From assembly GCF_016862935.1 (NCBI RefSeq), contig NZ_BONX01000002.1, positions 248,001-312,000 on the forward strand: a DNA stretch of 64,000 bases, given 5' to 3'. Position 1 is the stretch's first letter, and each line of letters opens with the position of its first letter. Below the pieces are notes generated by a model, which had not been told where the DNA came from, did not search any database, and was given only the letters and a program-made list of their open reading frames with translations. This DNA is from Plantactinospora mayteni (GTDB taxonomy: Bacteria > Actinomycetota > Actinomycetes > Mycobacteriales > Micromonosporaceae). The position numbers and the translations under genes were made by a program. Below are positions 1 to 64,000 of the stretch, piece by piece.

Positions 1-123
1 GCCGCTGGGCCCGACCGGGGCCACCCCACGTCGACGCGCATCCCCAGCAGACCGCCCGGTGGTCCGGACGGCGGGCACGACGAACCCGCCGCGGCCGGAC
101 GGCGGCGGCGAGTTGGTCGGGGG

Positions 124-972
124 TCAGGCCGAGAGGCTGGTCGGGGTGCGCTGGGTCAGCCGGTGCGCTCCGGCGTAGACGTTCATCGAGCTGCCCCGGA
201 GGAAGCCGACCAGGGTGAGCCCGGCGTCGTCGGCCAGGTCGGCGGCGAGCGAGGACGGCGCGGAGACCGCGGCCAGCACCGGGATGCCGGCCATCACCGC
301 CTTCTGCACCAGTTCGAACGAGGCCCGCCCGCTGACCATCAGCACGGTGCCGCGCAGCGGTGCCCGCCCGTTGCGCAGCGCCCAGCCGACGACCTTGTCC
401 ACCGCGTTGTGCCGGCCGACGTCCTCACGCAGGCAGTGCAGCCGCCCGTCGGCGGAGAAGAGCGCCGCCGCGTGCAGCCCGCCGGTGCGGTCGAAGACCC
501 GCTGCGCGGCCCGCAGGCTGTCCGGCAGTGTGCTGAGCACGCCGGGGTCGAGCCGCACCGGATCGTCCCGCACCGACCAGGCCGCGACGGTACGCACCGC
601 GTCCAGGCTGGCCTTGCCGCAGAGTCCGCAGGACGAGGTGGTGTAGAAGTTGCGCTCCAGTGACGGGTCCGGTGGCGCCACTCCGGCCGCCAGCACCACG
701 TCGACCACGTTGTAGGTGTTGACCCCGTCGGCGGTGGCACCCGCGCAGTAGCGGATGCCGGCGATCTCACCGGCGGCGCGTACCACGCCCTCGCTGACCA
801 GGAAGCCGGCCGCCAGGTCGAAGTCGTCGCCCGGGGTCCGCATGGTCACCACCAGGGACCGCCCGTTCACCCTGATCTCCAGCGGCTCCTCGGCCGCCAG
901 CGTGTCCACCGGCTCGCTGACCACACCGTCAACGATCCGGACCAGCCGACGTCGACTCGTCACCCGTCCCAT
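124..972 (-). CDS. fdhD: FdhD, formate dehydrogenase accessory sulfurtransferase
   Basis: FdhD transfers sulfur from a cysteine desulfurase to the molybdenum cofactor so that formate dehydrogenase becomes active; it acts in the cytoplasm. The protein carries the family CGLC motif (cysteines 115 and 118 from the ATG at 972) in an SSCGLCGK context, and the family-typical region [12 protein letters not shown]. Length, 282 residues, is normal. A longer open frame reaches 1092, but a GAGG at about 989-992 lies just upstream of two GTG codons (984 and 981), so one of those or the ATG at 972 is the true start. It is the counterpart of fdsC in bacterial fdsGBACD operons, here separated by 8 kb from fdsGBAD. 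Identification is firm, the start less so. Confidence 0.93.
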
Positions 973-1096
973 TCCACCCACCACCGATCCTCGCTCGGTC
1001 TCACCCCGTCCGGTCGGCCTCTCCTCCACGGTAGGCCGACCCGACCCCGTCCGCACCAGGTCGGCACGCCGGTTCCGCCCGGGTCGACACATACTT

Positions 1097-2470
1097 CTAG
1101 AGCCGGTCGACGCCGAGCGGCGACGGCAGCCGGACCACCGCCAGGCCGGGCTGGCGCATCCAGCGGGTCAGCGCCGCGCCGAACAGCCCCAGCGAACCGG
1201 CCACCAGGAACGGCACCACCGAGTCCGGAGTGGTCACCACCAGCCCGGCGAGCACGATGCCGAGCAGTCCGCCGACCGCCTTGCCGGTGTAGACGATGCC
1301 GTAGTTCGGCACCGTGGCGGCGTCACCGAACCAGTCCCGGACCAGGCTGACCAGCAGCGAGTAGCCGGCTCCGGTACCCGCGCCGGCCAGCGCGGCGAAT
1401 CCCACCACGGCGGCCGGGTGGTTGTCGTTGGCCGCCGCCGCGAGCAGGCCGAACTGGGCGATCCCGCCGACCAGCAGGGAGAGGCCGAGGGTGCCGCGCC
1501 GGCCGATCCGGTCGGAGAGCGAACTGGTCACCGCCCGGCCGATCCCGTTCGACGCGGCCAGCGCGCCGATCCCGGCCACCAGGGTCAGCGCCGGCAACCC
1601 CTGGGTGTACGCGGCACCGGCCAGGTACGCGATGTCGAACAGCGCCATCGTCGCGGTGAGTACCACCACCACGAACATCAACGGCAGCATGCCGCTGCGC
1701 AGTGCCGCGCGGGGCGGGTAGGGCCGGGCGGCGGGACGGTTGTGCGGGATGCTGCGGTTGAGCCGCCGGTCGACCGCCCAGCGCTGCGGGTCGATGTGCG
1801 CCGGCCACCAGTTGCGGGGCGGCTTTCGCATCAGCGTCCCGCAGGCGGCCACCACCGCGAAGACGACGACGGCGGTCCCGGTCAGCACGGCCGCCCGGTT
1901 GCCGGCGTCCAGGCCGTAGCCGGCGAGGACGACGAACGGGATCGACCCGTAGCCGAACGCGGCGCTGACCACCGCCACCCGACCGGCGATCCGCTCCGGG
2001 AACCACTCGGTGACGCAGGCGATGCAGGTCATGTAGACGAGTCCGGCACCGATGCCGCCGAGTACCGAGTAGCCGAGCAGCACGGTACCGAGGTCGGCGC
2101 GGTACGCCAGGGTGAGCAGCGCGGCGAGGCAGCAGACCGCCCCGACGAGCATCGGTACGGCCAGCCGCCCGCCCAGCCGCTGGTACCACCACCCGGCCAG
2201 GGGTGAGCTGGCCGCCTGGCAGACCACCCAGAGGCCGAGTACGCCGAACGCCTGCCACAGGCTCCAGCCGTTCGCGTCGAGCAGGGTGGGCAGAGCGGCG
2301 CCGTAGCCGTACTGGAACAGGCTGATCGCCAGCATCGCGGCCCAGGGCAGCAGCAGCATCCACGCCCGGGACCGGCCCAACAGGGCGCGGTCGGTCTCGC
2401 CGACCCGGTAACGGCGGCCGTAGAGGTCGCTGATCTCGCGCACCGCCGTGTCGTTGCTGGAGTCCGTCAT
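1097..2470 (-). CDS. MFS transporter, oxalate/formate antiporter-like (OFA type)
   Basis: A 457-residue polytopic membrane protein with about twelve hydrophobic segments in two halves, the layout of the major facilitator superfamily. The N-terminal region (YGRRYRVGE..., then MLLLPWAAM) and its position beside formate and glyoxylate genes fit the actinobacterial OFA group, which exchanges or imports small carboxylates such as oxalate and formate. The start at 2470 is set by GGAGG with a six-base spacer. The ORF could extend to 2527, but that would run through an operator-like element at 2490-2503 (see that entry), supporting the shorter form. It is transcribed toward fdhD with 124 bp between the genes. 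The substrate is inferred, not shown. Confidence 0.8.
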
Positions 2471-2489
2471 CTGGTGCCTCCAACTGGCC

Positions 2490-2503
2490 ACTGTATACTG
2501 TAT
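2490..2503. promoter_or_regulatory. Operator-like element upstream of the OFA transporter (site 1)
   Basis: ACTGTATACTGTAT, 20 bp upstream of the transporter start and in the gap shared with the divergent small ORF/moeA. It matches the pattern nCYGTATRCNRTAT also seen at 8463-8476 and 13962-13975. GTAT/ATAC half-sites are common in operators of FCD-type GntR regulators. No such regulator lies in the window, so the binding protein is unknown. Confidence 0.45.
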
Positions 2504-2623
2504 GTTGAGTGCACTATTCTCTACCACCGACGGGCGGCTGTCCAGGTCGATCCCACCGCCGAGCGGATCGGCTGGCCAGGTTCTCCGAGGTCATGACGTC
2601 GACGGCGCAGCGAGGAGATGGCC

Positions 2624-2749
2624 ATGAGCGTGCTGGACGAGTGGACCCGACAGACCATCGACGAACTCGGTCCCGACCCGGCGGCGCCGGACCAGCGACT
2701 GGTGCGGGACCTCCTCCCGGGACGACGCCCGAGCGGCGCCGGACGATGA
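2624..2749 (+). CDS. Small ORF (41 aa), DUF6457-like N-terminal half, coupled to moeA
   Basis: ATG at 2624 is preceded by GAGGAG with a six-base spacer, and the TGA at 2747-2749 overlaps the moeA ATG (ATGA), the hallmark of translational coupling. The N-terminus MSVLDEWT...DELG...LVRDLL resembles the start of DUF6457 proteins, usually 80-90 residues and often encoded beside moeA/fdhD in actinobacteria. Here the product ends after 41 residues with a Pro/Arg/Gly-rich tail, so the second half of the usual domain is missing. It may be a decayed gene kept as a leader that couples moeA translation. The family match is by eye only. Confidence 0.55.
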   Translation: MSVLDEWTRQTIDELGPDPAAPDQRLVRDLLPGRRPSGAGR

Positions 2750-4005
2750 GCGCCGTCACCTGGCCCGAGGCCCGGCGGTACGCCCGGGACACCGCCCGAC
2801 CCCTGGGCCCCGTCCCGAGGCCGCTACCCGAGACCGTCGGCTCCGCCCTGGCGGTGCCGCTGGTCGCGCTGGCTCCACTGCCGGCGTACCACTCCGCCGC
2901 GATGGACGGGTACGCGGTGGCGGGACCCGGCCCGTGGCAGCTCACCGGGCGGGTACTGGCCGGAGATCCGGGTACGCCCACACCGCTGACCACTGGGGAC
3001 GCCGTCGAGATCGGCACCGGTGCCGTGGTGCCGGCCGGGGCCGACGCGGTACTGCCGTACGAGCGGGCCACCCGGACGGGTCGGACGGTGCACGGCGAGA
3101 TCGAACCCGGCCGGCACGTACGCCGCCGGGGCGAGGACTGTCCGGTCGGCCAGCAGGTGCTGCCGGCCGGTACGGTCGTCAACCCGGTCGTGCTCGGGCT
3201 GGCCGCCAGTCTCGGGCACGACACACTGACCGTGCACCGGCGACCCCGGGTCGGCATGGTGGTCACCGGAGCCGAGCTGCGTGCCGCCGGCATCCCGACG
3301 GCGGGCCAGGTCCGGGACGCCATCGGGCCGATGCTGCCGGGGCTGGTCCGGGCGGCCGGAGCCGAGCTGGCCTGGTCCAGCCGGATCGCCGACGACGCGT
3401 CCGCGCTGGTCGCCGCGTTGCTGCGCTCCGACGCCGACGTGCTGGTGGTCTGCGGAGCCACCTCGGCCGGGGCCGCCGACCACCTGCGCCGGGCCCTGGA
3501 CACGCTCGCCGCCGAAGTCCCGGTACGCGGCGTCGCCTGCCGCCCGGGGCACCCACAGTTGCTGGCCAGCCTGCCGGACGGCCGGTTCGTGGTCGGGCTG
3601 CCCGGCAACCCGTACGCCGCCCTGGTCGCCGCGCTGACCCTGCTGTTCCCGTTGCTCGGCCGGCTGGCCGGGCGTACCGAACCGGCGACCCTGACCGCGA
3701 CGCTGGCCGGGCCGGTGAACCCGCACGACCGGGACACCCGGCTGGTTCCGGTGGCCCGGGTCGGGTCCGCCGCACTTCCGGTCGGGCACGACCGGCCCGG
3801 CTCGCTCTGGGGCGCCGCCGGAGCGGACGCGCTCGCGGTCGTGCCGCCGGGCTGGGCCGGCGCCGAGGTCGAACTGCTGCCGCTGCCCGCCGCCGAGACC
3901 GCGCTCCCGCTGCCGGCGACGGTCCCCTGGCGGCCGGGCGTCGCCGCCCCGCCGACCGGACCGGCTCGGCGCTCCGGCGAGATCGCCAGCGTATCGGCAC
4001 CGTAG
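2746..4005 (+). CDS. moeA: MoeA, molybdopterin molybdenumtransferase
   Basis: MoeA inserts molybdate into adenylylated molybdopterin, the last step of molybdenum cofactor synthesis, needed by the formate dehydrogenase encoded nearby. The 419-residue product shows the MoeA N-terminal region with the PAYHSAAMDGYAV signature near residues 45-58, the MoCF-binding core with PRVGMVVTGAEL and VVGLPGNPYAALVA, and a MoeA C-terminal domain. The ATG at 2746 was chosen because the conserved TWPEARRYAR begins at once and because it overlaps the stop of the upstream small ORF. The frame is open back to 2509, but no homology begins there. Confidence 0.93.
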   Translation: MSAVTWPEARRYARDTARPLGPVPRPLPETVGSALAVPLVALAPLPAYHSAAMDGYAVAGPGPWQLTGRVLAGDPGTPTPLTTGDAVEIGTGAVVPAGADAVLPYERATRTGRTVHGEIEPGRHVRRRGEDCPVGQQVLPAGTVVNPVVLGLAASLGHDTLTVHRRPRVGMVVTGAELRAAGIPTAGQVRDAIGPMLPGLVRAAGAELAWSSRIADDASALVAALLRSDADVLVVCGATSAGAADHLRRALDTLAAEVPVRGVACRPGHPQLLASLPDGRFVVGLPGNPYAALVAALTLLFPLLGRLAGRTEPATLTATLAGPVNPHDRDTRLVPVARVGSAALPVGHDRPGSLWGAAGADALAVVPPGWAGAEVELLPLPAAETALPLPATVPWRPGVAAPPTGPARRSGEIASVSAP

Positions 4006-4097
4006 TGGTCATCGATCCTTGACGACTCCGACAGAGATCGTTAGCGTCCCGGGAGACAGTGGACATCCCATGTCTGATTCTCCCGAGAGGGGCACAT

Positions 4098-5351
4098 ATG
4101 TCGGCAAGGACAAACCGCAGGAGCCGGCTCAGCCAACCCGCGATCGCCACCAGTTGCGCCGTACTGGTCGGAACGTGCGCCGTACTGGTGGCCACGGTGA
4201 CCGGCGCGAGCGCGCCGTCGGTCGCCGCGGACCGAACCCCGGCCGACGAGACCGCCCGCTGTGCGGTCTCCACACCCTTCACGTCCGGCACCGAGGGATA
4301 CAACGGCTTCCGGATCCCGGCGATCGTGACGGCCCGGTCCGGCGCCCTGCTCGCCTTCGCCGAGGGACGGCTCAGCTCGCTCGGCGACGCCGGCAACATC
4401 GACCTCGTGCTGAAGCGGTCGACCGACGGCGGCTGCACCTGGGGACCGCTACAGGTGGTACACGACAGCGGCGCCAACACCGCTGGCAACCCGGCCCCGG
4501 TGCTCACCGCGAGCGGACGGGTGGTCCTGCTGACGACGTACAACGGTGGAGAGGCGTCGGAGGCCGAGATCATGCGCGGCGAGGTCCCGGCCGAGCAGAG
4601 CCGGCGGGTCTTCGTCCAGTACAGCGACGACGAGGGCGCCCGATGGTCGGCGCCGCGTGAGATCACCGCGCAGACCAAGGCCGGAAACTGGCGCTGGTAC
4701 GCCACCGGACCGGGCCACGCCATCCGGTTGACCCGTGGACCGCACCGGGACCGGCTGGTCGTCCCCGCCAACCACTCCGTCGCGCCGCCGGCCGGCTCAG
4801 CCGACCTCGGCACCGAGGCCAAGTACTACGGCGGACACGCGCTCTACAGCGACGACGGTGGCGAGAACTGGCGGATCGGGTTCGTCGACGACAACGCCGA
4901 CGGCTATCTCAACGTCAACGAGAGCACCGCCGCCGAACTCCCCGACGGCCGGCTCTATTTCAACACCCGCGAGCACAACGGCAGCGCCCCGGGAAACCGG
5001 GCCGACGCCTACAGCCGAGACGGCGGCCAGAGCCTGGAACTGCCGTACCGTCCACAGGCGACCCTGGTCGGACCGGTGGTGCAGGCGAGCGTACTCCAGG
5101 TGTCCGGGTCGGACGCGCCGCTGCTGTACTCCGGCCCCGCCGAACCGACCGGCCGGGCCGCGCTGACGCTGCGGCTCAGCACCGACCAGGGCGCCACCTG
5201 GCGGCCGGCGCTCGCTCTGTCCGGTCTCCCGGCCGGCTACTCGGACCTGGTCCAACTCGACGCCAGGACCGTCGGCGTGCTCTACGAGACGGGCAACTTC
5301 GGCCCGTACGAGACGATCACCTTCCGGCGGATAGCGATCCGCCAGCTCTGA
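4098..5351 (+). CDS. Secreted exo-alpha-sialidase (neuraminidase), BNR/Asp-box repeats
   Basis: A 417-residue secreted glycoside hydrolase of the sialidase (GH33-like) fold, which releases terminal sialic acid from glycans. A signal peptide occupies about residues 1-43 (RRSRLSQPAIATSCAVLV..., cut near SVAA). The FRIP motif supplying the first arginine of the substrate-binding triad follows (NGFRIPAIV). Four Asp boxes of the S-x-D-x-G-x-x-W type are visible (STDGGCTW, SDDEGARW, SDDGGENW, STDQGATW). The C-terminal VLYETG contains the probable nucleophile tyrosine. The start follows GAGAGGGG. It is monocistronic and convergent with the glycerate kinase gene, with a shared terminator at 5362-5389. 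Confidence 0.9.
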   Translation: MSARTNRRSRLSQPAIATSCAVLVGTCAVLVATVTGASAPSVAADRTPADETARCAVSTPFTSGTEGYNGFRIPAIVTARSGALLAFAEGRLSSLGDAGNIDLVLKRSTDGGCTWGPLQVVHDSGANTAGNPAPVLTASGRVVLLTTYNGGEASEAEIMRGEVPAEQSRRVFVQYSDDEGARWSAPREITAQTKAGNWRWYATGPGHAIRLTRGPHRDRLVVPANHSVAPPAGSADLGTEAKYYGGHALYSDDGGENWRIGFVDDNADGYLNVNESTAAELPDGRLYFNTREHNGSAPGNRADAYSRDGGQSLELPYRPQATLVGPVVQASVLQVSGSDAPLLYSGPAEPTGRAALTLRLSTDQGATWRPALALSGLPAGYSDLVQLDARTVGVLYETGNFGPYETITFRRIAIRQL

Positions 5352-5361
5352 TGGCGCGGTA

Positions 5362-5389
5362 CCAGCCCGGGCGCGAACGCCTGGGCTGG
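5362..5389. terminator. Bidirectional hairpin terminator between sialidase and glycerate kinase
   Basis: A 12-bp stem (5362-5373 with 5378-5389, one G-T wobble) around a CGAA tetraloop, sitting between two convergent genes. It serves either strand. There is no U-run, as is usual in high-GC actinobacteria. Confidence 0.75.
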
Positions 5390-5440
5390 CCGCGGTCGGA
5401 CGAGCCGCGAGGGGCGTTGGCGACACCCGGGCGACCTGCC

Positions 5441-6634
5441 TCAGCGACGGCGGGGCGGGCCGGCCGGGTCCAGCCAGTCGGCGGCCAGCGTCTCCGCGAC
5501 CTTCTCGACCAGCTCGGCGGCGCGGTCCAGGCAGGCCGCCGGGTCCGGTTCGAGATCGGTCAGCGGATACCCCGCCTGGATACCCGCCTCCCGGAGTTGG
5601 TCCGGGTCGACACTGACCTGACCGGCGACCGCCACCGTCGGTACGCCGGCCCGAACGGCGGCCCTGGCCACCCCGACCGGCGCCTTGCCGCGCAGGCTCT
5701 GGGCGTCCAGCGATCCCTCGCCGGTGACCACCAGCTCGGCCCCGACCAGCGCCGCCGGGAAGCCCAGCAGGTCGAGCAGCAGCTCGATGCCGGGCCGGAA
5801 CCGCGCCCCGAGGAAGCCGAGCGCGGCGAACCCGACCCCGCCGGCCGCACCGGCACCCGGCCAGGCGCTGACCGGCTGCCCCGGGCCAACTCCCACCGAG
5901 GCCGCTGCCCCGAGTGGGTTCACGTCCCGTACCGCCGCCTCGGCCAGGTCGGCCCAGCGGGTCAGGCCAGCCTCCAGCAGCAGTACGTCGTCGTCGGTCG
6001 CGCCCTTCTGCGGGCCGTACACGGCGGCGGCGCCGGTCGGGCCGAGCAGCGGGTTGTCCACGTCGCCGGCCACCACGAACCGGGTACGCCGGACCGCCGG
6101 ATGCAGCCCGGTCAGGTCGATCCGGCGCAGGTGGCGCAGCGCCGCACCGCCGGGCGGCAGCTCGTGGTCCCGCTCGTCGAGCAGGCGTACTCCGAGCGCG
6201 CCGACCAGCCCCGCCCCGCCGTCGGTACTCGCGCTGCCGCCCAGCCCCAGCACCACCTCCGCGCAGCCGTACTCCAACGCCGCCCGGATCACCTCACCGG
6301 CCCCGCGACTGCTGGCCCGCAGCGGCTCGGGTACCCCGGCCGGCAGCCGGCGCAGCCCGCAGGCGTCGGCCAGCTCGACCACCGCCACGCCGTCGGCGTA
6401 CCCGAAGGCGGTGTTCACCGGGGCGCCGGTCGGGCCGGCGACGGAGACCGGGATCCGGCGGAAGCCGGCCGTGACCGCCGCGTCGAGGGTGCCGTCGCCG
6501 CCGTCGGCGACCGGGAAGCCGCGTACCTCGATGTCCGGGGCGGCCCGGCGCAGCCCGGCGGTCAGGTGGTGGACGACCTCGGCGGCGGTCAGCGAGCCCT
6601 TGAACTTGTCCGGTGCCAGCAGTACGTGCCCCAT
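5441..6634 (-). CDS. Glycerate kinase (type I)
   Basis: Phosphorylates glycerate made from tartronate semialdehyde, feeding the C2-derived carbon into glycolysis. The 397-residue product begins with the family signature LLAPDKFKGSLTA and has PVADGGDGTLDA and GLGGSASTDGGAGL, all typical of the GarK/GlxK family. It is the last gene of the run hyi-glxR-glycerate kinase, 21 bp downstream of glxR on the same strand. GarK-type enzymes give 2-phosphoglycerate; which phosphate this one makes cannot be read from sequence alone. Confidence 0.93.
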   Translation of the reverse strand: MGHVLLAPDKFKGSLTAAEVVHHLTAGLRRAAPDIEVRGFPVADGGDGTLDAAVTAGFRRIPVSVAGPTGAPVNTAFGYADGVAVVELADACGLRRLPAGVPEPLRASSRGAGEVIRAALEYGCAEVVLGLGGSASTDGGAGLVGALGVRLLDERDHELPPGGAALRHLRRIDLTGLHPAVRRTRFVVAGDVDNPLLGPTGAAAVYGPQKGATDDDVLLLEAGLTRWADLAEAAVRDVNPLGAAASVGVGPGQPVSAWPGAGAAGGVGFAALGFLGARFRPGIELLLDLLGFPAALVGAELVVTGEGSLDAQSLRGKAPVGVARAAVRAGVPTVAVAGQVSVDPDQLREAGIQAGYPLTDLEPDPAACLDRAAELVEKVAETLAADWLDPAGPPRRR

Positions 6635-6655
6635 CGGCGCGACGGCCCGGCCGGG

Positions 6656-7540
6656 TCAGCCGGCCGACCGGCCGGAGAGCTGCTCGACCAGTTTGAGCAG
6701 GGCGCTGTGGTCGAGGCCGCCGTCGCCCTGCGCCTTGACCGCGGCGATGAGCTGGGCGACCGCCGCACCGAGCGGGATCACCACCCCGGCCTCCCGGGCC
6801 GCCGAGGTGACGATGCCCATGTCCTTGTGGTGCAGATCGATCCGGAAGCCGGGCTGGTACTGCCGGGCCAGCATCCCGGCCGCCTTGCGGTCCAGGATCC
6901 GGTTGCCGGCCAGGCCGCCGGCCAGCACCTTGACCGCCGCCTCGGTGTCCACCCCGTACGCCTCCAGGAAGACGATCGCCTCGGCGACCAGCTCGATGGT
7001 GCCGGCCACGATGAGCTGGTTGGCCGCCTTCACCGTCTGGCCGGCGCCGGCCGGGCCGACGTGCACGACGGTGCCGCCGAGCACCTCCAGGATCGGCAGC
7101 GCCGCCGCGAAGTCCTCCGCCGCGCCACCGACCATGATGGAGAGGGTGCCCTCGATCGCGCCCGCCTCGCCGCCGCTGACCGGGGCGTCCAGCACCCGCA
7201 CCGAGAGGATCCGGGCCGCCTCGGCGACCTGCCGGGAGGTGCCCGGCGAAATGCTGGTCATGTCGACGTAGAGCTGGTCCGGGCGGGCGTTGGCCAGGAT
7301 GCCCTCGTCGCCGAGCGCGACCGCCTCGACGTCGGCCGAGTCGCGGACCATCGTGATCACCACGTCGACCTGTTGCACCAGTTCGCCGATGCCGGCGGCG
7401 ACCTTGCCACCGGCCTGCTCCAGGGCGGCGTTGCGGGCCGGGCTGACGTCGTACCCGACGACGTCGTGGCCGGCCTTGATCAGGTTGACGGCCATCGGGC
7501 CGCCCATGATGCCGAGGCCGATCATCCCGATGCTGGTCAT
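6656..7540 (-). CDS. glxR: Tartronate semialdehyde reductase (2-hydroxy-3-oxopropionate reductase)
   Basis: An NAD(P)H-dependent beta-hydroxyacid dehydrogenase that reduces tartronate semialdehyde to glycerate. The 294-residue product starts MTSIGMIGLGIMGGPMA with the Rossmann GxGxMG loop. It carries the substrate-binding motif DAPVSGGEAGA and the catalytic-lysine region GQTVKAANQL. A longer frame to 8107 only reads hyi out of frame. The start lies 1 bp beyond the hyi stop codon, so the two are tightly coupled. Related beta-hydroxyacid dehydrogenases such as 3-hydroxyisobutyrate dehydrogenase share the motifs; the hyi and kinase neighbours favour the glyoxylate pathway. Confidence 0.9.
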   Translation of the reverse strand: MTSIGMIGLGIMGGPMAVNLIKAGHDVVGYDVSPARNAALEQAGGKVAAGIGELVQQVDVVITMVRDSADVEAVALGDEGILANARPDQLYVDMTSISPGTSRQVAEAARILSVRVLDAPVSGGEAGAIEGTLSIMVGGAAEDFAAALPILEVLGGTVVHVGPAGAGQTVKAANQLIVAGTIELVAEAIVFLEAYGVDTEAAVKVLAGGLAGNRILDRKAAGMLARQYQPGFRIDLHHKDMGIVTSAAREAGVVIPLGAAVAQLIAAVKAQGDGGLDHSALLKLVEQLSGRSAG

Positions 7541-7541
7541 C

Positions 7542-8417
7542 TCAGCGATTCCCTTCGTTCGTCCGGTCCGGAGCGCCTTCGTTCGTCCGGTCGGTGCCGC
7601 CGCCCCGGCGGTGCCGGGGCAGCCACTCGAGGCTGTCCTCGGTCGGCCCGCCGGCCAGGTATTCCAGGCCGACCCAGCCGCGGTAGCCGGCCTGTTCGAG
7701 CTGGTCGAGGTGGCCGTCGAGGTCGATCTCGCCGGTGCCCGGCGCGTTCCGGCCGGGCGCGTCGGCGATCTGCACGTGCCCGATCCGGTCGGCGTGCTCG
7801 GCGAGCGCCTTCGGCACGTCGTCGCCGTTGACGGTGAGGTGGTAGATGTCGGCGAGGAAGGCCAGGTTCCGGATGTCGCGTTCGACCAGCAACTGGTCGA
7901 GCACCGCGACCACGTCGGCGGCGGTACGCAGCGGATAGGGCTGCGGGCCGCTGACCGCCTCGACGAGTACGGTGCCGCCGAGCCGGGCGACCGCGGAGGC
8001 GGCGAAGGCCAGGTTGGCGACCGCGGTCTCCTCCTGGGTGGTCGGATGCACGTCGGCGACCCGGTTGCCGTAGAGGGCGTTGAACGACCGGCAGCCGGTG
8101 GCGGCACCGATCATCGCGACCAGCTCCACGTTCTCCCGGAACTCGGCGGACCGGGCCGGCCAGGAGACCACTCCCCGGTCGCCGCCGGGCATGTCCCCGG
8201 CGAAGAAGTTCAGCCCCACCAGATGGACGTCGGCGTCGTGGATGGCGGCGAGGAACGCCTCCACCTCGGAGGCCGGGGGCACCGCCTCGGCGAACGGCCA
8301 CCAGAACTCGACCGCGTCGAATCCGGCCGCCTTCGCCGCCGCCGGCCGCTCCAGCAGCGGCAGCTCGGTGAAGAGGATCGAGCAGTTCACGTCGTAGCGG
8401 AGCTGGTGTCCGGGCAC
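7542..8417 (-). CDS. hyi: Hydroxypyruvate isomerase family TIM-barrel protein
   Basis: A 291-residue sugar isomerase-like TIM barrel that in this context interconverts hydroxypyruvate and tartronate semialdehyde. The Hyi-type features are NCSILFTELPLLERPAAA, DAVEFWWPF, the metal-ligand regions LVEAVSG and HVQIADAPGR, and GWVGLEY near the C-terminus. The GTG at 8417 is preferred because GGGAGGG lies just upstream and family homology starts there; the frame opens at 8444. It heads the operon hyi-glxR-glycerate kinase. Operator-like elements lie 38-59 bp upstream. Glyoxylate carboligase, the usual partner, is not in the window. Confidence 0.88.
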   Translation of the reverse strand: MPGHQLRYDVNCSILFTELPLLERPAAAKAAGFDAVEFWWPFAEAVPPASEVEAFLAAIHDADVHLVGLNFFAGDMPGGDRGVVSWPARSAEFRENVELVAMIGAATGCRSFNALYGNRVADVHPTTQEETAVANLAFAASAVARLGGTVLVEAVSGPQPYPLRTAADVVAVLDQLLVERDIRNLAFLADIYHLTVNGDDVPKALAEHADRIGHVQIADAPGRNAPGTGEIDLDGHLDQLEQAGYRGWVGLEYLAGGPTEDSLEWLPRHRRGGGTDRTNEGAPDRTNEGNR

Positions 8418-8454
8418 GGGCCCTCCCTGGCGGCTCGGCGACACTGCTATTACC

Positions 8455-8476
8455 TACAGAATTCTGTATGCAGTAT
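8455..8476. promoter_or_regulatory. Operator-like palindromes upstream of hyi (site 2)
   Basis: A perfect 14-bp palindrome TACAGAATTCTGTA (8455-8468) overlaps TCTGTATGCAGTAT (8463-8476), which matches the element at the OFA transporter and fdsG. Three CTGTA/CAGTA-type half-sites lie in 22 bp, 38-59 bp upstream of the hyi start, suiting repressor or activator binding near the promoter. Confidence 0.5.
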
Positions 8477-8479
8477 GGG

Positions 8480-8611
<132 letters not shown>

Positions 8612-8633
8612 GCAGTTCACCCGCCCGCCTCAC

Positions 8634-8690
8634 TCACCTGGACGTTAGAGGCGTTAAACGCCGGGCGTAACGCCTCGGATGTCCAGGTGA
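8634..8690. terminator. Long imperfect hairpin downstream of fdsD
   Basis: TCACCTGGAC (8634-8643) pairs with GTCCAGGTGA (8681-8690). After a four-base unpaired bulge on each side, GAGGCGTTA (8648-8656) pairs with TAACGCCTC (8668-8676). The result is a stem of 19 paired bases with an 11-base loop. It lies about 135 bp beyond the fdsD stop on the strand used by the fds operon. It may be a second terminator or a mobile palindromic element. Confidence 0.55.
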
Positions 8691-8768
8691 AGGTCCACGG
8701 TCGCGTTGGGACGCGGCGAAGAGGCTGGGGTGGCAGGGGAGCAGCAGCTGCGGTGGTGACAGGTGGGT

Positions 8769-8800
8769 CGTGGCCCCTGCGCGGGGTGCGCGGGGCCACG
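8769..8800 (-). terminator. Terminator of the fds operon
   Basis: CGTGGCCCC (8769-8777) pairs with GGGGCCACG (8792-8800), and the inner GCGC blocks can extend the stem to about 13 bp. It begins 25 bp beyond the fdsD stop codon. Confidence 0.7.
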
Positions 8801-8824
8801 ACGGGGGAGAAACAGTGGGTGCGG

Positions 8825-9040
8825 CTAGAGCAGCCGGGCGGCGGCCAGGGCCAGCGGGTCGAGCGCGTCCGGCTCGGCCTCGGCCCGGCGTAGCAGCTCG
8901 GCCCGCATCCGGGGATCCCAGAACGCCCGGATGTGCTCGGCGATCGCCGCCGCCGCCTGCTCCGGCGCCTGGTGGTGGAACTGCACGGCGATCTCGTTCA
9001 CGAGCCTGACCTGCGGGGACAGTCCGGTGTGCGTCGACAT
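8825..9040 (-). CDS. fdsD: Formate dehydrogenase delta subunit FdsD
   Basis: A 71-residue protein that matches the small FdsD family: RLVNEIAVQFHH near the N-terminus, an Ala-rich helix IAEHIRAFWDPRMR, and LDPLALAAARLL at the end. In Fds-type enzymes FdsD is needed for activity and, with FdsC/FdhD, helps cofactor handling. It starts 1 bp after the fdsA stop and is the last gene of the operon, followed by a strong hairpin. Confidence 0.9.
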   Translation of the reverse strand: MSTHTGLSPQVRLVNEIAVQFHHQAPEQAAAAIAEHIRAFWDPRMRAELLRRAEAEPDALDPLALAAARLL

Positions 9041-9041
9041 G

Positions 9042-11855
9042 TCAGTCCGCCATCGCCGGCAGCCGGTTCTCCGAGGAGGCGACGTCCGCCGGTGCCGGCG
9101 GATTCTTCAGGCCGACCTGCACCGCCGTCACCTTGTATTCCGGGCAGTTGGTCGCCCAGTCGGAGTTCTCCGTGGTGACCACGTTCGCCCCGGTGACCGG
9201 GTGGTGGAAGGTCGTGTAGACCACCCCGACCGGCATGCGGTCGGAGAAGACCGCCCGCAGCGAGGTGGCACCGACCCGGCTGGCCAGGGTGACCTCGTCA
9301 CCGTCGTTGATGCCCCGGACCTCCGCGTCGTGCGGGTGGATTTCGAGTACGTCCTCCGGGTGCCACGCCACGTTCCCGGTCCGCCGGGTCTGCGCCCCCA
9401 CGTTGTACTGGCTGAGGATCCGCCCGGTGGTCAGGATCAGCGGGAACTTGCGGGTACTCCGCTCCCGGGTAGGTACGAACGGCGTCTGCACGAACCGGCC
9501 CTTGCCCCGGACGAAGCCGTCCATGTGCATGATCGGGGTGCCCTCGGGAGCGTTGTCGTTGCAGGGCCACTGCACGCTGCCCAGCTTGTCGAGCTTGTCG
9601 AAGGAGACTCCGGCGAAGGTCGGGGTGAGCGCGGCGATCTCGTCCATGATCTGGCTCGGGTGGTCGTACCGCATCGGGTAGCCCATCGCCTGGGCGATCT
9701 CGGCGACGATCTCCCACTCGTGCTTGCCGGTCTTCGGCGCCATCACCGGGCGTACCCGGTTGATTCGGCGCTCGGCGTTGGTGAACGTGCCGTCCTTCTC
9801 CAGGAAGGAGGTGCCGGGCAGGAAGACGTGCGCGAACTTCGCCGTCTCGTTGAGGAACAGGTCCTGCACCACGACCAGTTCCATCGCCGCCAGCGCGGCG
9901 TGCACGTGTTTGGTGTTCGGGTCGGACTGCGCGATGTCCTCGCCCTGTACGAATATCGCCCGGAAGGTGCCCTCGATCGCCGCGTCGAACATGTTCGGGA
10001 TCCGCAGGCCGGGCTCGGGCAGCAGGGTGCTCCCCCACATGTTCTCGAAGACACCGCGCACCACGTCGTCGGAGACGTGTCGGTAGCCGGGCAACTCGTG
10101 CGGGAAGGAGCCCATGTCGCAGGAGCCCTGCACGTTGTTCTGCCCACGCAGCGGGTTGACCCCGACGCCCTCCCGGCCGATGTTGCCGGTCGCCATCGCC
10201 AGGTTGGCCATCCCCATCACCATGGTCGAGCCCTGGCTGTGCTCGGTGACGCCGAGGCCGTAGTAGATCGCCCCGTTGCCGCCGGTGGCGAAGAGCCGGG
10301 CCGCCGCCCGCAACTCCTCGGCCGGTACGCCGGTGAGTTCCTCGACCGCCTCGGGGCTGTTCTCCGGGCGGGCGATGAACTCGGCCCAGCCGTCGAAGTC
10401 CTCGCAGCGCTCGTTGACGAAGGAGCGGTCGACCAGCCCCTCGGTGAGCACCACGTGCGCCATCGCGTTCACCACCGCCACGTTGGTGCCGGGGGCGAGT
10501 TGCAGGTGGTGTTCCGCCTCGATGTGCGGTGACCGGACCAGGTCGATCCGGCGCGGGTCGACCACGATCAGCTTGGCGCCTTCGCGCAGCCGGCGCTTCA
10601 TCCGGGAGGCGAAGACCGGGTGCCCGTCGGTCGGGTTCGCCCCGATCACCATGATCACGTCGGACTGGGCCACCGAGCGGAAGTCCTGGGTACCGGCGGA
10701 GGTGCCGAAGGTCTGCTTCAGGCCGTACCCGGTCGGCGAGTGGCAGACCCGGGCACAGGTGTCCACGTTGTTGTTGCCGAACGCGGCCCGGATCATCTTC
10801 TGCACCACGTAGACCTCCTCGTTCGTGGTACGCGAGGAGGTGATGCCGCCGATCGCCCCGACCCCGTGCCGGGCCTGGATGTCCTTGAGCCTGCTGGCGG
10901 TGTGGGAGATCGCGGTCTCCCAGTCGACCGGGCGCCACTCGTCGGTGATGCTCTCCCGGACCATCGGAGTGAGTACCCGGTCGGGGTGGGTGGCGTAGCC
11001 GAACGCGAACCGGCCCTTGACGCAGGAGTGCCCCTCGTTGGCCCCGCCGTCCTTGTAGGGCACCATCCGGACCAGCTCGGCGCCGCGCAGCTCGGCCTTG
11101 AACGAGCAGCCGACGCCGCAGTACGCGCAGGTGGTGACCACGCTCCGGGTTGGCATGCCGAGCTGCACCACCGACTTCTCCTGCAACGTCGCCGTGGGAC
11201 ACGCCTGCACGCAGGCGCCGCAGGAGACACACTCGGAACTCATGAAGTCGGTGCCGCCGGCCGACACCTTGGAGCCGAAGCCGCGCCCCTCGATGGTCAG
11301 CGCGAACGTCCCCTGCACCTCACCACACGCCCGGACGCAGCGGGAGCAGGCGATGCACTTGGACGCCTCGAAGTCGAAGTACGGGTTGCTGGAGTCGGTC
11401 TTCTCGTCGAGGTGGTTGGCGCCGTCGTAGCCGTACCGGACCTGGCGCAGCCCGACTACACCGGACATGTCCTGCAACTCGCAGTCGCCGTTGGCGGAGC
11501 AGGTGAGGCAGTCCAGCGGGTGGTCGGAGATGTACAGCTCCATCACGCCCTGGCGCAGCTTCTCCAGTTTCGGCGACTGGGTGGTCACCTTCATGCCCTC
11601 GGCGACCGGGGTGGTGCAGGACGCCGGGGTGCCGCGCCGGCCGTCGATCTCGACCAGGCAGAGCCGGCAGGAGCCGAACGCCTCCAGGCTGTCGGTCGCG
11701 CAGAGCTTCGGGATGTCGATCCCGCTCAGCGCCGCCGCCCGCATCACCGAGGTGCCCTCGGGGACCGCGACGGGATGTCCGTCGACCTCGACGGTGACGG
11801 TCGCCGGTCCGGGCTTGGCCGGCGTACCGAGGTCGGGTTCCTTCAACAGGCTCAC
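9042..11855 (-). CDS. fdsA: NAD-dependent formate dehydrogenase, molybdenum alpha subunit
   Basis: The 937-residue catalytic subunit oxidises formate to CO2 at a bis-molybdopterin site. Domains in order: a plant-type [2Fe-2S] ferredoxin domain (about residues 15-95, cysteines in LCATDSLEAFGSCRLC and ASC), a His/Cys-ligated cluster (HPLDCLTCSANGDC), a double [4Fe-4S] ferredoxin domain (CIACSRCVRAC and CVSCGACVQACP), a further cluster motif CAYCGVGC, then the molybdopterin oxidoreductase and dinucleotide-binding domains. The molybdenum ligand is cysteine (ARVCHSPTGYG), not selenocysteine. The start overlaps the fdsB stop by four bases. This is the cytoplasmic, soluble Fds type. Confidence 0.95.
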   Translation of the reverse strand: MSLLKEPDLGTPAKPGPATVTVEVDGHPVAVPEGTSVMRAAALSGIDIPKLCATDSLEAFGSCRLCLVEIDGRRGTPASCTTPVAEGMKVTTQSPKLEKLRQGVMELYISDHPLDCLTCSANGDCELQDMSGVVGLRQVRYGYDGANHLDEKTDSSNPYFDFEASKCIACSRCVRACGEVQGTFALTIEGRGFGSKVSAGGTDFMSSECVSCGACVQACPTATLQEKSVVQLGMPTRSVVTTCAYCGVGCSFKAELRGAELVRMVPYKDGGANEGHSCVKGRFAFGYATHPDRVLTPMVRESITDEWRPVDWETAISHTASRLKDIQARHGVGAIGGITSSRTTNEEVYVVQKMIRAAFGNNNVDTCARVCHSPTGYGLKQTFGTSAGTQDFRSVAQSDVIMVIGANPTDGHPVFASRMKRRLREGAKLIVVDPRRIDLVRSPHIEAEHHLQLAPGTNVAVVNAMAHVVLTEGLVDRSFVNERCEDFDGWAEFIARPENSPEAVEELTGVPAEELRAAARLFATGGNGAIYYGLGVTEHSQGSTMVMGMANLAMATGNIGREGVGVNPLRGQNNVQGSCDMGSFPHELPGYRHVSDDVVRGVFENMWGSTLLPEPGLRIPNMFDAAIEGTFRAIFVQGEDIAQSDPNTKHVHAALAAMELVVVQDLFLNETAKFAHVFLPGTSFLEKDGTFTNAERRINRVRPVMAPKTGKHEWEIVAEIAQAMGYPMRYDHPSQIMDEIAALTPTFAGVSFDKLDKLGSVQWPCNDNAPEGTPIMHMDGFVRGKGRFVQTPFVPTRERSTRKFPLILTTGRILSQYNVGAQTRRTGNVAWHPEDVLEIHPHDAEVRGINDGDEVTLASRVGATSLRAVFSDRMPVGVVYTTFHHPVTGANVVTTENSDWATNCPEYKVTAVQVGLKNPPAPADVASSENRLPAMAD

Positions 11856-13432
11856 GAGTTGGCCTCCTCGTATCGGCCGGTGGACTTCTCACCCCGCGCG
11901 GTGAAGTCGTCCGGGAAGTGCAGCAGTGCGCTGCGTACCGGCATCGGTGTCAGGCCGCCCATCGCGCACAGCGACCCCTCGGTCATCAGCTCGCAGAGAT
12001 CACCCAGCAGGGCCAGGTTTCCGTCCGGGTCCTGGCCGGCGGTGATCTTGTCGATCACCTCGACGCCCCGGACCGCGCCCACCCGGCACGGGGTGCACTT
12101 GCCGCAGGACTCCTCGGCGCAGAACTCCATCGCGAATCTCGCCATCGCCGCCATGTCGACGGTGTCGTCGAAGACCACGATGCCACCGTGGCCGAGCATC
12201 GCGCCAGCCGAGGCGAAGGCTTCGTACTCCATCGGCAGGTCCAGGCCGTCCGCCGGCAGGTACGCCCCGAGCGGGCCGCCGACCTGCACGGCGCGGACCG
12301 GCCGGCCGGTGCGGGTGCCGCCGCCGTAGGTGTGGATCAGCTCGCCCAGCGTCATCCCGAAGGCGGTCTCGAAGATGCCGCCCCGGGCCACGTTGCCGGC
12401 CAACTGGAACACCTGGGTGCCCCGGGACCGCTCCACCCCGAGCGCCTGGTACGCCGCCGCGCCGTCGGCGAGGATCGTCGGCACCGAGGCCAGGGTGAGT
12501 ACGTTGTTCACCACGGTCGGCTTGCCGAACAGGCCGGTGATCGCCGGGATCGGCGGCTTGGCCCGGACCATGCCGCGCTTGCCCTCCAGGCTCTCCAGCA
12601 TCGCGGTCTCCTCGCCGCAGATGTAGGCGCCCGCGCCGACCCGGACGTGCAGGTCGAAGCGGAGCCCGGAGCCGAGGACGTCGCCGCCCAGCCAGCCCTG
12701 CTCCCGGGCCACCGCGATGGCCCGGCGCATCGTCCGCACCGCGTCCGGATATTCGGAGCGGATGTAGAGGTAGCCCTCGGTGGCCCCGACCGCGTACGCG
12801 GCGATGGTCATCCCCTCGATCAGGGTGAACGGGTCGCCCTCCATCAGCATCCGGTCGGCGAAGGTGCCGCTGTCGCCCTCGTCGGCGTTGCAGCAGACGA
12901 ACTTCAACTCGCCGGGAGTCTCCAGCACGGTCTTCCACTTGATCCCGGCCGGGAAACCGGCGCCGCCCCGGCCGCGCAGCCCGGACTCGGTGACCTGGGC
13001 GACCACCTCGGCGGGAGTCAGCTCCAGGGCGCGGCGCAGCCCGGTCAGGCCGCCGTGCCCGACGTAGTCCTCCGGGGAGAGCGGGTCGGTGACGCCGACC
13101 CGGGCGAAGCAGAGTCGGGTCTGGTCGCGCAGCCAGGGCAGTTCCGCCACGACACCCTGGCACAGTTCGTGGTCGGCGCCGTCGAGCAGCCCGGCGGCGA
13201 CGAGATCGGCGACCGCCTCGGGCTCGACCGGCCCGTACCCGATCCGGCCGCGCTCGGTGACCACCTCGACCAGCGGTTCCAGCCAGAGCATGCCGTGCGA
13301 GCCGTTCCGGACCACCCGAACCGACCGGCCCGCCTCGGCCGCCGCCCGCTCGATCTCGGCGGCGACCAGGTCCGCGCCGACCGAGAGCGCGGCCGAGTCG
13401 CGGGGTACGTAGACCGTCACCGGGGTCGTCAT
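11852..13432 (-). CDS. fdsB: Formate dehydrogenase beta subunit, NuoF-like diaphorase
   Basis: This subunit passes electrons from the iron-sulfur chain to NAD+ through FMN. The 526-residue product has a thioredoxin-like N-terminal part (VTVYVPRDSAAL..., to about residue 130). The NuoF core follows, with GRGGAGFPAGIKW and CNADEGDSGTFADR for NADH and FMN binding. The C-terminal ESCGKCTPCRVG supplies [4Fe-4S] ligands. It overlaps fdsG upstream and fdsA downstream by four bases each, so the subunits are translationally coupled. Confidence 0.95.
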   Translation of the reverse strand: MTTPVTVYVPRDSAALSVGADLVAAEIERAAAEAGRSVRVVRNGSHGMLWLEPLVEVVTERGRIGYGPVEPEAVADLVAAGLLDGADHELCQGVVAELPWLRDQTRLCFARVGVTDPLSPEDYVGHGGLTGLRRALELTPAEVVAQVTESGLRGRGGAGFPAGIKWKTVLETPGELKFVCCNADEGDSGTFADRMLMEGDPFTLIEGMTIAAYAVGATEGYLYIRSEYPDAVRTMRRAIAVAREQGWLGGDVLGSGLRFDLHVRVGAGAYICGEETAMLESLEGKRGMVRAKPPIPAITGLFGKPTVVNNVLTLASVPTILADGAAAYQALGVERSRGTQVFQLAGNVARGGIFETAFGMTLGELIHTYGGGTRTGRPVRAVQVGGPLGAYLPADGLDLPMEYEAFASAGAMLGHGGIVVFDDTVDMAAMARFAMEFCAEESCGKCTPCRVGAVRGVEVIDKITAGQDPDGNLALLGDLCELMTEGSLCAMGGLTPMPVRSALLHFPDDFTARGEKSTGRYEEANS

Positions 13433-13905
13433 GCGTCCACCGCCTTCGTCACCAGGGCGTCCAGTCGGGCGGGGGTGAGCCGCCCGTGCACCCGCTCGTC
13501 GATCTGACCGGCCGGGCCGAGCGCGCAGTTGCCCAGGCAGAACACCTGCTCCAGGGTGACCGAACCGTCCGGTGTGGTCTGCCCGACCTTGATGCCCAGG
13601 GTCCGCTCCGCGTACGCGACGAGCTGTTCGGCGCCGACCGACTGGCAGGCTTCGGCCCGACAGAGCTTGACCACGGTCCGCCCGGCCGGCTCGGCCCGGA
13701 AGTCGGTGTAGAAGGTGACCACGCCGTGCACGTCGGCGCGGGAGATGTTCAGCTCGGTCGCCAGCACCGGCACGACGTCGGAGTCGACGTAACCGAACTC
13801 GGCCTGGATCCGGTGCAGGATCGGCAACAGGGCACCACGGTCACCGCGATGCGCCGCGACGAGCGCGCGCACCCGATCCGTCACCGAGGGGTCCGGACTG
13901 GCCAC
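13429..13905 (-). CDS. fdsG: Formate dehydrogenase gamma subunit, NuoE-like
   Basis: A 158-residue thioredoxin-fold [2Fe-2S] subunit related to NuoE. Cluster cysteines are visible as LCRAEACQSVGAE and FCLGNCALGP. The HGVVTFYTDFR region is typical. The frame opens at 13998, but the GTG at 13905 is preferred: GGAGG lies upstream, homology begins just after (VTDRVRALVAAHRGD), and the longer form would run through operator-like DNA at 13962-13975. First gene of fdsG-B-A-D. Confidence 0.92.
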   Translation of the reverse strand: MASPDPSVTDRVRALVAAHRGDRGALLPILHRIQAEFGYVDSDVVPVLATELNISRADVHGVVTFYTDFRAEPAGRTVVKLCRAEACQSVGAEQLVAYAERTLGIKVGQTTPDGSVTLEQVFCLGNCALGPAGQIDERVHGRLTPARLDALVTKAVDA

Positions 13906-13961
13906 GGCGATCCCACCTCCACTCGCGCCGACTGGACCTCCACCATACGTCGCCTTGGATA

Positions 13962-13975
13962 CCGTATGCAATATC
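13962..13975. promoter_or_regulatory. Operator-like element upstream of fdsG (site 3)
   Basis: ACCGTATGCAATAT, 57-70 bp upstream of the fdsG start, fits the pattern nCYGTATRCNRTAT shared with sites 1 and 2. A related half-site, TATCCAGTAT, lies at 14026-14035, between fdsG and the divergent dps gene. The rest of the 299-bp gap shows nothing else I can name. Confidence 0.45.
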
Positions 13976-14204
13976 GCCAGGAGGCCCCGGCAGGTCACCG
14001 GCGAGCCCGCTCCCAGTTGATCAATATCCAGTATCGCCTGCGGAAACTCGTTCCGACAGGGGGCGTGCCACCCGGGACGGCGGTACCCGGCGTACCGGGC
14101 CGGGTCGGAGGCGCCACGACAGGGGCGGGCCTGCGGGTTTGCCGGCGCGGCGCCGGGGTAGCCGCCTGTCTGCCAGCACCGTCGCCGGTCGGAAGGGGCG
14201 TGCG

Positions 14205-14780
14205 ATGAGCGGTCCGGGGCAAACCGTGGGAAGTCAACCGTGGCTGCATCAGCACGACGGGCGGATCCAGGAGTTCGGCACCGTACGGCAGTTTCCGCTC
14301 GGGCTCTCCTCGGACGCCCGGATGTACTCCTGCCAGCGACTCAACCAGGTCCTGGCCGACACCCAGATCCTGCACGCCCTCTACAAGAAGCACCACTGGT
14401 TGATGCGCGGGCCCACCTTCTACCAACTCCACCTGCTGCTCGACAAGCACGCCGGCGAGCAACTGGAACTCGTCGACATGATCGCCGAACGGGTGCAGAC
14501 GCTCGGCGGGGTGGCGGTCGGCGACCCCCGACACGTCGCCGAGATCACCCGGGTTCCCCGCCCGCCGAACGGCGCCGAGCAGGTGCCGGTGATGCTGTCC
14601 CGGCTGCTGGAGGCACACGAGATCATCCTGATCGACGTACGCGACGCCGCCCGGCGGGTGGCCGAGCAGGGCGACGACGGCAGCAACGACCTGCTGGTGT
14701 CGAACGTGCTCCGGACCGGTGAACTACAGGCGTGGTTCGTCGCCGAACACCTGGTCGAGGTGCCGCTGGCCCGGAGCTGA
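14205..14780 (+). CDS. Dps/ferritin-like DNA-protecting protein
   Basis: Dps proteins store iron, consume peroxide and coat DNA under stress. The 191-residue product has the Dps helical bundle with the family signature KKHHWLMRGPTFYQLH, which carries the ferroxidase histidine, then LLDKHAGEQLELVDMIAERVQTLGG with the remaining acidic ligands. The ATG at 14205 follows GGAAGGGG. A frame opening at 14139 has no homology. The C-terminus ends inside a tandem duplication shared with the converging gene. Confidence 0.92.
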   Translation: MSGPGQTVGSQPWLHQHDGRIQEFGTVRQFPLGLSSDARMYSCQRLNQVLADTQILHALYKKHHWLMRGPTFYQLHLLLDKHAGEQLELVDMIAERVQTLGGVAVGDPRHVAEITRVPRPPNGAEQVPVMLSRLLEAHEIILIDVRDAARRVAEQGDDGSNDLLVSNVLRTGELQAWFVAEHLVEVPLARS

Positions 14781-14848
14781 CCCGGGGCGGGGCTAGCTCG
14801 GGACGTGTTGCTGGCCCGGAGCCGACCCGGGGCGGGACTAGCTCGGAT
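14766..14848. repeat. Tandem duplication (period 45) at the dps/GH convergent junction
   Basis: Bases 14766-14803 repeat at 14811-14848 with two differences. The first copy contains the dps TGA; the second contains the stop codon (CTA on the + strand) of the converging glycosidase gene. Each copy preserves the CTAGCTCGG segment that ends that gene. Confidence 0.85.
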
Positions 14849-16529
14849 AGACCTCCAGCTCGGAGAGCTGGCCGGCGGGCCAGCCGGTGTTGCCGGTGAA
14901 CTCCAGCCGGACATACCTGGTCGGGGCGGCCGGGAAGGTGACGCTGACCGTGTTGCCGCTGGCCGGGTCGAACCGCCGCCCGGCCGACGCCGAGAGGGTG
15001 CCGAAGGAGGCGCCGTCGGTGCTGCCGCGTACCGCCAGGATCTGGGTGCGGGCGCCCCAGGCGGGCAACGGGGGCAGCTTCAGCACCACCCGCCCGATCG
15101 CCGTAGCGGCGCCGAGGTCGACCTGCACCCACTGCGGGAAGGCGTGGTTGGGACTCTCCCAGTAGCTGCCCTGGTTGCCGTCGACGATGTTGCCCGAGCC
15201 GTAGTTCTGGACGTGCCCGCTCTCGCTGGTCGGCCGGCCGGCGGCCAGGTTGCGGCCCGGCTCGGGGCCGGGCCCGCCGGTCACCGGCGGGGTCGGCCGG
15301 ACCGGGGTCAGCGCGAGCTGGCCCTTGAGCATCCGGCCACCGTCGGCGGTGATCCGCAGGTAGTAGTCGGACGAGCAGAAGGTGCCGTCCTCGTCCAGGG
15401 CCCGGATGCCGGCCCCGGCCGGGGTGGTCGCCTGGGTCTCGCTGGTCTTGGCGATCTGGTTGCCCTCGTTGAACTCGTCGAACATCGAGACGTAGAGGCC
15501 CTGCGCACCGAGCCGGATCATGTTGTAGAGGTGCCGCCAGTAGAAGTCGCCGTGCCGGCGGTGCCCGGACGAGAGGTCGCCGGGCATCACGCACGGCTGG
15601 TAGTCGATCCCCCGGGCATTGCAGTCGGCCCGGTCGGGCTGGTTGACGTTGGTGTAGAACCAGTCCAGCCCGTCCAGGGTGCCGGTGCGGCCGACCATCC
15701 ACGGCGAGATCATGTTGAACGCGTGGTAGACGTCGAGGAACCCGGGCCGGGAGTCGTTGATCCCCTCCCGCCAGTACGTCGGCACTCCGCCGATCACATA
15801 GCAGCCCTGCGCCTTGAACCAGTTGACCACGTCCAGGCAGGGTGCCGGCGGGAACGGGCGCCCCGGGTCGTTGAAGCCGAAGCCCCAGACGCAGACCACC
15901 GGCCTGCCGTTCTGCCGGGCGTACGCCGCCGAGGCGGTGTGCGCGGACATCTTCGTCGACCAGTCGGTCTTGATCTCCGTCTGGAAGTTCGTCCAGCTCG
16001 TGACGTCGTACATGATGTAGTACTTCCGGCCGAACCGCTCGGCCGCGTCCCGGACCTTGGCCGCCATCGCGTCCCGGGTCGGTCCCTCGTCGCCCATCGG
16101 GTTGAAGCGTTGCAGCGCGGCGGTGTCGCAGTTGTGGTCGCGCATCCACCGGAAGTGCGTGTCGACGGTCTGCTGGTCGTAGGAGGAGAAGAGCTCGGCC
16201 GGCGCTCCGGTGCCGAGGTTCGGGTATGCCGTGGGATAGCCCCGGCTCAGCTCGCGCATGTCCGGCCAGGAGACGATGGTGGTGTTGCTCGGCGAGGGCG
16301 GCTGGAACCGGTCACGGCTCCAGTGCCACCAGCCGCCGATCGGTGCGCCGTCGCCCGGGCAGGCGAACCAGCCCTGGTAGCCGACCGAGATCTTGCCGAC
16401 CACGTCGCCGGGTGGGCTGGCCGCGCTGGCCGGTCCGGTCAACGCCGCCAGCAGTTCGGTGGTGGAGACGGCGGCCAGGGCTGAGCCGGCCGCTGCGGAC
16501 ATCAGAAGTCGTCGGCGTGCTACCGCCAT
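14838..16529 (-). CDS. Secreted GH71/GH99-like protein with C-terminal discoidin (F5/8 C) domain
   Basis: A 563-residue exported protein. The N-terminus has a twin-arginine-type signal (ARRRLLMSAAAGSALAAV). The body (about 35-400) resembles the GH71/GH99-like TIM-barrel group seen in mannan- and glucan-active proteins: VGYQGWFACPGDG, GGWWHWS, YYIMYDVTSW, VVCVWGFGFND, GVPTYWREG and YVSMFDEFNEGNQIAK, where the last two supply candidate catalytic acids. The last 140 residues form an F5/8 type C (discoidin) carbohydrate-binding domain (NLAAGRPTSESG...YVRLEFTGNTG). The start at 16529 follows GAGGAG. The substrate cannot be deduced. Confidence 0.82.
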   Translation of the reverse strand: MAVARRRLLMSAAAGSALAAVSTTELLAALTGPASAASPPGDVVGKISVGYQGWFACPGDGAPIGGWWHWSRDRFQPPSPSNTTIVSWPDMRELSRGYPTAYPNLGTGAPAELFSSYDQQTVDTHFRWMRDHNCDTAALQRFNPMGDEGPTRDAMAAKVRDAAERFGRKYYIMYDVTSWTNFQTEIKTDWSTKMSAHTASAAYARQNGRPVVCVWGFGFNDPGRPFPPAPCLDVVNWFKAQGCYVIGGVPTYWREGINDSRPGFLDVYHAFNMISPWMVGRTGTLDGLDWFYTNVNQPDRADCNARGIDYQPCVMPGDLSSGHRRHGDFYWRHLYNMIRLGAQGLYVSMFDEFNEGNQIAKTSETQATTPAGAGIRALDEDGTFCSSDYYLRITADGGRMLKGQLALTPVRPTPPVTGGPGPEPGRNLAAGRPTSESGHVQNYGSGNIVDGNQGSYWESPNHAFPQWVQVDLGAATAIGRVVLKLPPLPAWGARTQILAVRGSTDGASFGTLSASAGRRFDPASGNTVSVTFPAAPTRYVRLEFTGNTGWPAGQLSELEVYPS

Positions 16530-16615
16530 GGCTGCCGCTCCTCGGGGGGAAGGGATGCGGGTCGATACCTTAGCCTGCCAGTAGCCGACACATTCTCGCA
16601 ATACTTCGACATCAG

Positions 16616-16630
16616 CCTGAAAGATTCAGG
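16616..16630. promoter_or_regulatory. Inverted repeat upstream of the GH71/99-like gene
   Basis: CCTGAA-AGA-TTCAGG, a perfect six-base inverted repeat with a three-base spacer, 87-101 bp upstream of the glycosidase start. It is a possible operator; the binding protein is unknown. Confidence 0.3.
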
Positions 16631-16663
16631 ACACATAGCGGAAAGAAGAGAACTCGCCCCCGC

Positions 16664-18571
16664 TCAGTCCCGGCCCGACCGGCGGTCCCGGCGCGGCTGC
16701 ATCCGGGCCCGCGCCCGGGCCACCTGGACCGCCCGGGTCAGGGTCTCGATGTCGTACGCCCCGTAGTGCCGCCGGTCGTTGATGAAGAAGCTCGGGGTAC
16801 CGGAGACCCCGCTGAGGTCGGCCGAGTCCACGTGCTTGGCGACCCGGGCCGCGTACTCGTTCGTCATCAGATCCGCCTGGAACTGCTCCTGGTCGAGGCC
16901 GAGTTGTCCGGCGTACCCGATCAGGTCGTCGGTGCGCAGCCGGTCCTGGTGGTCGAGCAGCAGGTCGTGCATCTCCCAGAACGCGCCCTGGGCAGCCGCC
17001 GCCTCCGCCGCCTCGGCCGCGAGCTGTGCCTGCGGGTGTACGTCGGTCAGCGGCAGGTGCCGCCAGACGTAGCGCAGGTCGAGATCGGTGAGCAGCTCGC
17101 GTACCGCGGGTTCGGCCTGGCCGCAGTACGGGCACTGGAAGTCGCCGTACTCGACCACCGTGACCGAGGCGTCCGCCGGACCACGGACATGGTCCCGGCG
17201 GGGGTCGACCGGCGGCACGAGGTCGACGAGCTGGTCCGCGTCGCCGAGCAGTGCACGGGTCCGCTGCGGCTTCGGCAGCGCGGCGGTAATCCGGAAGACG
17301 ACCCAGGTGAGCACGGAGGCGACCACCAGGGCGGCGAGTACCCCGATCTTCGCCTCGGCGAGCTGGTCGCCACGGAAGGCCAGCGTGGCGATCAGCAGCG
17401 ACAGGGTGAAGCCGATGCCGGAGATGGTGCCGCTGCCGAGCACTCCGGCCCAGCCCACCGCCGGCCGGATCCGGCTCCCGGTGACCCGCTCCACCAGCCA
17501 GGAGACCCCGGCGACCGCGACCGGCTTGCCGACGACGTAGCCGAGGAAGACGCCGAGGGTCACCGGGGCGGTGACGGCTCGGGCGAGGAACTCGGCGTCG
17601 AGCACGATCCCGGCGTTGGCCAGGCCGAACAGCGGGACGATGAGATAGCTCGACCACGGGTGGTACATCCGCTGGAGCCGGTCGTTCGGCGACAGGGTAC
17701 GGGTCAGGCCGAGCGTGGCACTGCGGGCCAGTTCGGCGGTGGGCTGCTCCCGGAACAGCTTGAACAGGCCACTGGCGTACTCCAGGGCACCCCGGGCCGG
17801 CGAGTACGCGGTCGCGGTAAGGCCGATCGCGAGCCCCGCCACCACCGGCTCCACGCCGCTGGCCAGCAGCGCGGCCCAGAGCGCGACACAGAACGGGAGG
17901 TAGACCAGACCGCGCCGCACCCCGAGCGCCCGCAGCCCGAGCAGTGCCGCAAAGAGCCCGATCGCCACGCCCAGCGGCACGATGTCGACGTGCTCGGTGT
18001 AGACCACCGCGATCACGACCAGCGCCACCAGGTCGTCGACCACGAAGACGGTCAGCAGGAAGATCCGCACCTGGTCGGGTACGCCGCGCCCGAGCAGCGA
18101 GATCAGGCCGAGCGCGAGCGCGGTGTCGGTGGACATCGCCACACCCCAGCCGTGCACGCCGGGACCGCCCCGGTTGACCAGCAGGTAGATCCCGACCGGG
18201 ATCGCCATCCCGAACACGCCGGCCGCGAGCGGGAGCACGAAGCGCCGCCGGTCCCGCAGGTCGCCGAGGTCGAACTCCCGGCGCGCCTCCAGGCCCACCA
18301 CCAGGAAGAACAGGGTCATCAGGCCGCTGTTCACCCAGGTACGCAGGTCGTACGCGACACCGACGCCGTCGAGCCGGATCGACAGCTCGGTGCCCCACAC
18401 CGCCTCGTACGACGAGTTGTCGACGTTCGCCCAGACCAACGCCGCGACGATGGCCGCCACCAGCACCCCGGCGCTACCCGACTCGGTACGCGTGAACCGG
18501 CGCAACGGTGCGGCGATGTCCTGGGCCCAGGCCGTCCGGCCGGACATCCGGGACGAAGGCGAGTCGGTCAC
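16664..18571 (-). CDS. nhaA: NhaA Na+/H+ antiporter fused to a DsbA-like thioredoxin domain
   Basis: A 635-residue membrane protein that exchanges sodium for protons. The NhaA part (about 1-430) has [44 protein letters not shown] and [18 protein letters not shown], where the adjacent aspartates of VVDD are the ion-binding pair of the family. A C-terminal DsbA/thioredoxin-fold domain (about 455-620) has the redox motif [10 protein letters not shown] and [10 protein letters not shown]. The fused form is known in actinobacteria. The GTG at 18571, six bases after GGGGGA, is preferred; the frame stays open to 18730 only because it reads into a folD remnant. Confidence 0.93.
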
Positions 18572-18785
18572 CGGTATCCCCCGTCCGGTCAGCCAGTTCC
18601 GGCCCCGGCCGACCACCGCCACCTCGGCGCCGCGCAGCGGCACGTCGTGCCGGCGGAGCAGCTCGACGACCGGGGCACGAACCCGGCAGACGGGCCGCCC
18701 GGGCGGAAACCCGACCGCACCGTCGTCCACGCCGCGCCGGGTCTCGACCTCCCGAGATTTACCACGTTCCGCCCGGTCGGCTGGG
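18572..18785 (-). pseudogene. folD remnant (methylenetetrahydrofolate dehydrogenase/cyclohydrolase)
   Basis: In frame with and upstream of nhaA the DNA encodes [20 protein letters not shown], an excellent match to the segment of FolD that leads into its nucleotide-binding loop. It then runs into unrelated sequence before the nhaA ribosome-binding site. Another frame just upstream reads NVVNLGR, like the preceding FolD segment. The two pieces are out of frame, and the rest of FolD (about 280 residues) is absent. This is a truncated, frameshifted relic. The match is by eye. Confidence 0.6.
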
Positions 18786-18888
18786 CCGGTCCGCCGAAAC
18801 CCGGCGGGGAATCCGCACTCCGTGCCCGGCGTTGTGCTCGGCGGAAACGGCGGAGAAGCCGCCGCTTACGAGGCGGAGGGGAGCAGTC

Positions 18889-19011
18889 ATGAAGGTCCGC
18901 AGCTCGCTCCGGGCGTTGAAGCAGAAGCCGGGCTCGGTGGTCGTACGCCGGCGTGGCCGGGTGGTCGTGGTCAACCGCGCCAACCCGCAGTGGAAGAGCC
19001 GCCAGGGCTGA
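18889..19011 (+). CDS. rpmJ: Ribosomal protein bL36, cysteine-free (YkgO/C- type)
   Basis: A 40-residue basic protein, [15 protein letters not shown]...[12 protein letters not shown]...PQWKSRQG, matching the zinc-independent paralogue of ribosomal protein L36. The four zinc-binding residues of the housekeeping form are absent. Such paralogues replace the zinc-binding version under zinc starvation and are often under Zur control; I see no clear Zur box upstream. The start follows GGAGGGGAG. The spc-operon rpmJ is not in this window. Confidence 0.9.
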
Positions 19012-19133
19012 TCCGTCCCGGGATGGGCGGTGTCGCGCCCCGTGCGGATGGGTAGTCCGTCGGGCCGGCCGACCCGCGACACGCCGCCCAGCCCGGGCGC
19101 GGGGCGGTAGCGATGCCGGAGTGAGGAGCGCGG

Positions 19134-20933
19134 GTGCGGTCCGGCGACCCTGACGAGCAGCGCCCGACGGCGGACCGGCGGCGGCCCGGCCCGTACGCGC
19201 TGCGCGAGTACGCGCTGCTCGCCGACGGTCACCGAGGTGCGCTGGTCGACCCGGCCGGGAACGTGAGCTGGCTCTGCGCACCGCACTGGGACAGCCCGGC
19301 CGTGTTCAGCAGCCTGCTCGGCGGCGCCGGCCGGTACAGCGTGGTCCCGACCGATCCGCGCTTCGTCTGGGGCGGCTACTACGAGGCCGACTCCCTGATC
19401 TGGACCAGCCGCTGGGTGGGCACGGACGGGATCATGGAGTGCCGGGAGGCGCTGGCCTTTCCCAGTACCCCGTCCCGGCTGGTCCTGCTGCGCCGGATCC
19501 GGACACTGGACGATCCGGTCGAGTTGTCGGTGTGGCTGGAGCCCCGGGCGGACTTCGGCCGGGAGCCGCTGCGCGACCTGCGTACCGTCGACGGGTCGTG
19601 GACGGCCCGGACCGGACCGCTGCACCTGCGGTTCACCGCCGGTGCCCCGCTCCGGCCGGGCGGCGACGGCGCGCTCGACGGCCTGCTGAGCCTGCCGGCC
19701 GGTGGCCGCCACGACCTGGTGCTGGAGATCTCCACCGAGCCGCTCGACCGGCCGGTGCCGGACGCGGACGAGGCATGGCAGTCCACCGAGCACGCCTGGC
19801 GGTCCACGGCGCTGCCGCTGGACGGCTGCCTGGCCCGCCGGGACGCCCGGTTCGTGCACGCCCTGCTGCGCGGCATGACCCGGCCCGGCGGCGGCCTGGT
19901 CGCAGCGGCGACCACGTCACTACCGGAACGGGCCCGGGCCGGCCGCAACTACGACTACCGGTACACCTGGATCCGCGACCAGTGCTACGCCGGCCGGGCC
20001 GCCGCAGCCGCCGGTGCCGACGACCTGCTGGACGGCGCGGTCGCCTTCGTCCGGGACCGGCTGCTCGCCGACGGCCCACGGACCACCCCGGCGTACACGG
20101 CCGCCGGCGCACCGGTACCGGCCCAGGAGTCGCTGCCCTGGTTGCCCGGCTATCCGGGCGGCACGGTGCACACCGGCAACCTGGTACGCGACCAGTTCCA
20201 GCTCGACGTCTTCGGCGAGTGCCTGCTGCTGCTCGCCGGGGCCGGCCGTCGACAGCGGCTCGACCTCGACGGATGGCGGGCCGTCGAGACGGCCGTCGAA
20301 GCCGTCGAACTGCGGTGGCGGGAACCGGACTCCGGAATGTGGGAGCTGGAACCGAGGCAGTGGACCCATTCCAAGCTCACCTGCGTCGCCGGGCTGCGCG
20401 CGGTGGCCCGACTGGCGCCGACGGCTCAGGCCGGCCGGTGGGCGGGACTCGCCGACGCCGTACTGGCCGACACCGCGCGGCACGGCCTGCACCCGTCCGG
20501 CCGCTGGCAGCGCTGCTACGACGACAACCGGGTGGACGCGGCACTGCTGCTGCCGATGATCCGGGGTGCCGTACCGGTCGCCGATCCGCGCAGTGTCGCG
20601 ACCCGGCGCGCCGTGTTCGAGACCCTCGTCGAGGACACCCACCTCTACCGGTTCCGCCCGGACGAGCGCCCGCTGGGCCACGCGGAGGGGGCGTTCCTGC
20701 TCTGCGGGTTCCTCGCCGCCCTCGCCCTGCACCAGGCCGGGGACCCGGTCGGCGCGGCACACTGGTTCGAGCGCAACCGCGCCGGCTGCGGCTCGCCCGG
20801 CCTCTACAGCGAGGAGTACGACGTGGCGCAGCGGCTGCTCCGGGGCAACCTGCCGCAGGCGTTCGTACACGCGCTGCTGCTGGAGACGGCGGTGACGCTG
20901 AGCGGCCCGACCGGGAAAGTCGACGACTCCTGA
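19134..20933 (+). CDS. Glycoside hydrolase family 15 (trehalase/glucoamylase-like)
   Basis: A 599-residue cytoplasmic enzyme with no signal peptide. It has the N-terminal beta-sandwich domain typical of bacterial GH15 (YALLADGHRGALVDPAGNVSWLC, about residues 20-270). The (alpha/alpha)6 barrel follows, with NYDYRYTWIRDQ, GMWELEPRQWTHSKL containing the general acid, and SEEYDVAQRLLRGNLPQAFVHALLL containing the general base region. Actinobacterial members of this shape are commonly trehalases, though some act on maltose or other alpha-glucosides. The GTG at 19134 follows GAGGAG. It stands alone between bL36 and the MerR regulator. Confidence 0.88.
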   Translation: MRSGDPDEQRPTADRRRPGPYALREYALLADGHRGALVDPAGNVSWLCAPHWDSPAVFSSLLGGAGRYSVVPTDPRFVWGGYYEADSLIWTSRWVGTDGIMECREALAFPSTPSRLVLLRRIRTLDDPVELSVWLEPRADFGREPLRDLRTVDGSWTARTGPLHLRFTAGAPLRPGGDGALDGLLSLPAGGRHDLVLEISTEPLDRPVPDADEAWQSTEHAWRSTALPLDGCLARRDARFVHALLRGMTRPGGGLVAAATTSLPERARAGRNYDYRYTWIRDQCYAGRAAAAAGADDLLDGAVAFVRDRLLADGPRTTPAYTAAGAPVPAQESLPWLPGYPGGTVHTGNLVRDQFQLDVFGECLLLLAGAGRRQRLDLDGWRAVETAVEAVELRWREPDSGMWELEPRQWTHSKLTCVAGLRAVARLAPTAQAGRWAGLADAVLADTARHGLHPSGRWQRCYDDNRVDAALLLPMIRGAVPVADPRSVATRRAVFETLVEDTHLYRFRPDERPLGHAEGAFLLCGFLAALALHQAGDPVGAAHWFERNRAGCGSPGLYSEEYDVAQRLLRGNLPQAFVHALLLETAVTLSGPTGKVDDS

Positions 20934-21029
20934 CCCCGCTGAGCGCCGGACGAGGGCAGTAATTTCACCAATACCCCGGGCCAGGTCGCATCGGTAGGTT
21001 CGAATCGCCCCAGGACGTGAGGAGCGGCC

Positions 21030-21758
21030 GTGACGGTTACTGTGCCCCAGCTCGGCGACCGCGCCGGCCCGGCAGCGGCGACCCCGCGGTACACCATCGA
21101 CAACCTCGCCCGGCTGGTCGGGATGTCACCGCGCAACATCCGGGCGCACCAGGCCCGCGGCCTGCTCGCACCACCCGCCCGGTACGGCCGGACCGCCTAC
21201 TACAGCGCCAGCCACGTACGCCGGCTGGAGAGCATCAAGTCGCTGCAACGGCAGGGCTTCAACCTGGTCGCCATCGAGGCGATGCTCGGGGTACGCCACC
21301 CGGCGCCCCGGCCCGGCGAACCGCTGACGACCGCGCTGAACCGGCTGGCCACCGAGCACCCCGCCCTGCTGCACAGCCTCGCCCGACACGGCGTGCTGGT
21401 ACGCGCCGAGGACGGCTCGGTCACCGCGGCCCGCCCCCGGGCCGTGCAACCGGCCATCGACCTGCACCAGGCCGGCGTACCGGTGCTGGTCGCGCTGCGG
21501 CTGCTCGGCGAGGTACTGGACCGGCTCCGCCCGGTCACCGACGAACTGGTACCGGCCGCCGGCACCCGGTTGGCCCAGTTGCGCCGGACCGGTGTCCCGG
21601 CCAGTTCGGGGCAGCAGCCCGAGCAGGAGGCGGCGGTGCTGACCCAAGGGCTGGCCCGGCTGCTCAGCGAGGCGTTCCGGGTCGTCGCGGAGAACGCCTG
21701 CACGGCGTCGGCCAGCGGAATCGGTCCCGACCCCTCGTCGTCAGCGCCGACCCCGTAA
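21030..21758 (+). CDS. MerR family transcriptional regulator
   Basis: A 242-residue DNA-binding protein. An N-terminal MerR winged helix-turn-helix occupies about residues 20-90 (RYTIDNLARLVGMSPRNIRAHQARGLL then YYSASHVRRLESIKSLQRQGFNLVAIEAML). No cysteine metal-binding loop is visible in the C-terminal region, so a small-molecule or unknown effector is more likely than a metal. The GTG start follows GAGCGG. The last codons and stop lie inside the first unit of a tandem-repeat array. Confidence 0.88.
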   Translation: MTVTVPQLGDRAGPAAATPRYTIDNLARLVGMSPRNIRAHQARGLLAPPARYGRTAYYSASHVRRLESIKSLQRQGFNLVAIEAMLGVRHPAPRPGEPLTTALNRLATEHPALLHSLARHGVLVRAEDGSVTAARPRAVQPAIDLHQAGVPVLVALRLLGEVLDRLRPVTDELVPAAGTRLAQLRRTGVPASSGQQPEQEAAVLTQGLARLLSEAFRVVAENACTASASGIGPDPSSSAPTP

Positions 21759-21930
21759 CCGTCGTCAGCTTCCGCCGTGTGGCCCTCGTCAGCCTCATGT
21801 CGCGGGATCGTCGTCAGCTTCCGTCCCCGTGACCCTCGTCAGCTTCCGCCGTGGGATCGTCGTCAGCTTCTGTCGCGGGATCGTCGTCAGCTTCTGTCGC
21901 GGGATCGTCGTCAGCTTCGGTCCCGTCGAC
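21739..21930. repeat. Eight-unit tandem array (24-25 bp) between merR and araC 3' ends
   Basis: Units start with CGTCAG at 21739, 21763 and then about every 24-25 bp to 21909. Two units near the right end are identical. The first unit contains the MerR TAA and the last contains the AraC stop codon, read on the other strand. Several inner units repeat the CGTCAGCTT stop-codon context of araC. Confidence 0.85.
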
Positions 21931-22726
21931 GTGCGTAGCGGGCCGGGGTGGTGCCGAGGTGCCGGACGAAGTGCCGGTGCAGGTGCGCCTGGTCGTGGAA
22001 GCCGACCGCCACGGCGACGCCGGCCGGTCGCTCGCCGGCCAGCAGCAGCCGGCGGGCCCGGTCGACGCGCCGGCCGGTCAGGTAGGCGTGCGGCGGCAGG
22101 CCGTAGCGGCGGGTGAAGCACCGGATCAGGTGGCTGGGATGCGCGTCCAGGACCGCCGCCGCCTCCCGCAGGGACATCCCTACCGAGATCCTGGAGTCCA
22201 GCAGCTCCCGCAGCCGGCCGGCCAGCCGGTCCGACCGGCCAGCCGACGGTACGGGCGCCAGCGTGTCGAGATGTTCGTGCAGCCGTTCCCGGATCAGGGC
22301 CAGCCGGGACTCGGCCTCGAACGCGTCACCGGGATGGCCGAGCGAGGTGTGCAACTGGTGGACCCGGTGCCGCAGCAGTTCGTCGTCCAGGACCGGCCCG
22401 TCCACCGCGCTGCCGACCAGATGCTCCGGAAGTACGGTCGTGTCGAGGTAGAGCACCCGCTTGCGGAAGCCGGCCGGGGTGACAGTCCGGCCGTCGTGGG
22501 TGACCCCGGGCGGGAGCAGCAGCACCGTGCTTCCAGCGGTCATCCCGTGCCGGTGCCGGTCGAGGGCGAAGTCGACCGATCCCCCGTCGAGGATCATCAG
22601 GTCCCAGGTGTCGTGGGTGTGCGCCGGATAGGCGTGCTCGGTGAAGTGCGCGTGAAAGACCTCGGCGATCCCCGGCACGGTCGGCCGCCAGGCGCTGATC
22701 GTCGTACCGGGCCGCTCACCTGCCAT
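21911..22726 (-). CDS. AraC family transcriptional regulator
   Basis: A 271-residue regulator with an N-terminal cupin-like ligand-binding domain (HAHFTEHAYPAHTHDTWDLMI...GSTVLLLPPGVTHDG). The C-terminal AraC double helix-turn-helix spans about residues 170-265 (SLREAAAVLDAHPSHLIRCFTRRYGLPPHAYL then AVAVGFHDQAHLHRHFVRHLGTTPARY). I take the ATG at 22726; a TTG at 22741 is possible, and no strong Shine-Dalgarno is present for either. It converges on merR; its target is unknown. Confidence 0.9.
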   Translation of the reverse strand: MAGERPGTTISAWRPTVPGIAEVFHAHFTEHAYPAHTHDTWDLMILDGGSVDFALDRHRHGMTAGSTVLLLPPGVTHDGRTVTPAGFRKRVLYLDTTVLPEHLVGSAVDGPVLDDELLRHRVHQLHTSLGHPGDAFEAESRLALIRERLHEHLDTLAPVPSAGRSDRLAGRLRELLDSRISVGMSLREAAAVLDAHPSHLIRCFTRRYGLPPHAYLTGRRVDRARRLLLAGERPAGVAVAVGFHDQAHLHRHFVRHLGTTPARYARRRDRS

Positions 22727-23237
22727 CTCTGGAACGTACAAGACCGGCGGGAGCGGGGCGCGGCACGCTGGGTGGGGCCGGCGACCAGGACCCCGACCGA
22801 ACCTCCGGAGGATCTTCGTGGTCGAGATCCGGGAGCAGAATCTTCACGTCACGGATGCTGGTTGTCCGCATGAGTCCTCATTCTGTTTGGATGCGGGGCG
22901 GCGGCGCCATCCCGCAATTCGAACGCCTACTTCTGTGTCAGCAGGTCACTTCTTCTTGTTCCAGTTGTCCGCTGGTGGGCGAGGCCCACCCGGATGGCCG
23001 CACATCACTGACGCTCGCCGTAGTCGAGTCGACGCGGTCGTCACGGGAGCCGTTGCGGCGCCGAGGGTCGAGGGATCAGCTCGCACCGCGCCGCGCGGCG
23101 GCGGGGAGGACTCCCAAGGCACGTTGCCGTCCTGCAACGAGACCATTTCCAACCGTTGACAACAGGAAGCTCGTCGCCGCAAGATACCCTTGCATGTTTA
23201 TTTGTGATTGAATAGATATTCAGGGAGTTGACGCCAC
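22727..23237. other. 510-bp gap at the left edge of an AT-richer segment
   Basis: No gene supported. Base composition falls from left to right toward the DUF1593 gene. TTGACA at 23156-23161 followed by AAGATA at 23181-23186 could form a weak promoter, with a suboptimal 19-base spacing. An open frame at 22818-23159 has no family resemblance or ribosome-binding site and looks fortuitous. Confidence 0.4.
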
Positions 23238-25340
23238 ATGACCACGTTTAGCAGTCGAAGAAGGCTGCACCAGCGCCTTGTCGGACTCGCGCTCGTCAGC
23301 GGGCTCCTCGTCGGCGCGAACGGAGCTGCGGCGTTCGCCGCAGCCGGCGCGGGTCCGAGCAAGTCGGGCCTGAGTGAGTCGGACCGGCGAACCATTGAAG
23401 GGCAGTCGCAAAAGAAGAAGATCAACACGATCCTCACGACTGACGGTGAGCACGACGACATGGCCTCGATGGTCCGCTATCTCGCCATGGCCGATGAGTT
23501 CAACACCAAAGGAATAATCCTGGGATCCTCTGCGGCGGGACACCACTCCGGTGGAACCATCTATTACCCGCACGGCGCAGAGATCATGACGCCTCAGCAA
23601 CAAGGTCCAAACCCGAGCAAATGGACCAAGAATTTTCAGATCGATGAGACGCACTACGACGACGGCACGGTAAAATCGAGAACCTACAGCCAAAACAGGT
23701 GGACTGGATCTACGTGGATCCCGTACTACATCGATAAGTACGCGGAGGTCTATCCCAACCTGGTCAAGCACGATCCTGGTTACCCGAGACCCGAGTACCT
23801 TCGTAGCATCTACAAATACGGCAACATCAAGGTCGTTGGCGAGATGGACGAGGTCACTGAAGGCTCCGAGTGGATTAAGAAGACCATTCTTGAAAACCCG
23901 AACGGCCAGCCGCTGTATATTCAGCACTGGGGCGGGACGAATACTACTGCCCGAGCTCTCCGGAGCATCAGGGATGAATACGAGAACACGCCGGAATGGC
24001 CGAGGATTCTCAACAAGATCAACAAGGAAGTCACGCTCTACCTGATTTGGGGCGACCAAGCGCCCACGTACGACTACTATATCGCGCCCAATTGGCCGGG
24101 CATCCGGACCATCATGAGTCAGGACCTGTTCTTCAGCCTCTACAGGACTTGGACGCAGCCCCAGAGACATGACGCGCAAACACAATCCACGTGGTTCAGT
24201 AAGGCGTGGACTGACACGATCACGCAGATCGGAAGCCCGTTGACCAGCGAGTCCAGCATTAGGACTCCGTACTGCTACAACAACGCAAATCTTCAAAACC
24301 CCACCCACAAGTTCTACACTCCACCCGTCTACACCCCTCCCTTTACGCCAGCGGACAATTTCCCGTTCGCCACGTGGGGTGACTCGGGAAGTTGCCAAAC
24401 GGCCACCGATGGGAAGTTCGACGCAGAGGGCGACACTGGGTCGTATCTTTACTTGATCGACAACGGTCTGAGGAGTTATGGCCAACCGTCTTGGGGCAGC
24501 TTCGCTGGCAGGTTTGGACTGAGCGACCCGAACAGGCCGAACGAGTACAGGGACGTTAAGGAACGGTCAGGGAGCCCGAACGCAGGCGGTAGCGGCTTTA
24601 CCCCCGTTGTGGCCGATGTTCCTCCTGCCGGATCGACAGTTCTGCCGAAAAACTGGACGTTCTCTCGATGGGTGCCGGATATCCAGGCCGAATACTCCGT
24701 CCATGCACAGTGGTCCGTTGCAGACAAGTATGAGGACGCGAACCACTACCCAAAGTCGGGTGTAACGAGCGGGCTTGATGTTCCGGTCGTGCCCGGCCGG
24801 ACAGTCAACCTGAACGGCGTCGCTTATGACCCGGACGGAGACAACCTCACTTACAAGTGGTGGCGGTATGCCGATGTGGATACCCTTGCCGGCACCGGGA
24901 CTATCGACTTGGCTAACACAAGGAACGCCAAATTCACAGTTCCGGCGTACGCCAAAACCGGCGACACCATCCACTTGATCTTCGAAGTTTCGGATTCTCC
25001 GAGCAATCCAACGTATACGAGCCTGAAGACCTATAAGCGCGTGGTATTGACGGTCATCTCGTACGCCGAACTGTCCGTCGCCGTTCAGAGGTGGGCGCAC
25101 GACGGTCAACTGTCGGCGGATCTCGCCGAGAACCAGCTCGCCTTCGTGGACAAGGCGCGCGAGCAGACCGCCGCGGGCAAGGTCCAGCCGGCAGACAGCG
25201 CGCTGCGGGCGTTCCTCAACCGAATCGGCAACGCCAACCCCAAGCGCGCCTCGGCCGAGGCGAAGGCCGACCTGGTCGCCCTCGCCACCACGCTGCAAGG
25301 CGTGCTGAGAGAAGCCGGAGGAATCCCAGCGGATCGCTGA
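23238..25340 (+). CDS. Secreted Sde182/DUF1593 nucleoside-hydrolase-like protein with C-terminal FIMAH-like domain
   Basis: A 700-residue exported protein with a signal peptide in about residues 1-36 (RLVGLALVSGLLVGANGAAAFA). The body starts with TILTTDGEHDDMASMVRYLAMADEF, the aspartate-rich motif of the DUF1593 (Sde182) nucleoside-hydrolase-like fold, with IQHWGGTNTTARAL and LYLIWGDQAP further on. An Ig-like Sde182 second domain follows (about 510-610, PGRTVNLNGVAYDPDGDNLTYKWW). The final 85 residues form a helical FIMAH-like domain. Related proteins bind cellulose-type polysaccharides; no enzymatic activity is certain. Most of the gene is AT-rich for this window, the last 280 bp are not. 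Confidence 0.82.
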   Translation: MTTFSSRRRLHQRLVGLALVSGLLVGANGAAAFAAAGAGPSKSGLSESDRRTIEGQSQKKKINTILTTDGEHDDMASMVRYLAMADEFNTKGIILGSSAAGHHSGGTIYYPHGAEIMTPQQQGPNPSKWTKNFQIDETHYDDGTVKSRTYSQNRWTGSTWIPYYIDKYAEVYPNLVKHDPGYPRPEYLRSIYKYGNIKVVGEMDEVTEGSEWIKKTILENPNGQPLYIQHWGGTNTTARALRSIRDEYENTPEWPRILNKINKEVTLYLIWGDQAPTYDYYIAPNWPGIRTIMSQDLFFSLYRTWTQPQRHDAQTQSTWFSKAWTDTITQIGSPLTSESSIRTPYCYNNANLQNPTHKFYTPPVYTPPFTPADNFPFATWGDSGSCQTATDGKFDAEGDTGSYLYLIDNGLRSYGQPSWGSFAGRFGLSDPNRPNEYRDVKERSGSPNAGGSGFTPVVADVPPAGSTVLPKNWTFSRWVPDIQAEYSVHAQWSVADKYEDANHYPKSGVTSGLDVPVVPGRTVNLNGVAYDPDGDNLTYKWWRYADVDTLAGTGTIDLANTRNAKFTVPAYAKTGDTIHLIFEVSDSPSNPTYTSLKTYKRVVLTVISYAELSVAVQRWAHDGQLSADLAENQLAFVDKAREQTAAGKVQPADSALRAFLNRIGNANPKRASAEAKADLVALATTLQGVLREAGGIPADR

Positions 25341-25356
25341 GCCGGGGCAGCAGGAA

Positions 25357-25388
25357 GGACCGCGAGGAAGTAGCTCCCCTCGCGGTCC
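25357..25388 (+). terminator. Terminator of the DUF1593 gene
   Basis: A perfect 11-bp stem, GGACCGCGAGG (25357-25367) with CCTCGCGGTCC (25378-25388), around a 10-base loop, 16 bp beyond the stop codon. Confidence 0.85.
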
Positions 25389-25831
25389 TGGCCTACCTCG
25401 GTCGTTGACCGGTCAGAGTGGTACGTCGCGGGGCCCGTGGAGCGCCCGGCCACGGCGCGGGACACGAAAGGCGACGTGCTGGAGTAACGGTCCACCCCGG
25501 CCATGGGGAAGCCCGCCAAGAATCCCCGCTGTTGGGGCCGTCGTCGCCCAGCTCAGCGGTGCTATACGGGTCGTTCTGCGCAGCGATGGGTACGGCCTCG
25601 TGCACCTCCAGTCGGTAGCGCATCTTACTCACGACCGAGACACTGCGAACCTGCCCTTTCGTCGGATCGGACCGGGCGAAAGGAGAGATTAGTCAGCCTT
25701 TTTCGCGGCTTCGCGCTACACGGCAGCTCGGTAGCATCCGGTCGTTGCCCTGGATTTCCGACTCGCCAACAGCAGGGCATGCAGGCAGTGTACGGCGCCT
25801 TTTCGCCTATTCGGAAGAAGGAGTGTGCTTA
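25389..25831. other. 443-bp gap before the nuclease gene
   Basis: No convincing gene. Short open frames at 25405-25692 and 25503-25832 lack ribosome-binding sites and family features. The part next to the nuclease (about 25690-25830) is AT-richer and presumably holds its promoter, which I cannot place exactly. Confidence 0.4.
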
Positions 25832-26947
25832 ATGGAGTTCGATGAACGGGTCGCTGCGCTCGCCACGAAGGTCCGGAATCAGCGGGACGCGATTCAGACG
25901 GAAGAAGCTGCCAAGAATGCTTTCGTCATGCCGTTCATCTCAATGATCCTCGGCTACGACGTCTTTGATCCACTGGAGGTAATACCGGAGTTCAACGCCG
26001 ACGTTGGGGTCAAGAAAGGCGAAAAGGTCGACTACGCGATCGTACGTGCCGGCGAGGTGCAGATCCTCATCGAATGCAAGCAGCCGCGCGACCCCCTGAA
26101 GATTGAACACGCGTCTCAGCTTTATCGATACTTCTCGGTTACGAATGCACGGATCGGCGTCCTCACCAATGGGCAGGTCTACCATTTCTACACCGATCTC
26201 GACGCTCCCAACAAGATGGATGCCAAGCCCTTCCTCGTGCTGGACTTGGAAGATATCGACGACGCCCTCTTGCCAGAACTACGTAAGCTCACAAAGGAAG
26301 TGTTCGATCTCGAGTCCATCATCAGCGCGGCCGAAGAGCTGAAGTATCTCGGTCAGATCAAGCGTTCGATGGCGACGCAGTTCAAGGAACCCGAGGATGA
26401 GTGGGTCAGGTTCTTCGCGACGAGAGTGTACGATGGTTCGCTCACTCAAAAGAGGCGCGAACAGTTCAGGTCGCTCGTTGCCAAGGCTGCCTCACAGTTC
26501 GTCAGAGATCAAGTGAACGAACGCCTGAAGGGCGCACTCTACGCAAGCCTTCCAAAGCAGGCTACCGAGGCGCCCTCCGAAGTGCTCGAGAGCGAAGAGG
26601 TCGCACTGGGCGATGTCGCCCGTGACACGGAGGTGGAGACCACGCTTGAAGAACTTACCGGCTACCAGATCATCAAGGCGATCGCGTGTAGCGAAGTCAA
26701 GCCTCAACGCATTGTTGGCCGTGATGCCAAGTCATACTTCGCGGTCATTCTCGACGACAATAACCGCAAACCCATTGCGCGACTGCATTTCAACGGAAAG
26801 GCCAGAAAGTACGTTGGAACCTTCGACGCCGACAAGACGGAGACTCGCCATCTGATCGGCTCTATTGACGATATCTATCTTCACGCCGACGCGATACGGA
26901 ATGCGGTAAAGGCTTTCATGGGCGAGGGGGGCCGCAAGACCCTTTGA
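25832..26947 (+). CDS. Stand-alone type I restriction-like nuclease (HSDR_N-type PD-(D/E)XK domain)
   Basis: A 371-residue protein. Residues about 20-150 match the N-terminal nuclease domain of type I restriction HsdR proteins. Putative PD-(D/E)XK residues are Glu53 in IPEF, Asp67 in KVDYAI and Glu81-x-Lys83 in ILIECK, followed by the conserved SQLYRYFSVTNARIGVLTNG. There is no helicase motor and no methylase or specificity subunit alongside. The C-terminal 80 residues (TLEELTGYQIIKAIACSE...) form a second small domain repeatedly seen with such solo proteins. AAGGAG precedes the ATG by eight bases. It is AT-richer than its surroundings. Likely a defence or mobile-element nuclease; function is inferred. 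Confidence 0.8.
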   Translation: MEFDERVAALATKVRNQRDAIQTEEAAKNAFVMPFISMILGYDVFDPLEVIPEFNADVGVKKGEKVDYAIVRAGEVQILIECKQPRDPLKIEHASQLYRYFSVTNARIGVLTNGQVYHFYTDLDAPNKMDAKPFLVLDLEDIDDALLPELRKLTKEVFDLESIISAAEELKYLGQIKRSMATQFKEPEDEWVRFFATRVYDGSLTQKRREQFRSLVAKAASQFVRDQVNERLKGALYASLPKQATEAPSEVLESEEVALGDVARDTEVETTLEELTGYQIIKAIACSEVKPQRIVGRDAKSYFAVILDDNNRKPIARLHFNGKARKYVGTFDADKTETRHLIGSIDDIYLHADAIRNAVKAFMGEGGRKTL

Positions 26948-27003
26948 GAAGCTTGCTGGCCATTTGACACCTGATTCAGTCTGCCATCTCATCGTGACCG
27001 AAG

Positions 27004-27150
27004 GTGGTTGAGCATACAGGTGAGTACAAGATCCTGCTGGTCGAGCCGGCCCGGACGATCAACACCAGTACGGTGGGCGGGCCGATGACCTGGGCGGCCG
27101 GGACCTTCGACGGAGCCGCCGACCGGGTCACCCCCGAGCCAGCAGGCTGA
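27004..27150 (+). pseudogene. Orphan 3' coding fragment at island edge
   Basis: Bases 27004-27150 encode, in one frame ending at TGA, a 48-residue segment (VVEHTGEYKILLVEPA...TWAAGTFDG) with host-like GC and codon use. It has no ribosome-binding site and begins where AT-rich island DNA ends. It looks like the C-terminus of a longer gene cut off by whatever inserted upstream. It overlaps the convergent LuxR gene by 23 bp. Family not recognised. Confidence 0.35.
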
Positions 27151-30037
27151 CCAGGGCGGTACGGGAGGTCACCCCGAGCTTCCGGTAGATCCGCATCAGG
27201 TGCGCGTCGACCGTACGCGGGCTGATCTGGAGTTGTCGGGCGATCACCCGGGACGTGGCACCGGTGACGGTCAGCTCGGCGACCTCCCGTTCCCGCGCGG
27301 TCAGTAGCGCCAACGGATGCGCCGGGTCCGGTACCGCCCCGGGCTGGTCCGTCGGCACCGCACGCCGGGACAGCCGGGCGGCCAGCCGGCGCTGCGCCCG
27401 GTCCGCCTGCCCGGCCAGCCAGCGCGCGCCGCTGGCGGCGAAGAGCCGCTTGGCCCGACCGAGCTGCTCGCGGGCCGAGCGCGGATCCCCGGTCGCCGCC
27501 CGCGCCTCGGCGAGCACCATCCGGGCCTGCCCCTCGGCCACCGGCATGCCGGCCGCGCCGAGCTGGCCGATCGCCGGCGCCAGCTCCGCGACGGCGTCGC
27601 CCGGGTCGCCGTGCGCCAGGGCCAGGGTCGCGCCGGCCAGCCCGACCAGCCCGAGCCGCCCGGGCAGGTCACCGGCGGCATCCGCGGCCCGATCCAGCCA
27701 GCGCCGGGCCTGCGGCGATACTCCAACCGACCCGTCCCCCGCCGAGCCGGCCCGACCGGCTCCGGCGGCGGAGAGCGCCCGTACGACGAGGACGCCCGCC
27801 TCGGCCGGTCCGAGGCAGCGGTACGTCTCCACGTCGGCCAGCAACTCCTGGCAGCCGGCGTCGTCGCCGATCGCGGCGCTCGCCTCGGCCAGGTGCAGCC
27901 TCACCACCGCTCGGTACAGTGTGGACCGTGGGGCGGCGCTGCCGCGCAGCCGATCCAGCGCTGGGCGTACGGCGTCCGGCCCGGCGAGCCAGAGCAGCGG
28001 CCGGAGTCGTACCGCCGCCGCCAGGGTCGCCGCCTCGGCACCGCCCTGCCACCGGGCGATCTCCTCCGCCTCCTCGGCGTCCCGCAGCGCGTCGTCGACC
28101 CGGCCCACCGTGCCGTAGAGCACCGACCGGGCCGCGTAGAGCAGCGGATGCACGTGGATCCGCCCGTACCGCAGCCCCACCTCGATGCCCCGCTCCGCGT
28201 GTGCCAGTCCGTCGTCGACCCGGTCCAGCATCGCCTCGATCCAGGCGAGCAGGGCGATCGCGCCCAGTTCGTCGCGGAGTGCCACGTCACCGAGGGCGTC
28301 GATCATCCGGGCGGCGTACGAGACCCGCAGCCGGGCGGTGGGCAGCGGTTCCCGGGCGACCGCGCAGGCGGCCAGTACGGTGCTCGCGGCGGCCTCGATC
28401 CCCCAATGCCCGCCCTGCCGCGCCCGGTCCATCGTCTTGCCCGCGTGCCTGGCCCCGGCCCGCCAGCGCCCGGCCAGCATCTCTGTCACGGCGAGTTCCA
28501 GCCGCAGCATCGCCTGCGGCGTGCCGGTGGCGCCGAGCCGTTCCAGTTCGGTGCTGAGCAGCGCGCTGGCCACGTCGAGCCGACCGGCCAGCCGTTCCAG
28601 CACCGCGAGTTGCTCGACCGCCGCGTGCCGGTGCAGGCCGGCGACCGCGACGAGATCGTGCAGCACGGTCCGCGCCTCGTCGAACTGGCCGGTCACCCCG
28701 AGCGCCTTGGCGAAGAGCAGCCGCAGCTCGGCCCGACGATCCGCCCGACCGGGACCGTCGGGCAGCGCCGACAGCGCGACCCGCAGCCAGGCGGCGCTGG
28801 TGCTCGGTGCCGTACCCATGGTGGTGATCGCGGCCGTGGCGAGTACCCCGGCGGCGGCCTCGTCGCCCGGCTGGATCGCCTTGGCCAGGTGGTGGGCCCG
28901 GAGCGTCAGCGGGGCGCCGCCGCGTTCCAGGTGGGCCGCGGCCCGGCGGTGCGCGGCCAGCCGCCAGGCCGGACCGGCCAGCCAGTACGCCACCGCCCGC
29001 ACCAGCGAGTGCCGGAAGTCCAGCTCCGCGCCGACCTGCCGGAGCAGGTTCCGGGTGACCAGCGCGTCGAGCGCGGTGGTGGTGCGGTGCGGGTCGATCC
29101 CGGCCGCGGCGGCGACGGTGCCGATGTCGAGGCCGGGTCCGACCACAGCGGTGGCCTGGAGCACCAGCCGTTCGGTCGGACCCAGCCCACGGATCTCGAT
29201 CGCCATCGCGCCGTGCAGCGCCGTGGTCACCGGCTCGTCCGGAAAGTCGCCGCGACGCAGCGCGCCGAGGACCTGCGTCGAGGTGCCGGCGAGCAGTTCC
29301 AGATAGAGCGGGTTGCCGCCGCTGACCTGGTGCAGCAGCCGACGCCGGGACGCCGGCTCGGCCGACAGCAGTTGGTCGACGTCGGCGCCGGTCAGCGGGT
29401 CGAGCCGGAGCCAGTTCGGCAGCGGCGCGAGGTGGGCGAGTTCCTCGGCCAGCCTCGGCGGGCACTGCTCGGACCGGAACGCCAGCACCACCGTGATCCG
29501 GGCGTCCGGCGGATGCCGCAGCAGATAGCCGAGGAACTCGACGGAGGCGTCGTCGGCCCACTGCACGTCGTCGAAGACCAGCAGCGCACCGGCGGGACGG
29601 GCGGCGGCGGTGACCAGGCTACGCAACCGCCGGTGCCGCTGGTGCCGCTCGACGGCGGCGGTGGCCGGCCCCGGCCCGTCGGGGTCACGCACCGCGAGGG
29701 TGTCGAGCAGCGCGTGCAGGTCCGCCCGATGATCGGGTACGCCGGCCAGCGCGTCCAGCAGCACGCCGTACGGGAGGGAGCGCTCGAACTCGGTCGCCCG
29801 ACCGAGCAGCACGGTACGACCACGGTCGCCGGCCACCTGCGCCACCTCGGCGACGAGTCGGCTCTTGCCGATGCCCGGTTCGCCGTGCAGCACCAGGAAC
29901 CGGGGCCGTGACCTGTCCTCGTCGAGCATCGCGACCATCCGGGCCAGCTCGACAGCGCGGCCGACCAGGGCGGCGACGGTCCGCGCTGCCGCCGGTCGCG
30001 GTACGGCCGTCGGCTCCGATGGCGATGTGACCGGCAC
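27128..30037 (-). CDS. LAL-type LuxR family transcriptional regulator
   Basis: A 969-residue large ATP-binding LuxR regulator. An AAA-type ATPase domain lies near the N-terminus (about 25-300), with Walker A GEPGIGKSR and Walker B-like ALLVFDDVQWADD. A long helical TPR-like middle follows, and a LuxR helix-turn-helix ends the protein (LTAREREVAELTVTGATSRVIARQLQISPRTVDAHL). The frame is open from 30196, but the GTG at 30037 sits six bases after GGAGG and gives the usual short leader. It is monocistronic. LAL regulators often control carbohydrate or secondary-metabolite genes; its target is unknown. Confidence 0.9.
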   Translation of the reverse strand: MPVTSPSEPTAVPRPAAARTVAALVGRAVELARMVAMLDEDRSRPRFLVLHGEPGIGKSRLVAEVAQVAGDRGRTVLLGRATEFERSLPYGVLLDALAGVPDHRADLHALLDTLAVRDPDGPGPATAAVERHQRHRRLRSLVTAAARPAGALLVFDDVQWADDASVEFLGYLLRHPPDARITVVLAFRSEQCPPRLAEELAHLAPLPNWLRLDPLTGADVDQLLSAEPASRRRLLHQVSGGNPLYLELLAGTSTQVLGALRRGDFPDEPVTTALHGAMAIEIRGLGPTERLVLQATAVVGPGLDIGTVAAAAGIDPHRTTTALDALVTRNLLRQVGAELDFRHSLVRAVAYWLAGPAWRLAAHRRAAAHLERGGAPLTLRAHHLAKAIQPGDEAAAGVLATAAITTMGTAPSTSAAWLRVALSALPDGPGRADRRAELRLLFAKALGVTGQFDEARTVLHDLVAVAGLHRHAAVEQLAVLERLAGRLDVASALLSTELERLGATGTPQAMLRLELAVTEMLAGRWRAGARHAGKTMDRARQGGHWGIEAAASTVLAACAVAREPLPTARLRVSYAARMIDALGDVALRDELGAIALLAWIEAMLDRVDDGLAHAERGIEVGLRYGRIHVHPLLYAARSVLYGTVGRVDDALRDAEEAEEIARWQGGAEAATLAAAVRLRPLLWLAGPDAVRPALDRLRGSAAPRSTLYRAVVRLHLAEASAAIGDDAGCQELLADVETYRCLGPAEAGVLVVRALSAAGAGRAGSAGDGSVGVSPQARRWLDRAADAAGDLPGRLGLVGLAGATLALAHGDPGDAVAELAPAIGQLGAAGMPVAEGQARMVLAEARAATGDPRSAREQLGRAKRLFAASGARWLAGQADRAQRRLAARLSRRAVPTDQPGAVPDPAHPLALLTAREREVAELTVTGATSRVIARQLQISPRTVDAHLMRIYRKLGVTSRTALVSLLARG

Positions 30038-30485
30038 CCGGTACCTCCAGGACATGGGTTGATCCTGTCCCGAGGTAACCGCGTCGACCGTTGTCCATGC
30101 CAGAGGAGATCGGGCCGAACTATAAGCAGTCATCAGTCCATTGACACCGCAGCGCCGAGAACCTATGGCCGACCGCTTCGGGACGTCCCCGGACACTGGG
30201 GACGTTTCCGCAGGTCAGAGCGGCCGGACGGGTTGCTCGTCGGGATCGGCTGCCGTGGTCACGGTGCCGGTGGACGGCGGCTGCGGAGGCGGGCGGAATC
30301 GTGGATCGGGCCCGCTCCCGCCCCCGGTGTCGCGCCCGCTCTTCCCGGAGTACGGGACACGTCGGTCCCGCAGGTAGGACCCGTCCGTCGGCGCGGACAT
30401 GGCGTAGCGGCGTACCGGACAAGGGTTTCCGGAGGGTTCCCGCCGGGTTCCGTTCCGGACCGGCGGACCCCGCCGCGACCGGCCG
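30038..30485. other. 448-bp gap with a hairpin, no gene
   Basis: Holds the upstream region of the LAL regulator and the downstream region of the WXG100-like gene. One structure is visible: ACGTCCCC (30183-30190) pairs with GGGGACGT (30198-30205) around a seven-base loop, a possible terminator or operator. Open frames here have no support. Confidence 0.4.
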
Positions 30486-31811
30486 TCAGTGCCGGAGCAT
30501 CGCGACCGCCTGCCGGGCGATCCGCAGACCGAGCATCCCCGGCATCGCCCTGGTCGCCATCTCCCGCACGCCCTTGGCCGGCATGCCCCGCATACCCATG
30601 TCGCCCATCCCGCGCATGCGCCTGGCCGCCATCCCGCCCATGCCCTTGCCGGCGGCCATGCCGTGCATGCCCTTCCCGGCCATCCCGCGCAGGTGCCTGC
30701 CGGCCATCCCGCGCATGCTCCTGGTCCGGTTCGTGATCCCGCTCATCCGGGTCAGCACGCCCCGGGCCACCTGGCCGGGCTTCTGCTGCTCGCCGGCGAG
30801 TGCGGTGACCACGATCAGCCCGCCGGTCAGGGCCGGGATCACCCACTGCAACACCCGCAACTGCCGCTGCCGGGCCGCGACGCCCGCGGGCGTGCCGTTC
30901 TCCGGTGCGGTCGTCGCCACCACCGGCACCTCGCTGCTCTTCTGCAACTGCATGCCGAGCAGCCGGCTGTAGCCGGTCACCGCGAGCGCGGCCACCGTCA
31001 GCCCGGTCTTGACGGCGCTCATCCGGCCCACCCCGGACTGGACGAGCATCCGCGGACTCTCGGTGATCAGCTCACCGGCGGCGCCGGCCACGTGGGTGCC
31101 GATCGCCGCCGCGTTCACCGGGGTCCACCTCGCCCAACCGGCCGAGGCCACCCCGAGCCGCTGCCTCGAATCGCTCACCTTCGCCGCCGCGCCGTTGACC
31201 CCGATCGCCCCCATCAGGGAGCCGCCGAACCAGGCAGCCAGGCCGAGATCGTGCATCGAGCGCAGTACGGTATGCCGCTCCGACATCTGCCAACCTCCGT
31301 GGTAGGAGATCCGCCGGGTACCCGCCCTGGAGGGTTCCAATCCCGTTGTGGAGGCCGCCTGGGCGTTCAACTCCGAGTCGACCCTGGCCCGGATCTGCTT
31401 GGCCAGCGCTACCGCGTCGTTCACCTGGCTGGTTTCCTGCTCGTTGGCGGGATGGAAGGTCAACTGGCCACCGGGGTGGTCGGAACGGATCTTGGACAGC
31501 TTCTCCCGCTCGCGGGTCAGCATCTCCTGGTTGTGGCGGAGCGTCTGGGCGCACTCGCCGAGCGCCCTGGCGACCTTGCCGGCCAGTTCGGCGCAGTCCT
31601 CAAGCTCGGCGACGAGCTTCCGCCGGTGCTGGTCGTATCGGTCGGCTGTTTCGCCCGTCCACGCCTCGGAGCCGATCACCTGGCTGGCCACGCTGTCGAC
31701 GGTGTCGGCAGCCCAGGACAGTTGTGTGGTTTGCAGCTTCCAGGTGGTTTCGAGAGCATCCAGGGCAGCCGGATCGGCTCGCAGGTCCGACAGGTCGGCC
31801 ACGTTTCCCAT
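30486..31811 (-). CDS. WXG100-like domain fused to a membrane protein with a Met/Gly-rich tail
   Basis: A 441-residue ORF in three parts. Residues 1-150 are an alpha-helical WXG100/type VII secretion substrate-like domain (AWTGETADRYDQHRRKLVAEL; W51-T-G53). Residues 176-385 (from MSERHTVLRSMHDLGLAAWFGGSLMG) form a membrane protein of a type that usually stands alone, with hydrophobic segments near AWFGGSLMGAIGV, LTVAALAVTGYS and VIPALTGGLIVVTALAG. The last 60 residues are a Met-Gly-Arg/Lys repeat (RGMAGKGMHGMAAGKGM). A perfect GGAGG eight bases before the internal ATG at 31286 implies that a separate 266-residue membrane protein can also be made. No function is assigned. Confidence 0.7.
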   Translation of the reverse strand: MGNVADLSDLRADPAALDALETTWKLQTTQLSWAADTVDSVASQVIGSEAWTGETADRYDQHRRKLVAELEDCAELAGKVARALGECAQTLRHNQEMLTREREKLSKIRSDHPGGQLTFHPANEQETSQVNDAVALAKQIRARVDSELNAQAASTTGLEPSRAGTRRISYHGGWQMSERHTVLRSMHDLGLAAWFGGSLMGAIGVNGAAAKVSDSRQRLGVASAGWARWTPVNAAAIGTHVAGAAGELITESPRMLVQSGVGRMSAVKTGLTVAALAVTGYSRLLGMQLQKSSEVPVVATTAPENGTPAGVAARQRQLRVLQWVIPALTGGLIVVTALAGEQQKPGQVARGVLTRMSGITNRTRSMRGMAGRHLRGMAGKGMHGMAAGKGMGGMAARRMRGMGDMGMRGMPAKGVREMATRAMPGMLGLRIARQAVAMLRH

Positions 31812-31828
31812 GCCGGAAAATCCTAGCG

Positions 31829-31838
31829 TTGACGTCAA
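31829..31838. promoter_or_regulatory. Palindrome in the divergent WXG/KASIII gap
   Basis: TTGACGTCAA, a perfect 10-bp palindrome 18 bp upstream of the WXG-fusion start and 155 bp upstream of the KASIII-fusion start. Possibly a regulator site shared by the divergent genes; unproven. Confidence 0.25.
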
Positions 31839-31992
31839 TGGCCGCGAATGGGCTCATCGGGAACATGCGCCCGCATGGCCAGGTGCGGCCTTCGTAGTGG
31901 TCCAGGCCGAGGCCGGATGAGTATCGCCTACCAGGGCGGCTGAGTTCGCGCAGGGATTGCGCCGGGTCGTCCCGGGTGGCCTGCTAGTTGGT

Positions 31993-33813
31993 ATGGCTGA
32001 CGCGTACCTCACGGCTGCTGGCGCGTACCTGCCCGGCCAGCCCGTGGACAACGACGAGATGGCGGCACGGCTGGGCAGCGACGGCACCGGAGCGGCGTGG
32101 CGGCGCCGGGTGCTGGCGGCCAACGGAATTCGTACCCGGCACTACGCGCTCGACGAGCGCGGCGAGCCGACGATGCTCAACGAGGAACTCGCCGCAGAGG
32201 CGGTACGGCGGGCCCTCAAGCACCGCGACCTGCCGCTGGAGTCACTACGGATGCTCGCCGCCGGGACCACCCAGGGCGATCTGCTGGTACCCGGCTTCGC
32301 CTCGATGGTGCACGGCAGGCTCGGCGGCACCGAGTTGGAACTCCTGGCCGCCGGAGGAGTCTGCGCGTCGAGCATGGCGGCCCTGACGGCGGCCGTCCGG
32401 GCGGTGCGCCTCGGCGAGCACGACAACGCCGTGGTGGTCGGCTCGGAACTGGTCAGCCGGTCGCTACGGCAGCGCCGGTACGGCGGCGGCCGGCCGGACT
32501 TCGACGCGGAGTTCCTGCGCTGGACGCTCTCCGACGGTGCCGGTGCGGTCGTGGTGGAACCGGCACCCCGCTCGGACGGGTTGAGTTTGCGGGTCGACTG
32601 GACGCACCTGGTCTCGCACGCGCACCAGTACCCGGTCTGCATGTCGGCGGGCGGCGCCGGCGGTCGGAGCTGGCTGGAACTGCCCGACGCCGCCGAGGCC
32701 GACCGGGAGGGCATGCTGCGACTGCGCCAGGACGTACGCGCGCTGCCCCGGCTGTTCCAGTTGGGGCTGCGCGAGTTCGTGCAGTTGGTACGCCAGGGCC
32801 GGTTCCGGCCGGGCGACGTCGACCACGTGCTGTGCCACTACAGCGCGGAGCACTTCCGCGGCGAGATCTTCGACCTGCTGCGGGGTGCCGACCTGTTGAT
32901 CCCGGAGGAGCGCTGGTTCACGAACCTGCACACCAGGGGCAACACCGGAGCGGCGAGCATCTTCGTGATGCTGGAGGAAGCCTGGCACGGCGGCCGGTTC
33001 CGGCCCGGTGACCGGATCCTGCTCATCGTGCCGGAGTCCGGCCGGTTCTCGTTCGCCTTCGCCCATCTGACCTGTGTCGGGGCCGCCCCGACCGGGCGGA
33101 CCGCCCCGATCGTCACCCGGTCGCCACTCGGCGAGCCGGACACCGCGGACACCGACACGGTGCGCTGGACCGTCATGGAACTGGCCCGGGTCTGGTCCGA
33201 TTTCGAACGCCGGGTCCGGCAGACCCCGCTGGTCAGCCGGATCGACGCCGGCACCGCGACCGTCGACGACTACCGTGCGCTGCTGCTGCACCTGCGGCAG
33301 CAGGTGGTGGAGGGCGGCCGGTGGATCAGCCGGGCCGCGTCGAACTTCTCGGCGGAGCTGTTCGACCTGCGCAGCGCGGCGATCCGGCACGCCGCCGAGG
33401 AGCATCGCGATTTTCGCCTGCTGGAGCAGGACTTCTGTGCACTCGGCGGCGACCTGGACGAGATCCGCCACGGTCGCAAGAACCTGGGTTCCGAGGCGCT
33501 GTCGGCGTACATGTTCCACCAGGCCAGTCAGCCCGACCCGGTGGACCTGCTCGGCGCGATGTTCATCATCGAGGGTCTCGGCGCCGCACTCGCCGCCGAC
33601 TGGGCGGCCCGGCTGCGCGAGCAGTTGGATCTGGGGGAGGACCAGACACGGTTCCTGCGGTACCACGGTTCGGCCGACGACGAGCACTTCGCCGAGCTGG
33701 CCCGGATGCTGCGCTCCGACATCGTCGACCGCGCCCGCGCGGAGCGCATCGTGCGGACAGCCGAGGTCGTGGCGCGGCTCTACGCCTGGCAGTTGGCGGA
33801 GGTGACCGGATGA
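31993..33813 (+). CDS. Ketoacyl synthase III-like domain fused to a haem-oxygenase-like diiron oxidase domain
   Basis: A 606-residue two-domain protein. Residues 1-370 have the KASIII/FabH thiolase fold, with the full Cys-His-Asn triad: Cys124 in GGVCASSMAAL, His282 in LCHYSAEH and Asn317 in GNTGAAS. It therefore should form or condense acyl thioesters. Residues 390-606 resemble the haem-oxygenase-like iron redox enzymes (UndA/BesC/CADD group): HAAEEHRD (466-473), IIEG with Glu527, and YHGSADDEHF (557-566) supply candidate metal ligands. The frame opens at 31957, but family homology starts at ATG 31993; no strong Shine-Dalgarno is visible. Its stop overlaps the next gene by four bases. Product and pathway unknown; see findings. 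Confidence 0.82.
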   Translation: MADAYLTAAGAYLPGQPVDNDEMAARLGSDGTGAAWRRRVLAANGIRTRHYALDERGEPTMLNEELAAEAVRRALKHRDLPLESLRMLAAGTTQGDLLVPGFASMVHGRLGGTELELLAAGGVCASSMAALTAAVRAVRLGEHDNAVVVGSELVSRSLRQRRYGGGRPDFDAEFLRWTLSDGAGAVVVEPAPRSDGLSLRVDWTHLVSHAHQYPVCMSAGGAGGRSWLELPDAAEADREGMLRLRQDVRALPRLFQLGLREFVQLVRQGRFRPGDVDHVLCHYSAEHFRGEIFDLLRGADLLIPEERWFTNLHTRGNTGAASIFVMLEEAWHGGRFRPGDRILLIVPESGRFSFAFAHLTCVGAAPTGRTAPIVTRSPLGEPDTADTDTVRWTVMELARVWSDFERRVRQTPLVSRIDAGTATVDDYRALLLHLRQQVVEGGRWISRAASNFSAELFDLRSAAIRHAAEEHRDFRLLEQDFCALGGDLDEIRHGRKNLGSEALSAYMFHQASQPDPVDLLGAMFIIEGLGAALAADWAARLREQLDLGEDQTRFLRYHGSADDEHFAELARMLRSDIVDRARAERIVRTAEVVARLYAWQLAEVTG

Positions 33814-34670
33814 CCGGGCCGAGCATCTGGACGGTGGTGCTGGCTGATCCGACCGTACCGTTCGACCGGGCCACCCTGGCGCTGGTCGTGGCGGACCAGC
33901 GCCGGCCCTCGCGACGGTGGCTCTATCCGGTGGTACGCCCGCTGTCCCGGCTGGCCGTCACGCTGATCCGGATCGGGAAGCGACTCCTTCCCGTTCCGGT
34001 GTCCGGGCACTCCGCGATGGACACCCTGTGCGTCTGGTTCCTTCGCCGGTTCGTCTCGCCGACCGCGGGGGCGCTGCTGATCCGGCACTTCGTCGTGGAG
34101 ACCAACCTGCTCAACTTCGTCGTACGCAACGCCGCCCCGGCCGGCGTCGACGAGGTCACCCTGCGCCCGACAACCCTCGCCGGACTCGGCGACTCCGCCG
34201 TCATCGAACACGACCTGAACGTCTACGCCGTGCTCACCGGGCTCGGCCTCGGCGGCCGGTCGGCCCGACCGGAGGTGCTCGACTTCTCCATGCTCACCGT
34301 GCCGGCGGTCGACGCGTCGCCCGGGGTGCCCCGGCTGGCGCGGCTCGACATCCAGACGGCACTGTGCTTGATGAACATCCCGTTCGCGCTCTGCCTGACC
34401 GACGACGAGTACCGGCGCGCGGTGCACTCGCTACGGCTGGACGACTCGCTGCTCGCCGTCCTCGCCGAGCTGACCGGAGACGCGACGTTCCTGCGCTGGT
34501 GCTCCGGCACCCCGGCAGTACGCGTGGACAGCAGCGTCGACGTACCGCAGGCGGTTTACGAGCACGCGGTCGTCTGCGAGTACGCCCACGAGCGACTCAG
34601 GCAACTCGCCGCACGGCAGGAGCCGGCACCCCACCCCGACCCGGCGCCCCAGGTGTTCACCTCCGGGTGA
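33810..34670 (+). CDS. Unrecognised helical protein coupled to the KASIII-oxidase fusion
   Basis: A 286-residue protein whose ATG overlaps the upstream TGA (ATGA), so the two are made together. I cannot assign a family with confidence. It is predicted mostly helical, with a moderately hydrophobic N-terminal stretch (WLYPVVRPLSRLAVTLIRIGKRLLPVPVSGH) and His/Glu-bearing helices (LIRHFVVETNLLNFVV; SAVIEHDLNVYAVLTG) that could bind metal or pack against a membrane. There is no signal peptide. Composition matches the upstream gene. Its role must be tied to the fusion enzyme, for example as partner, substrate carrier or second oxidase; this is inference. Confidence 0.75.
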   Translation: MTGPSIWTVVLADPTVPFDRATLALVVADQRRPSRRWLYPVVRPLSRLAVTLIRIGKRLLPVPVSGHSAMDTLCVWFLRRFVSPTAGALLIRHFVVETNLLNFVVRNAAPAGVDEVTLRPTTLAGLGDSAVIEHDLNVYAVLTGLGLGGRSARPEVLDFSMLTVPAVDASPGVPRLARLDIQTALCLMNIPFALCLTDDEYRRAVHSLRLDDSLLAVLAELTGDATFLRWCSGTPAVRVDSSVDVPQAVYEHAVVCEYAHERLRQLAARQEPAPHPDPAPQVFTSG

Positions 34671-34775
34671 ACCTGGTCCGTAACCACGAGGTCAGCGGCT
34701 TCGGCGGCAGGTTCGCCACCCCCCGCCCACGACCACGCCATCAGTCTTTGTCTACCACCATAAACTCGAAAACCT

Positions 34776-35864
34776 CTAGTCCAGCACGACGTCGTCGTCG
34801 GGTACGCCCAGGTCCTGGACCTGGTAGTCGATGCTGTGCAGCGGCAGGTTCCGGACGAAGAAGATCCGGGACGGCAGCCCGCTCGACTTCCGGGCCCCCT
34901 GGGTGATCCCGGTACCGGTGAAGCAGAGCCAACTGATCCCCAACACCTCCCGGATGAAATAGTCGGTCCCCTTCGGGGTGTACCTGCGCTCCCGGGTCGT
35001 ACAGCTCGAATACCACGCCTGCTGGTCGTCGGAGTAGTAGTTCCGGGGTGGGCGGCCGAGCAGGGTGCGTTCCTCGTCGGTCGCCTCGAAGCACGCCGCC
35101 CGGGTCGGATCGGAGAGGATCCGGAACGCCGCCTTCCAGGTGGCCGGCAGCAGGTCCATCTTGCGGCGGTTCAGTTCGCCCAGTTCGAAGGTGAGGGCCA
35201 GCCAGGGACCGTTGGAGTTGTCGACCTGCTCGAAGGCGTCGCCGATCCAGAGGTTGGAGAGGATCTGCCGCAGGGTACGGTGCCGCTGCTCCTCGTAGTC
35301 GCCGACGAAGACGTACCTGCGGCTGACCAGGCCGAGCCGTCCGGACGGATCGAAGCCGTCCCGGGGTACCAGCCGGACGGCCCGCTCGACCGTCGTCCGC
35401 TCCTCGTACCGGCGCACCAGTTCGGCGGGCGGCAGCGCCAGGCGGTGCCGGAGCGTGTTCCGGAGTCGCTCGGCGACCTCACACAGACCGCCGACGGTGG
35501 TGACCGGGATGGCCTGCTTGAGCCGCAGACCGTAGGGAAGCTGGGCGGCTCCGGCCGTCTCGTCCAGCAGGATCGGCACCACCCGGTGCAGGCCGTCGTC
35601 CCGACGGGACAGCTCGACGGCCTGGGCTATCTCCTCCCGCTGGTAGTAGGCGCGGTCCGTACCACCGGAAATCAACACCAGGGTGATCGCCGCCCCGCGC
35701 TGCGCCTCGGGCAGCGAGCTGTCCCAGTCGTCGCCGGGCAGTAGGCTCCGCTGGTCGAGGAAGACCCGGAAGGGCGGGCTGAGCAGGTCGAACAGTTCCT
35801 CCGCGGCGGCGCGGTCCGCGGTCGCGTACGCGATGAAGAAGTCCCAACGGTCATCGTGGGTCAT
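34776..35864 (-). CDS. TIR-domain protein with an unrecognised C-terminal half
   Basis: A 362-residue cytoplasmic protein. Residues 7-130 form a TIR domain: WDFFIAYATADRAAAEELFDLL (first strand and BB-loop side), VFLDQRSLLPGDDWDSSL, TLVLISGGTDRAYYQREEIAQAV, where Glu77/Glu78 is the expected NAD-cleaving glutamate, and RVVPILLD. Residues 150-362 match no family I know (YVFVGDYEEQRHRTLRQILSNLWIGDAFEQ; LALTFELGELNRRKMDLLPATWKAAF). Bacterial TIR proteins are usually NADases in anti-phage or toxin systems. It appears to be a single-gene unit. The C-terminal half may sense the trigger or oligomerise. Confidence 0.82.
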   Translation of the reverse strand: MTHDDRWDFFIAYATADRAAAEELFDLLSPPFRVFLDQRSLLPGDDWDSSLPEAQRGAAITLVLISGGTDRAYYQREEIAQAVELSRRDDGLHRVVPILLDETAGAAQLPYGLRLKQAIPVTTVGGLCEVAERLRNTLRHRLALPPAELVRRYEERTTVERAVRLVPRDGFDPSGRLGLVSRRYVFVGDYEEQRHRTLRQILSNLWIGDAFEQVDNSNGPWLALTFELGELNRRKMDLLPATWKAAFRILSDPTRAACFEATDEERTLLGRPPRNYYSDDQQAWYSSCTTRERRYTPKGTDYFIREVLGISWLCFTGTGITQGARKSSGLPSRIFFVRNLPLHSIDYQVQDLGVPDDDVVLD

Positions 35865-36174
35865 TGTTGCCCTGCTCCCTCTTCACGGCTGCGCTGCCGA
35901 CCGGGATCGCACCGACGCCCCATCCAAGCAGGCCAACCGGCGTCCGTCGATGGGAACCACTGGCACGATGGTCGCCGGTTCGGCGACGTTCGCAGCCGGC
36001 CCGGAGCCGTTCGTCGGGATCGGTGCCGCAGGGGTCGCGCACTCGCCTCCTGGGCGGGCAGGCGGACGGTCGCTCCGCTGTGCCACACTCCGAGGCTGCG
36101 CCACCGCGCACCAGGTGGCAGTTCACCCCGGCCGCACCACGCCGGACACCCCCACAGAAAAAGGAAACCCAGTC
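35865..36174. other. Divergent 310-bp gap between TIR and LURP-one-like genes
   Basis: Must hold both promoters. I see AAAAAGGAAA (36158-36167) as the ribosome-binding site of the rightward gene, but no operator or hairpin I would defend. Overlapping open frames lack support. Confidence 0.4.
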
Positions 36175-36753
36175 ATGCAGCTCGATGTGCTCCAGTCCCA
36201 GCGCCAGTTCCACGTCCGGCAGCGGATCCGGTTCATGGTCAACCAGTACGAGGTGCACGCGGTCAACCCGGACGGGTCCGAGGGCGGACTGCTGGCCTTC
36301 GCCCAGCAGAAGCGACTCGCCTTCAAGGAGCAGGTGACGCTCTACACGGACGACACCAAGCAGCAGCCGGTGCTCGGCTTCAAGGCCCGTCAGGTGATGG
36401 ACCTCGGCGCGACGTACGACGTGACGGACGCCGCCGGTACTCCCGTCGGGCTGTTCCGCAAGGACTTCAAGGCGTCGCTGCTCCGCTCCACCTGGCACGT
36501 CGAGCAGCCCGGCCTCGGGCAGGCCACCGGCCAGGAGCGCAGCCTCCCGGTCGCGCTGCTGCGCCGGTTCATCGACTCGCTCTCCTGGCTGCCGTACCAC
36601 TTCGACTTCACCATCGGCGGCCAGCCCGCGTTCTCGGTGGTGAAGAAGTGGGGCCTGCGCGACCGGTACGTGGTCGACATCCACCTGCCGCAGCTCGACC
36701 GCCGGCTGGTCATCGCGATGGCGGTCGGCCTGGACGCGTTGCAGAGCCGCTGA
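36175..36753 (+). CDS. LURP-one-related (tubby/scramblase-like fold) protein
   Basis: A 192-residue cytoplasmic protein resembling the LURP-one-related/scramblase-like beta-barrel family: FHVRQRIRFMVNQYEVHAVNPDG, LLAFAQQKRLAFKEQVTLYTDD, GFKARQVMDLGATYDVTDAAGTPVGLFRKDF, and the C-terminal FDFTIGGQPAFSVVKKWGLRDRYVVDI. The fold is linked to phospholipid or membrane interaction, but bacterial members have no proven activity. AAGGAA precedes the ATG. A strong terminator follows 27 bp after the stop, so it is monocistronic. Confidence 0.75.
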   Translation: MQLDVLQSQRQFHVRQRIRFMVNQYEVHAVNPDGSEGGLLAFAQQKRLAFKEQVTLYTDDTKQQPVLGFKARQVMDLGATYDVTDAAGTPVGLFRKDFKASLLRSTWHVEQPGLGQATGQERSLPVALLRRFIDSLSWLPYHFDFTIGGQPAFSVVKKWGLRDRYVVDIHLPQLDRRLVIAMAVGLDALQSR

Positions 36754-36780
36754 CCCGGCGAGCCGACCGGGCGAAACCCG

Positions 36781-36816
36781 CCGGTGGGGCCGACGTGTGC
36801 ACTCCGGCCCCACCGG
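36781..36816 (+). terminator. Terminator of the LURP-one-like gene
   Basis: A perfect 12-bp stem, CCGGTGGGGCCG (36781-36792) with CGGCCCCACCGG (36805-36816), around a 12-base loop. Confidence 0.85.
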
Positions 36817-37073
36817 ATCCGGGTCACGGCCCGATCCCCGTACGCCCCGATCCCGTCCGCCCCGATCGGCGTCGACCGCCGGCGACCGGAGCTGACCGGC
36901 GGCCGAGGGACGGGATGCCGAGCGGGTGGCGCGAAACTTCGACCAGAACCGATCTGCGTCCTCATCTGCCCTGGTCAGCGGCGTTCACCCGGCGGGACGG
37001 GATCCGACACCGGTTCGGAACGGCGCGGCGGAACGGGGTCCCGGCTGGCGCGGCACCCCGTCCAGGGGGCAGC
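36817..37073. other. Upstream region of the TPR/FN3 gene
   Basis: About 257 bp with short direct repeats of CCCCGATC(C)CGT type near 36834-36866. No gene is supported and no clear promoter is visible. Confidence 0.35.
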
Positions 37074-38378
37074 ATGGCGGGCGTGTCTCAGCCTCCACAA
37101 CTTGCCGCCGTACAGGGCCGCGCCCGGGCGCTTCGCGACGGCGGTGACGATCCGGGTGCCCGACGGCTGCTCGCACAGGCACTCGACGCGGCCCGGCCCG
37201 CGTACGGCAAGGACCATCCGGAGGTGCTCGGCACCGTCGGGGTACTCGCACAGTGGCACCGGGAGGCCGACGACCCGGCCGCGGCCCGACGACTGCTCGA
37301 AGAGGCGCTCGTCGACGGTCAGCGCCGGTGGGGCGAGGCCGATCCGCTGATGCTGGCGCTCACCTTCGAACTCGGTGTCGTCGCCGAGGAGCTGGGCAAC
37401 CGGCACGAGGCACGCCGCAACTTCGGTCGGGTCGCCTCGCTCGGGCCGGGTGTGCTCGGCGACGACCACTGGCAGGTCCGGGCGGCCCGGGACTACCTCG
37501 GCGAGGCACCCGGCGGAGCCGCCCCGGAGCCGGTCGCGCCGGCACCCGCCGCACCACTGTCAGCACCGCCCGCGTCGCTCTCGGCACCGCCCGCACCACT
37601 GTCAGCACCCCCCGCGTCGCTCTCCGCACCGCCCGCACCACTGTCGGCACCACCGGCGCCGCTCTCGGCACCGCCGGCGCCGCTCTCGGCACCGCCACTG
37701 TCCGCACCGCCCGGGCCGGCCGGTGGTGGTGGCGGTGGGCTGTACCAGCCGGTGGCCACCTCACCGGTGTCCGGCCAGCCGGCCGAACCGCTGGCCTCGC
37801 CGTACGCCCCGAGCCCCGCCGAGCGGGCGTCGTCGACGTACCCGCCGTACTCGGCGCAGTCGGTCGCGCAACTCGAGTCGTACCCGGTGATCGCGGCAAC
37901 CCCGCCCCCGGCCGCGCCGGCACCGGCCGCCGAGCCGAACCGTGGTCGCGGCTCGACGGTGGCCGCCGCGATCGCCGCCGCCGCGGCGGTGGTGGCCGCG
38001 ATCGTGGTGGTGGTCGCGGTGCTGGTGGACAAGAGCGGCTCGCCGGATCCGGGGCCGACCGACGAGCGCGGCGAGCCGATCGTCGCCGGTGAGCCACCGA
38101 CCGACGTGAAGCTGCGCGACGAGGGCACCGCGATCACCGTCAGCTGGACCGACCCGAGCGGCGGGACCGTGCCGTTCGTCGTGGCGGGCGCCCGGGCCGG
38201 CCAGCAGACCAAGCCGATGATTACGCTCAGTGCCGGCGAGACCACATACAAGGTGAACGCCCTGAACCCCAAGCTCGATTACTGCTTCTCGGTGCTCGCC
38301 GTCTATTCGACCAACGAATTCGCTCCCTCGGATCTTGCCTGCACGAAGCGGGACGGTGCCGGGGCGACGCCACGCTGA
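37074..38378 (+). CDS. TPR / proline-rich / transmembrane / FN3 protein
   Basis: A 434-residue protein with four parts. An N-terminal helical tetratricopeptide-like region (about 1-145: RRLLAQALDAARPAYGKDHPEVLGTVGVLA, then a second and third repeat) is followed by a Pro/Ala/Ser linker built of a seven-residue repeat (SAPPAPL/SAPPASL). A single membrane helix comes next (about 300-323, TVAAAIAAAAAVVAAIVVVVAVLV). Outside lies one fibronectin type III-like domain (PPTDVKLRDEGTAITVSWTDPSG to the end). The topology puts the TPR in the cytoplasm. The start ATG follows CAGGGGGC. Function unknown; possibly a scaffold linking the cytoplasm to the wall. Confidence 0.75.
   Translation: MAGVSQPPQLAAVQGRARALRDGGDDPGARRLLAQALDAARPAYGKDHPEVLGTVGVLAQWHREADDPAAARRLLEEALVDGQRRWGEADPLMLALTFELGVVAEELGNRHEARRNFGRVASLGPGVLGDDHWQVRAARDYLGEAPGGAAPEPVAPAPAAPLSAPPASLSAPPAPLSAPPASLSAPPAPLSAPPAPLSAPPAPLSAPPLSAPPGPAGGGGGGLYQPVATSPVSGQPAEPLASPYAPSPAERASSTYPPYSAQSVAQLESYPVIAATPPPAAPAPAAEPNRGRGSTVAAAIAAAAAVVAAIVVVVAVLVDKSGSPDPGPTDERGEPIVAGEPPTDVKLRDEGTAITVSWTDPSGGTVPFVVAGARAGQQTKPMITLSAGETTYKVNALNPKLDYCFSVLAVYSTNEFAPSDLACTKRDGAGATPR
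37549..37704. repeat. In-frame minisatellite encoding SAPPA(P/S)L repeats
   Basis: A roughly 21-bp unit, often in alternating pairs of 42 bp, repeated about seven times within the TPR/FN3 gene. It encodes the proline-rich linker. Copy number may vary between strains without breaking the frame. Confidence 0.8.
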
Positions 38379-38615
38379 TCACAATTCGACAACCGTTCCT
38401 ACTGCGCCGACCCGCCCAGGCCGACCGCATCTACCTGCGGAAACGGTGACGGGCAGCCGGGCTTATCCACAATTCGCGCCGCGTCCGTCCACAACGGCAC
38501 GTTCCGGGTACCCGCAGACAAAGCCCGGGCCCTATGATGGCACGCGGTTTCGGGAAAGATTCGCTGACGACGGCGGTCGGACACGACCGCCCACGGGGTG
38601 GGGAGGCGGCCGGCT

Positions 38616-41285
38616 GTGGTCACCACAGGCAACGGCTTGACAGGCAGTGACGGCATCGGCGGGGCCGACCCCGCCGGGGTGCCGCCGGGCGCGCCCCCGG
38701 CCCGCCGCCGGTCCCGGCTCCGGGGTGGACTGGTCACCATCGCCACCGTGGCCGCGCTGGCCGCCGCGATGGGGCTCACCGTGCTCGGCCTTGGCGCCGC
38801 CGACAACGCCGTGGCCAACTTCGACGCCAGTTCCTGGCTGTGGAGCATGACCAAGAGCGAGGTGGCCCGGGTCAACGGGGTCACCGGCCGGGTCGACACC
38901 AGGGTGCAGATCCCGCAGGGGCGCAGCCACCAGATGCAGGTCGTGCAGACCGACCGGCTGCTGATCCTGCGCGACCTGAACACCGGCCAGGTCAGCTCGC
39001 TCGACCTGGCCACGCTACAGATCGTGGCGACCACCAAGACCACCGCCGGGCTCGGGGTGAACGTGGCCCTGCACGAGGACGCGGCGTTCGTCGTCGACGC
39101 CGTGCAGGGGATCGTGCGCCAGCTCGACCCCCGGTCACTGACCCCGGTCGGCGAGCAGATCCACTATCCGCCGGGCATCACCGGCGGCCAGTTCGACGGT
39201 ACGGGGCGGCTCTGGATCGGCGTGCCGAGCGAGGGGACCATCTCCGCCATCACCGCCGCCACGCTCCCGGAGTCCGACAGCGGCGGCGCCGGCGGCAGCG
39301 TCAACCCGGAGCAGGTCTTCAACGACGCGGTCGCCGACCCGAGCCACGAGCTGGTCCTCTCCACTCTGGACGACGGCGTGGCGGTGCTCGACCGGACCAC
39401 CAGCACGCTGACCACGCTGCGCGGCAAGGACAAGCGGCCGGTCAAGCTGCCGCTCACCGGCCCGGGCGCGATGCCGCCCCGGACCACCGGCCTCCGGGTA
39501 CCGGTGACCGTGCTGGACGACCGCAACATCGTGGTGGCCGACAACGGCGCCGTCGGGCAGCAGTTCAAGGTGCCCGGCGCCGGCACCCGGCTCAGCCCCG
39601 CCGTCGCCTGGGCGGACCGGTTCTACTGCGCCGACGAGGACACCGGCACGGTCTACTCGTTCGACCCCGCCGGCAAGCTGCTGGAGAAGATCGAGATCCC
39701 GGGCGCCAACGGCCCGCTGGAGCTGGAGGTCCGGGAGAACCGCCTCTTCATCAACGCCCCGAACTCCGCCGTCGCCCGCGTGATCGACGACAAGCACCAG
39801 GTTCAGGAAGTCAACAAGTACGCCAACGACGTTCTCGGTGGTGACCCGCCGCCGAACCCGCCGCCGCCCCCGCCGCCGCCGAAGCCGGTGATCAGCAAGC
39901 CGAGCGCACCGAAGTCGGTCACCGCCGCCGCCGGCAACGCCCAGGCCCGGGTGAGCTGGCGACCCGCCGCGGCCAACGGTGCGGCCATCACCCGCTATGT
40001 GGTGGAGGGCGCCGGCCGGACCTTCCAGGTGGGTGCCAACCAGCGCTCGCTGGAGGTGACCGGCCTGACCAACGGCGAGACCTACCAGTTCTCGGTGCAC
40101 GCGGTGAACGCCAAGGGCGCCGGTCCGGCGAAGAAGAGCAACCCGGTGGTGCCCACCTCCGAGGTGCCGGATCCGCCGGCCAGTGTCACCGCCGAGGAGC
40201 GGCCGGACGGCACGGTGGTGGTCAAGTGGCCGGCCGCCAACGGCCAGGGCTACAAAATCAACAAGTACGCCGTGACCGCGATCTCGGCCGGCGCCAACGC
40301 CCCGGTCGGCGAGTCGACCAAGACCGAGCTGGTGATCCCGGCCGGCGAACTCGACTACGGCAACCAGTACGCCTTCACCGTCGTCTCGATCAACGAGAAG
40401 GGCGCCGGTTCGGCCGCGTCGCCGGCCAGCAACAGTGTCGTCCCGTTCACCACCCCGGCGGCGCCGGTCGGCCTCCAGGCGAAGACGGTCGCCGGCTCGC
40501 GCGGCACCATCTCGATGACCTGGAGCCCGCCCGCCGACAACGGCCGGCCGATCACGAAATACGTGGTCGAGGCGGGCGGTCAGAAGAGCGAGGTGACCGA
40601 CACCCAGGCCACCGTGGGAGGGCTGGGTGACGGGGCGAACGTCACCGTCCGGGTGCAGGCGGTCAACGAGGCCGGTCCGGGCGCCGCCGCCACCGACACT
40701 GCCCAAACGGTCGCGAAACCCCGGGTCACCATCACCGGCACCAGCGCGGACGCCACCTCGGTCACGGTCAACTTCACCGTGGACCAGGGCGGCGGTACGG
40801 CGGCCTGTTCGGTGACCCCGGACGGCCGGGCCAAGGTCAACGGCAACTGCTCCAGCATCCGGGTCACCGGGCTGGCCCCGGGCACCAACTACACCTTCAC
40901 CGTGGCCGCGACCAACGCGGCCGGCACCGGCACCGACGAAGTCAGCAAGGCGACCGCCGCCGTCTACGGCGTGGCGACCTGCAACAATGGGTCCTCCGGC
41001 GACCAGCGGACCTACTGCAACTCGGACGGCCCGGGCCGCAACGGCAACGAGATCTTCTCGGTGACCCGGCAGGACGACAACCGCCAGGTCGGCTGGGCGA
41101 AGCCGGGCACCAGGTTGAAGGCGTTCTGCAAGGCGTCCGGCGAAGAGGTCTACGCCTTCGTCTACAACGACGACAAGCGCAGCACCTGGTGGGTCCGGGT
41201 GGAGTACTCGGGCCAGAACTACATCCCGTTCGCCTGGTTCAACCTCGAGGGGGGCGACAATATCAACGTCCTGCCGACCTGCTGA
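38616..41285 (+). CDS. Secreted or membrane-anchored beta-propeller-like protein with three to four FN3 domains
   Basis: An 889-residue exported protein. A single N-terminal membrane anchor or signal (GGLVTIATVAALAAAMGLTVLGLG, about 35-60) is followed by a YncE-like repeat region (about 60-390: VNGVTGRVDTRVQIP; VSSLDLATLQIVATT; FDPAGKLLEKIEIPG). A PPPPPPPP linker and fibronectin type III domains come next (from about 430). The final 90-residue Cys-containing domain begins TCNNGSSGDQRTYCNSDG. The GTG at 38616 is nine bases after GGGGAGG; a GTG at 38598 is also possible. It is the first gene of a run with moxR, DUF58 and the transglutaminase-like gene, an arrangement recurrent in actinobacteria. 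Confidence 0.8.
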   Translation: MVTTGNGLTGSDGIGGADPAGVPPGAPPARRRSRLRGGLVTIATVAALAAAMGLTVLGLGAADNAVANFDASSWLWSMTKSEVARVNGVTGRVDTRVQIPQGRSHQMQVVQTDRLLILRDLNTGQVSSLDLATLQIVATTKTTAGLGVNVALHEDAAFVVDAVQGIVRQLDPRSLTPVGEQIHYPPGITGGQFDGTGRLWIGVPSEGTISAITAATLPESDSGGAGGSVNPEQVFNDAVADPSHELVLSTLDDGVAVLDRTTSTLTTLRGKDKRPVKLPLTGPGAMPPRTTGLRVPVTVLDDRNIVVADNGAVGQQFKVPGAGTRLSPAVAWADRFYCADEDTGTVYSFDPAGKLLEKIEIPGANGPLELEVRENRLFINAPNSAVARVIDDKHQVQEVNKYANDVLGGDPPPNPPPPPPPPKPVISKPSAPKSVTAAAGNAQARVSWRPAAANGAAITRYVVEGAGRTFQVGANQRSLEVTGLTNGETYQFSVHAVNAKGAGPAKKSNPVVPTSEVPDPPASVTAEERPDGTVVVKWPAANGQGYKINKYAVTAISAGANAPVGESTKTELVIPAGELDYGNQYAFTVVSINEKGAGSAASPASNSVVPFTTPAAPVGLQAKTVAGSRGTISMTWSPPADNGRPITKYVVEAGGQKSEVTDTQATVGGLGDGANVTVRVQAVNEAGPGAAATDTAQTVAKPRVTITGTSADATSVTVNFTVDQGGGTAACSVTPDGRAKVNGNCSSIRVTGLAPGTNYTFTVAATNAAGTGTDEVSKATAAVYGVATCNNGSSGDQRTYCNSDGPGRNGNEIFSVTRQDDNRQVGWAKPGTRLKAFCKASGEEVYAFVYNDDKRSTWWVRVEYSGQNYIPFAWFNLEGGDNINVLPTC

Positions 41286-41293
41286 CCGCGTCA

Positions 41294-41331
41294 TCCGGTA
41301 ACAGGGAGCACCTCCGGTAACAAGGAGCACC
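41294..41331 (+). repeat. Tandem 19-bp duplication carrying the moxR Shine-Dalgarno
   Basis: TCCGGTAACAGGGAGCACC (41294-41312) is followed directly by TCCGGTAACAAGGAGCACC (41313-41331). Each copy holds a GGAG core; the second is spaced 11 bases from the moxR GTG and is the likely functional one. Confidence 0.85.
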
Positions 41332-41337
41332 ACGACC

Positions 41338-42333
41338 GTGAACAACCACGAGCCGCTTACCCCGCACCATGTGCAGGGCTTCGCCAGCCTGGCCGCCCGG
41401 GTCGCCGACAACATCAGTTCGGTGGTGCTGGGTAAGCCGCACGTGGTCCGGCTGGCGCTCACCGCGCTGTTCGCCCAGGGGCACGTCCTGCTCGAGGACG
41501 TGCCCGGGGTGGGCAAGACCACCCTGGCCCGGGCGATCGCGGCGACCGTGCACGGCCAGTGGCGACGGATCCAGTTCACCCCGGACCTGCTCCCCGCCGA
41601 CGTCTCCGGCGTGACCATCTTCAACCAGGCCAGCCGGGGCTTCGAGTTCCACCCCGGCCCGGTCTTCGCCAACATCGTCATCGCCGACGAGATCAACCGG
41701 GCCTCCCCGAAGACCCAGTCGGCGCTGCTGGAGGTGATGGAGGAGCGCAACGTCACCGTGGACGGGGTACGGCACCCCGTGCCCCGACCGTTCCTGGTGG
41801 TCGCCACCCAGAACCCGGTCGAGATGGACGGCACCTACCGGCTGCCCGAGGCGCAGCTCGACCGGTTCCTGGTGAAGCTCTCCGTCGGCTATCCCGACGA
41901 GGCGGTCGAGATCGAGGTGCTCCGGGGCGCTCCGGGGCGCTCACCGGAGGCGCTGGAGCCGGTCACCGACACCGCCACCGTCGGCGAGATGGTCCGGATG
42001 GCCCAGCGGGTGCACATCGCCGACCCGCTCTACGCGTACGCGGTCCGGCTGGCCGCGGCGACCCGCAACCATCCGCAGGTCCGGGTCGGGGTCAGCCCCC
42101 GGGGCGTGATCGCGCTGACCCGGGCGGCCTGCGCGTACGCCCTGATCGACGGGCGCGGCTGGATCCTCCCCGAAGACCTCAAGACGCTCGCCGAGCCCGT
42201 CTTCGCACACCGGATCCTGCTCTCCCCCGACGCCCAGGTCCGGGGCGTCACCGCGACCGAGGTGCTCTCCCAGGCGGTCGCGTCGGTGCCGGTGCCACTG
42301 CCCTCGGGGCAGTTGGCCTCGGCGGGCACCTGA
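41338..42333 (+). CDS. MoxR family AAA ATPase
   Basis: A 331-residue chaperone-like ATPase, thought to act on partners with DUF58 or VWA domains. Walker A is EDVPGVGKTTLAR (about residues 52-64) and Walker B is IVIADEINRASPKTQSALLEVMEE. The sensor region ATQNPVEMDGTYRLPEAQLDRF is typical of MoxR. The GTG start lies behind a duplicated ribosome-binding sequence. Eleven bases separate it from the DUF58 gene. Confidence 0.93.
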   Translation: MNNHEPLTPHHVQGFASLAARVADNISSVVLGKPHVVRLALTALFAQGHVLLEDVPGVGKTTLARAIAATVHGQWRRIQFTPDLLPADVSGVTIFNQASRGFEFHPGPVFANIVIADEINRASPKTQSALLEVMEERNVTVDGVRHPVPRPFLVVATQNPVEMDGTYRLPEAQLDRFLVKLSVGYPDEAVEIEVLRGAPGRSPEALEPVTDTATVGEMVRMAQRVHIADPLYAYAVRLAAATRNHPQVRVGVSPRGVIALTRAACAYALIDGRGWILPEDLKTLAEPVFAHRILLSPDAQVRGVTATEVLSQAVASVPVPLPSGQLASAGT

Positions 42334-42343
42334 CCCCGGCGTC

Positions 42344-43498
42344 ATGACGATCACCTCTCGCGGCATCGGTCTGCTCGTCGGTGCCGCCCTCCTCCTCGTC
42401 GCCGGTTTCCGGTTCGGCTACCCCGAACTCGCCCTGCTCGGCAGCACCGCCGCCATCGCGGTGGCCTGCGCCGCCGGCAACGCCGCCTGGCGCCCCCGGC
42501 TCGACGTCACCCGGGTCGCCGACCCCGACCGGGTGGGCCGGGGCGAGCCGGCCACGATGACCCTGTCGGTGCGCAACAGCGCCCGGCTCCGCTCGGCCAA
42601 CCTGATCGCCGAGGACCGCTGCGGCACCCGCCCGGTGCCGGTGCCGTTGCTCCGGCTGCGCCCCGGCCGGGACACCACGGTCAGCTATCCGGTACCCACC
42701 ATCCGGCGCGGCGTGATCGCCGTCGGCCCGCTGCGGGTCACCGGGCGGGACGCGCTCGGGCTGATCACCGTCGCCCGCTCGCACGGCGGAACCGCGCAGG
42801 TCTGGGTGCACCCCCGGATCCACCCGCTGGCCGCGGTGCCGGCCGGGGTCGCCCGGAGCATGGACGGGCGGGTCGACAAGGTACCGCACGGGTCGATCAC
42901 CTTCGACTCGCTCCGCGAATACGTCGTCGGCGACGAACTCCGCCGGGTGCACTGGCGGAGCAGCGCCAAGGTCGGCGAGCTGATGGTCAAGGAGCAGTTG
43001 GACACCAGCCTGCCCCGGATCGTCGTACTGCTGGACAACCGGGCCGGTGCCCATCCGGGGCGGGTCGACGGGATCGCCGAGACGTTCGAGTCGGCCTGCG
43101 AGGCGGCGGCCTCGGTGGTGGTCGCCGCCCGCCGGGAGGACCTGCCGGTGACGCTGCTGCTGGTCGCCGACTCCGACGGCTCCGGGGAGTTCCTGGACCG
43201 GCTCGCCGCCGCCGACCTGGTGCCCGGGGCGCAGGGCACCGAGGGCGACCCGCTGCGCACCACGACACTGCGGCTGCGGCAGGAGAAACTCGGCGACACC
43301 CTGGTCTTCCTCACCGGTCCGGGCGCCGCCGCCGACCTCGGCTATGTCGGCGCGCTCCGCCCCGGGTACCCGTCGGTGGTGGCCGGAGTGTTCGGAGCCG
43401 GCGGGCAGACCCCGGCAGGCAGCGCCGGACTGGTCGTGATCGACGCGGCGGACGGGGCCGAGTTCGCGGCCGAGTGGGACGGGGTCCGCCGGTGGTGA
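42344..43498 (+). CDS. DUF58 domain protein
   Basis: A 384-residue protein with two N-terminal membrane segments (GIGLLVGAALLLVAGFRFG, ELALLGSTAAIAVACAAG). A beta-rich region follows, then the DUF58 signature near residues 175-215 (GSITFDSLREYVVGDELRRVHWRSSAKVGELMVKE) in a degenerate von Willebrand A-like fold. It is the usual partner of MoxR. Its TGA overlaps the GTG of the next gene (GTGA), so the two are coupled. Confidence 0.92.
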   Translation: MTITSRGIGLLVGAALLLVAGFRFGYPELALLGSTAAIAVACAAGNAAWRPRLDVTRVADPDRVGRGEPATMTLSVRNSARLRSANLIAEDRCGTRPVPVPLLRLRPGRDTTVSYPVPTIRRGVIAVGPLRVTGRDALGLITVARSHGGTAQVWVHPRIHPLAAVPAGVARSMDGRVDKVPHGSITFDSLREYVVGDELRRVHWRSSAKVGELMVKEQLDTSLPRIVVLLDNRAGAHPGRVDGIAETFESACEAAASVVVAARREDLPVTLLLVADSDGSGEFLDRLAAADLVPGAQGTEGDPLRTTTLRLRQEKLGDTLVFLTGPGAAADLGYVGALRPGYPSVVAGVFGAGGQTPAGSAGLVVIDAADGAEFAAEWDGVRRW

Positions 43499-45858
43499 GA
43501 TTGCTCCGGACGCTGCCGGTGCCGCTGGCCCTGGTGGCGATGATCGGCCTGGCCGGTGCGGTGCTCGGCGGGGTATACGCCGACCCGCTGCTCAGCCAGC
43601 TCGTGCTCGGCGCGGCGGTCGGCTCGGTCGGGGTCAGCCTGGCCGCCCGGCGACTGCCGTCCTGGCTGGTCGCCCCGCTCTCGGTAGTGGCCCTGCTCGG
43701 CTATGTCGCCGCCGCGCTCTGGTTCACCGCGCAGCGGGCCGACCTGCCCGGCTCGCTCGGCGACGTGGCGGCGGACGCCGCCCGAAACGGGATTCCCCGG
43801 CTGCTCACCGCACTGATCCCGGTCGAGCCGATGCCGGACACCGTGATCGTGCCGCTGGTCGCGGCCTGGATCGCCGGGCTGGCCGGTGCCGAGGTCGGCG
43901 TCCGGGCCGACCGGGTGCTGCTCGGCCTGACCGCCCCCGCCGCCCTCTACGCGGGCGCGCTCTACGTCGTCGGCCCGAACGCCGATTCGACCCCCTGGCT
44001 GACGGTCGCGTTCGCCGCCGCCGGGGCGATGGCGCTGGCCGCCGGCGGACGGCCGGCCCGGCCGGAGCGGAGCGGAGCGGCCGACCCGTCCGGCGAGCTG
44101 GCCCCCGGAGTCCGGGCCGCGCTGCGGGCCCGCACCCTCGCCAGCACCGCGCTGGGCCTGGTCGTGGTGCTCGGGCTCGCCGCAGTGGTCGCGCCCGTGG
44201 TGGCCCGGCAGGTCGGCACCACCCCGGTCGACCCGCGCCGCTACGTCCAGCCGCCCCAGGTGGACAGCCTCGACGAGAATCCGCTGATCCGGATCTCCGG
44301 CTGGGCGCTGAACCCTGACCAGAAGCTGCTCGACGTGGTCACCGCCGGATCGGGTGGGCCGCCGGCGGCGGATACTGTCGCGCCCACCCCGGCCGGGGAC
44401 GACGCGGAGCCGGGTGCCGAGGAGGAGGACGGTCTCTCGTCCGGGCAGCGGATCCGGCTCGCCGTGCTGGGCGACTACGACGGGGTGACCTGGCGGGTCG
44501 GCGCGACCTACCGGAACGCCGGTCGGGTGCTGCCCGAGCCGGAGCCGCTGCCCGCTGCCCGGGTGCAGCAGGTGGTGCAGCAGATCACCGTCGACAGCCT
44601 GACCGGCCGGCTACTGCCGGCGGTACCCACCCCGCGCGAGGTGACCGGCGCCCGGGTGGCGTACGACCAGGAGAGCGGGACGCTGATCCGGCCGGAGGGG
44701 CTGACCGCGGGGCTGAGTTATTCGGTCACCTCCCGACGGGAGAATCCCGACTACAGCCTGCTGCCCTCGGCGAGCGTACCGGCCGGCGACGAGGTGGCCC
44801 GGTTCCTCCGGGTCGAGCCGGGCGCGCCGGAGCAGATGCAGCAGCTCGCCGCCCAGCTCGCCGAGGAGAACGGCGCCCCGTACGCCCGGGCGGACGCGAT
44901 CGAGACGTTCCTCGCCGAGCACTATCGGGTGGTCGCCGACGCGCCCAGCGGACATGCTTATCCGAACCTCAACTTCTTCCTCTTCGGGCCGGGCAACGGT
45001 GGCGGGCAGCGGGGCACGTCGGAGCAGTTCGCCGCCGCGTTCGCCGTACTCGGCCGGATGACCGGGCTGCCCACCCGGGTGGTGGTCGGCTTCCAGTCGC
45101 CCACCGGCACCGGTCCGGTACGCGGCGCCGACGCCCTCGCCTGGCCGGAGGTGCTCTTCGACGACCTCGGCTGGGTGGCGTTCGACCCGCTGCCGAAGCC
45201 GAACACCCGACCCAAGCCGGTCGAGCAGGACTTCAAGCCGGAGCCGGAGGATCCGACCCCTCCGCCGGACGAGGCGACGCAGAGCCCGGCGGCCACGCCG
45301 AGCGGCACGCCGGACCCGCAGGCGGCCCCGGGCCGGGGTGCCGGCCTCGGCACCCCCGTCCTGGTCGGCGGCGGTACCGGCGGACTGCTGCTCCTGCTCG
45401 CCGGGCTGGCCACCCTGGTCGTCGGCCTACGCCGGTCCCAGCGTCGCCGCCGGCTCGTCGAGGGGCAGCCGGCGCAGCGGATCGCCGGGGCCTGGCGGGA
45501 GGTGACCGACGCGTTGCGCCTGGCCGGGCGGCCGGTACCGGACCATCTGGCGGCCACCGAGGTTGCCGCGCACGCCCGGTCCAGTCTGCACGGTGCGGCG
45601 GAGACCGGGCCGGATCCCGGGATCGGGCCGGGGCGGCCGGGCCGAGCCGGCGCGGTCCGCCCGGCGGCGCCCCCGGTCGACGACCTGGCCGCGCTGGTCA
45701 ACCTGGCCGCGTTCGCGCCCGGCAACGCCACCGACGACCAGGCCCGGCGGGCCGGCGAGCTGGCGGTGGCGTACGCGGCGAAGCTCCGTGCCGACCGGCC
45801 GTGGTGGCGCCGGGTGCTGTGGTCGCTGCACCCCGGCCCGCTCCGCTGGCGGCGCTGA
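43495..45858 (+). CDS. TgpA-like membrane protein with a degenerate transglutaminase domain
   Basis: A 787-residue protein with about six N-terminal membrane helices (DUF3488/TgpA type, residues 1-240), a large outer region, a transglutaminase-like core (about 480-565) and a final membrane helix (LVGGGTGGLLLLLAGLATLVVG) before a cytoplasmic tail. The catalytic cysteine position is serine (Ser509 in RGTSEQFAAAFAVLGR), and the histidine of the usual HAW motif is leucine (Leu548 in ALAWPEVLF). The aspartate side (WVAFDP) is kept. It therefore probably does not catalyse transglutamination and may bind peptides instead. Last gene of the MoxR operon. Confidence 0.85.
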   Translation: MRLLRTLPVPLALVAMIGLAGAVLGGVYADPLLSQLVLGAAVGSVGVSLAARRLPSWLVAPLSVVALLGYVAAALWFTAQRADLPGSLGDVAADAARNGIPRLLTALIPVEPMPDTVIVPLVAAWIAGLAGAEVGVRADRVLLGLTAPAALYAGALYVVGPNADSTPWLTVAFAAAGAMALAAGGRPARPERSGAADPSGELAPGVRAALRARTLASTALGLVVVLGLAAVVAPVVARQVGTTPVDPRRYVQPPQVDSLDENPLIRISGWALNPDQKLLDVVTAGSGGPPAADTVAPTPAGDDAEPGAEEEDGLSSGQRIRLAVLGDYDGVTWRVGATYRNAGRVLPEPEPLPAARVQQVVQQITVDSLTGRLLPAVPTPREVTGARVAYDQESGTLIRPEGLTAGLSYSVTSRRENPDYSLLPSASVPAGDEVARFLRVEPGAPEQMQQLAAQLAEENGAPYARADAIETFLAEHYRVVADAPSGHAYPNLNFFLFGPGNGGGQRGTSEQFAAAFAVLGRMTGLPTRVVVGFQSPTGTGPVRGADALAWPEVLFDDLGWVAFDPLPKPNTRPKPVEQDFKPEPEDPTPPPDEATQSPAATPSGTPDPQAAPGRGAGLGTPVLVGGGTGGLLLLLAGLATLVVGLRRSQRRRRLVEGQPAQRIAGAWREVTDALRLAGRPVPDHLAATEVAAHARSSLHGAAETGPDPGIGPGRPGRAGAVRPAAPPVDDLAALVNLAAFAPGNATDDQARRAGELAVAYAAKLRADRPWWRRVLWSLHPGPLRWRR

Positions 45859-45878
45859 CCAGCCCTCCGACTCGGGCC

Positions 45879-46093
45879 CTGCCCGGGTCAGAGTCAGCCC
45901 GAAATCGGGGACGCCGACCGGCTGCCCGGGTCAGAGTCAGCCCGAAGTCGGGGATGCCGACCGGCTGCCCGGGTCAGAGTCAGCCCGAAGTCGGAGATGC
46001 CGACCGGCTGCCCGGGTCAGAGTCAGCCCGAAGTCAGGGATGCCGACCGGCTGCCCGGGTCGGGGTCAGCCCAGGGTCGGGGATGCCGGGCCG
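45879..46093. repeat. Five-unit 43-bp tandem array at the 3' end of the LLM gene
   Basis: Units begin at 45879, 45922, 45965, 46008 and 46051. The fifth unit contains the last codons and stop of the leftward LLM oxidoreductase gene. The other four are near-copies reaching back to 20 bp from the stop of the rightward transglutaminase-like gene. Confidence 0.9.
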
Positions 46094-47064
46094 AGCTGCG
46101 TGATCAGGGTGGTCAGCGCGGCGGCACCACCGGCGGCCACCTCCGGGGTGGGCAGCAGGGCCAGCACCGGGACGTCCACTCCGGCCGCCACATACCGCTC
46201 GACGCGGCCCCGGCAGGTCTCCGGGCTGCCGTGCACGATCAGCGCGTCGACCAGCTCGTCCGGTACCAGGTCCGCGGCACCCCGGCGGTCACCGGCCGCC
46301 CAGGCCCGCCACACCGGCCCCATCACCGGCTCCCGGCCGAGCCAGCGGTGGAACTCCGCGTACGCCGGAACGGTCAGGTAGGTGGCGATCAGCCGACGGG
46401 CGGACCTCCGGGCGTACCCGGCGTCCTCGGTCGGACAGACGAAGATCCGGGCGGCCACCTCGAAGCCGGGGCGGCGCTCCCCCAACGCGGCGAGCACCTT
46501 CGGTACGTCGTCGTCGGCCAGCCAGTTGAGGACCGTCCCGTCCGCCTCGGCACCGGCCAGCCGCAGCATCCCGGGGCGCAGCGCGGCCAACAGGATCGGC
46601 GGCGGTACGGCCGGCGGACGTTCCAACCGGAACCGCCGTACGGTGAAGGTGTCGTAGACCTCGTCGACCGTCTCGCCCCGCAGTGCCGCCCGCAGGAAAC
46701 GCAGCATGTCGCGGCTGCGCCGGTACGGCTCCTCGAACCGGGTCGCGTTCCAGTCCTGCACCAGCACCGGTGACGAGGCGCCGATCCCGAGCGAGAACCG
46801 GCCGGGGGCGGCCTCGGCCAGCGCCGCCGCGCTCATCGCCAGCAGTCCCGGCCCTCGGGTGAAGACCGGGGCGACGGCGGTGCCCAGCCGCAGCGCCGGT
46901 TGCCAGGCGGCGGCGAGCGCCAGCGGGGTGAACGCGTCGCTGCCGGCCACCTCGGCGGACCACAGGTCGGTGAAACCCGCCTCGGCTAGCGCGGCGTAGA
47001 TCGCGTCGTGCCCGTCGAGCGGTACGCCGCCGAGCGGCACCGTCATTCCCCAGCGTATGGTCAC
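46066..47064 (-). CDS. LLM class flavin-dependent oxidoreductase (likely F420 type)
   Basis: A 332-residue TIM-barrel luciferase-like protein: MTVPLGGVPLDGHDAIYAALAEAGFTDLWSAEV near the N-terminus, LGTAVAPVFTRGP, and GRFSLGIGASSPVLVQDWNATRFEEPYRRSRDML, the pattern of actinobacterial F420-dependent LLM enzymes. I use the GTG at 47064 (VTIRWGMTV); a much longer open frame upstream is spurious. The last seven codons lie in the terminal unit of a tandem array. Substrate unknown. Confidence 0.88.
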   Translation of the reverse strand: MTIRWGMTVPLGGVPLDGHDAIYAALAEAGFTDLWSAEVAGSDAFTPLALAAAWQPALRLGTAVAPVFTRGPGLLAMSAAALAEAAPGRFSLGIGASSPVLVQDWNATRFEEPYRRSRDMLRFLRAALRGETVDEVYDTFTVRRFRLERPPAVPPPILLAALRPGMLRLAGAEADGTVLNWLADDDVPKVLAALGERRPGFEVAARIFVCPTEDAGYARRSARRLIATYLTVPAYAEFHRWLGREPVMGPVWRAWAAGDRRGAADLVPDELVDALIVHGSPETCRGRVERYVAAGVDVPVLALLPTPEVAAGGAAALTTLITQLGPASPTLG

Positions 47065-47145
47065 CGGTCGATGGTGCCCGCTCCCCCAGGCCCGGGCAAC
47101 AGAGCGCGCGAGTTCTCGTGGCCGAGTTCTTGTAGCCTCTGCCGG

Positions 47146-47547
47146 GTGACCTTCTCCATCGTGGCGCGATCCGACGACGGCCGGCTGCACGGGGTCGCGG
47201 TCGCGAGCAAGTTCCTCGGGGTCGGTGCCCTGGTACCGGCCGCCGAGGCCGAGGTGGGTGCGCTGGCCACCCAGGCACACGCCAACCTGGCCTACCGGCC
47301 GCAGGGGCTGGCGTTCCTGCGTACCGGTCTGGCCGCGGCCGACGTACTCGCCGAGCTGGTCGCCGCCGACTCCGGCCGTACGCACCGGCAGCCGGATGCT
47401 CTTCGAGCGCCCGGACCCGGAGACGCTGCTCGACCTGACCGGTGACCTCGCCGACGAGGTGTCGCGGCTGCTCGCCGGGGTGCGGCACCGTGCCGGCTCG
47501 ACACCGGGTGCGCCGGCCGGGAACTCGACCCGCTCGGCGCCGGTCAG
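47146..47547 (+). pseudogene. DUF1028 gene with internal deletion and frameshift
   Basis: The GTG at 47146 starts a good DUF1028 N-terminus (VTFSIVARSDDGRLHGVAVASKFLGVGALVPAA, then ATQAHANLAYRPQGLAFL). After GRTHRQ the frame stops matching. About 30 bp on, in another frame, comes LFERPDPETLLDLTGDLADEVSRLLAGVRHRAGS, which fits the C-terminal part of the same family. About 100-120 codons of the middle are missing, and the extreme C-terminus is lost too. Intact members are 220-300 residues. The first frame ends at 47445. Confidence 0.7.
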
Positions 47548-48224
47548 CCGAAGGCGAGCCAGCGCACCCCGCGTCGGTCGATCTCGGCCCGCTCCGGATC
47601 GGTCAGCGGCTGTCGGCCGGTGGCCTTGGCGACCAGGGTCAGCCGGTCCCAGCGAAGCTGCTCGGCGAGCCCGACGGCTGCCGGGCCGGCCGCCCGGGTC
47701 AACAGCCCGGCGATCAGCTCGCCGGTTGGTCCGGTCAGCCACGGCTCCCGGTCCAGCGCGGCGGCCAGGTCCAGTCCGTGTACCCCCAGCTCCACCACCC
47801 GGGTCACCAGGAACTCCTCCAGGGTCATCGGGTCGCCGTGCCGGGTCCGGACCAGCCGGCCGGGCGGCGCCGCGAGGCTGGCCGCGTACGCGGCGCGCCA
47901 GGTCTGCGCGAAGTCCTCGGCGAGTTCCCGACCGCTGCCGAATCCGGCGCCCTCCTGGCGGGCCATGTCGACCCGGGCCGTGTCGGTCTCGGGAGTGAAC
48001 TTCGCCGGCCCGAAGTATGCGGCGGCGTCGACCTCGGCGCGCGGCGGTGCCGGCTCGGCCAGCATCCCGACCAGCCGGCCGGCCCCGGTGCTCACGTGTG
48101 CGGCCAGCTCCCGCACGTTCCACGGTGGACAGCGCGTCGGTCGGGCGAACTCCGGCTCGGTGAGCCCGACCAGCACCTCGGCGAGCCGGACGGCCTCGCC
48201 CCGGAACACCTCGACCACCCGCAC
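47544..48224 (-). CDS. Maleylpyruvate isomerase/DinB-like family protein
   Basis: A 226-residue protein with the mycothiol-dependent maleylpyruvate isomerase N-terminal helical bundle: VFRGEAVRLAEVLVGLTEPEFARPTRCPPWNVRELAAHV, where the histidine of the last motif is a usual metal ligand, and later VTRVVELGVHGLDLAAAL. The GTG at 48224 is the start. Members act in mycothiol-linked detoxification or have no known activity. It overlaps the end of the DUF1028 relic. Confidence 0.82.
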   Translation of the reverse strand: MRVVEVFRGEAVRLAEVLVGLTEPEFARPTRCPPWNVRELAAHVSTGAGRLVGMLAEPAPPRAEVDAAAYFGPAKFTPETDTARVDMARQEGAGFGSGRELAEDFAQTWRAAYAASLAAPPGRLVRTRHGDPMTLEEFLVTRVVELGVHGLDLAAALDREPWLTGPTGELIAGLLTRAAGPAAVGLAEQLRWDRLTLVAKATGRQPLTDPERAEIDRRGVRWLAFG

Positions 48225-48395
48225 GCGGTCAGGTTACAAGAGCACATCGACGCCAGGTACGAGGGCGCCGGTACGCTCCTGCCCATTCCCGACCGGTTGG
48301 CCGAGGGATGGCGAGCGCCGCCCCTCGACCAACTCGACCAGCCCGTGCCGCTTCAGCGGTGCCAGGACCAGACCCTGCGCGGCACACTCCGCCGG

Positions 48396-48755
48396 CTACA
48401 GGGCGGTCGTGGTCTTTGTCAGGATGCTGGCAAGTGCGCCGTAGTCGACGTCCTGTCCTTCTTTGATGTCGACGGCTTTGCGTTCACCGTTGCCCAACGC
48501 CCGAAGGAGTCCCTTGACCTCGGGGATGTCCGTCGCGTTGAACACCATGAACGAGACCTTGGCCTTGGCCACCGCGATGACGGCCGCGTAGTGTCCGTTC
48601 TTGAGGTAGTGCGGCTTGCCGTACTGGAGCCGCTCCTCGACACCGGGAATGGTCTGGCCGACCATCGTACGCAGTTTCTCGCACACATCGATCTGCCACG
48701 GCTGTGCCTTGTTGATGCACTGGGTGACAATGTCACTCACGGTCTTCTCCTTCAT
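48396..48755 (-). CDS. DUF1801 domain protein
   Basis: A 119-residue protein matching the YdhG-like DUF1801 fold: VCEKLRTMVGQTIPGVEERLQYGKPHYLKNGHYAAVIAVAKAKVSFMVFNAT. ATG at 48755; the open frame continues upstream without homology. It follows the dihydrofolate reductase-like gene by 35 bp on the same strand and is probably cotranscribed. Function unknown. Confidence 0.82.
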   Translation of the reverse strand: MKEKTVSDIVTQCINKAQPWQIDVCEKLRTMVGQTIPGVEERLQYGKPHYLKNGHYAAVIAVAKAKVSFMVFNATDIPEVKGLLRALGNGERKAVDIKEGQDVDYGALASILTKTTTAL

Positions 48756-48790
48756 CACCGTTCGCCAGAACTTGGGGTCTAGAGCTAGTA

Positions 48791-49369
48791 CTAGACGGAC
48801 TCCTGTCCCCACCCGACGAGGTCGTCCCGGCTGGGGGCATAGGTCAACACGACCACGCCCGAGTCGAACGCCTGCGCGCCGACCAGCCGAAGGACCGCCG
48901 GCTCGCCCGACTCTTCGAAGAGGCGCACGCCACCGCCCATCACGACGGGGTAGGTGACCAGGCGCAGTTCGTCGAGGAGTTCGTTGCGCAGCAACCACCT
49001 GACCAGCGCGACACTGCCGTAGACCAGGATGTCGCCATCCACCTCGGCCTTCAGCTTCGCGACCGTCTCGGCGACGTTCTCGCTGATGACGGTGGTGTTG
49101 TTCCACTCGCCCCGCTTCAGCGTCGTCGAGACGACGTACTTGGGCATGCTGTTCATCTTGTCGGCGAAACCGGCCTCGTCGGTCATGTTCGGCCAGGAGG
49201 CGGCGAACCCCTGGTAGGTGACCCGGCCGAGCAGCAACGCGTCGGCGGCCCGGAGCTGCTCCAGCCCGGTCCGCATGGAGTCCTCGCTGACGAACTGGAA
49301 GGTGAACCGCTGCGGGTCGTCGACGACCCCGTCGGCCGTCGTGAAGATGGACAGAACAATGCGTCCCAT
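48791..49369 (-). CDS. Dihydrofolate reductase/RibD C-terminal-like protein
   Basis: A 192-residue NADPH-dependent reductase-like protein: MGRIVLSIFTTADGVVDDP, ALLLGRVTYQGFAASWP, YVVSTTLKRGEWNNTTVI, DILVYGSVALVRWLL and TYPVVMGGGVRLF, the standard order for the RibD-C/DHFR-like group. The start at 49369 is set by GGGAGG with six-base spacing. It heads a likely two-gene unit with DUF1801 and is divergent from the AfsR-like regulator. Confidence 0.88.
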   Translation of the reverse strand: MGRIVLSIFTTADGVVDDPQRFTFQFVSEDSMRTGLEQLRAADALLLGRVTYQGFAASWPNMTDEAGFADKMNSMPKYVVSTTLKRGEWNNTTVISENVAETVAKLKAEVDGDILVYGSVALVRWLLRNELLDELRLVTYPVVMGGGVRLFEESGEPAVLRLVGAQAFDSGVVVLTYAPSRDDLVGWGQESV

Positions 49370-49506
49370 TGTGTACCTCCCGGATGCTTCGGTGACCTGA
49401 GATAGAGCCTCCGGCACGGGGACGGCACGGGCATCCGTGGCGACCACGTATTCCACCACCCAATGGGCCACCAATACATGATCCCGTGGTCAGGCATGAT
49501 GGTGCG

Positions 49507-52251
49507 ATGACCGTCGCGTATCCCGCCGGAGCGTCGAAGCGAGAGATCGAGGTACTCGTCATGCTCGGCGCGCGCCTGTCCAACGCCGACATCGCCGGCC
49601 GGCTCCACCTCTCCGTACGGACCGTGGAGAGCCACGTCTCCGCGCTGCTGCGCAAGTACGGTGTCGCCGATCGGAGGGCGCTCGCCGAGATCGCCGTACA
49701 GGCGCAGGCAGGGGCGCCGGTGCCAGGGCGGCTGGCCGGCCTGCAACCAGCGCTCACCACCTTCGTCGGCAGGAGCGCCGAACACGAGCACCTGATGGAG
49801 GCGCTGCGTGGCGCGCGGCTCGTGACCGTGGTGGGACCGGGCGGGGTGGGAAAGACGCGGCTGGCGGGCCGGATCGCCGAGGCGGCGGGGCCATCCTTCC
49901 CCTCCGGCGGCGCGTTCGTCGATCTCGTCCCGGCCCGCGGCGGGTACGTCGCGCAGGCGGTTGCCGCCGCGCTCGGCGTCAGCGAGCGCCCCCAGCAGTC
50001 GCTGGAGGACGCCGTGGTGGAGCGGCTCGGAGAGGGCCGATCGCTGCTGGTGCTGGACAACTGCGAGCACGTGATCGACGTGGTGGCGCGGTTCGCGGAG
50101 CGGGTGCTGACCGGCTGCCCTGGTACCCGCATCCTCGCCACCAGCAGGGAACGACTCGGCGTACCGGGCGAGCGTGCCGTACCGCTCGGCCCGCTGCCGC
50201 TGGAGTCCGACGCCGAGCGACTCTTCGTCGACCGCGCCACCGCCGCGGACCCCGGGTTCGCGGCGGACCCGGTGGTGGTCGCCAAGCTGTGCACGCGGCT
50301 GGACGGCATGCCGCTGGCGATCGAGCTGGCTGCGGCCCGCAGCGCCACCCTGGGCGAGAACGGGTTGCTGGCCGCGCTCGACGACCACCTACGGCTGGTG
50401 ACCGGCGGCAGGGGTGTGGACGAGCGGCACCACTCGCTGCGCGCGGTCATCGGCTGGAGCCACGACCTGCTCGATGACGAGGAACGGGCACTGTTCCGGC
50501 GGCTCGCCGCCTTCGCCGGGGCGTTCGACCTCGACGCCGTCGCCGCGACGAGCCCCGCCGAGAGCACTCGTGGTGCGGTTGCCGACGTGCTTGGCAGGCT
50601 GGCGGAGAAGAGCCTGGTCACCGTGCACCGTCGGGAGGGCGTGGCCCGGTGGCGGCTGCTACAGACGGTACGCGCGTTCGCCGCTGAACAGTTGGACGCG
50701 TCGGGCGAGCGGCCGGAGATCCAGGACCGGCACCTGCGCTGGGCGGCGGACGTCGCCACCGAGCTGGAGACGAGACTGGACGGCGACGAGTGGTACGAGG
50801 AGTTCGACGCGGTCGCCGACGACCTGAGAGCCGCCCTCGCCGCCGCTCCCGCAGGCCCGGCCGCGCTGCCGCACCGGCTGGCCCGGACACTGGCCCACCT
50901 CGCCTACGCGCGGCGGTTCCTGATGGAATCGCTCGGCCACTACCGGGCCGCCGCCGAGCGGGCCCCCGCTCCGGGCGAGGCCGCGGCGGACCTGTACGCC
51001 GCCGCCGCCGTTTCCCATGCCGTCGGCGACGACGGTCAGCGGCCCTTCGACCTGCTGCTCGCCGCCGCGGAGCGGGCCCGTACGGCCGGGAACCACGGGG
51101 CCACCGCCATCGCGCTGGCGCAGGCGGTCACCACCGCCCGGAGGCATCCGGCCGGGTTCGCCACGGAGGTTCCGTACGAGCGCCTGCGGGACCTCCTCGA
51201 CGAGGCGGCGTCCGTGGCTGGCGGGTCGAGCGACGCCGTGGTGGCGGCCCGCCTCGCCGAGGCAGCGGCGTGGGCCGCCACCTCCGACAGGTACGAGGCG
51301 GACCCGGCGCTCGCCGAGGCCGCTGCGGCAGCCGCCCGGGCCACCGGCGATCCGGTGCTGATCAGCGCGGCTCTGGACGCGGTGGCCACTGCCGGTGTCG
51401 TGGCGGGGCGCGGCGCGGAGGTGCGCCGGGTGACGGACGAACGGCTGGCCCTGCTGCCCGCGATGCCCCGGCACGACCCGAACGCCGCCCCGGAGATCGT
51501 CGACACCTACCGGATGGCCCACCTGGCCGCCCTCGGCGTCGGCGACCTGCCGGCCGCCCTGTCGATCGGGCAGCGGACCATGGACGACGACCTCGCCGGC
51601 AGTTCCTACCACTCGGCCGCCCTCCTGATCACCCCACTGGTGCTCAGCGGGCGCTTCGACGAGGCGCTGCGAATGGCGGGTACGGCGTGGGACGGTTGGC
51701 AGCGGGCCGGCCGGCCGCGCACCGGCACCATGTCGCCGCCGATGGCCGCCGTCGCCCTCGTCCACGGGCTGCGCGGCGACGACGAGGGGTACGCGCTGTG
51801 GCGTTCCCGCGCGATCGAGGTGATCGGGGAGCTACCCGCGCACTCCACCTTCGTGACGATGGTCGACGCGCGGCTCGCCGTACACGCGGGGCGGGTCGGG
51901 GACGCCGCCGCGCTCGTCAGTCTGGCGTTCAACGGCATCCGAAGCTGGTCTCCGCCCTACTCCCGGGCGGTCGGCGCCGAACTGGCCGTCGTCGCCGGGC
52001 TTCCCGACGCGCCGGACCTGCTGTCGGCCGCCGAGCGACACGAAAGCGCCTGGGCCGCCGCCTGCACCGCCCGCGCCCGGGGCCGCCATTACGGGGACGG
52101 CGCCGCCCTCACCGCCGCGGTGGCGGGGTGGGAGCGGATCGGCGCCCGGTTCGAACGCGCATCCACGCTCCTGCTGTTGCCGGACCGGGCCGCCGAAGGG
52201 CGGCGGGAACTCGCCGCCCTCGGTGTCGAGGTCCCGGCTGAACGAGGTTGA
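49507..52251 (+). CDS. Regulator with N-terminal LuxR HTH and NB-ARC ATPase
   Basis: A 914-residue regulator. Residues 8-65 form a LuxR-type helix-turn-helix (SKREIEVLVMLGARLSNADIAGRLHLSVRTVESHVSALL). An NB-ARC-like ATPase follows, with Walker A VVGPGGVGKTRLA and Walker B LLVLDNCEHV, then motifs ATSRERLGVPGE and LDGMPLAIELAAA, and a helical tail. The HTH precedes the ATPase, the reverse of LAL regulators such as the one at 27128-30037. ATG at 49507. It is divergent from the DHFR-like gene and may control it. Confidence 0.88.
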   Translation: MTVAYPAGASKREIEVLVMLGARLSNADIAGRLHLSVRTVESHVSALLRKYGVADRRALAEIAVQAQAGAPVPGRLAGLQPALTTFVGRSAEHEHLMEALRGARLVTVVGPGGVGKTRLAGRIAEAAGPSFPSGGAFVDLVPARGGYVAQAVAAALGVSERPQQSLEDAVVERLGEGRSLLVLDNCEHVIDVVARFAERVLTGCPGTRILATSRERLGVPGERAVPLGPLPLESDAERLFVDRATAADPGFAADPVVVAKLCTRLDGMPLAIELAAARSATLGENGLLAALDDHLRLVTGGRGVDERHHSLRAVIGWSHDLLDDEERALFRRLAAFAGAFDLDAVAATSPAESTRGAVADVLGRLAEKSLVTVHRREGVARWRLLQTVRAFAAEQLDASGERPEIQDRHLRWAADVATELETRLDGDEWYEEFDAVADDLRAALAAAPAGPAALPHRLARTLAHLAYARRFLMESLGHYRAAAERAPAPGEAAADLYAAAAVSHAVGDDGQRPFDLLLAAAERARTAGNHGATAIALAQAVTTARRHPAGFATEVPYERLRDLLDEAASVAGGSSDAVVAARLAEAAAWAATSDRYEADPALAEAAAAAARATGDPVLISAALDAVATAGVVAGRGAEVRRVTDERLALLPAMPRHDPNAAPEIVDTYRMAHLAALGVGDLPAALSIGQRTMDDDLAGSSYHSAALLITPLVLSGRFDEALRMAGTAWDGWQRAGRPRTGTMSPPMAAVALVHGLRGDDEGYALWRSRAIEVIGELPAHSTFVTMVDARLAVHAGRVGDAAALVSLAFNGIRSWSPPYSRAVGAELAVVAGLPDAPDLLSAAERHESAWAAACTARARGRHYGDGAALTAAVAGWERIGARFERASTLLLLPDRAAEGRRELAALGVEVPAERG

Positions 52252-52267
52252 GGAGAACTCCTGATTC

Positions 52268-53182
52268 CTAGTCGGCCGGTCCGGTGACGCCTCGGCCGGT
52301 ATATCGGGGCACCACCCGGTGCAGGGCGACCAGTACCAGGGCCGTCACCAGGGCGGCGGTGCCGGCGATCCCCGCCGCGCCGCCGCCGTACGCGATCAGG
52401 AGCTGGCGTCGGTCGAACTCGGAGATCGGCGTCGACCGTATGCCGTCGGTCCAGCCGAGGGCGATCGCGGCGACCAGCAGCAGGGCCAGGCCGACGACGG
52501 CGAGTACCGCGGTCGCCTGCCGGTTGCCGTCGGCGGCGGCGACCTGCGCGGTCTCCCGCTGGGTCAGCAGCAGCACCAGGCTGGCCGCCGAGGCCCAGGC
52601 GCCGACCACCAGCAGCGCCGCCACCGCGTCGCTGGGCCGGTGCCAGCCGGCCGACAGGGTGGCGACACCGGCCGCGGCGGCGTACCCGGCGCCGATCAGC
52701 GCGCCCCAGCCGCGGACCCGGGGCGGCAGCACCATGACCAGCGCGATCGCCACCGACGCGGCGACCGCGGTGTGTCCACTGGGCAGGCTGTTGCCGGCCG
52801 CAGCCCGGGCCTCGTCGACGGCGAAGTCGGGCCGCTCGATGACGTACTTCAGCGCCTGGGTGCTGAGGTTGGCGCCGACGATCAGCAGGACGGTCACCAC
52901 CGCCAGGGTGATCCGGACCCGGATCAGCGCGATGAAGCCGATGACCCCGGTGGCGACCAGCAGCGAGAGCAGGGAGACCGCGTTCAGCACGCCGCCGACG
53001 ACGCCCTCGATCCGGTGCTGCCCGATCGAGATGCCGGTCAGCGCGATCGTGTCCAGCACCTGGCCGTGTTCGGTGCCGACGGCGAACCGCCAGACCACGA
53101 CGAACGCGAGTATCTGGAGTGCGGTCAACAGGACCAGCCAGGACGCTGTCAGGATGCCGCTTCGGCCACGCACGCCGGACAC
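52268..53182 (-). CDS. PAP2 superfamily membrane phosphatase
   Basis: A 304-residue polytopic protein with the three PAP2 catalytic motifs: KYVIERPDF (K-x6-RP), NSLPSGHTAVA (PSGH) and LSAGWHRPSDAVA (R/W-x5-HxxxD type). It probably dephosphorylates a lipid phosphate or undecaprenyl pyrophosphate at the outer face. I take the GTG at 53182 (VSGVRGRSGILTASWLV); the upstream open frame crosses a terminator hairpin. It is tail-to-tail with the NB-ARC regulator, 16 bp apart. Confidence 0.88.
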   Translation of the reverse strand: MSGVRGRSGILTASWLVLLTALQILAFVVVWRFAVGTEHGQVLDTIALTGISIGQHRIEGVVGGVLNAVSLLSLLVATGVIGFIALIRVRITLAVVTVLLIVGANLSTQALKYVIERPDFAVDEARAAAGNSLPSGHTAVAASVAIALVMVLPPRVRGWGALIGAGYAAAAGVATLSAGWHRPSDAVAALLVVGAWASAASLVLLLTQRETAQVAAADGNRQATAVLAVVGLALLLVAAIALGWTDGIRSTPISEFDRRQLLIAYGGGAAGIAGTAALVTALVLVALHRVVPRYTGRGVTGPAD

Positions 53183-53604
53183 CGTATCGGACGCTCCCCG
53201 GCATAGCCGACACCGCACCGCTCGACGGGCGGAAAGGGGTGGGAAGACAAGAAGCGGGAGGGGCCGCCACGGGGGAAGCGGCCCCTCCCACTGAGGCCAG
53301 GATACTCCGACCTCGCCGTACTGGGCACCCCAGGCTGAGTGGAAACTCAGTGCCTTTGCCGGGGCGCGACCCGAAAATCTTCGCCATGACGGCCCTGCCG
53401 GAAGACGTCGGTCCGGGGCCCGGACACGAGGTCGGGCGGGCGACACCGGCTGGTGCCACCCGCCCGGAGGGCGCTGCTGGACGCCGCGGTGCGTCCTGGG
53501 TGGAACGGGAGTGGCGGGCCGGCCGGATCGCTGCGTTGGCCAATCCGGCCGGGCCCGCCACGGTTGGCCTGACCGTGGGAATCAGGCCCGTCTGGTGACC
53601 GGGA
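53183..53604. other. 422-bp gap between PAP2 and GH48
   Basis: Contains two hairpins (the terminator at 53256-53289 and CTGAGT-GGAA-ACTCAG at 53335-53350, a six-base stem on a tetraloop) and the PAP2 promoter region. No gene is supported; the open frame on the + strand at 53119-53598 has no homology. Confidence 0.5.
53256..53289 (-). terminator. Terminator between GH48 and PAP2
   Basis: A perfect 12-bp stem, GGGAGGGGCCGC (53256-53267) with GCGGCCCCTCCC (53278-53289), and a 10-base loop. It lies downstream of GH48 and upstream of PAP2 on the same strand and would end the GH48 transcript. Confidence 0.8.
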
Positions 53605-56514
53605 TCAGCCGATCAGCCGGTCGTAGTCGTGCAGCGCCATCGCCACGTCGATCTGCGCCCAGAAGCGGTGGTAGTTGAACGTCGGCACCGGGCCGCCGTT
53701 CAGGTACGACTGCACCTTGCCCCAGTCCGGGTCGTCCTGGAGGAACGAGCGGATGCTCAGGAAGGTGGAGTTGGAGTTGATCGGGTCACCGTTCGGCATG
53801 GTGCCGCTGAAGCCGGGCGGGATGTAGAGACCCTGGCCGGTGCTGGCGTTGTAGGCGTCGTCGAAGCGGTTGTAGTCCGCCTTGGTCTCCGGCACCGAGA
53901 CGCCCTTGCTGTCCTTGTGCTGGAGGACGGCGTCGAGCAGCGCCTTGGCCGTCGTCTTGGCCGCCGTGTGGTTGGCCTTGGCACCGTAGTAGATCAGCGT
54001 ACGGGCGTAGGCACCCGCGACGCCGACGTCCTGGGTGTGGTCGACCACCGAGACCCGCAGGTTGCTGTTGTTCACCGAGGTGGTGCCGGCGGTCCAGTTG
54101 CCACCCGGCTGGCCGCTCCAGCTCAGCGTCGACGGGATCTGGTAGTTCGCACCGTTCACCGTGGTGTTGGCGAGCGCCCAGTTGACCCACTTGTCGAGCA
54201 GCGCCTTGGCCCGGGCGTCACCACTCTCGTGGTAGTACTCCGCGACCCGCTCCATGCTCCACGCCTGGAAGCCGAACCACTGGTTCGACGGCGGGTCGTG
54301 GTAGACCGGCTTGACGTCGTACGTCATGCCGTAGAAGGTCGGCACGCCGGCCGGGCGGGCGCTGTAGTCGCCGTTCCAGCTGTTGGTCGCGCCACCGGCG
54401 ATGGCACCGTCGGCCGACTGGAGCCAGGTGTAGAAGTCGATCTGCCGGGTGAGGCTGGTGGCCCAGTCGGTCCGCGCGGTCGGCGACCGCGGGGTCAGCT
54501 CGGAGACCGTGGAGAGGGCGTACGCGGCGAACGGGTTCTGGTAGCCGCCGTGGTTGTGGCTGGAGCCGATCCGCCACGACCAGCTACTGCTGCCACCCTG
54601 CGAGCCGCCCCAGGCGTAGTACCAGGAGAGCAGGTAGGCGGAGCTGTTCTTGCCGGTACCGGCCGCGCAGGACGTCGAGGCGCACCCGGGCTGCTTGAAG
54701 TACTTGTCGTACATCGCGTAGCGCAGGTAGTCACCCATCTTGGCGGCGTTGGCGATGGTGGCCGAGATCTGCCCCTCGGCACCCTGCTCCTTGGCCCACT
54801 TCAGCGCCCAGTACGCGGCCTGGACGGCCCGCGCGTCGGCGTCGGGAGCGTTGGTGTAGCGCCACTGCTGGGCGTAGGAGGAGTCACCGATGAAGAGCGG
54901 CAGGTAGCCGTTCGGGCCACCGTCGGCGAAGGTCTCGCAGGAGGGGTGCGGAACGGTCTCGAAGACCGACTCCTGCGGGCCGCGCTGGTAGGTGTTGATG
55001 TACGCCGGCTTGGTGGTGCCGTCGCCGCAGCGGCCGTAGCCGTAGACGTTGTCCACGTCGAGCAGCCAGTGCATGCCGTACATCCGGCCACTGTTGTAGG
55101 TGGACTGGAGTTCGGCGGCGAGCGGGTCCTGACCCACCCGGACGTTCGCGTCGAGCTTGCCGCCCTGCTGCGGGTAGAGGTCCGGCCGGTTCGCCTCGGG
55201 CGCGTAGTCCGCCGGGTCGCTGGCGTTGTAGTTCGACTGGGTCTCGGACGGGATGATGTACCGGTCCATGATCTGCCAGGCGTTGTTGAACGGGCTCCAG
55301 TTGCCGGTGGTCCGGCCGTACATGGCCTCCAGGAAGAGCCAGTAGCTGAACGCCTCGGAGGTGGTCTCGTGACCGTGGTCCGGGGCCTCGACGAGTAGCG
55401 TCTCCACGGAGTGGTACGGCACGCCCTCGGGGCTGAAGTAGCCGTTCGCCGGCGCCTTGATCTTGTTGTAGAGCTCCAGGAACTCCTCGCCGTACTCGCC
55501 GGCCGGTCCGCCGCCCTCGTCGTCGGTGACGGTCACCTGGGTGGTCCCGGGGGTACGCCCGCTGGCGCTGGCGGTGATCGTCGCCGTGTCGTTGGTGGCG
55601 TCGGCGTCCTGCGCGGCGTTGACCTGGACGTTGACGCCGGTGTTCCAGTTCTGCGGGGTGATCGTCGCCGTGCTGGCGCCGAGCGTCACGTCCGCGTCGC
55701 CGGTCTTGCTCAGGTTGACGGTGACGTTGCTGGTCGGCGCGGCGCTGAGCCTGACGTTCAGCGGGGCACTGGCGCCCTCGGCGATGGTGAGCGTCGCCGG
55801 TACCACCACGCTCGGCTGGGTCGTGCCGCCGACGGTGAAGGAGACCTCGTCGACGCCGCTCAGCCCGGCACTGTCGTACGCCCGGGCCTGCGCGGTGTAC
55901 TGCCCGGCCGGCAGCGCGCTGTTGGTGTAGCTGTACGGCGCGCTGGTGTCGGTGCCGACCAGCAGGCCGTTGCGGTAGAACTCGACACGCTGGACCGGCC
56001 CCTCGGCGTCGGTCGCGGTGGCCGAGACGGTGACGTTGGCCGGTGCGGTGAAGGTCGCGCCGTTGGCCGGGCTGGTGATGTCGACGGTCGGCGCGGTGTT
56101 CTGGGCGCCGTTGCAGGGGTTGCCGTTGATGGTGAACGCGGTCGGGTTGGCGTTGGTCCCCGAGTAGGAGCCGTTGAACCCGATGCTGGTCGAGGCGCCG
56201 GTGGCGAGGTTGCCGTTCCAGGCCACGTTGGTCGCGGTCACGTTCGCGCCGGACTGGGTCCAGTTCGCCGACCAGCCCTGGGTGATCCGCTGGTTGCCCG
56301 GGAAGGTGAACCCGAGGTTCCAACTGGTCAACGGGTCGCCGACGTTCCGGATGGTGATGGACGCGCTGAATCCGGAGCCCCAGCTGTTGGCGGTGTAGGT
56401 GACGTCGCAGCCGGGGGCCGCGTAGGCGGTGCCGGGGACGACGGCAACACCTCCGACCACCAATATGCCGGCGGCGGCCATCGCCAGTCGGCGTCTTCCT
56501 AACCTCAACTTCAT
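53605..56514 (-). CDS. Secreted GH48 cellobiohydrolase with CBM2, Ig-like and Calx-beta domains
   Basis: A 969-residue exported cellulase that attacks cellulose chains from the reducing end. A signal peptide (1-32, RRRLAMAAAGILVVGGVAVV) is followed by an N-terminal CBM2 (CDVTYTANSWGSGFSASITIRNVG... to GNPC, about 34-135). An Ig-like domain (NTAPTVDITSPANGATFT, about 140-225) and a Calx-beta-like domain (VVVPATLTIAEGAS... to about 330) come next. The GH48 catalytic domain (about 340-969) has VEAPDHGHETTSEAFSYWLFLEAMYG, which includes the conserved proton-donor glutamate region. CebR boxes upstream link it to cellobiose induction. GAGGAG precedes the ATG. Confidence 0.95.
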   Translation of the reverse strand: MKLRLGRRRLAMAAAGILVVGGVAVVPGTAYAAPGCDVTYTANSWGSGFSASITIRNVGDPLTSWNLGFTFPGNQRITQGWSANWTQSGANVTATNVAWNGNLATGASTSIGFNGSYSGTNANPTAFTINGNPCNGAQNTAPTVDITSPANGATFTAPANVTVSATATDAEGPVQRVEFYRNGLLVGTDTSAPYSYTNSALPAGQYTAQARAYDSAGLSGVDEVSFTVGGTTQPSVVVPATLTIAEGASAPLNVRLSAAPTSNVTVNLSKTGDADVTLGASTATITPQNWNTGVNVQVNAAQDADATNDTATITASASGRTPGTTQVTVTDDEGGGPAGEYGEEFLELYNKIKAPANGYFSPEGVPYHSVETLLVEAPDHGHETTSEAFSYWLFLEAMYGRTTGNWSPFNNAWQIMDRYIIPSETQSNYNASDPADYAPEANRPDLYPQQGGKLDANVRVGQDPLAAELQSTYNSGRMYGMHWLLDVDNVYGYGRCGDGTTKPAYINTYQRGPQESVFETVPHPSCETFADGGPNGYLPLFIGDSSYAQQWRYTNAPDADARAVQAAYWALKWAKEQGAEGQISATIANAAKMGDYLRYAMYDKYFKQPGCASTSCAAGTGKNSSAYLLSWYYAWGGSQGGSSSWSWRIGSSHNHGGYQNPFAAYALSTVSELTPRSPTARTDWATSLTRQIDFYTWLQSADGAIAGGATNSWNGDYSARPAGVPTFYGMTYDVKPVYHDPPSNQWFGFQAWSMERVAEYYHESGDARAKALLDKWVNWALANTTVNGANYQIPSTLSWSGQPGGNWTAGTTSVNNSNLRVSVVDHTQDVGVAGAYARTLIYYGAKANHTAAKTTAKALLDAVLQHKDSKGVSVPETKADYNRFDDAYNASTGQGLYIPPGFSGTMPNGDPINSNSTFLSIRSFLQDDPDWGKVQSYLNGGPVPTFNYHRFWAQIDVAMALHDYDRLIG

Positions 56515-56784
56515 GTCGTGACTTCTCCTCGCGGACCGGGCCGCGGTGCTGCCGCGGCTGGGGCGCCTCCTGCGCGTGGTGCGGGGGCGGTGCGCGTGGG
56601 TGGGCAGGCGCCGGAATGGTGGTGGTCAACCCGTCCCGGACCGGGGTCGGCGGACGCCGGAGGAGACGCCGGACGTGGCGGCTCCGAGCTGTGCGGGGGC
56701 GCCGTACCGAGAGACTCGGATGCCCTGGCGGCCCACGATCGCGTCAGCTATGGCTCCCGACCGCGATAGTTCGACAGTGTGGCA

Positions 56785-56798
56785 TGGGAGCGCTCCCG
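56785..56798. promoter_or_regulatory. CebR box 1 (GH48 side)
   Basis: TGGGAGCGCTCCCG, one mismatch to the known CebR/CelR operator TGGGAGCGCTCCCA, 271 bp upstream of the GH48 start. It is expected to repress GH48 until cellobiose appears. Confidence 0.85.
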
Positions 56799-56933
56799 CA
56801 GCAAGGGGAGTCGATCCCCGGCTCCACTGCGGACGGCCAGAGAAGCCCGCTGACCTGCACATAGAGTCGATCGAGCGGAGCACAACGGAGTTTCGTCGAC
56901 GTTGGCCCGATGTTTCGATCTTATTTTGGGTCT

Positions 56934-56961
56934 TTCACAAACCCGTGACGCGGGCTACAGT
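56934..56961 (+). promoter_or_regulatory. Rightward promoter next to CebR box 2
   Basis: TTCACA (56934-56939), 16-base spacer, TACAGT (56956-56961). CebR box 2 begins 15 bp after the -10 element, so it would overlap the transcription start region. This promoter points away from GH48 and lies 700 bp from GH1. Confidence 0.5.
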
Positions 56962-56975
56962 CCAACCAACGTCGA

Positions 56976-56989
56976 TGGGAGCGCTTCCA
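56976..56989. promoter_or_regulatory. CebR box 2 (mid-intergenic)
   Basis: TGGGAGCGCTTCCA, one mismatch to the CebR consensus, located mid-way in the GH48-GH1 intergenic region just downstream of a rightward promoter. Confidence 0.8.
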
Positions 56990-56999
56990 TTGATGAGGA

Positions 57000-57295
57000 T
57001 GTAAGTAGCTTGGATCGCACCACCACGGGTGCTGCGAGGATCCGGTCCGCCGGGTCGATCGCTCCCCGTTGGGCGAGCTACGGAATTGTTACGTAGCCGC
57101 CGACCGCTCAGCCACAGGGCTGAGGGCGGGCCAGCCCGGACTCCGCCGTCAGCCAGCTCACCACCGTCGGAAGGAGGTGGAACCAGAGCCACTCGCGTGG
57201 CCCGGCTCCCGCGCGGCACGCACGACCTGGACGCCAATTCCGCTCGTGCGTGTTTGTAACTCACGCTGGGGACGGGGGTTGCCCTCCCCGTCCCC
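57000..57295 (+). ncRNA. Possible structured leader or small RNA without a downstream gene
   Basis: Between the CebR-overlapped promoter and a strong terminator there is no convincing gene. The DNA holds a hairpin CTCAGCC-ACAG-GGCTGAG (57107-57124), then CCGTCAGCCAGCTCACC (57146-57162) and a CCACC/GGTGG stem (57161-57165 with 57176-57180). The CCGTCAGC...ACC segment is reminiscent of the 3' half of ydaO/c-di-AMP riboswitches, but I cannot trace the full fold. A short frame ends at TAA 57257-57259, eight bases before the terminator. Confidence 0.3.
57268..57295 (+). terminator. Strong terminator in the GH48-GH1 intergenic region
   Basis: A perfect 10-bp stem, GGGGACGGGG (57268-57277) with CCCCGTCCCC (57286-57295), loop of eight. 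No annotated gene ends here, which implies a short transcript or a leader. Confidence 0.75.
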
Positions 57296-57442
57296 ACACT
57301 AACCCCCCGCCAACGACGGGAAAATCGGTCATCGGTACAGCGCCTCGACGCCGAACCGTCGATCGGCTGCGTCATCGGCACCTCGAACGGCGACCGACCT
57401 CGTCGCGACGCGACGAACGGTCGCCGTGGTCATGGTGCACAG

Positions 57443-57534
57443 TGAACCTTTCTCAACCTCCCCTTGCGCTTCGAGGGACCACAAGGTCGGACGCGGCACC
57501 TGAGCGCCGCGCGGTTCAGGTTGAAAAAGGTTCA
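57443..57534. repeat. 17-bp inverted repeat 58 bp apart
   Basis: TGAACCTTTCTCAACCT (57443-57459) and AGGTTGAAAAAGGTTCA (57518-57534) are inverted copies with one mismatch, upstream of the GH1 gene. They could be a regulator's paired sites, a long-range stem or the ends of a tiny element. Confidence 0.6.
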
Positions 57535-57624
57535 GTGGGGACGGGCAATGGACGAGGCCCAGACCCGCCATTGCCATCCGAACAACCCATACGCAATCGC
57601 CCGGTAGATCGCTACGCTCTTGCA

Positions 57625-57638
57625 TGGGAGCGCTCCCG
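57625..57638. promoter_or_regulatory. CebR box 3 (GH1 promoter)
   Basis: TGGGAGCGCTCCCG, one mismatch to the CebR consensus, 38 bp upstream of the GH1 ATG, placed to block its transcription directly. Confidence 0.88.
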
Positions 57639-57675
57639 GGCGTCGCGCGGAGGGCCCCACTCACGAGGAGACAGC

Positions 57676-59172
57676 ATGTCCGTACTGACTCGGCGGCATC
57701 TGCTGCGCCGCGCCGCGTTGTCCGCCAGTGCCGTGCCGGCCGGCCGCCTGTCGACGAGCACGGCGGCAGCAGCCGTCGCCGGCGCGACGCTGGCCGGCTG
57801 CGACGCCGACCCCGAGGCCGACGACGCGCGACGTACGGCGCCGGACGCGCGGCTCGGACTCCGCTTTCCGGACGGCTTCGGGTGGGGCGCGGCCACCTCT
57901 GCGTACCAGATCGAGGGGGCAGCCAAGGACGACGGGCGGGGCGAGTCCGTCTGGGACACGTTCAGCCACACCCCGGGACGGGTCCGGGGCGGGGACACCG
58001 GCGACGTCGCCGCCGACCACTACCACCGGTACGTCGAGGACCTGGACCTGATGAAGGATCTCGGGCTGGCGACGTACCGGTTCTCCATCTCCTGGCCACG
58101 GATCCAGGCCGACGGTACCGGCGCGCCCAACCAGCGCGGACTCGACTTCTACCGGCGCCTGGTCGACGGCCTGCACGACCGGGGCATCGCCCCGATGGCC
58201 ACGCTCTTCCACTGGGACCTGCCGCAGTCGCTCCAGGACATCGGCGGCTGGGAGTCCCGGGACGTCGCCTACCGCTTCGCCGACTACGCCGAGGCGATCT
58301 TCGAGGCGCTCGGCCCGAGCGTGCCGGTCTGGCTGACCATCAACGAGCCCAAGACGGTGGTGCAGAACGGCTACCTCCAGGGCCACCACGCCCCCGGCCT
58401 GCGCGAGCCGGACGCCGCCTACCTGGTCGCGCACCACCTGCAACTCGCGCACGGCCTGGCGGTACGCGCGCTGCGCGCCACCGGCAGCGCCAGCCGGATC
58501 GGCCCCGCGCTGAACCTGCACCCCTGCTACCCGGCCGACGACGCGCCCGGGGCGGCCGAGGCGACCCAGCTCTACGACGGCTACGAGAACCGGCTCTACC
58601 TGGACTCCATCTTCAAGGGCGCCTACCCGGCCGACGTACTGGCCGACCTGGGTCCGGAGAGCCGGATGGTCCGGGGCATCCGGGACGGCGACCTGGCGAT
58701 CATCTCGTCCCCGGTGGACCTGCTCGCCGTGCAGTACTACACGCCGATCTACGTCACCGGCGACGGCGGTACGGTCCGCAAGTGGCCGACCTCGGAGGCG
58801 AGCTGGCAGCAGATCTTCCCCGACGGGATGTACGACATCCTGACCCGGGTGACCCGGGACTACGGCGACGTGCCGCTCACCGTCACCGAGAACGGCCTGC
58901 CCACCCCGGACCGGCTCGCCGGGGACGGCACGGTGGACGACATCGGTCGGATCGCCTTCCTCCGCGACCACATGGCGGCGGCACACCGGGCCATCTCCGA
59001 CGGCGTGCCGCTGGAGAGCTACCACGTCTGGTCGCTGATGGACAACTTCGAGTGGAACGAGGGCTATGAGCAGCGATGGGGATTGATCTATATTGACTTC
59101 CCCACCCAACGCCGGATCCCCAAGCGCAGCGCGCACTGGTACCGACGGGTGATCGCCGACAACAGCGTCTGA
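57676..59172 (+). CDS. GH1 beta-glucosidase, predicted Tat-exported lipoprotein
   Basis: A 498-residue family 1 glycoside hydrolase that would split cellobiose released by the neighbouring GH48. The GH1 hallmarks are present: FPDGFGWGAATSAYQIEG, the acid/base Glu224 in WLTINEPK, and the nucleophile Glu405 in LTVTENGLP. The N-terminus carries a twin-arginine region (RRHLLRRAALSAS), a hydrophobic stretch and a lipobox LAGC (Cys near residue 43). It therefore appears to be exported folded and anchored outside, whereas most actinobacterial GH1 enzymes are cytoplasmic. GAGGAG precedes the ATG. A terminator follows at 59217-59236. Confidence 0.93.
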   Translation: MSVLTRRHLLRRAALSASAVPAGRLSTSTAAAAVAGATLAGCDADPEADDARRTAPDARLGLRFPDGFGWGAATSAYQIEGAAKDDGRGESVWDTFSHTPGRVRGGDTGDVAADHYHRYVEDLDLMKDLGLATYRFSISWPRIQADGTGAPNQRGLDFYRRLVDGLHDRGIAPMATLFHWDLPQSLQDIGGWESRDVAYRFADYAEAIFEALGPSVPVWLTINEPKTVVQNGYLQGHHAPGLREPDAAYLVAHHLQLAHGLAVRALRATGSASRIGPALNLHPCYPADDAPGAAEATQLYDGYENRLYLDSIFKGAYPADVLADLGPESRMVRGIRDGDLAIISSPVDLLAVQYYTPIYVTGDGGTVRKWPTSEASWQQIFPDGMYDILTRVTRDYGDVPLTVTENGLPTPDRLAGDGTVDDIGRIAFLRDHMAAAHRAISDGVPLESYHVWSLMDNFEWNEGYEQRWGLIYIDFPTQRRIPKRSAHWYRRVIADNSV

Positions 59173-59216
59173 CACCGAGCCGTACCGGCCAGCGCCGGAA
59201 CCTTCGTCAACCCCCT

Positions 59217-59236
59217 CGCGGTCCACCCGGACCGCG
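59217..59236 (+). terminator. Terminator of the GH1 gene
   Basis: CGCGGTCC (59217-59224) pairs perfectly with GGACCGCG (59229-59236) around ACCC, 44 bp beyond the stop codon. Confidence 0.75.
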
Positions 59237-59316
59237 GGTGCGGGGTACCGCGCGATCCAGGTCGACGAGGTCCACTCGGGCAGCCACGCCGCCCGACCGT
59301 ACCGCCGAGGGGTTGC

Positions 59317-60345
59317 ATGGAGAACCAGAGCTCGACCAGGAGGCACGTCACCGAGGCCGAACTCCGGTCGCTGGTCCGGCGCGGCTTCGGTGACCGGACC
59401 GCGATCACCGACTGGCGGGAACTGACCGGCGGCACCTACAACGCCGCCTACGCCGTCACCCTCGGCGAGAGCACCGAGCTGGTACTCAAGGTCGCCCCGC
59501 CACCCGAGCTGAAGCTGCTCAGCCACGAGGTCGACCTGATGCGTACCGAGGTCGACTTCTACCGCCGGGCCGCCCGGGTGGTGACCGTGGTGCCCGAGGT
59601 CGTCCACGCCGACTTCAACCGGGACCTGATCGGCACCGACTTCGCCTTCCTCAGTCGGATCGCCGGAACGGACCTGAACCGTACCCGGGACGAGCTGACC
59701 CCGGCACAGCTCGCCACCGTACGCGGTGAGATCGCCGCGCACGCGGCCCGGCTGCACACCGTCACCGGCCCGGCGTACGGCTATCCGCTGCGCGGCAGCC
59801 GCAGTTGGCAGCCGTCCTGGCGGGGCGCCTTCGGGGCGATGGTCGACGACATCCTCGCCGACGCCCTCCGGCTGGGCAGCGCGCTACCCACCCCGCCGGA
59901 CCGGATCGGGGACCTGCTGCGCCGGCACGCCGACGCCCTCGACGAGGTACGCCGACCCGCCCTGGTCCACTTCGACCTCTGGGACGGCAACATCTTCGTC
60001 GCCGCCGATCCTGCCGGCCCGGTCCGGGTGACCGGCCTGATCGACGGCGAACGGGCCTTCTTCGGCGACCCGCTGGCCGAACTGGTCTCGATGACGCTCT
60101 TCCGCGAACTCGACGACGAACCGGAGATCCTCGCCGGCTACGCCTCGGCCGGACACGGCAGCCTCGAACTGACCACGGCGGCCCGCCGCCGGCTCACCCT
60201 CTACACGATCTATCTCTATCTCGTCATGTGCGTCGAAGGCGCCACCCGGGGGTGGGACGGCCCGGAACGGGTCGAGTACGAACGGTGGCTCGCCGGGCAG
60301 CTCGACACGCAACTGGGCCGGCTGGGCCAGGCCCGGCAGGCATGA
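59317..60345 (+). CDS. Aminoglycoside phosphotransferase-fold kinase
   Basis: A 342-residue small-molecule kinase of the APH/choline-kinase fold: LTGGTYNAAYAVTL (nucleotide loop), ELVLKVAPP with the ATP-binding lysine, the Brenner motif LVHFDLWDGNIF (HxDxxxxN), and LIDGERAFFGDPLAEL for the metal aspartate. Similar actinobacterial proteins are annotated as APH or fructosamine kinase relatives; most are not resistance genes. GAGGGG precedes the ATG. Convergent with the roadblock gene. Confidence 0.88.
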   Translation: MENQSSTRRHVTEAELRSLVRRGFGDRTAITDWRELTGGTYNAAYAVTLGESTELVLKVAPPPELKLLSHEVDLMRTEVDFYRRAARVVTVVPEVVHADFNRDLIGTDFAFLSRIAGTDLNRTRDELTPAQLATVRGEIAAHAARLHTVTGPAYGYPLRGSRSWQPSWRGAFGAMVDDILADALRLGSALPTPPDRIGDLLRRHADALDEVRRPALVHFDLWDGNIFVAADPAGPVRVTGLIDGERAFFGDPLAELVSMTLFRELDDEPEILAGYASAGHGSLELTTAARRRLTLYTIYLYLVMCVEGATRGWDGPERVEYERWLAGQLDTQLGRLGQARQA

Positions 60346-60371
60346 GACGACGCCACACCGCCGCCCCCGCC

Positions 60372-60389
60372 GACCGGACGCGACCGGTC
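60372..60389. terminator. Small hairpin between kinase and roadblock genes
   Basis: GACCGG (60372-60377) pairs with CCGGTC (60384-60389) across a six-base loop at a convergent junction; it reaches into the roadblock stop codon. Confidence 0.45.
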
Positions 60390-60810
60390 AGCGGGGCAGT
60401 GCCTGCTGGAGCTCGGCCCGCAGCGCCGGAGTCAGCATCTCACCGGCCGCCTTGGCCAGCTTCGCCATCTCGTAACCCACCACGCCGATGTCGGCGTCGT
60501 TGCCGGCGAGGGTGGCCAGGATCGAACCGTCCCGGATCTGCATGACCAGGAAGTAACCCCGTCCCATCTCGACCACCGTCTGCTTGACGATGTCGCCGTC
60601 GAACATCTCCGCGGCCCCGGTGGTGATGCTGGACAACCCGGAGGTGACCGCGGCGAGCTTGTCGGCGTGGTCCCGGGGCAGGTGCTCGGAGACCGCCACC
60701 AGCAGTCCGTCGGCGGAGACGACGATGGCGTGCGCCACCCCGGGTACCCGCTCCGTGAACCCGCTCACCAGCCAGTTCAGATCCCGTGCCTCTTGACTGA
60801 GCGTGCTCAA
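60388..60810 (-). CDS. Roadblock/LC7 domain protein (conservon B type)
   Basis: A 140-residue roadblock/LC7 fold protein: [49 protein letters not shown] and [31 protein letters not shown], as in the second component of actinobacterial conservons, which regulates a small Ras-like GTPase. Its ATG overlaps the kinase stop by four bases. The usual third and fourth genes (DUF742 protein and GTPase) do not follow. Confidence 0.92.
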
Positions 60811-63383
60811 TACTTCTCCTCTTCGATGCGCGCGCCGGCCGGCGCCATGGGTATCACCATCGTGTCTTCCGCCTCGGCCCGCCGCAGACCACCGTAGTAC
60901 CGGGACAGCATCCCGCCCACCCGCTCCGGATCCGGCGCCTCACGCTGGACCGGCGGCCTGGGCGGGGCCGGCTCCTCGGCCTTGACCCGCAACTGGGCCA
61001 TCGGTACCCGGATCGGCAGCCCGTTGGCGTTGGTCCCGCCGGTCACCGGCACCGCCGGTGGGGCGTTCCCGGTGGCCAGCGCTCCGGTCGGCGCGTCCGC
61101 GGCAACGGTCGGCGTCGCCGCGCTCCCCCGGCCCTGCCGGGACCACCAGGTGCTGGCCGGCGCGGACCCGGTACCGGCGGCCATCCCGAGCACGTCCTCG
61201 GCCCGGGTCGGTGTCTCCCGGCGGCCCGTCCGGCGGAGCTGGCCACCGTCGGCGCCGCCCCCGGCCGCGTCCGGCCGGCCGGCCGACGGATGCGTACCGT
61301 TCGCGCCGGAGACCGCACCCGCGACGATCGCGAGCATCCGCCGTCCCGGGCCATCCGTCGGATCCGCCGTCGGAGCCGGGGCGAGCAGGTTCGCCGGCAG
61401 CCGGACCGCTGCCGCCAGGCCACCCTGCCCGGTGGTCCGCAACCGCACCCGGACACCCTGCCGGGCGGCCAGGTGGCTGACCACGAACAGACCCATCCGC
61501 TCCGACGCGGCGACGTCCGCGTCGGGTGGTACCGCGAGCACCTGGTTGGCCCGTTCCAACGCGGTCGGGCTCATGCCCAGACCCTGGTCGACGATCTCCA
61601 CCAGGACGCTGCCGTCCGGCTGCCCGGCGGCGTTGACCTGGACCACCGTGTCCGGACGGGAGAACGACGACGCGTTCTCCAGCAGCTCGGCGAGCAGGTG
61701 CACCAGGTCGGCGACGGCGTGCCCGACGACGTACAGCTCTTCGGTGACGCTGGGCCGGATCCGCTGGTACTGCTCGATCTCGGCGACCGCGGCGAGCAGC
61801 ACCGTGGGGAGCAGCACCGGGCGGTTCCACCGCCGGGTGGACTCGGTGCCGGCGAGCACCAGCAGGCTGTCGTCGTTCCGGCGCATGCGGGCGGCGAGAT
61901 GGTCCAGCTTGAACAGGTTGTCGAGCTGGTCCGGATCGCTCTCGTCCTGCTCCAGCTCGTCCAGCAGCTCCAACTGCCGCTCGACCAGCACCTGGCTGCG
62001 TCGGGCCAGGTTGACGAACATGGCGTTGACGCGGCGACGCATCACCGCCTGCTCCACCGCCACCGTCACCGCGCTGCGGTGCACCGCCACGAACGCCTCG
62101 GCCACCTCGCCGATCTCGTCCATCGACCGGACGTCGGCCGGCGGCACGTCGAACTCGGAGCTGCCCGGGTCGACCGAACGCAGCCGTTCCAGGGTCTCCG
62201 GCAGCTCGACCTGGGCCACCCGCAACGCCTGACTCCGCAGCATCCGCAGCGAGCGGGCGACGGAGCGGCCGATCGCGATCGAGGTGAACAGGGCGGCCAG
62301 CAGTACGCCCAGCACGCCGCCCGCGGTGAGCAGGGTCCGGCGCAACTGCTCGGCGCTGCGGGAGTCCGCCAGCGTCACCGCGTCGTCGACCGCACCCGCC
62401 TCGACCTGCCGGAGCAGCTCCTGGCGCTGTTGGCTGATCGTCCACCAGCGGCTGGGTTCGAGCACCGCGGCGGTCCGGCCACCGGTGGAGAAGGTGGTCT
62501 CCTCCAGTCGTACCGCCGCCACGAAGTTCGGATCGGTGGAGACCTGGTCGTACCGCTCGATCTGCTGGTCGGTGGCCGAGAGCCGGAAGCCGGCGAGGCC
62601 GGTGAGCTGCTGTGCCCGCAGGTCGGTCAGCTTGACCACGTCGTTCTGGTCGTACCGGCCGGCACGGGCGGCGGCGTAGAGCTGCCCCCGGATCCGCGAA
62701 TTGATCTCCTTGACCTGGGCGAACTCGACGTACCGCAGCACCGCGTCGGTCAGCTCGGCCCGGTCCGTACCGGGCGACGGCTCGGCCAGCAGCACCAGCA
62801 GTACCTCGATGGCCCGGTCGTACTCGGCCAGCACCGGGTCGGGGTTCAGGCCGGCCGCCGGCACCGAGGCCCGGATCTCCGGCAGCCGGTCGAGTGCGTC
62901 GTCGACGCGGTCGTAGGAGATCCGCCACGAAGCCTCGCCCCGGGCCAGCGGTGCCGCCGCCGTCCGGAACCGGTCGACCGCGCGGTCGGCGACCGGGTAG
63001 ACCGACTCCAGCGCCGGCAGCGGCCGACCGGGCTCGACCGGCGGCGCCGATCCGGTGTTCAGGGCCGCCAGCTCGCCCGCGGTCTGGTCCCGCTCGCGCT
63101 GCAACTCGTGCACCAGCGCCGTGATCTCGCGGCCGACCGTCACCTGGTCGGCGAACTCGTCGAGCAGGTCGGACTGGCTGACCAGGGCACTGGTCTGGGC
63201 CCCGGCGAGCACCAGGAACGCCACCGACGGGACCACGAGGACGGCGCCCAGCTTGGTACGCATCCGCCAGTCCCGCAACCGGAACGGAGACCTGCGGCGA
63301 TGGGGTACCACCCGGACGTCGAGACGGCGCCGGCGGTGACGCGAGACGGCGCCATGTGACGGGTCCGGGGCAATAGCCACCAT
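60807..63383 (-). CDS. Nitrate/nitrite-sensing-type histidine kinase-like protein (conservon A type)
   Basis: An 858-residue membrane protein. A basic N-terminal region and first membrane helix ([18 protein letters not shown], about 50-75) precede an extracytoplasmic NIT-type helical domain (about 80-315) and a second helix ([26 protein letters not shown]). HAMP, a helical region with [14 protein letters not shown] and a HATPase domain ([42 protein letters not shown]) follow, then a long Pro/Gly-rich tail. In conservons this protein works with the roadblock protein as a receptor-like complex. The start is the ATG at 63383 or the next GTG at 63380; GGAGG is very close to both. Confidence 0.92.
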
Positions 63384-63478
63384 GCCTCCTACCGTCCTCG
63401 ATGCGGGGCGCGCCAAGGAGCGGAGCTATTTCAAATCAGGCCCGGACCTGCTGTCAATGATCAGGGGGGCGGAACAGC

Positions 63479-64000
63479 TCACGAAGGATACTGCGGGTGA
63501 TCAGATCTTGTCGCTGTCGCCGACTCGTCCTCGTCCGTCCGGACGATGCGCTCAAGTCCGGACGCGCCGTCGAGCCGACCGATCGCCACCAGGGCCGCGC
63601 CGACCGCACCGATCTCCGGATTTCGGACGTGGTGCACCTCGCGCGGGGCCAACGCGACCGAGAAGGAGCGCCGCCACCACCCGGACGCGGCGACGGCTCC
63701 GCCACCGAGCACGACCTGCACCGACTTGCCCAGTGTGGACTCGATCGCCGCGACCCCCACCGTCACCTGGCGGGAGAGCGCCTCCATCAGTCCGGCGAGG
63801 ATGTCCACCGCGGTGGTGCTGAGCCCGAGCCCGGACAGCGCGCCGGAGCCGGCCGGGGCAAGCCCGGGTGGACGGTCGCCGCCCAGCCGGGGATCGGCCG
63901 GTACGCCGTCGCCGGGCGGCACCCGGGCCAGGGCCAGGTCGAGTTCCGGCCCCTCGGGCAGCTTCATCTCCCGGCGGGCCCAGGCGTAGAGGTTTCCGCC
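63479..64000 (-). CDS. FGGY family carbohydrate kinase, C-terminal part (runs off the window)
   Basis: The window edge cuts the gene; 173 C-terminal residues are visible, from GGNLYAWARR onward. The FGGY C-terminal domain is clear: LSTTAVDILAGLMEALSRQVTVGVAAIE, then VVLGGGAVAASGWWRRSFSVALAPREVHHV and EIGAVGAALVAIGRL, where GGG(A) and the glycine-rich loop bind ATP. Gluconokinase or xylulokinase is likely; the substrate-binding part lies outside. It is transcribed in the same direction as the sensor kinase gene, 95 bp upstream of it. Confidence 0.85.
   Translation of the reverse strand, partial: GGNLYAWARREMKLPEGPELDLALARVPPGDGVPADPRLGGDRPPGLAPAGSGALSGLGLSTTAVDILAGLMEALSRQVTVGVAAIESTLGKSVQVVLGGGAVAASGWWRRSFSVALAPREVHHVRNPEIGAVGAALVAIGRLDGASGLERIVRTDEDESATATRSDHPQYPS

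Follow-up and report, generated by a model that had tools for sequence, protein, structure and literature searches.

An open reading frame of Plantactinospora mayteni combines a StlD/DarB-like ketosynthase (KS) with a haem-oxygenase-like domain (HDO), and the gene that overlaps its end encodes a protein of the DUF6999 family. The association between fusion and partner is real across phyla and is not a local oddity of the window, by which we mean the whole 64,000-nucleotide stretch that was analysed. We propose, at a little under an even chance, that these parts form a conserved lipid-ring pathway in which the KS would form a ring and the HDO, together with DUF6999, would then finish it in an O2-dependent step, in place of a flavoprotein. 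The parts themselves, their conservation, their linkage and the presence of a different neighbour at StlD/DarB-type loci are all observed.

The fusion and its partner are encoded on the same strand (Table 1), and the 286-residue partner begins inside the fusion's stop codon (33811-33813), just as a sequence-only reading of this DNA had described. Among related plus-strand loci, 17 of 66 have an HDO gene that likewise ends in NTGA. A divergent ORF (30486-31838, minus strand) lies on the other side of the upstream intergenic stretch. The nearest named match of the fusion comes from Plantactinospora endophytica, with 96% identity across the fusion, and comparison with this sister species gives a dN/dS of 0.16 for the fusion (606 codons) and 0.31 for the partner (265 codons). 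The two ORFs are therefore not chance ORFs, and purifying selection acts on both genes. A phage origin of the locus was rejected, as it has no PHROG match. The absence of an acyl carrier protein, ligase or PKS nearby refers to the ORF listing of 26-41 kb.

Table 1. Positions of the fusion gene, its partner and their candidate functional residues in the window
Feature	Position	Strand	Evidence
Fusion gene, StlD/DarB-like KS and HDO, 606 aa	31993..33813	+	translation, profiles, model
KS domain, residues 3-362	31999..33078	+	StlD alignment, 5gk0 Foldseek match
KS triad codons	C124 32362-32364, H282 32836-32838, N317 32941-32943	+	alignment
HDO, about residues 384-606 (PF14518 match 443-597)	33142..33810	+	PF14518, alignment, model
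HDO candidate-ligand codons, first base, first and second helices	H466 33388, E470 33400, D473 33409, E527 33571	+	alignment
HDO candidate-ligand codons, first base, third helix	H558 33664, D562 33676, H565 33685	+	alignment
ATGA stop-start overlap of fusion and partner genes	33810..33813	+	translation
DUF6999 partner, 286 aa	33810..34670	+	PF22523, model, alignment
Intergenic stretch, presumed promoter	31839..31992	.	ORF coordinates (inferred)

The N-terminal part of the fusion carries two features of a StlD/DarB ketosynthase, an end-to-end alignment with StlD (PDB 5gk0, E 3e-70) and a Cys-His-Asn triad. C124, H282 and N317 align with the same triad in StlD and are invariant in all 47 rows of an alignment comprising the window's fusion and 46 of 64 candidate fusions. 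Foldseek points the same way: with an AlphaFold2 model of the fusion (mean pLDDT 89.6, pTM 0.64) as the query, all 50 PDB matches listed are ketosynthases, with StlD 5gk0 at the top (E 7.6e-34, target TM 0.89, 38% identity) and PqsD (E 1.2e-19), FabH, OleA and AbyA1 ranking after it among those matches. Known StlD/DarB members make 2,5-dialkylcyclohexane-1,3-diones, the DarB products being 4-carboxy-2,5-dialkylcyclohexane-1,3-diones and the StlD product a styryl analogue (PMC5515871, in part). Judged by these comparisons the KS is StlD/DarB-like, yet it falls under both curated cut-offs, scoring 341 bits against 450 for the StlD/DarB family model NF005293 and 298.6 bits against 550 for the DarB model NF053539. 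Its substrates may therefore differ from those of known members, which counts against the ring-lipid proposal.

The haem-oxygenase-like assignment of the C-terminal domain rests on a sequence match to PF14518 (Haem_oxygenas_2, ‘iron-containing redox enzyme’; 41.9 bits, above the 28.9 cut-off) and on a modelled helical bundle, with helices from 388 to 602. A sequence search with the HDO alone found 3dde at E 3.1e-4. The sequence-only reading had thus correctly placed a KASIII-like and a haem-oxygenase-like domain in one ORF, with a complete Cys-His-Asn triad in the former, and it had also picked out two ligand clusters in the latter. One of these, HxxxDxxH (H558-x3-D562-x2-H565), stands in full, and the other, HxxEExxD (H466-A-A-E469-E470-H-R-D473), keeps H466, E470 and D473 and loses E469, which varies; the other six residues are invariant in 47/47 fusions. 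Together with E527 they make seven His, Asp and Glu residues that are invariant across 37 aligned oxidase domains, split genes included. In the model, a first helix bears H466, E470 and D473, the following one E527, and a third H558, D562 and H565; spacings of i, i+4, i+7 would place each trio on one helix face.

This ligand set departs from that of known HDOs, which counts against the ring-lipid proposal. Characterised HDOs share an E-H-E-H-(D/E)-H motif, and about 85% of the HDO groups analysed carry E-H-X-H-(D/E)-H (PMC11363339, in part). E527 and H558-D562-H565 supply their parts of the motif here, and the first-helix set is H466/E470/D473, with D473 in place of His in 37/37 rows. About a dozen HDOs have been functionally validated; the class includes C-C cleaving fatty-acid enzymes, and many other members act on amino acids (PMC13108848, in part). 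DtpC is another HDO, from another setting (PMC13232832, in part). Among the matches listed, the titles and opening abstract lines of the literature describe no HDO that is C-terminal to a KS.

The partner had been regarded as belonging to no recognised family, a view that did not hold: it matches Pfam DUF6999 (PF22523) at 272.6 bits against a gathering cut-off of 27 (E 3.8e-81). Structure prediction, proposed at the outset for both proteins, returned a nearly all-helical model for the partner (pLDDT 92.6, pTM 0.89) alongside the StlD-like model of the fusion. A fold search of the PDB gave a best Foldseek E of 0.24 and no confident match among the 50 of 109 matches listed, and a profile search of the PDB gave no matches, so that neither these searches nor the HDO profile assigned the partner to a known metalloenzyme fold. 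A degenerate HDO was rejected after hhalign to the HDO alignment returned a probability of 0.15%. An HD-domain or COQ4-like protein, for which the H...HD pattern had made a case, was not supported, since no such Pfam family is listed for the 50 members searched with E values as high as 1 and no such title appears among the best 50 of 109 fold matches.

Conservation within DUF6999 was read from the window's partner aligned with 49 of 75 candidate sequences and from a wider set of homologues. R92, H93, H134, D135, D180, D211, H252 and E257 are invariant across 61 homologues, and a very remote DUF6999-like homologue, at locus L124, keeps 8/8 of them; F103, N107 and P120, also invariant in the 61, are changed there. 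A helix with an HxxxE pattern had been remarked on as well, and its H93 proves invariant and its E97 is kept in 35/62 rows. The eight invariant polar residues suggest a catalytic or metal site, and speak for DUF6999 being an enzyme; the sequence-only reading had also considered a carrier or a membrane adaptor. Residues 33-59 form a helix whose mean hydropathy over 19 residues is at least 1.6 in 30/62 rows (one row being too short to score); this stretch is thus hydrophobic in about half of the homologues, and membrane contact is possible. Caulobacter vibrioides, a control genome, has a DUF6999 gene as well, and DUF6999 goes unnamed in the open-access literature searched.

A scan of genome contigs yielded 74 loci, 68 with KS and HDO and six (L068-L073) with KS alone, and by record title the former are drawn from Actinomycetota, Bacteroidota, Cyanobacteriota, Acidobacteriota, Myxococcota and Pseudomonadota. 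KS and HDO are separate neighbouring genes in 13 of 69 loci analysed, and in five further loci (L119-L123) of alphaproteobacterial type, a class label of the kind that we infer for part of the genomes. DUF6999 is found at 64 of the 68 KS-HDO loci, with one or two genes intervening in a few. In three of the remaining four the gene is on another contig of the genome, in two of these cases beside a cut desaturase; the last is a MAG that yielded no DUF6999 and whose contig stops 7 bases past the desaturase. Among 101 relatives, 13 genomes have DUF6999 and the identical 13 have a fusion-type HDO (E below 1e-90), one more genome having a weak HDO match only (1e-5). This co-occurrence has a hypergeometric P of 1.2e-16 with relatedness ignored; the HDO profile includes rows from some of the 13 genomes, and the DUF6999 search used the Pfam model and is independent of that profile. 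All 13 pairs are neighbours by coordinates. The two-gene association that the earlier reading had put forward for checking is thus borne out both at the loci and among the relatives.

In wider groups, DUF6999 occurs in 5/299 and 6/240 Pseudomonadota genomes (seeds included, with one genome in both sets), all of which have KS and HDO beside it, and in 3/247 Bacteroidota genomes, a pair of seeds plus G632, the genome that carries L124. Tree-distance correlations over 69 loci are 0.90 for KS and DUF6999, 0.73 for KS and HDO and 0.66 for HDO and DUF6999 (permutation maximum 0.11; duplicates and loci lacking one part left out, and HDO mostly fused to KS), and shared descent contributes to all three. 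In the KS tree, which left out 25 near-duplicates and in which several deep branches have low support, StlD and the six KS-only loci fall outside the other loci.

L124 has a KS, the remote DUF6999-like gene and an adjoining flavin monooxygenase-like gene, and no HDO; the DUF6999-like gene scores 32.2 bits in the genome search, with one stop read through, and 21.5 bits as an ORF, against a cut-off of 27. This locus counts against the ring-lipid proposal, and with all eight polar residues kept it lends something to the idea that the HDO is a mononuclear, other-metal or metal-free scaffold and no canonical diiron oxidase, the oxidative step being carried out by DUF6999. Asp473 in place of the first-helix His would suit such a scaffold, as would the finding that ligand changes in FlcD alter nuclearity (PMC11363339, in part). 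Three His and four carboxylates are nevertheless still invariant in 37/37 rows, and we regard a scaffold role as unlikely.

The ring-lipid proposal draws on what lies beside the KS where HDO is missing. Two of the six KS-only loci, L072 and L069, were scored, and these pass NF005293 (544 and 541 bits against 450) and miss NF053539 (465.5 and 466.1 bits against 550). A flavodoxin-like neighbour lies upstream in 5/6 KS-only loci, three of which are seeds of the search model; it was not found in L071, where 1.1 kb upstream was available, and this counts against the ring-lipid proposal. In the three cases read it has 303-310 residues and a flavodoxin-like N-terminus, and it takes no name from Pfam or NCBIfam. 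Its place beside DarB-like genes and its N-terminus suggest that it may be DarA; darA and darB have consecutive locus numbers in Chitinophaga (PMC3992019, in part). Such a gene in the darA position, taken as a mark of membership, was found in none of the 80 sources that remain once L068-L073 are set aside, the window included. In the simplest account, HDO and DUF6999 would have come to substitute for the flavoprotein step.

A lipid or biosynthetic setting had been suspected from the sequence, and the neighbouring genes favour it outside the Actinomycetota. In a search of 76 sources, with models built from a few of these genes and seeds counted as matches, a membrane fatty-acid hydroxylase, a desaturase or a His-rich membrane protein was found in 36, which is 36 of the 43 non-actinobacterial sources (a count that takes in a second contig in two cases and, at L059, a desaturase lying 5 kb away). 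A fatty-acid hydroxylase lies upstream in 15/16 Bacteroidota loci, and PF04116 was confirmed for the hydroxylases of L061, L037 and L104. Desaturases accompany the set in three Myxococcaceae, 2/3 Acidobacteriota and one Saprospiraceae MAG, and three Pseudomonadota loci carry both a desaturase and a hydroxylase; PF00487 was confirmed for the desaturases of L053, L054, L103 and L104, and the desaturase-type proteins of L037 and L048 (cut) have no Pfam match. Seven Halomonadaceae and three other loci have a small His-rich membrane protein upstream, with histidines conserved at six alignment columns in 10/10 rows and no Pfam match above cut-off. None of the three kinds was found in 33 actinobacterial-type loci (five of them MAGs), in L036, L040, L045, L046, L067, L105 and L108, or in L119-L124, of which L119-L123 are alphaproteobacterial-type. 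That no membrane lipid oxidase or His-rich protein was found at actinobacterial- and alphaproteobacterial-type loci counts against the ring-lipid proposal.

In the proposed pathway, every chemical step of which we infer, as we do its product, the KS would follow StlD and DarB in condensing two acyl thioesters, one with a beta-ketoacyl and the other with a 2-enoyl chain, to give a 2,5-dialkyl-cyclohexane-1,3-dione or its carboxylate. The fused HDO, with a metal centre and O2, would then oxidise this product, either by hydroxylation or by aromatisation to a resorcinol, and would so do the work of the flavoprotein that partners StlD/DarB. DUF6999 would act on the same KS product, probably as an enzyme with a His/Asp/Glu site of its own, and in many Gram-negatives the membrane hydroxylase, desaturase or His-rich protein might tailor it further.

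It is conceivable instead that the KS builds a beta-keto acyl chain that the HDO cleaves or decarboxylates in the manner of UndA, giving an alkene or ketone, much as the earlier reading had imagined. The C-C cleaving fatty-acid enzymes among HDOs (PMC13108848, in part) and the desaturases and hydroxylases near many loci are in keeping with such chemistry. However, the first-helix His of the HDO is Asp, a flavodoxin-like neighbour occupies the darA position in five of the six relatives that lack HDO, and the family nearest to the KS, StlD/DarB, has members that form rings; oxidation of a ring product therefore fits better, and we think oxidative cleavage improbable. More doubtful still is that the KS attaches an acyl chain to a partner other than a lipid, in the style of PqsD or an acyl-transferring KASIII, for the HDO to oxidise the adduct, for example at nitrogen: PqsD, FabH and AbyA1 do come after StlD among the fold matches listed and amino acids are the substrates of many HDOs (PMC13108848, in part), but StlD is far closer than PqsD, and no amino-acid biosynthesis gene was seen by eye in the neighbour clusters listed, which are unannotated and are each common to at least three genus groups.

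The ring-lipid proposal can be taken further, if only tentatively and against our own doubts, to an undescribed pathway in at least six phyla in which a StlD/DarB-like KS, an HDO with rearranged ligands and a new-fold metalloenzyme, DUF6999, would make an oxidised dialkyl ring lipid. The candidate ligands of DUF6999 would then be H93, H134, H252, D135, D180, D211 and E257, and the product is possibly a quinone or resorcinol that serves as a membrane antioxidant or signal. Nothing on the KS-HDO-DUF6999 set appears among the matches listed from the literature searched. Our work ties a Pfam family of no assigned function almost constantly to a defined enzyme type, predicts that O2-dependent chemistry replaces the flavoprotein step in dialkylresorcinol-type pathways, and brings to the field a group of HDOs whose ligand set is unusual. 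Because two or three genes make up the core, its product is directly searchable by expression or deletion in common laboratory bacteria.

Set against known systems, the partner shows no difference from DUF6999 (PF22523). The HDO resembles UndA, AetD, SznF, CADD and FlcD in its PF14518 score over cut-off, its helical bundle and its second- and third-helix ligands. AetD, whose ligands are D76, H79, E140, H172, E176 and H179 with H72 nearby, offers the most detailed comparison (PMC10654658, in part): its E140 and H172-x3-E176-x2-H179 can be likened to E527 and H558-x3-D562-x2-H565, whereas its first helix has D76-x2-H79 where the fusion has H466-x3-E470-x2-D473, with Asp at the expected His. A register read from sequence and helix order would put H466 in the place of AetD H72. 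With StlD of the Photorhabdus stilbene pathway and DarB of the dialkylresorcinol pathway, the KS shares a full-length alignment, a fold and a Cys-His-Asn triad; it differs in having an HDO and DUF6999 as fused or neighbouring parts, without a flavodoxin-like gene in the darA position.

At locus L003 the gene encoding the fused ketosynthase (KS) and haem-oxygenase-like domain (HDO) is preceded by a histidine kinase and response regulator, and Catellatospora and Glycomyces loci carry a DUF5931-type kinase and LuxR-type response regulator in similar positions, with Pfam identity tested in L003 only. Genes related to both L003 proteins lie within 10 kb at L034, as does a relative of the response regulator only at L015. 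The pair may regulate the KS-HDO gene; in the window, it was not seen directly upstream of the fusion gene. There, the TIR-domain gene is convergent to the module, and the 450-residue ORF, without a Pfam match, appears unusually Met-, Gly- and Arg-rich in its C-terminal part.

Features flanking the module and at related loci
Locus	Coordinates	Strand	Feature
Window	25832-26947	+	Protein with type I restriction HSDR_N domain
Window	27128-30196	-	Large AAA-LuxR regulator
Window	30486-31838	-	450-residue ORF
Window	34776-35864	-	TIR-domain protein (PF13676), directly downstream of module
L003	8141-9926		DUF5931-type histidine kinase and LuxR-type response regulator, upstream of KS-HDO gene
L075	11860-12755		DUF6999 split over two frames, Cyclobacterium qasimii
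L097	7609-8166		Membrane protein, 185 residues, upstream of KS gene
L124	3320-5132		KS and very remote DUF6999-like gene, HDO absent

The split of the Cyclobacterium qasimii gene is a frameshift or sequencing error. At L124, from a Bacteroidota genome, a flavin monooxygenase-like gene adjoins the KS/DUF6999-like pair, possibly a variant set using another oxidase. The L097-type membrane protein has relatives at L051, L057, L058, L060 and L062-L066; in Halomonadaceae, Pseudoalteromonas and two MAGs, its gene precedes the KS gene. Pfam gives no match over a cut-off. Six histidines and several acids are invariant across 10 aligned rows, and the protein resembles a divergent membrane oxygenase of the histidine-box type.
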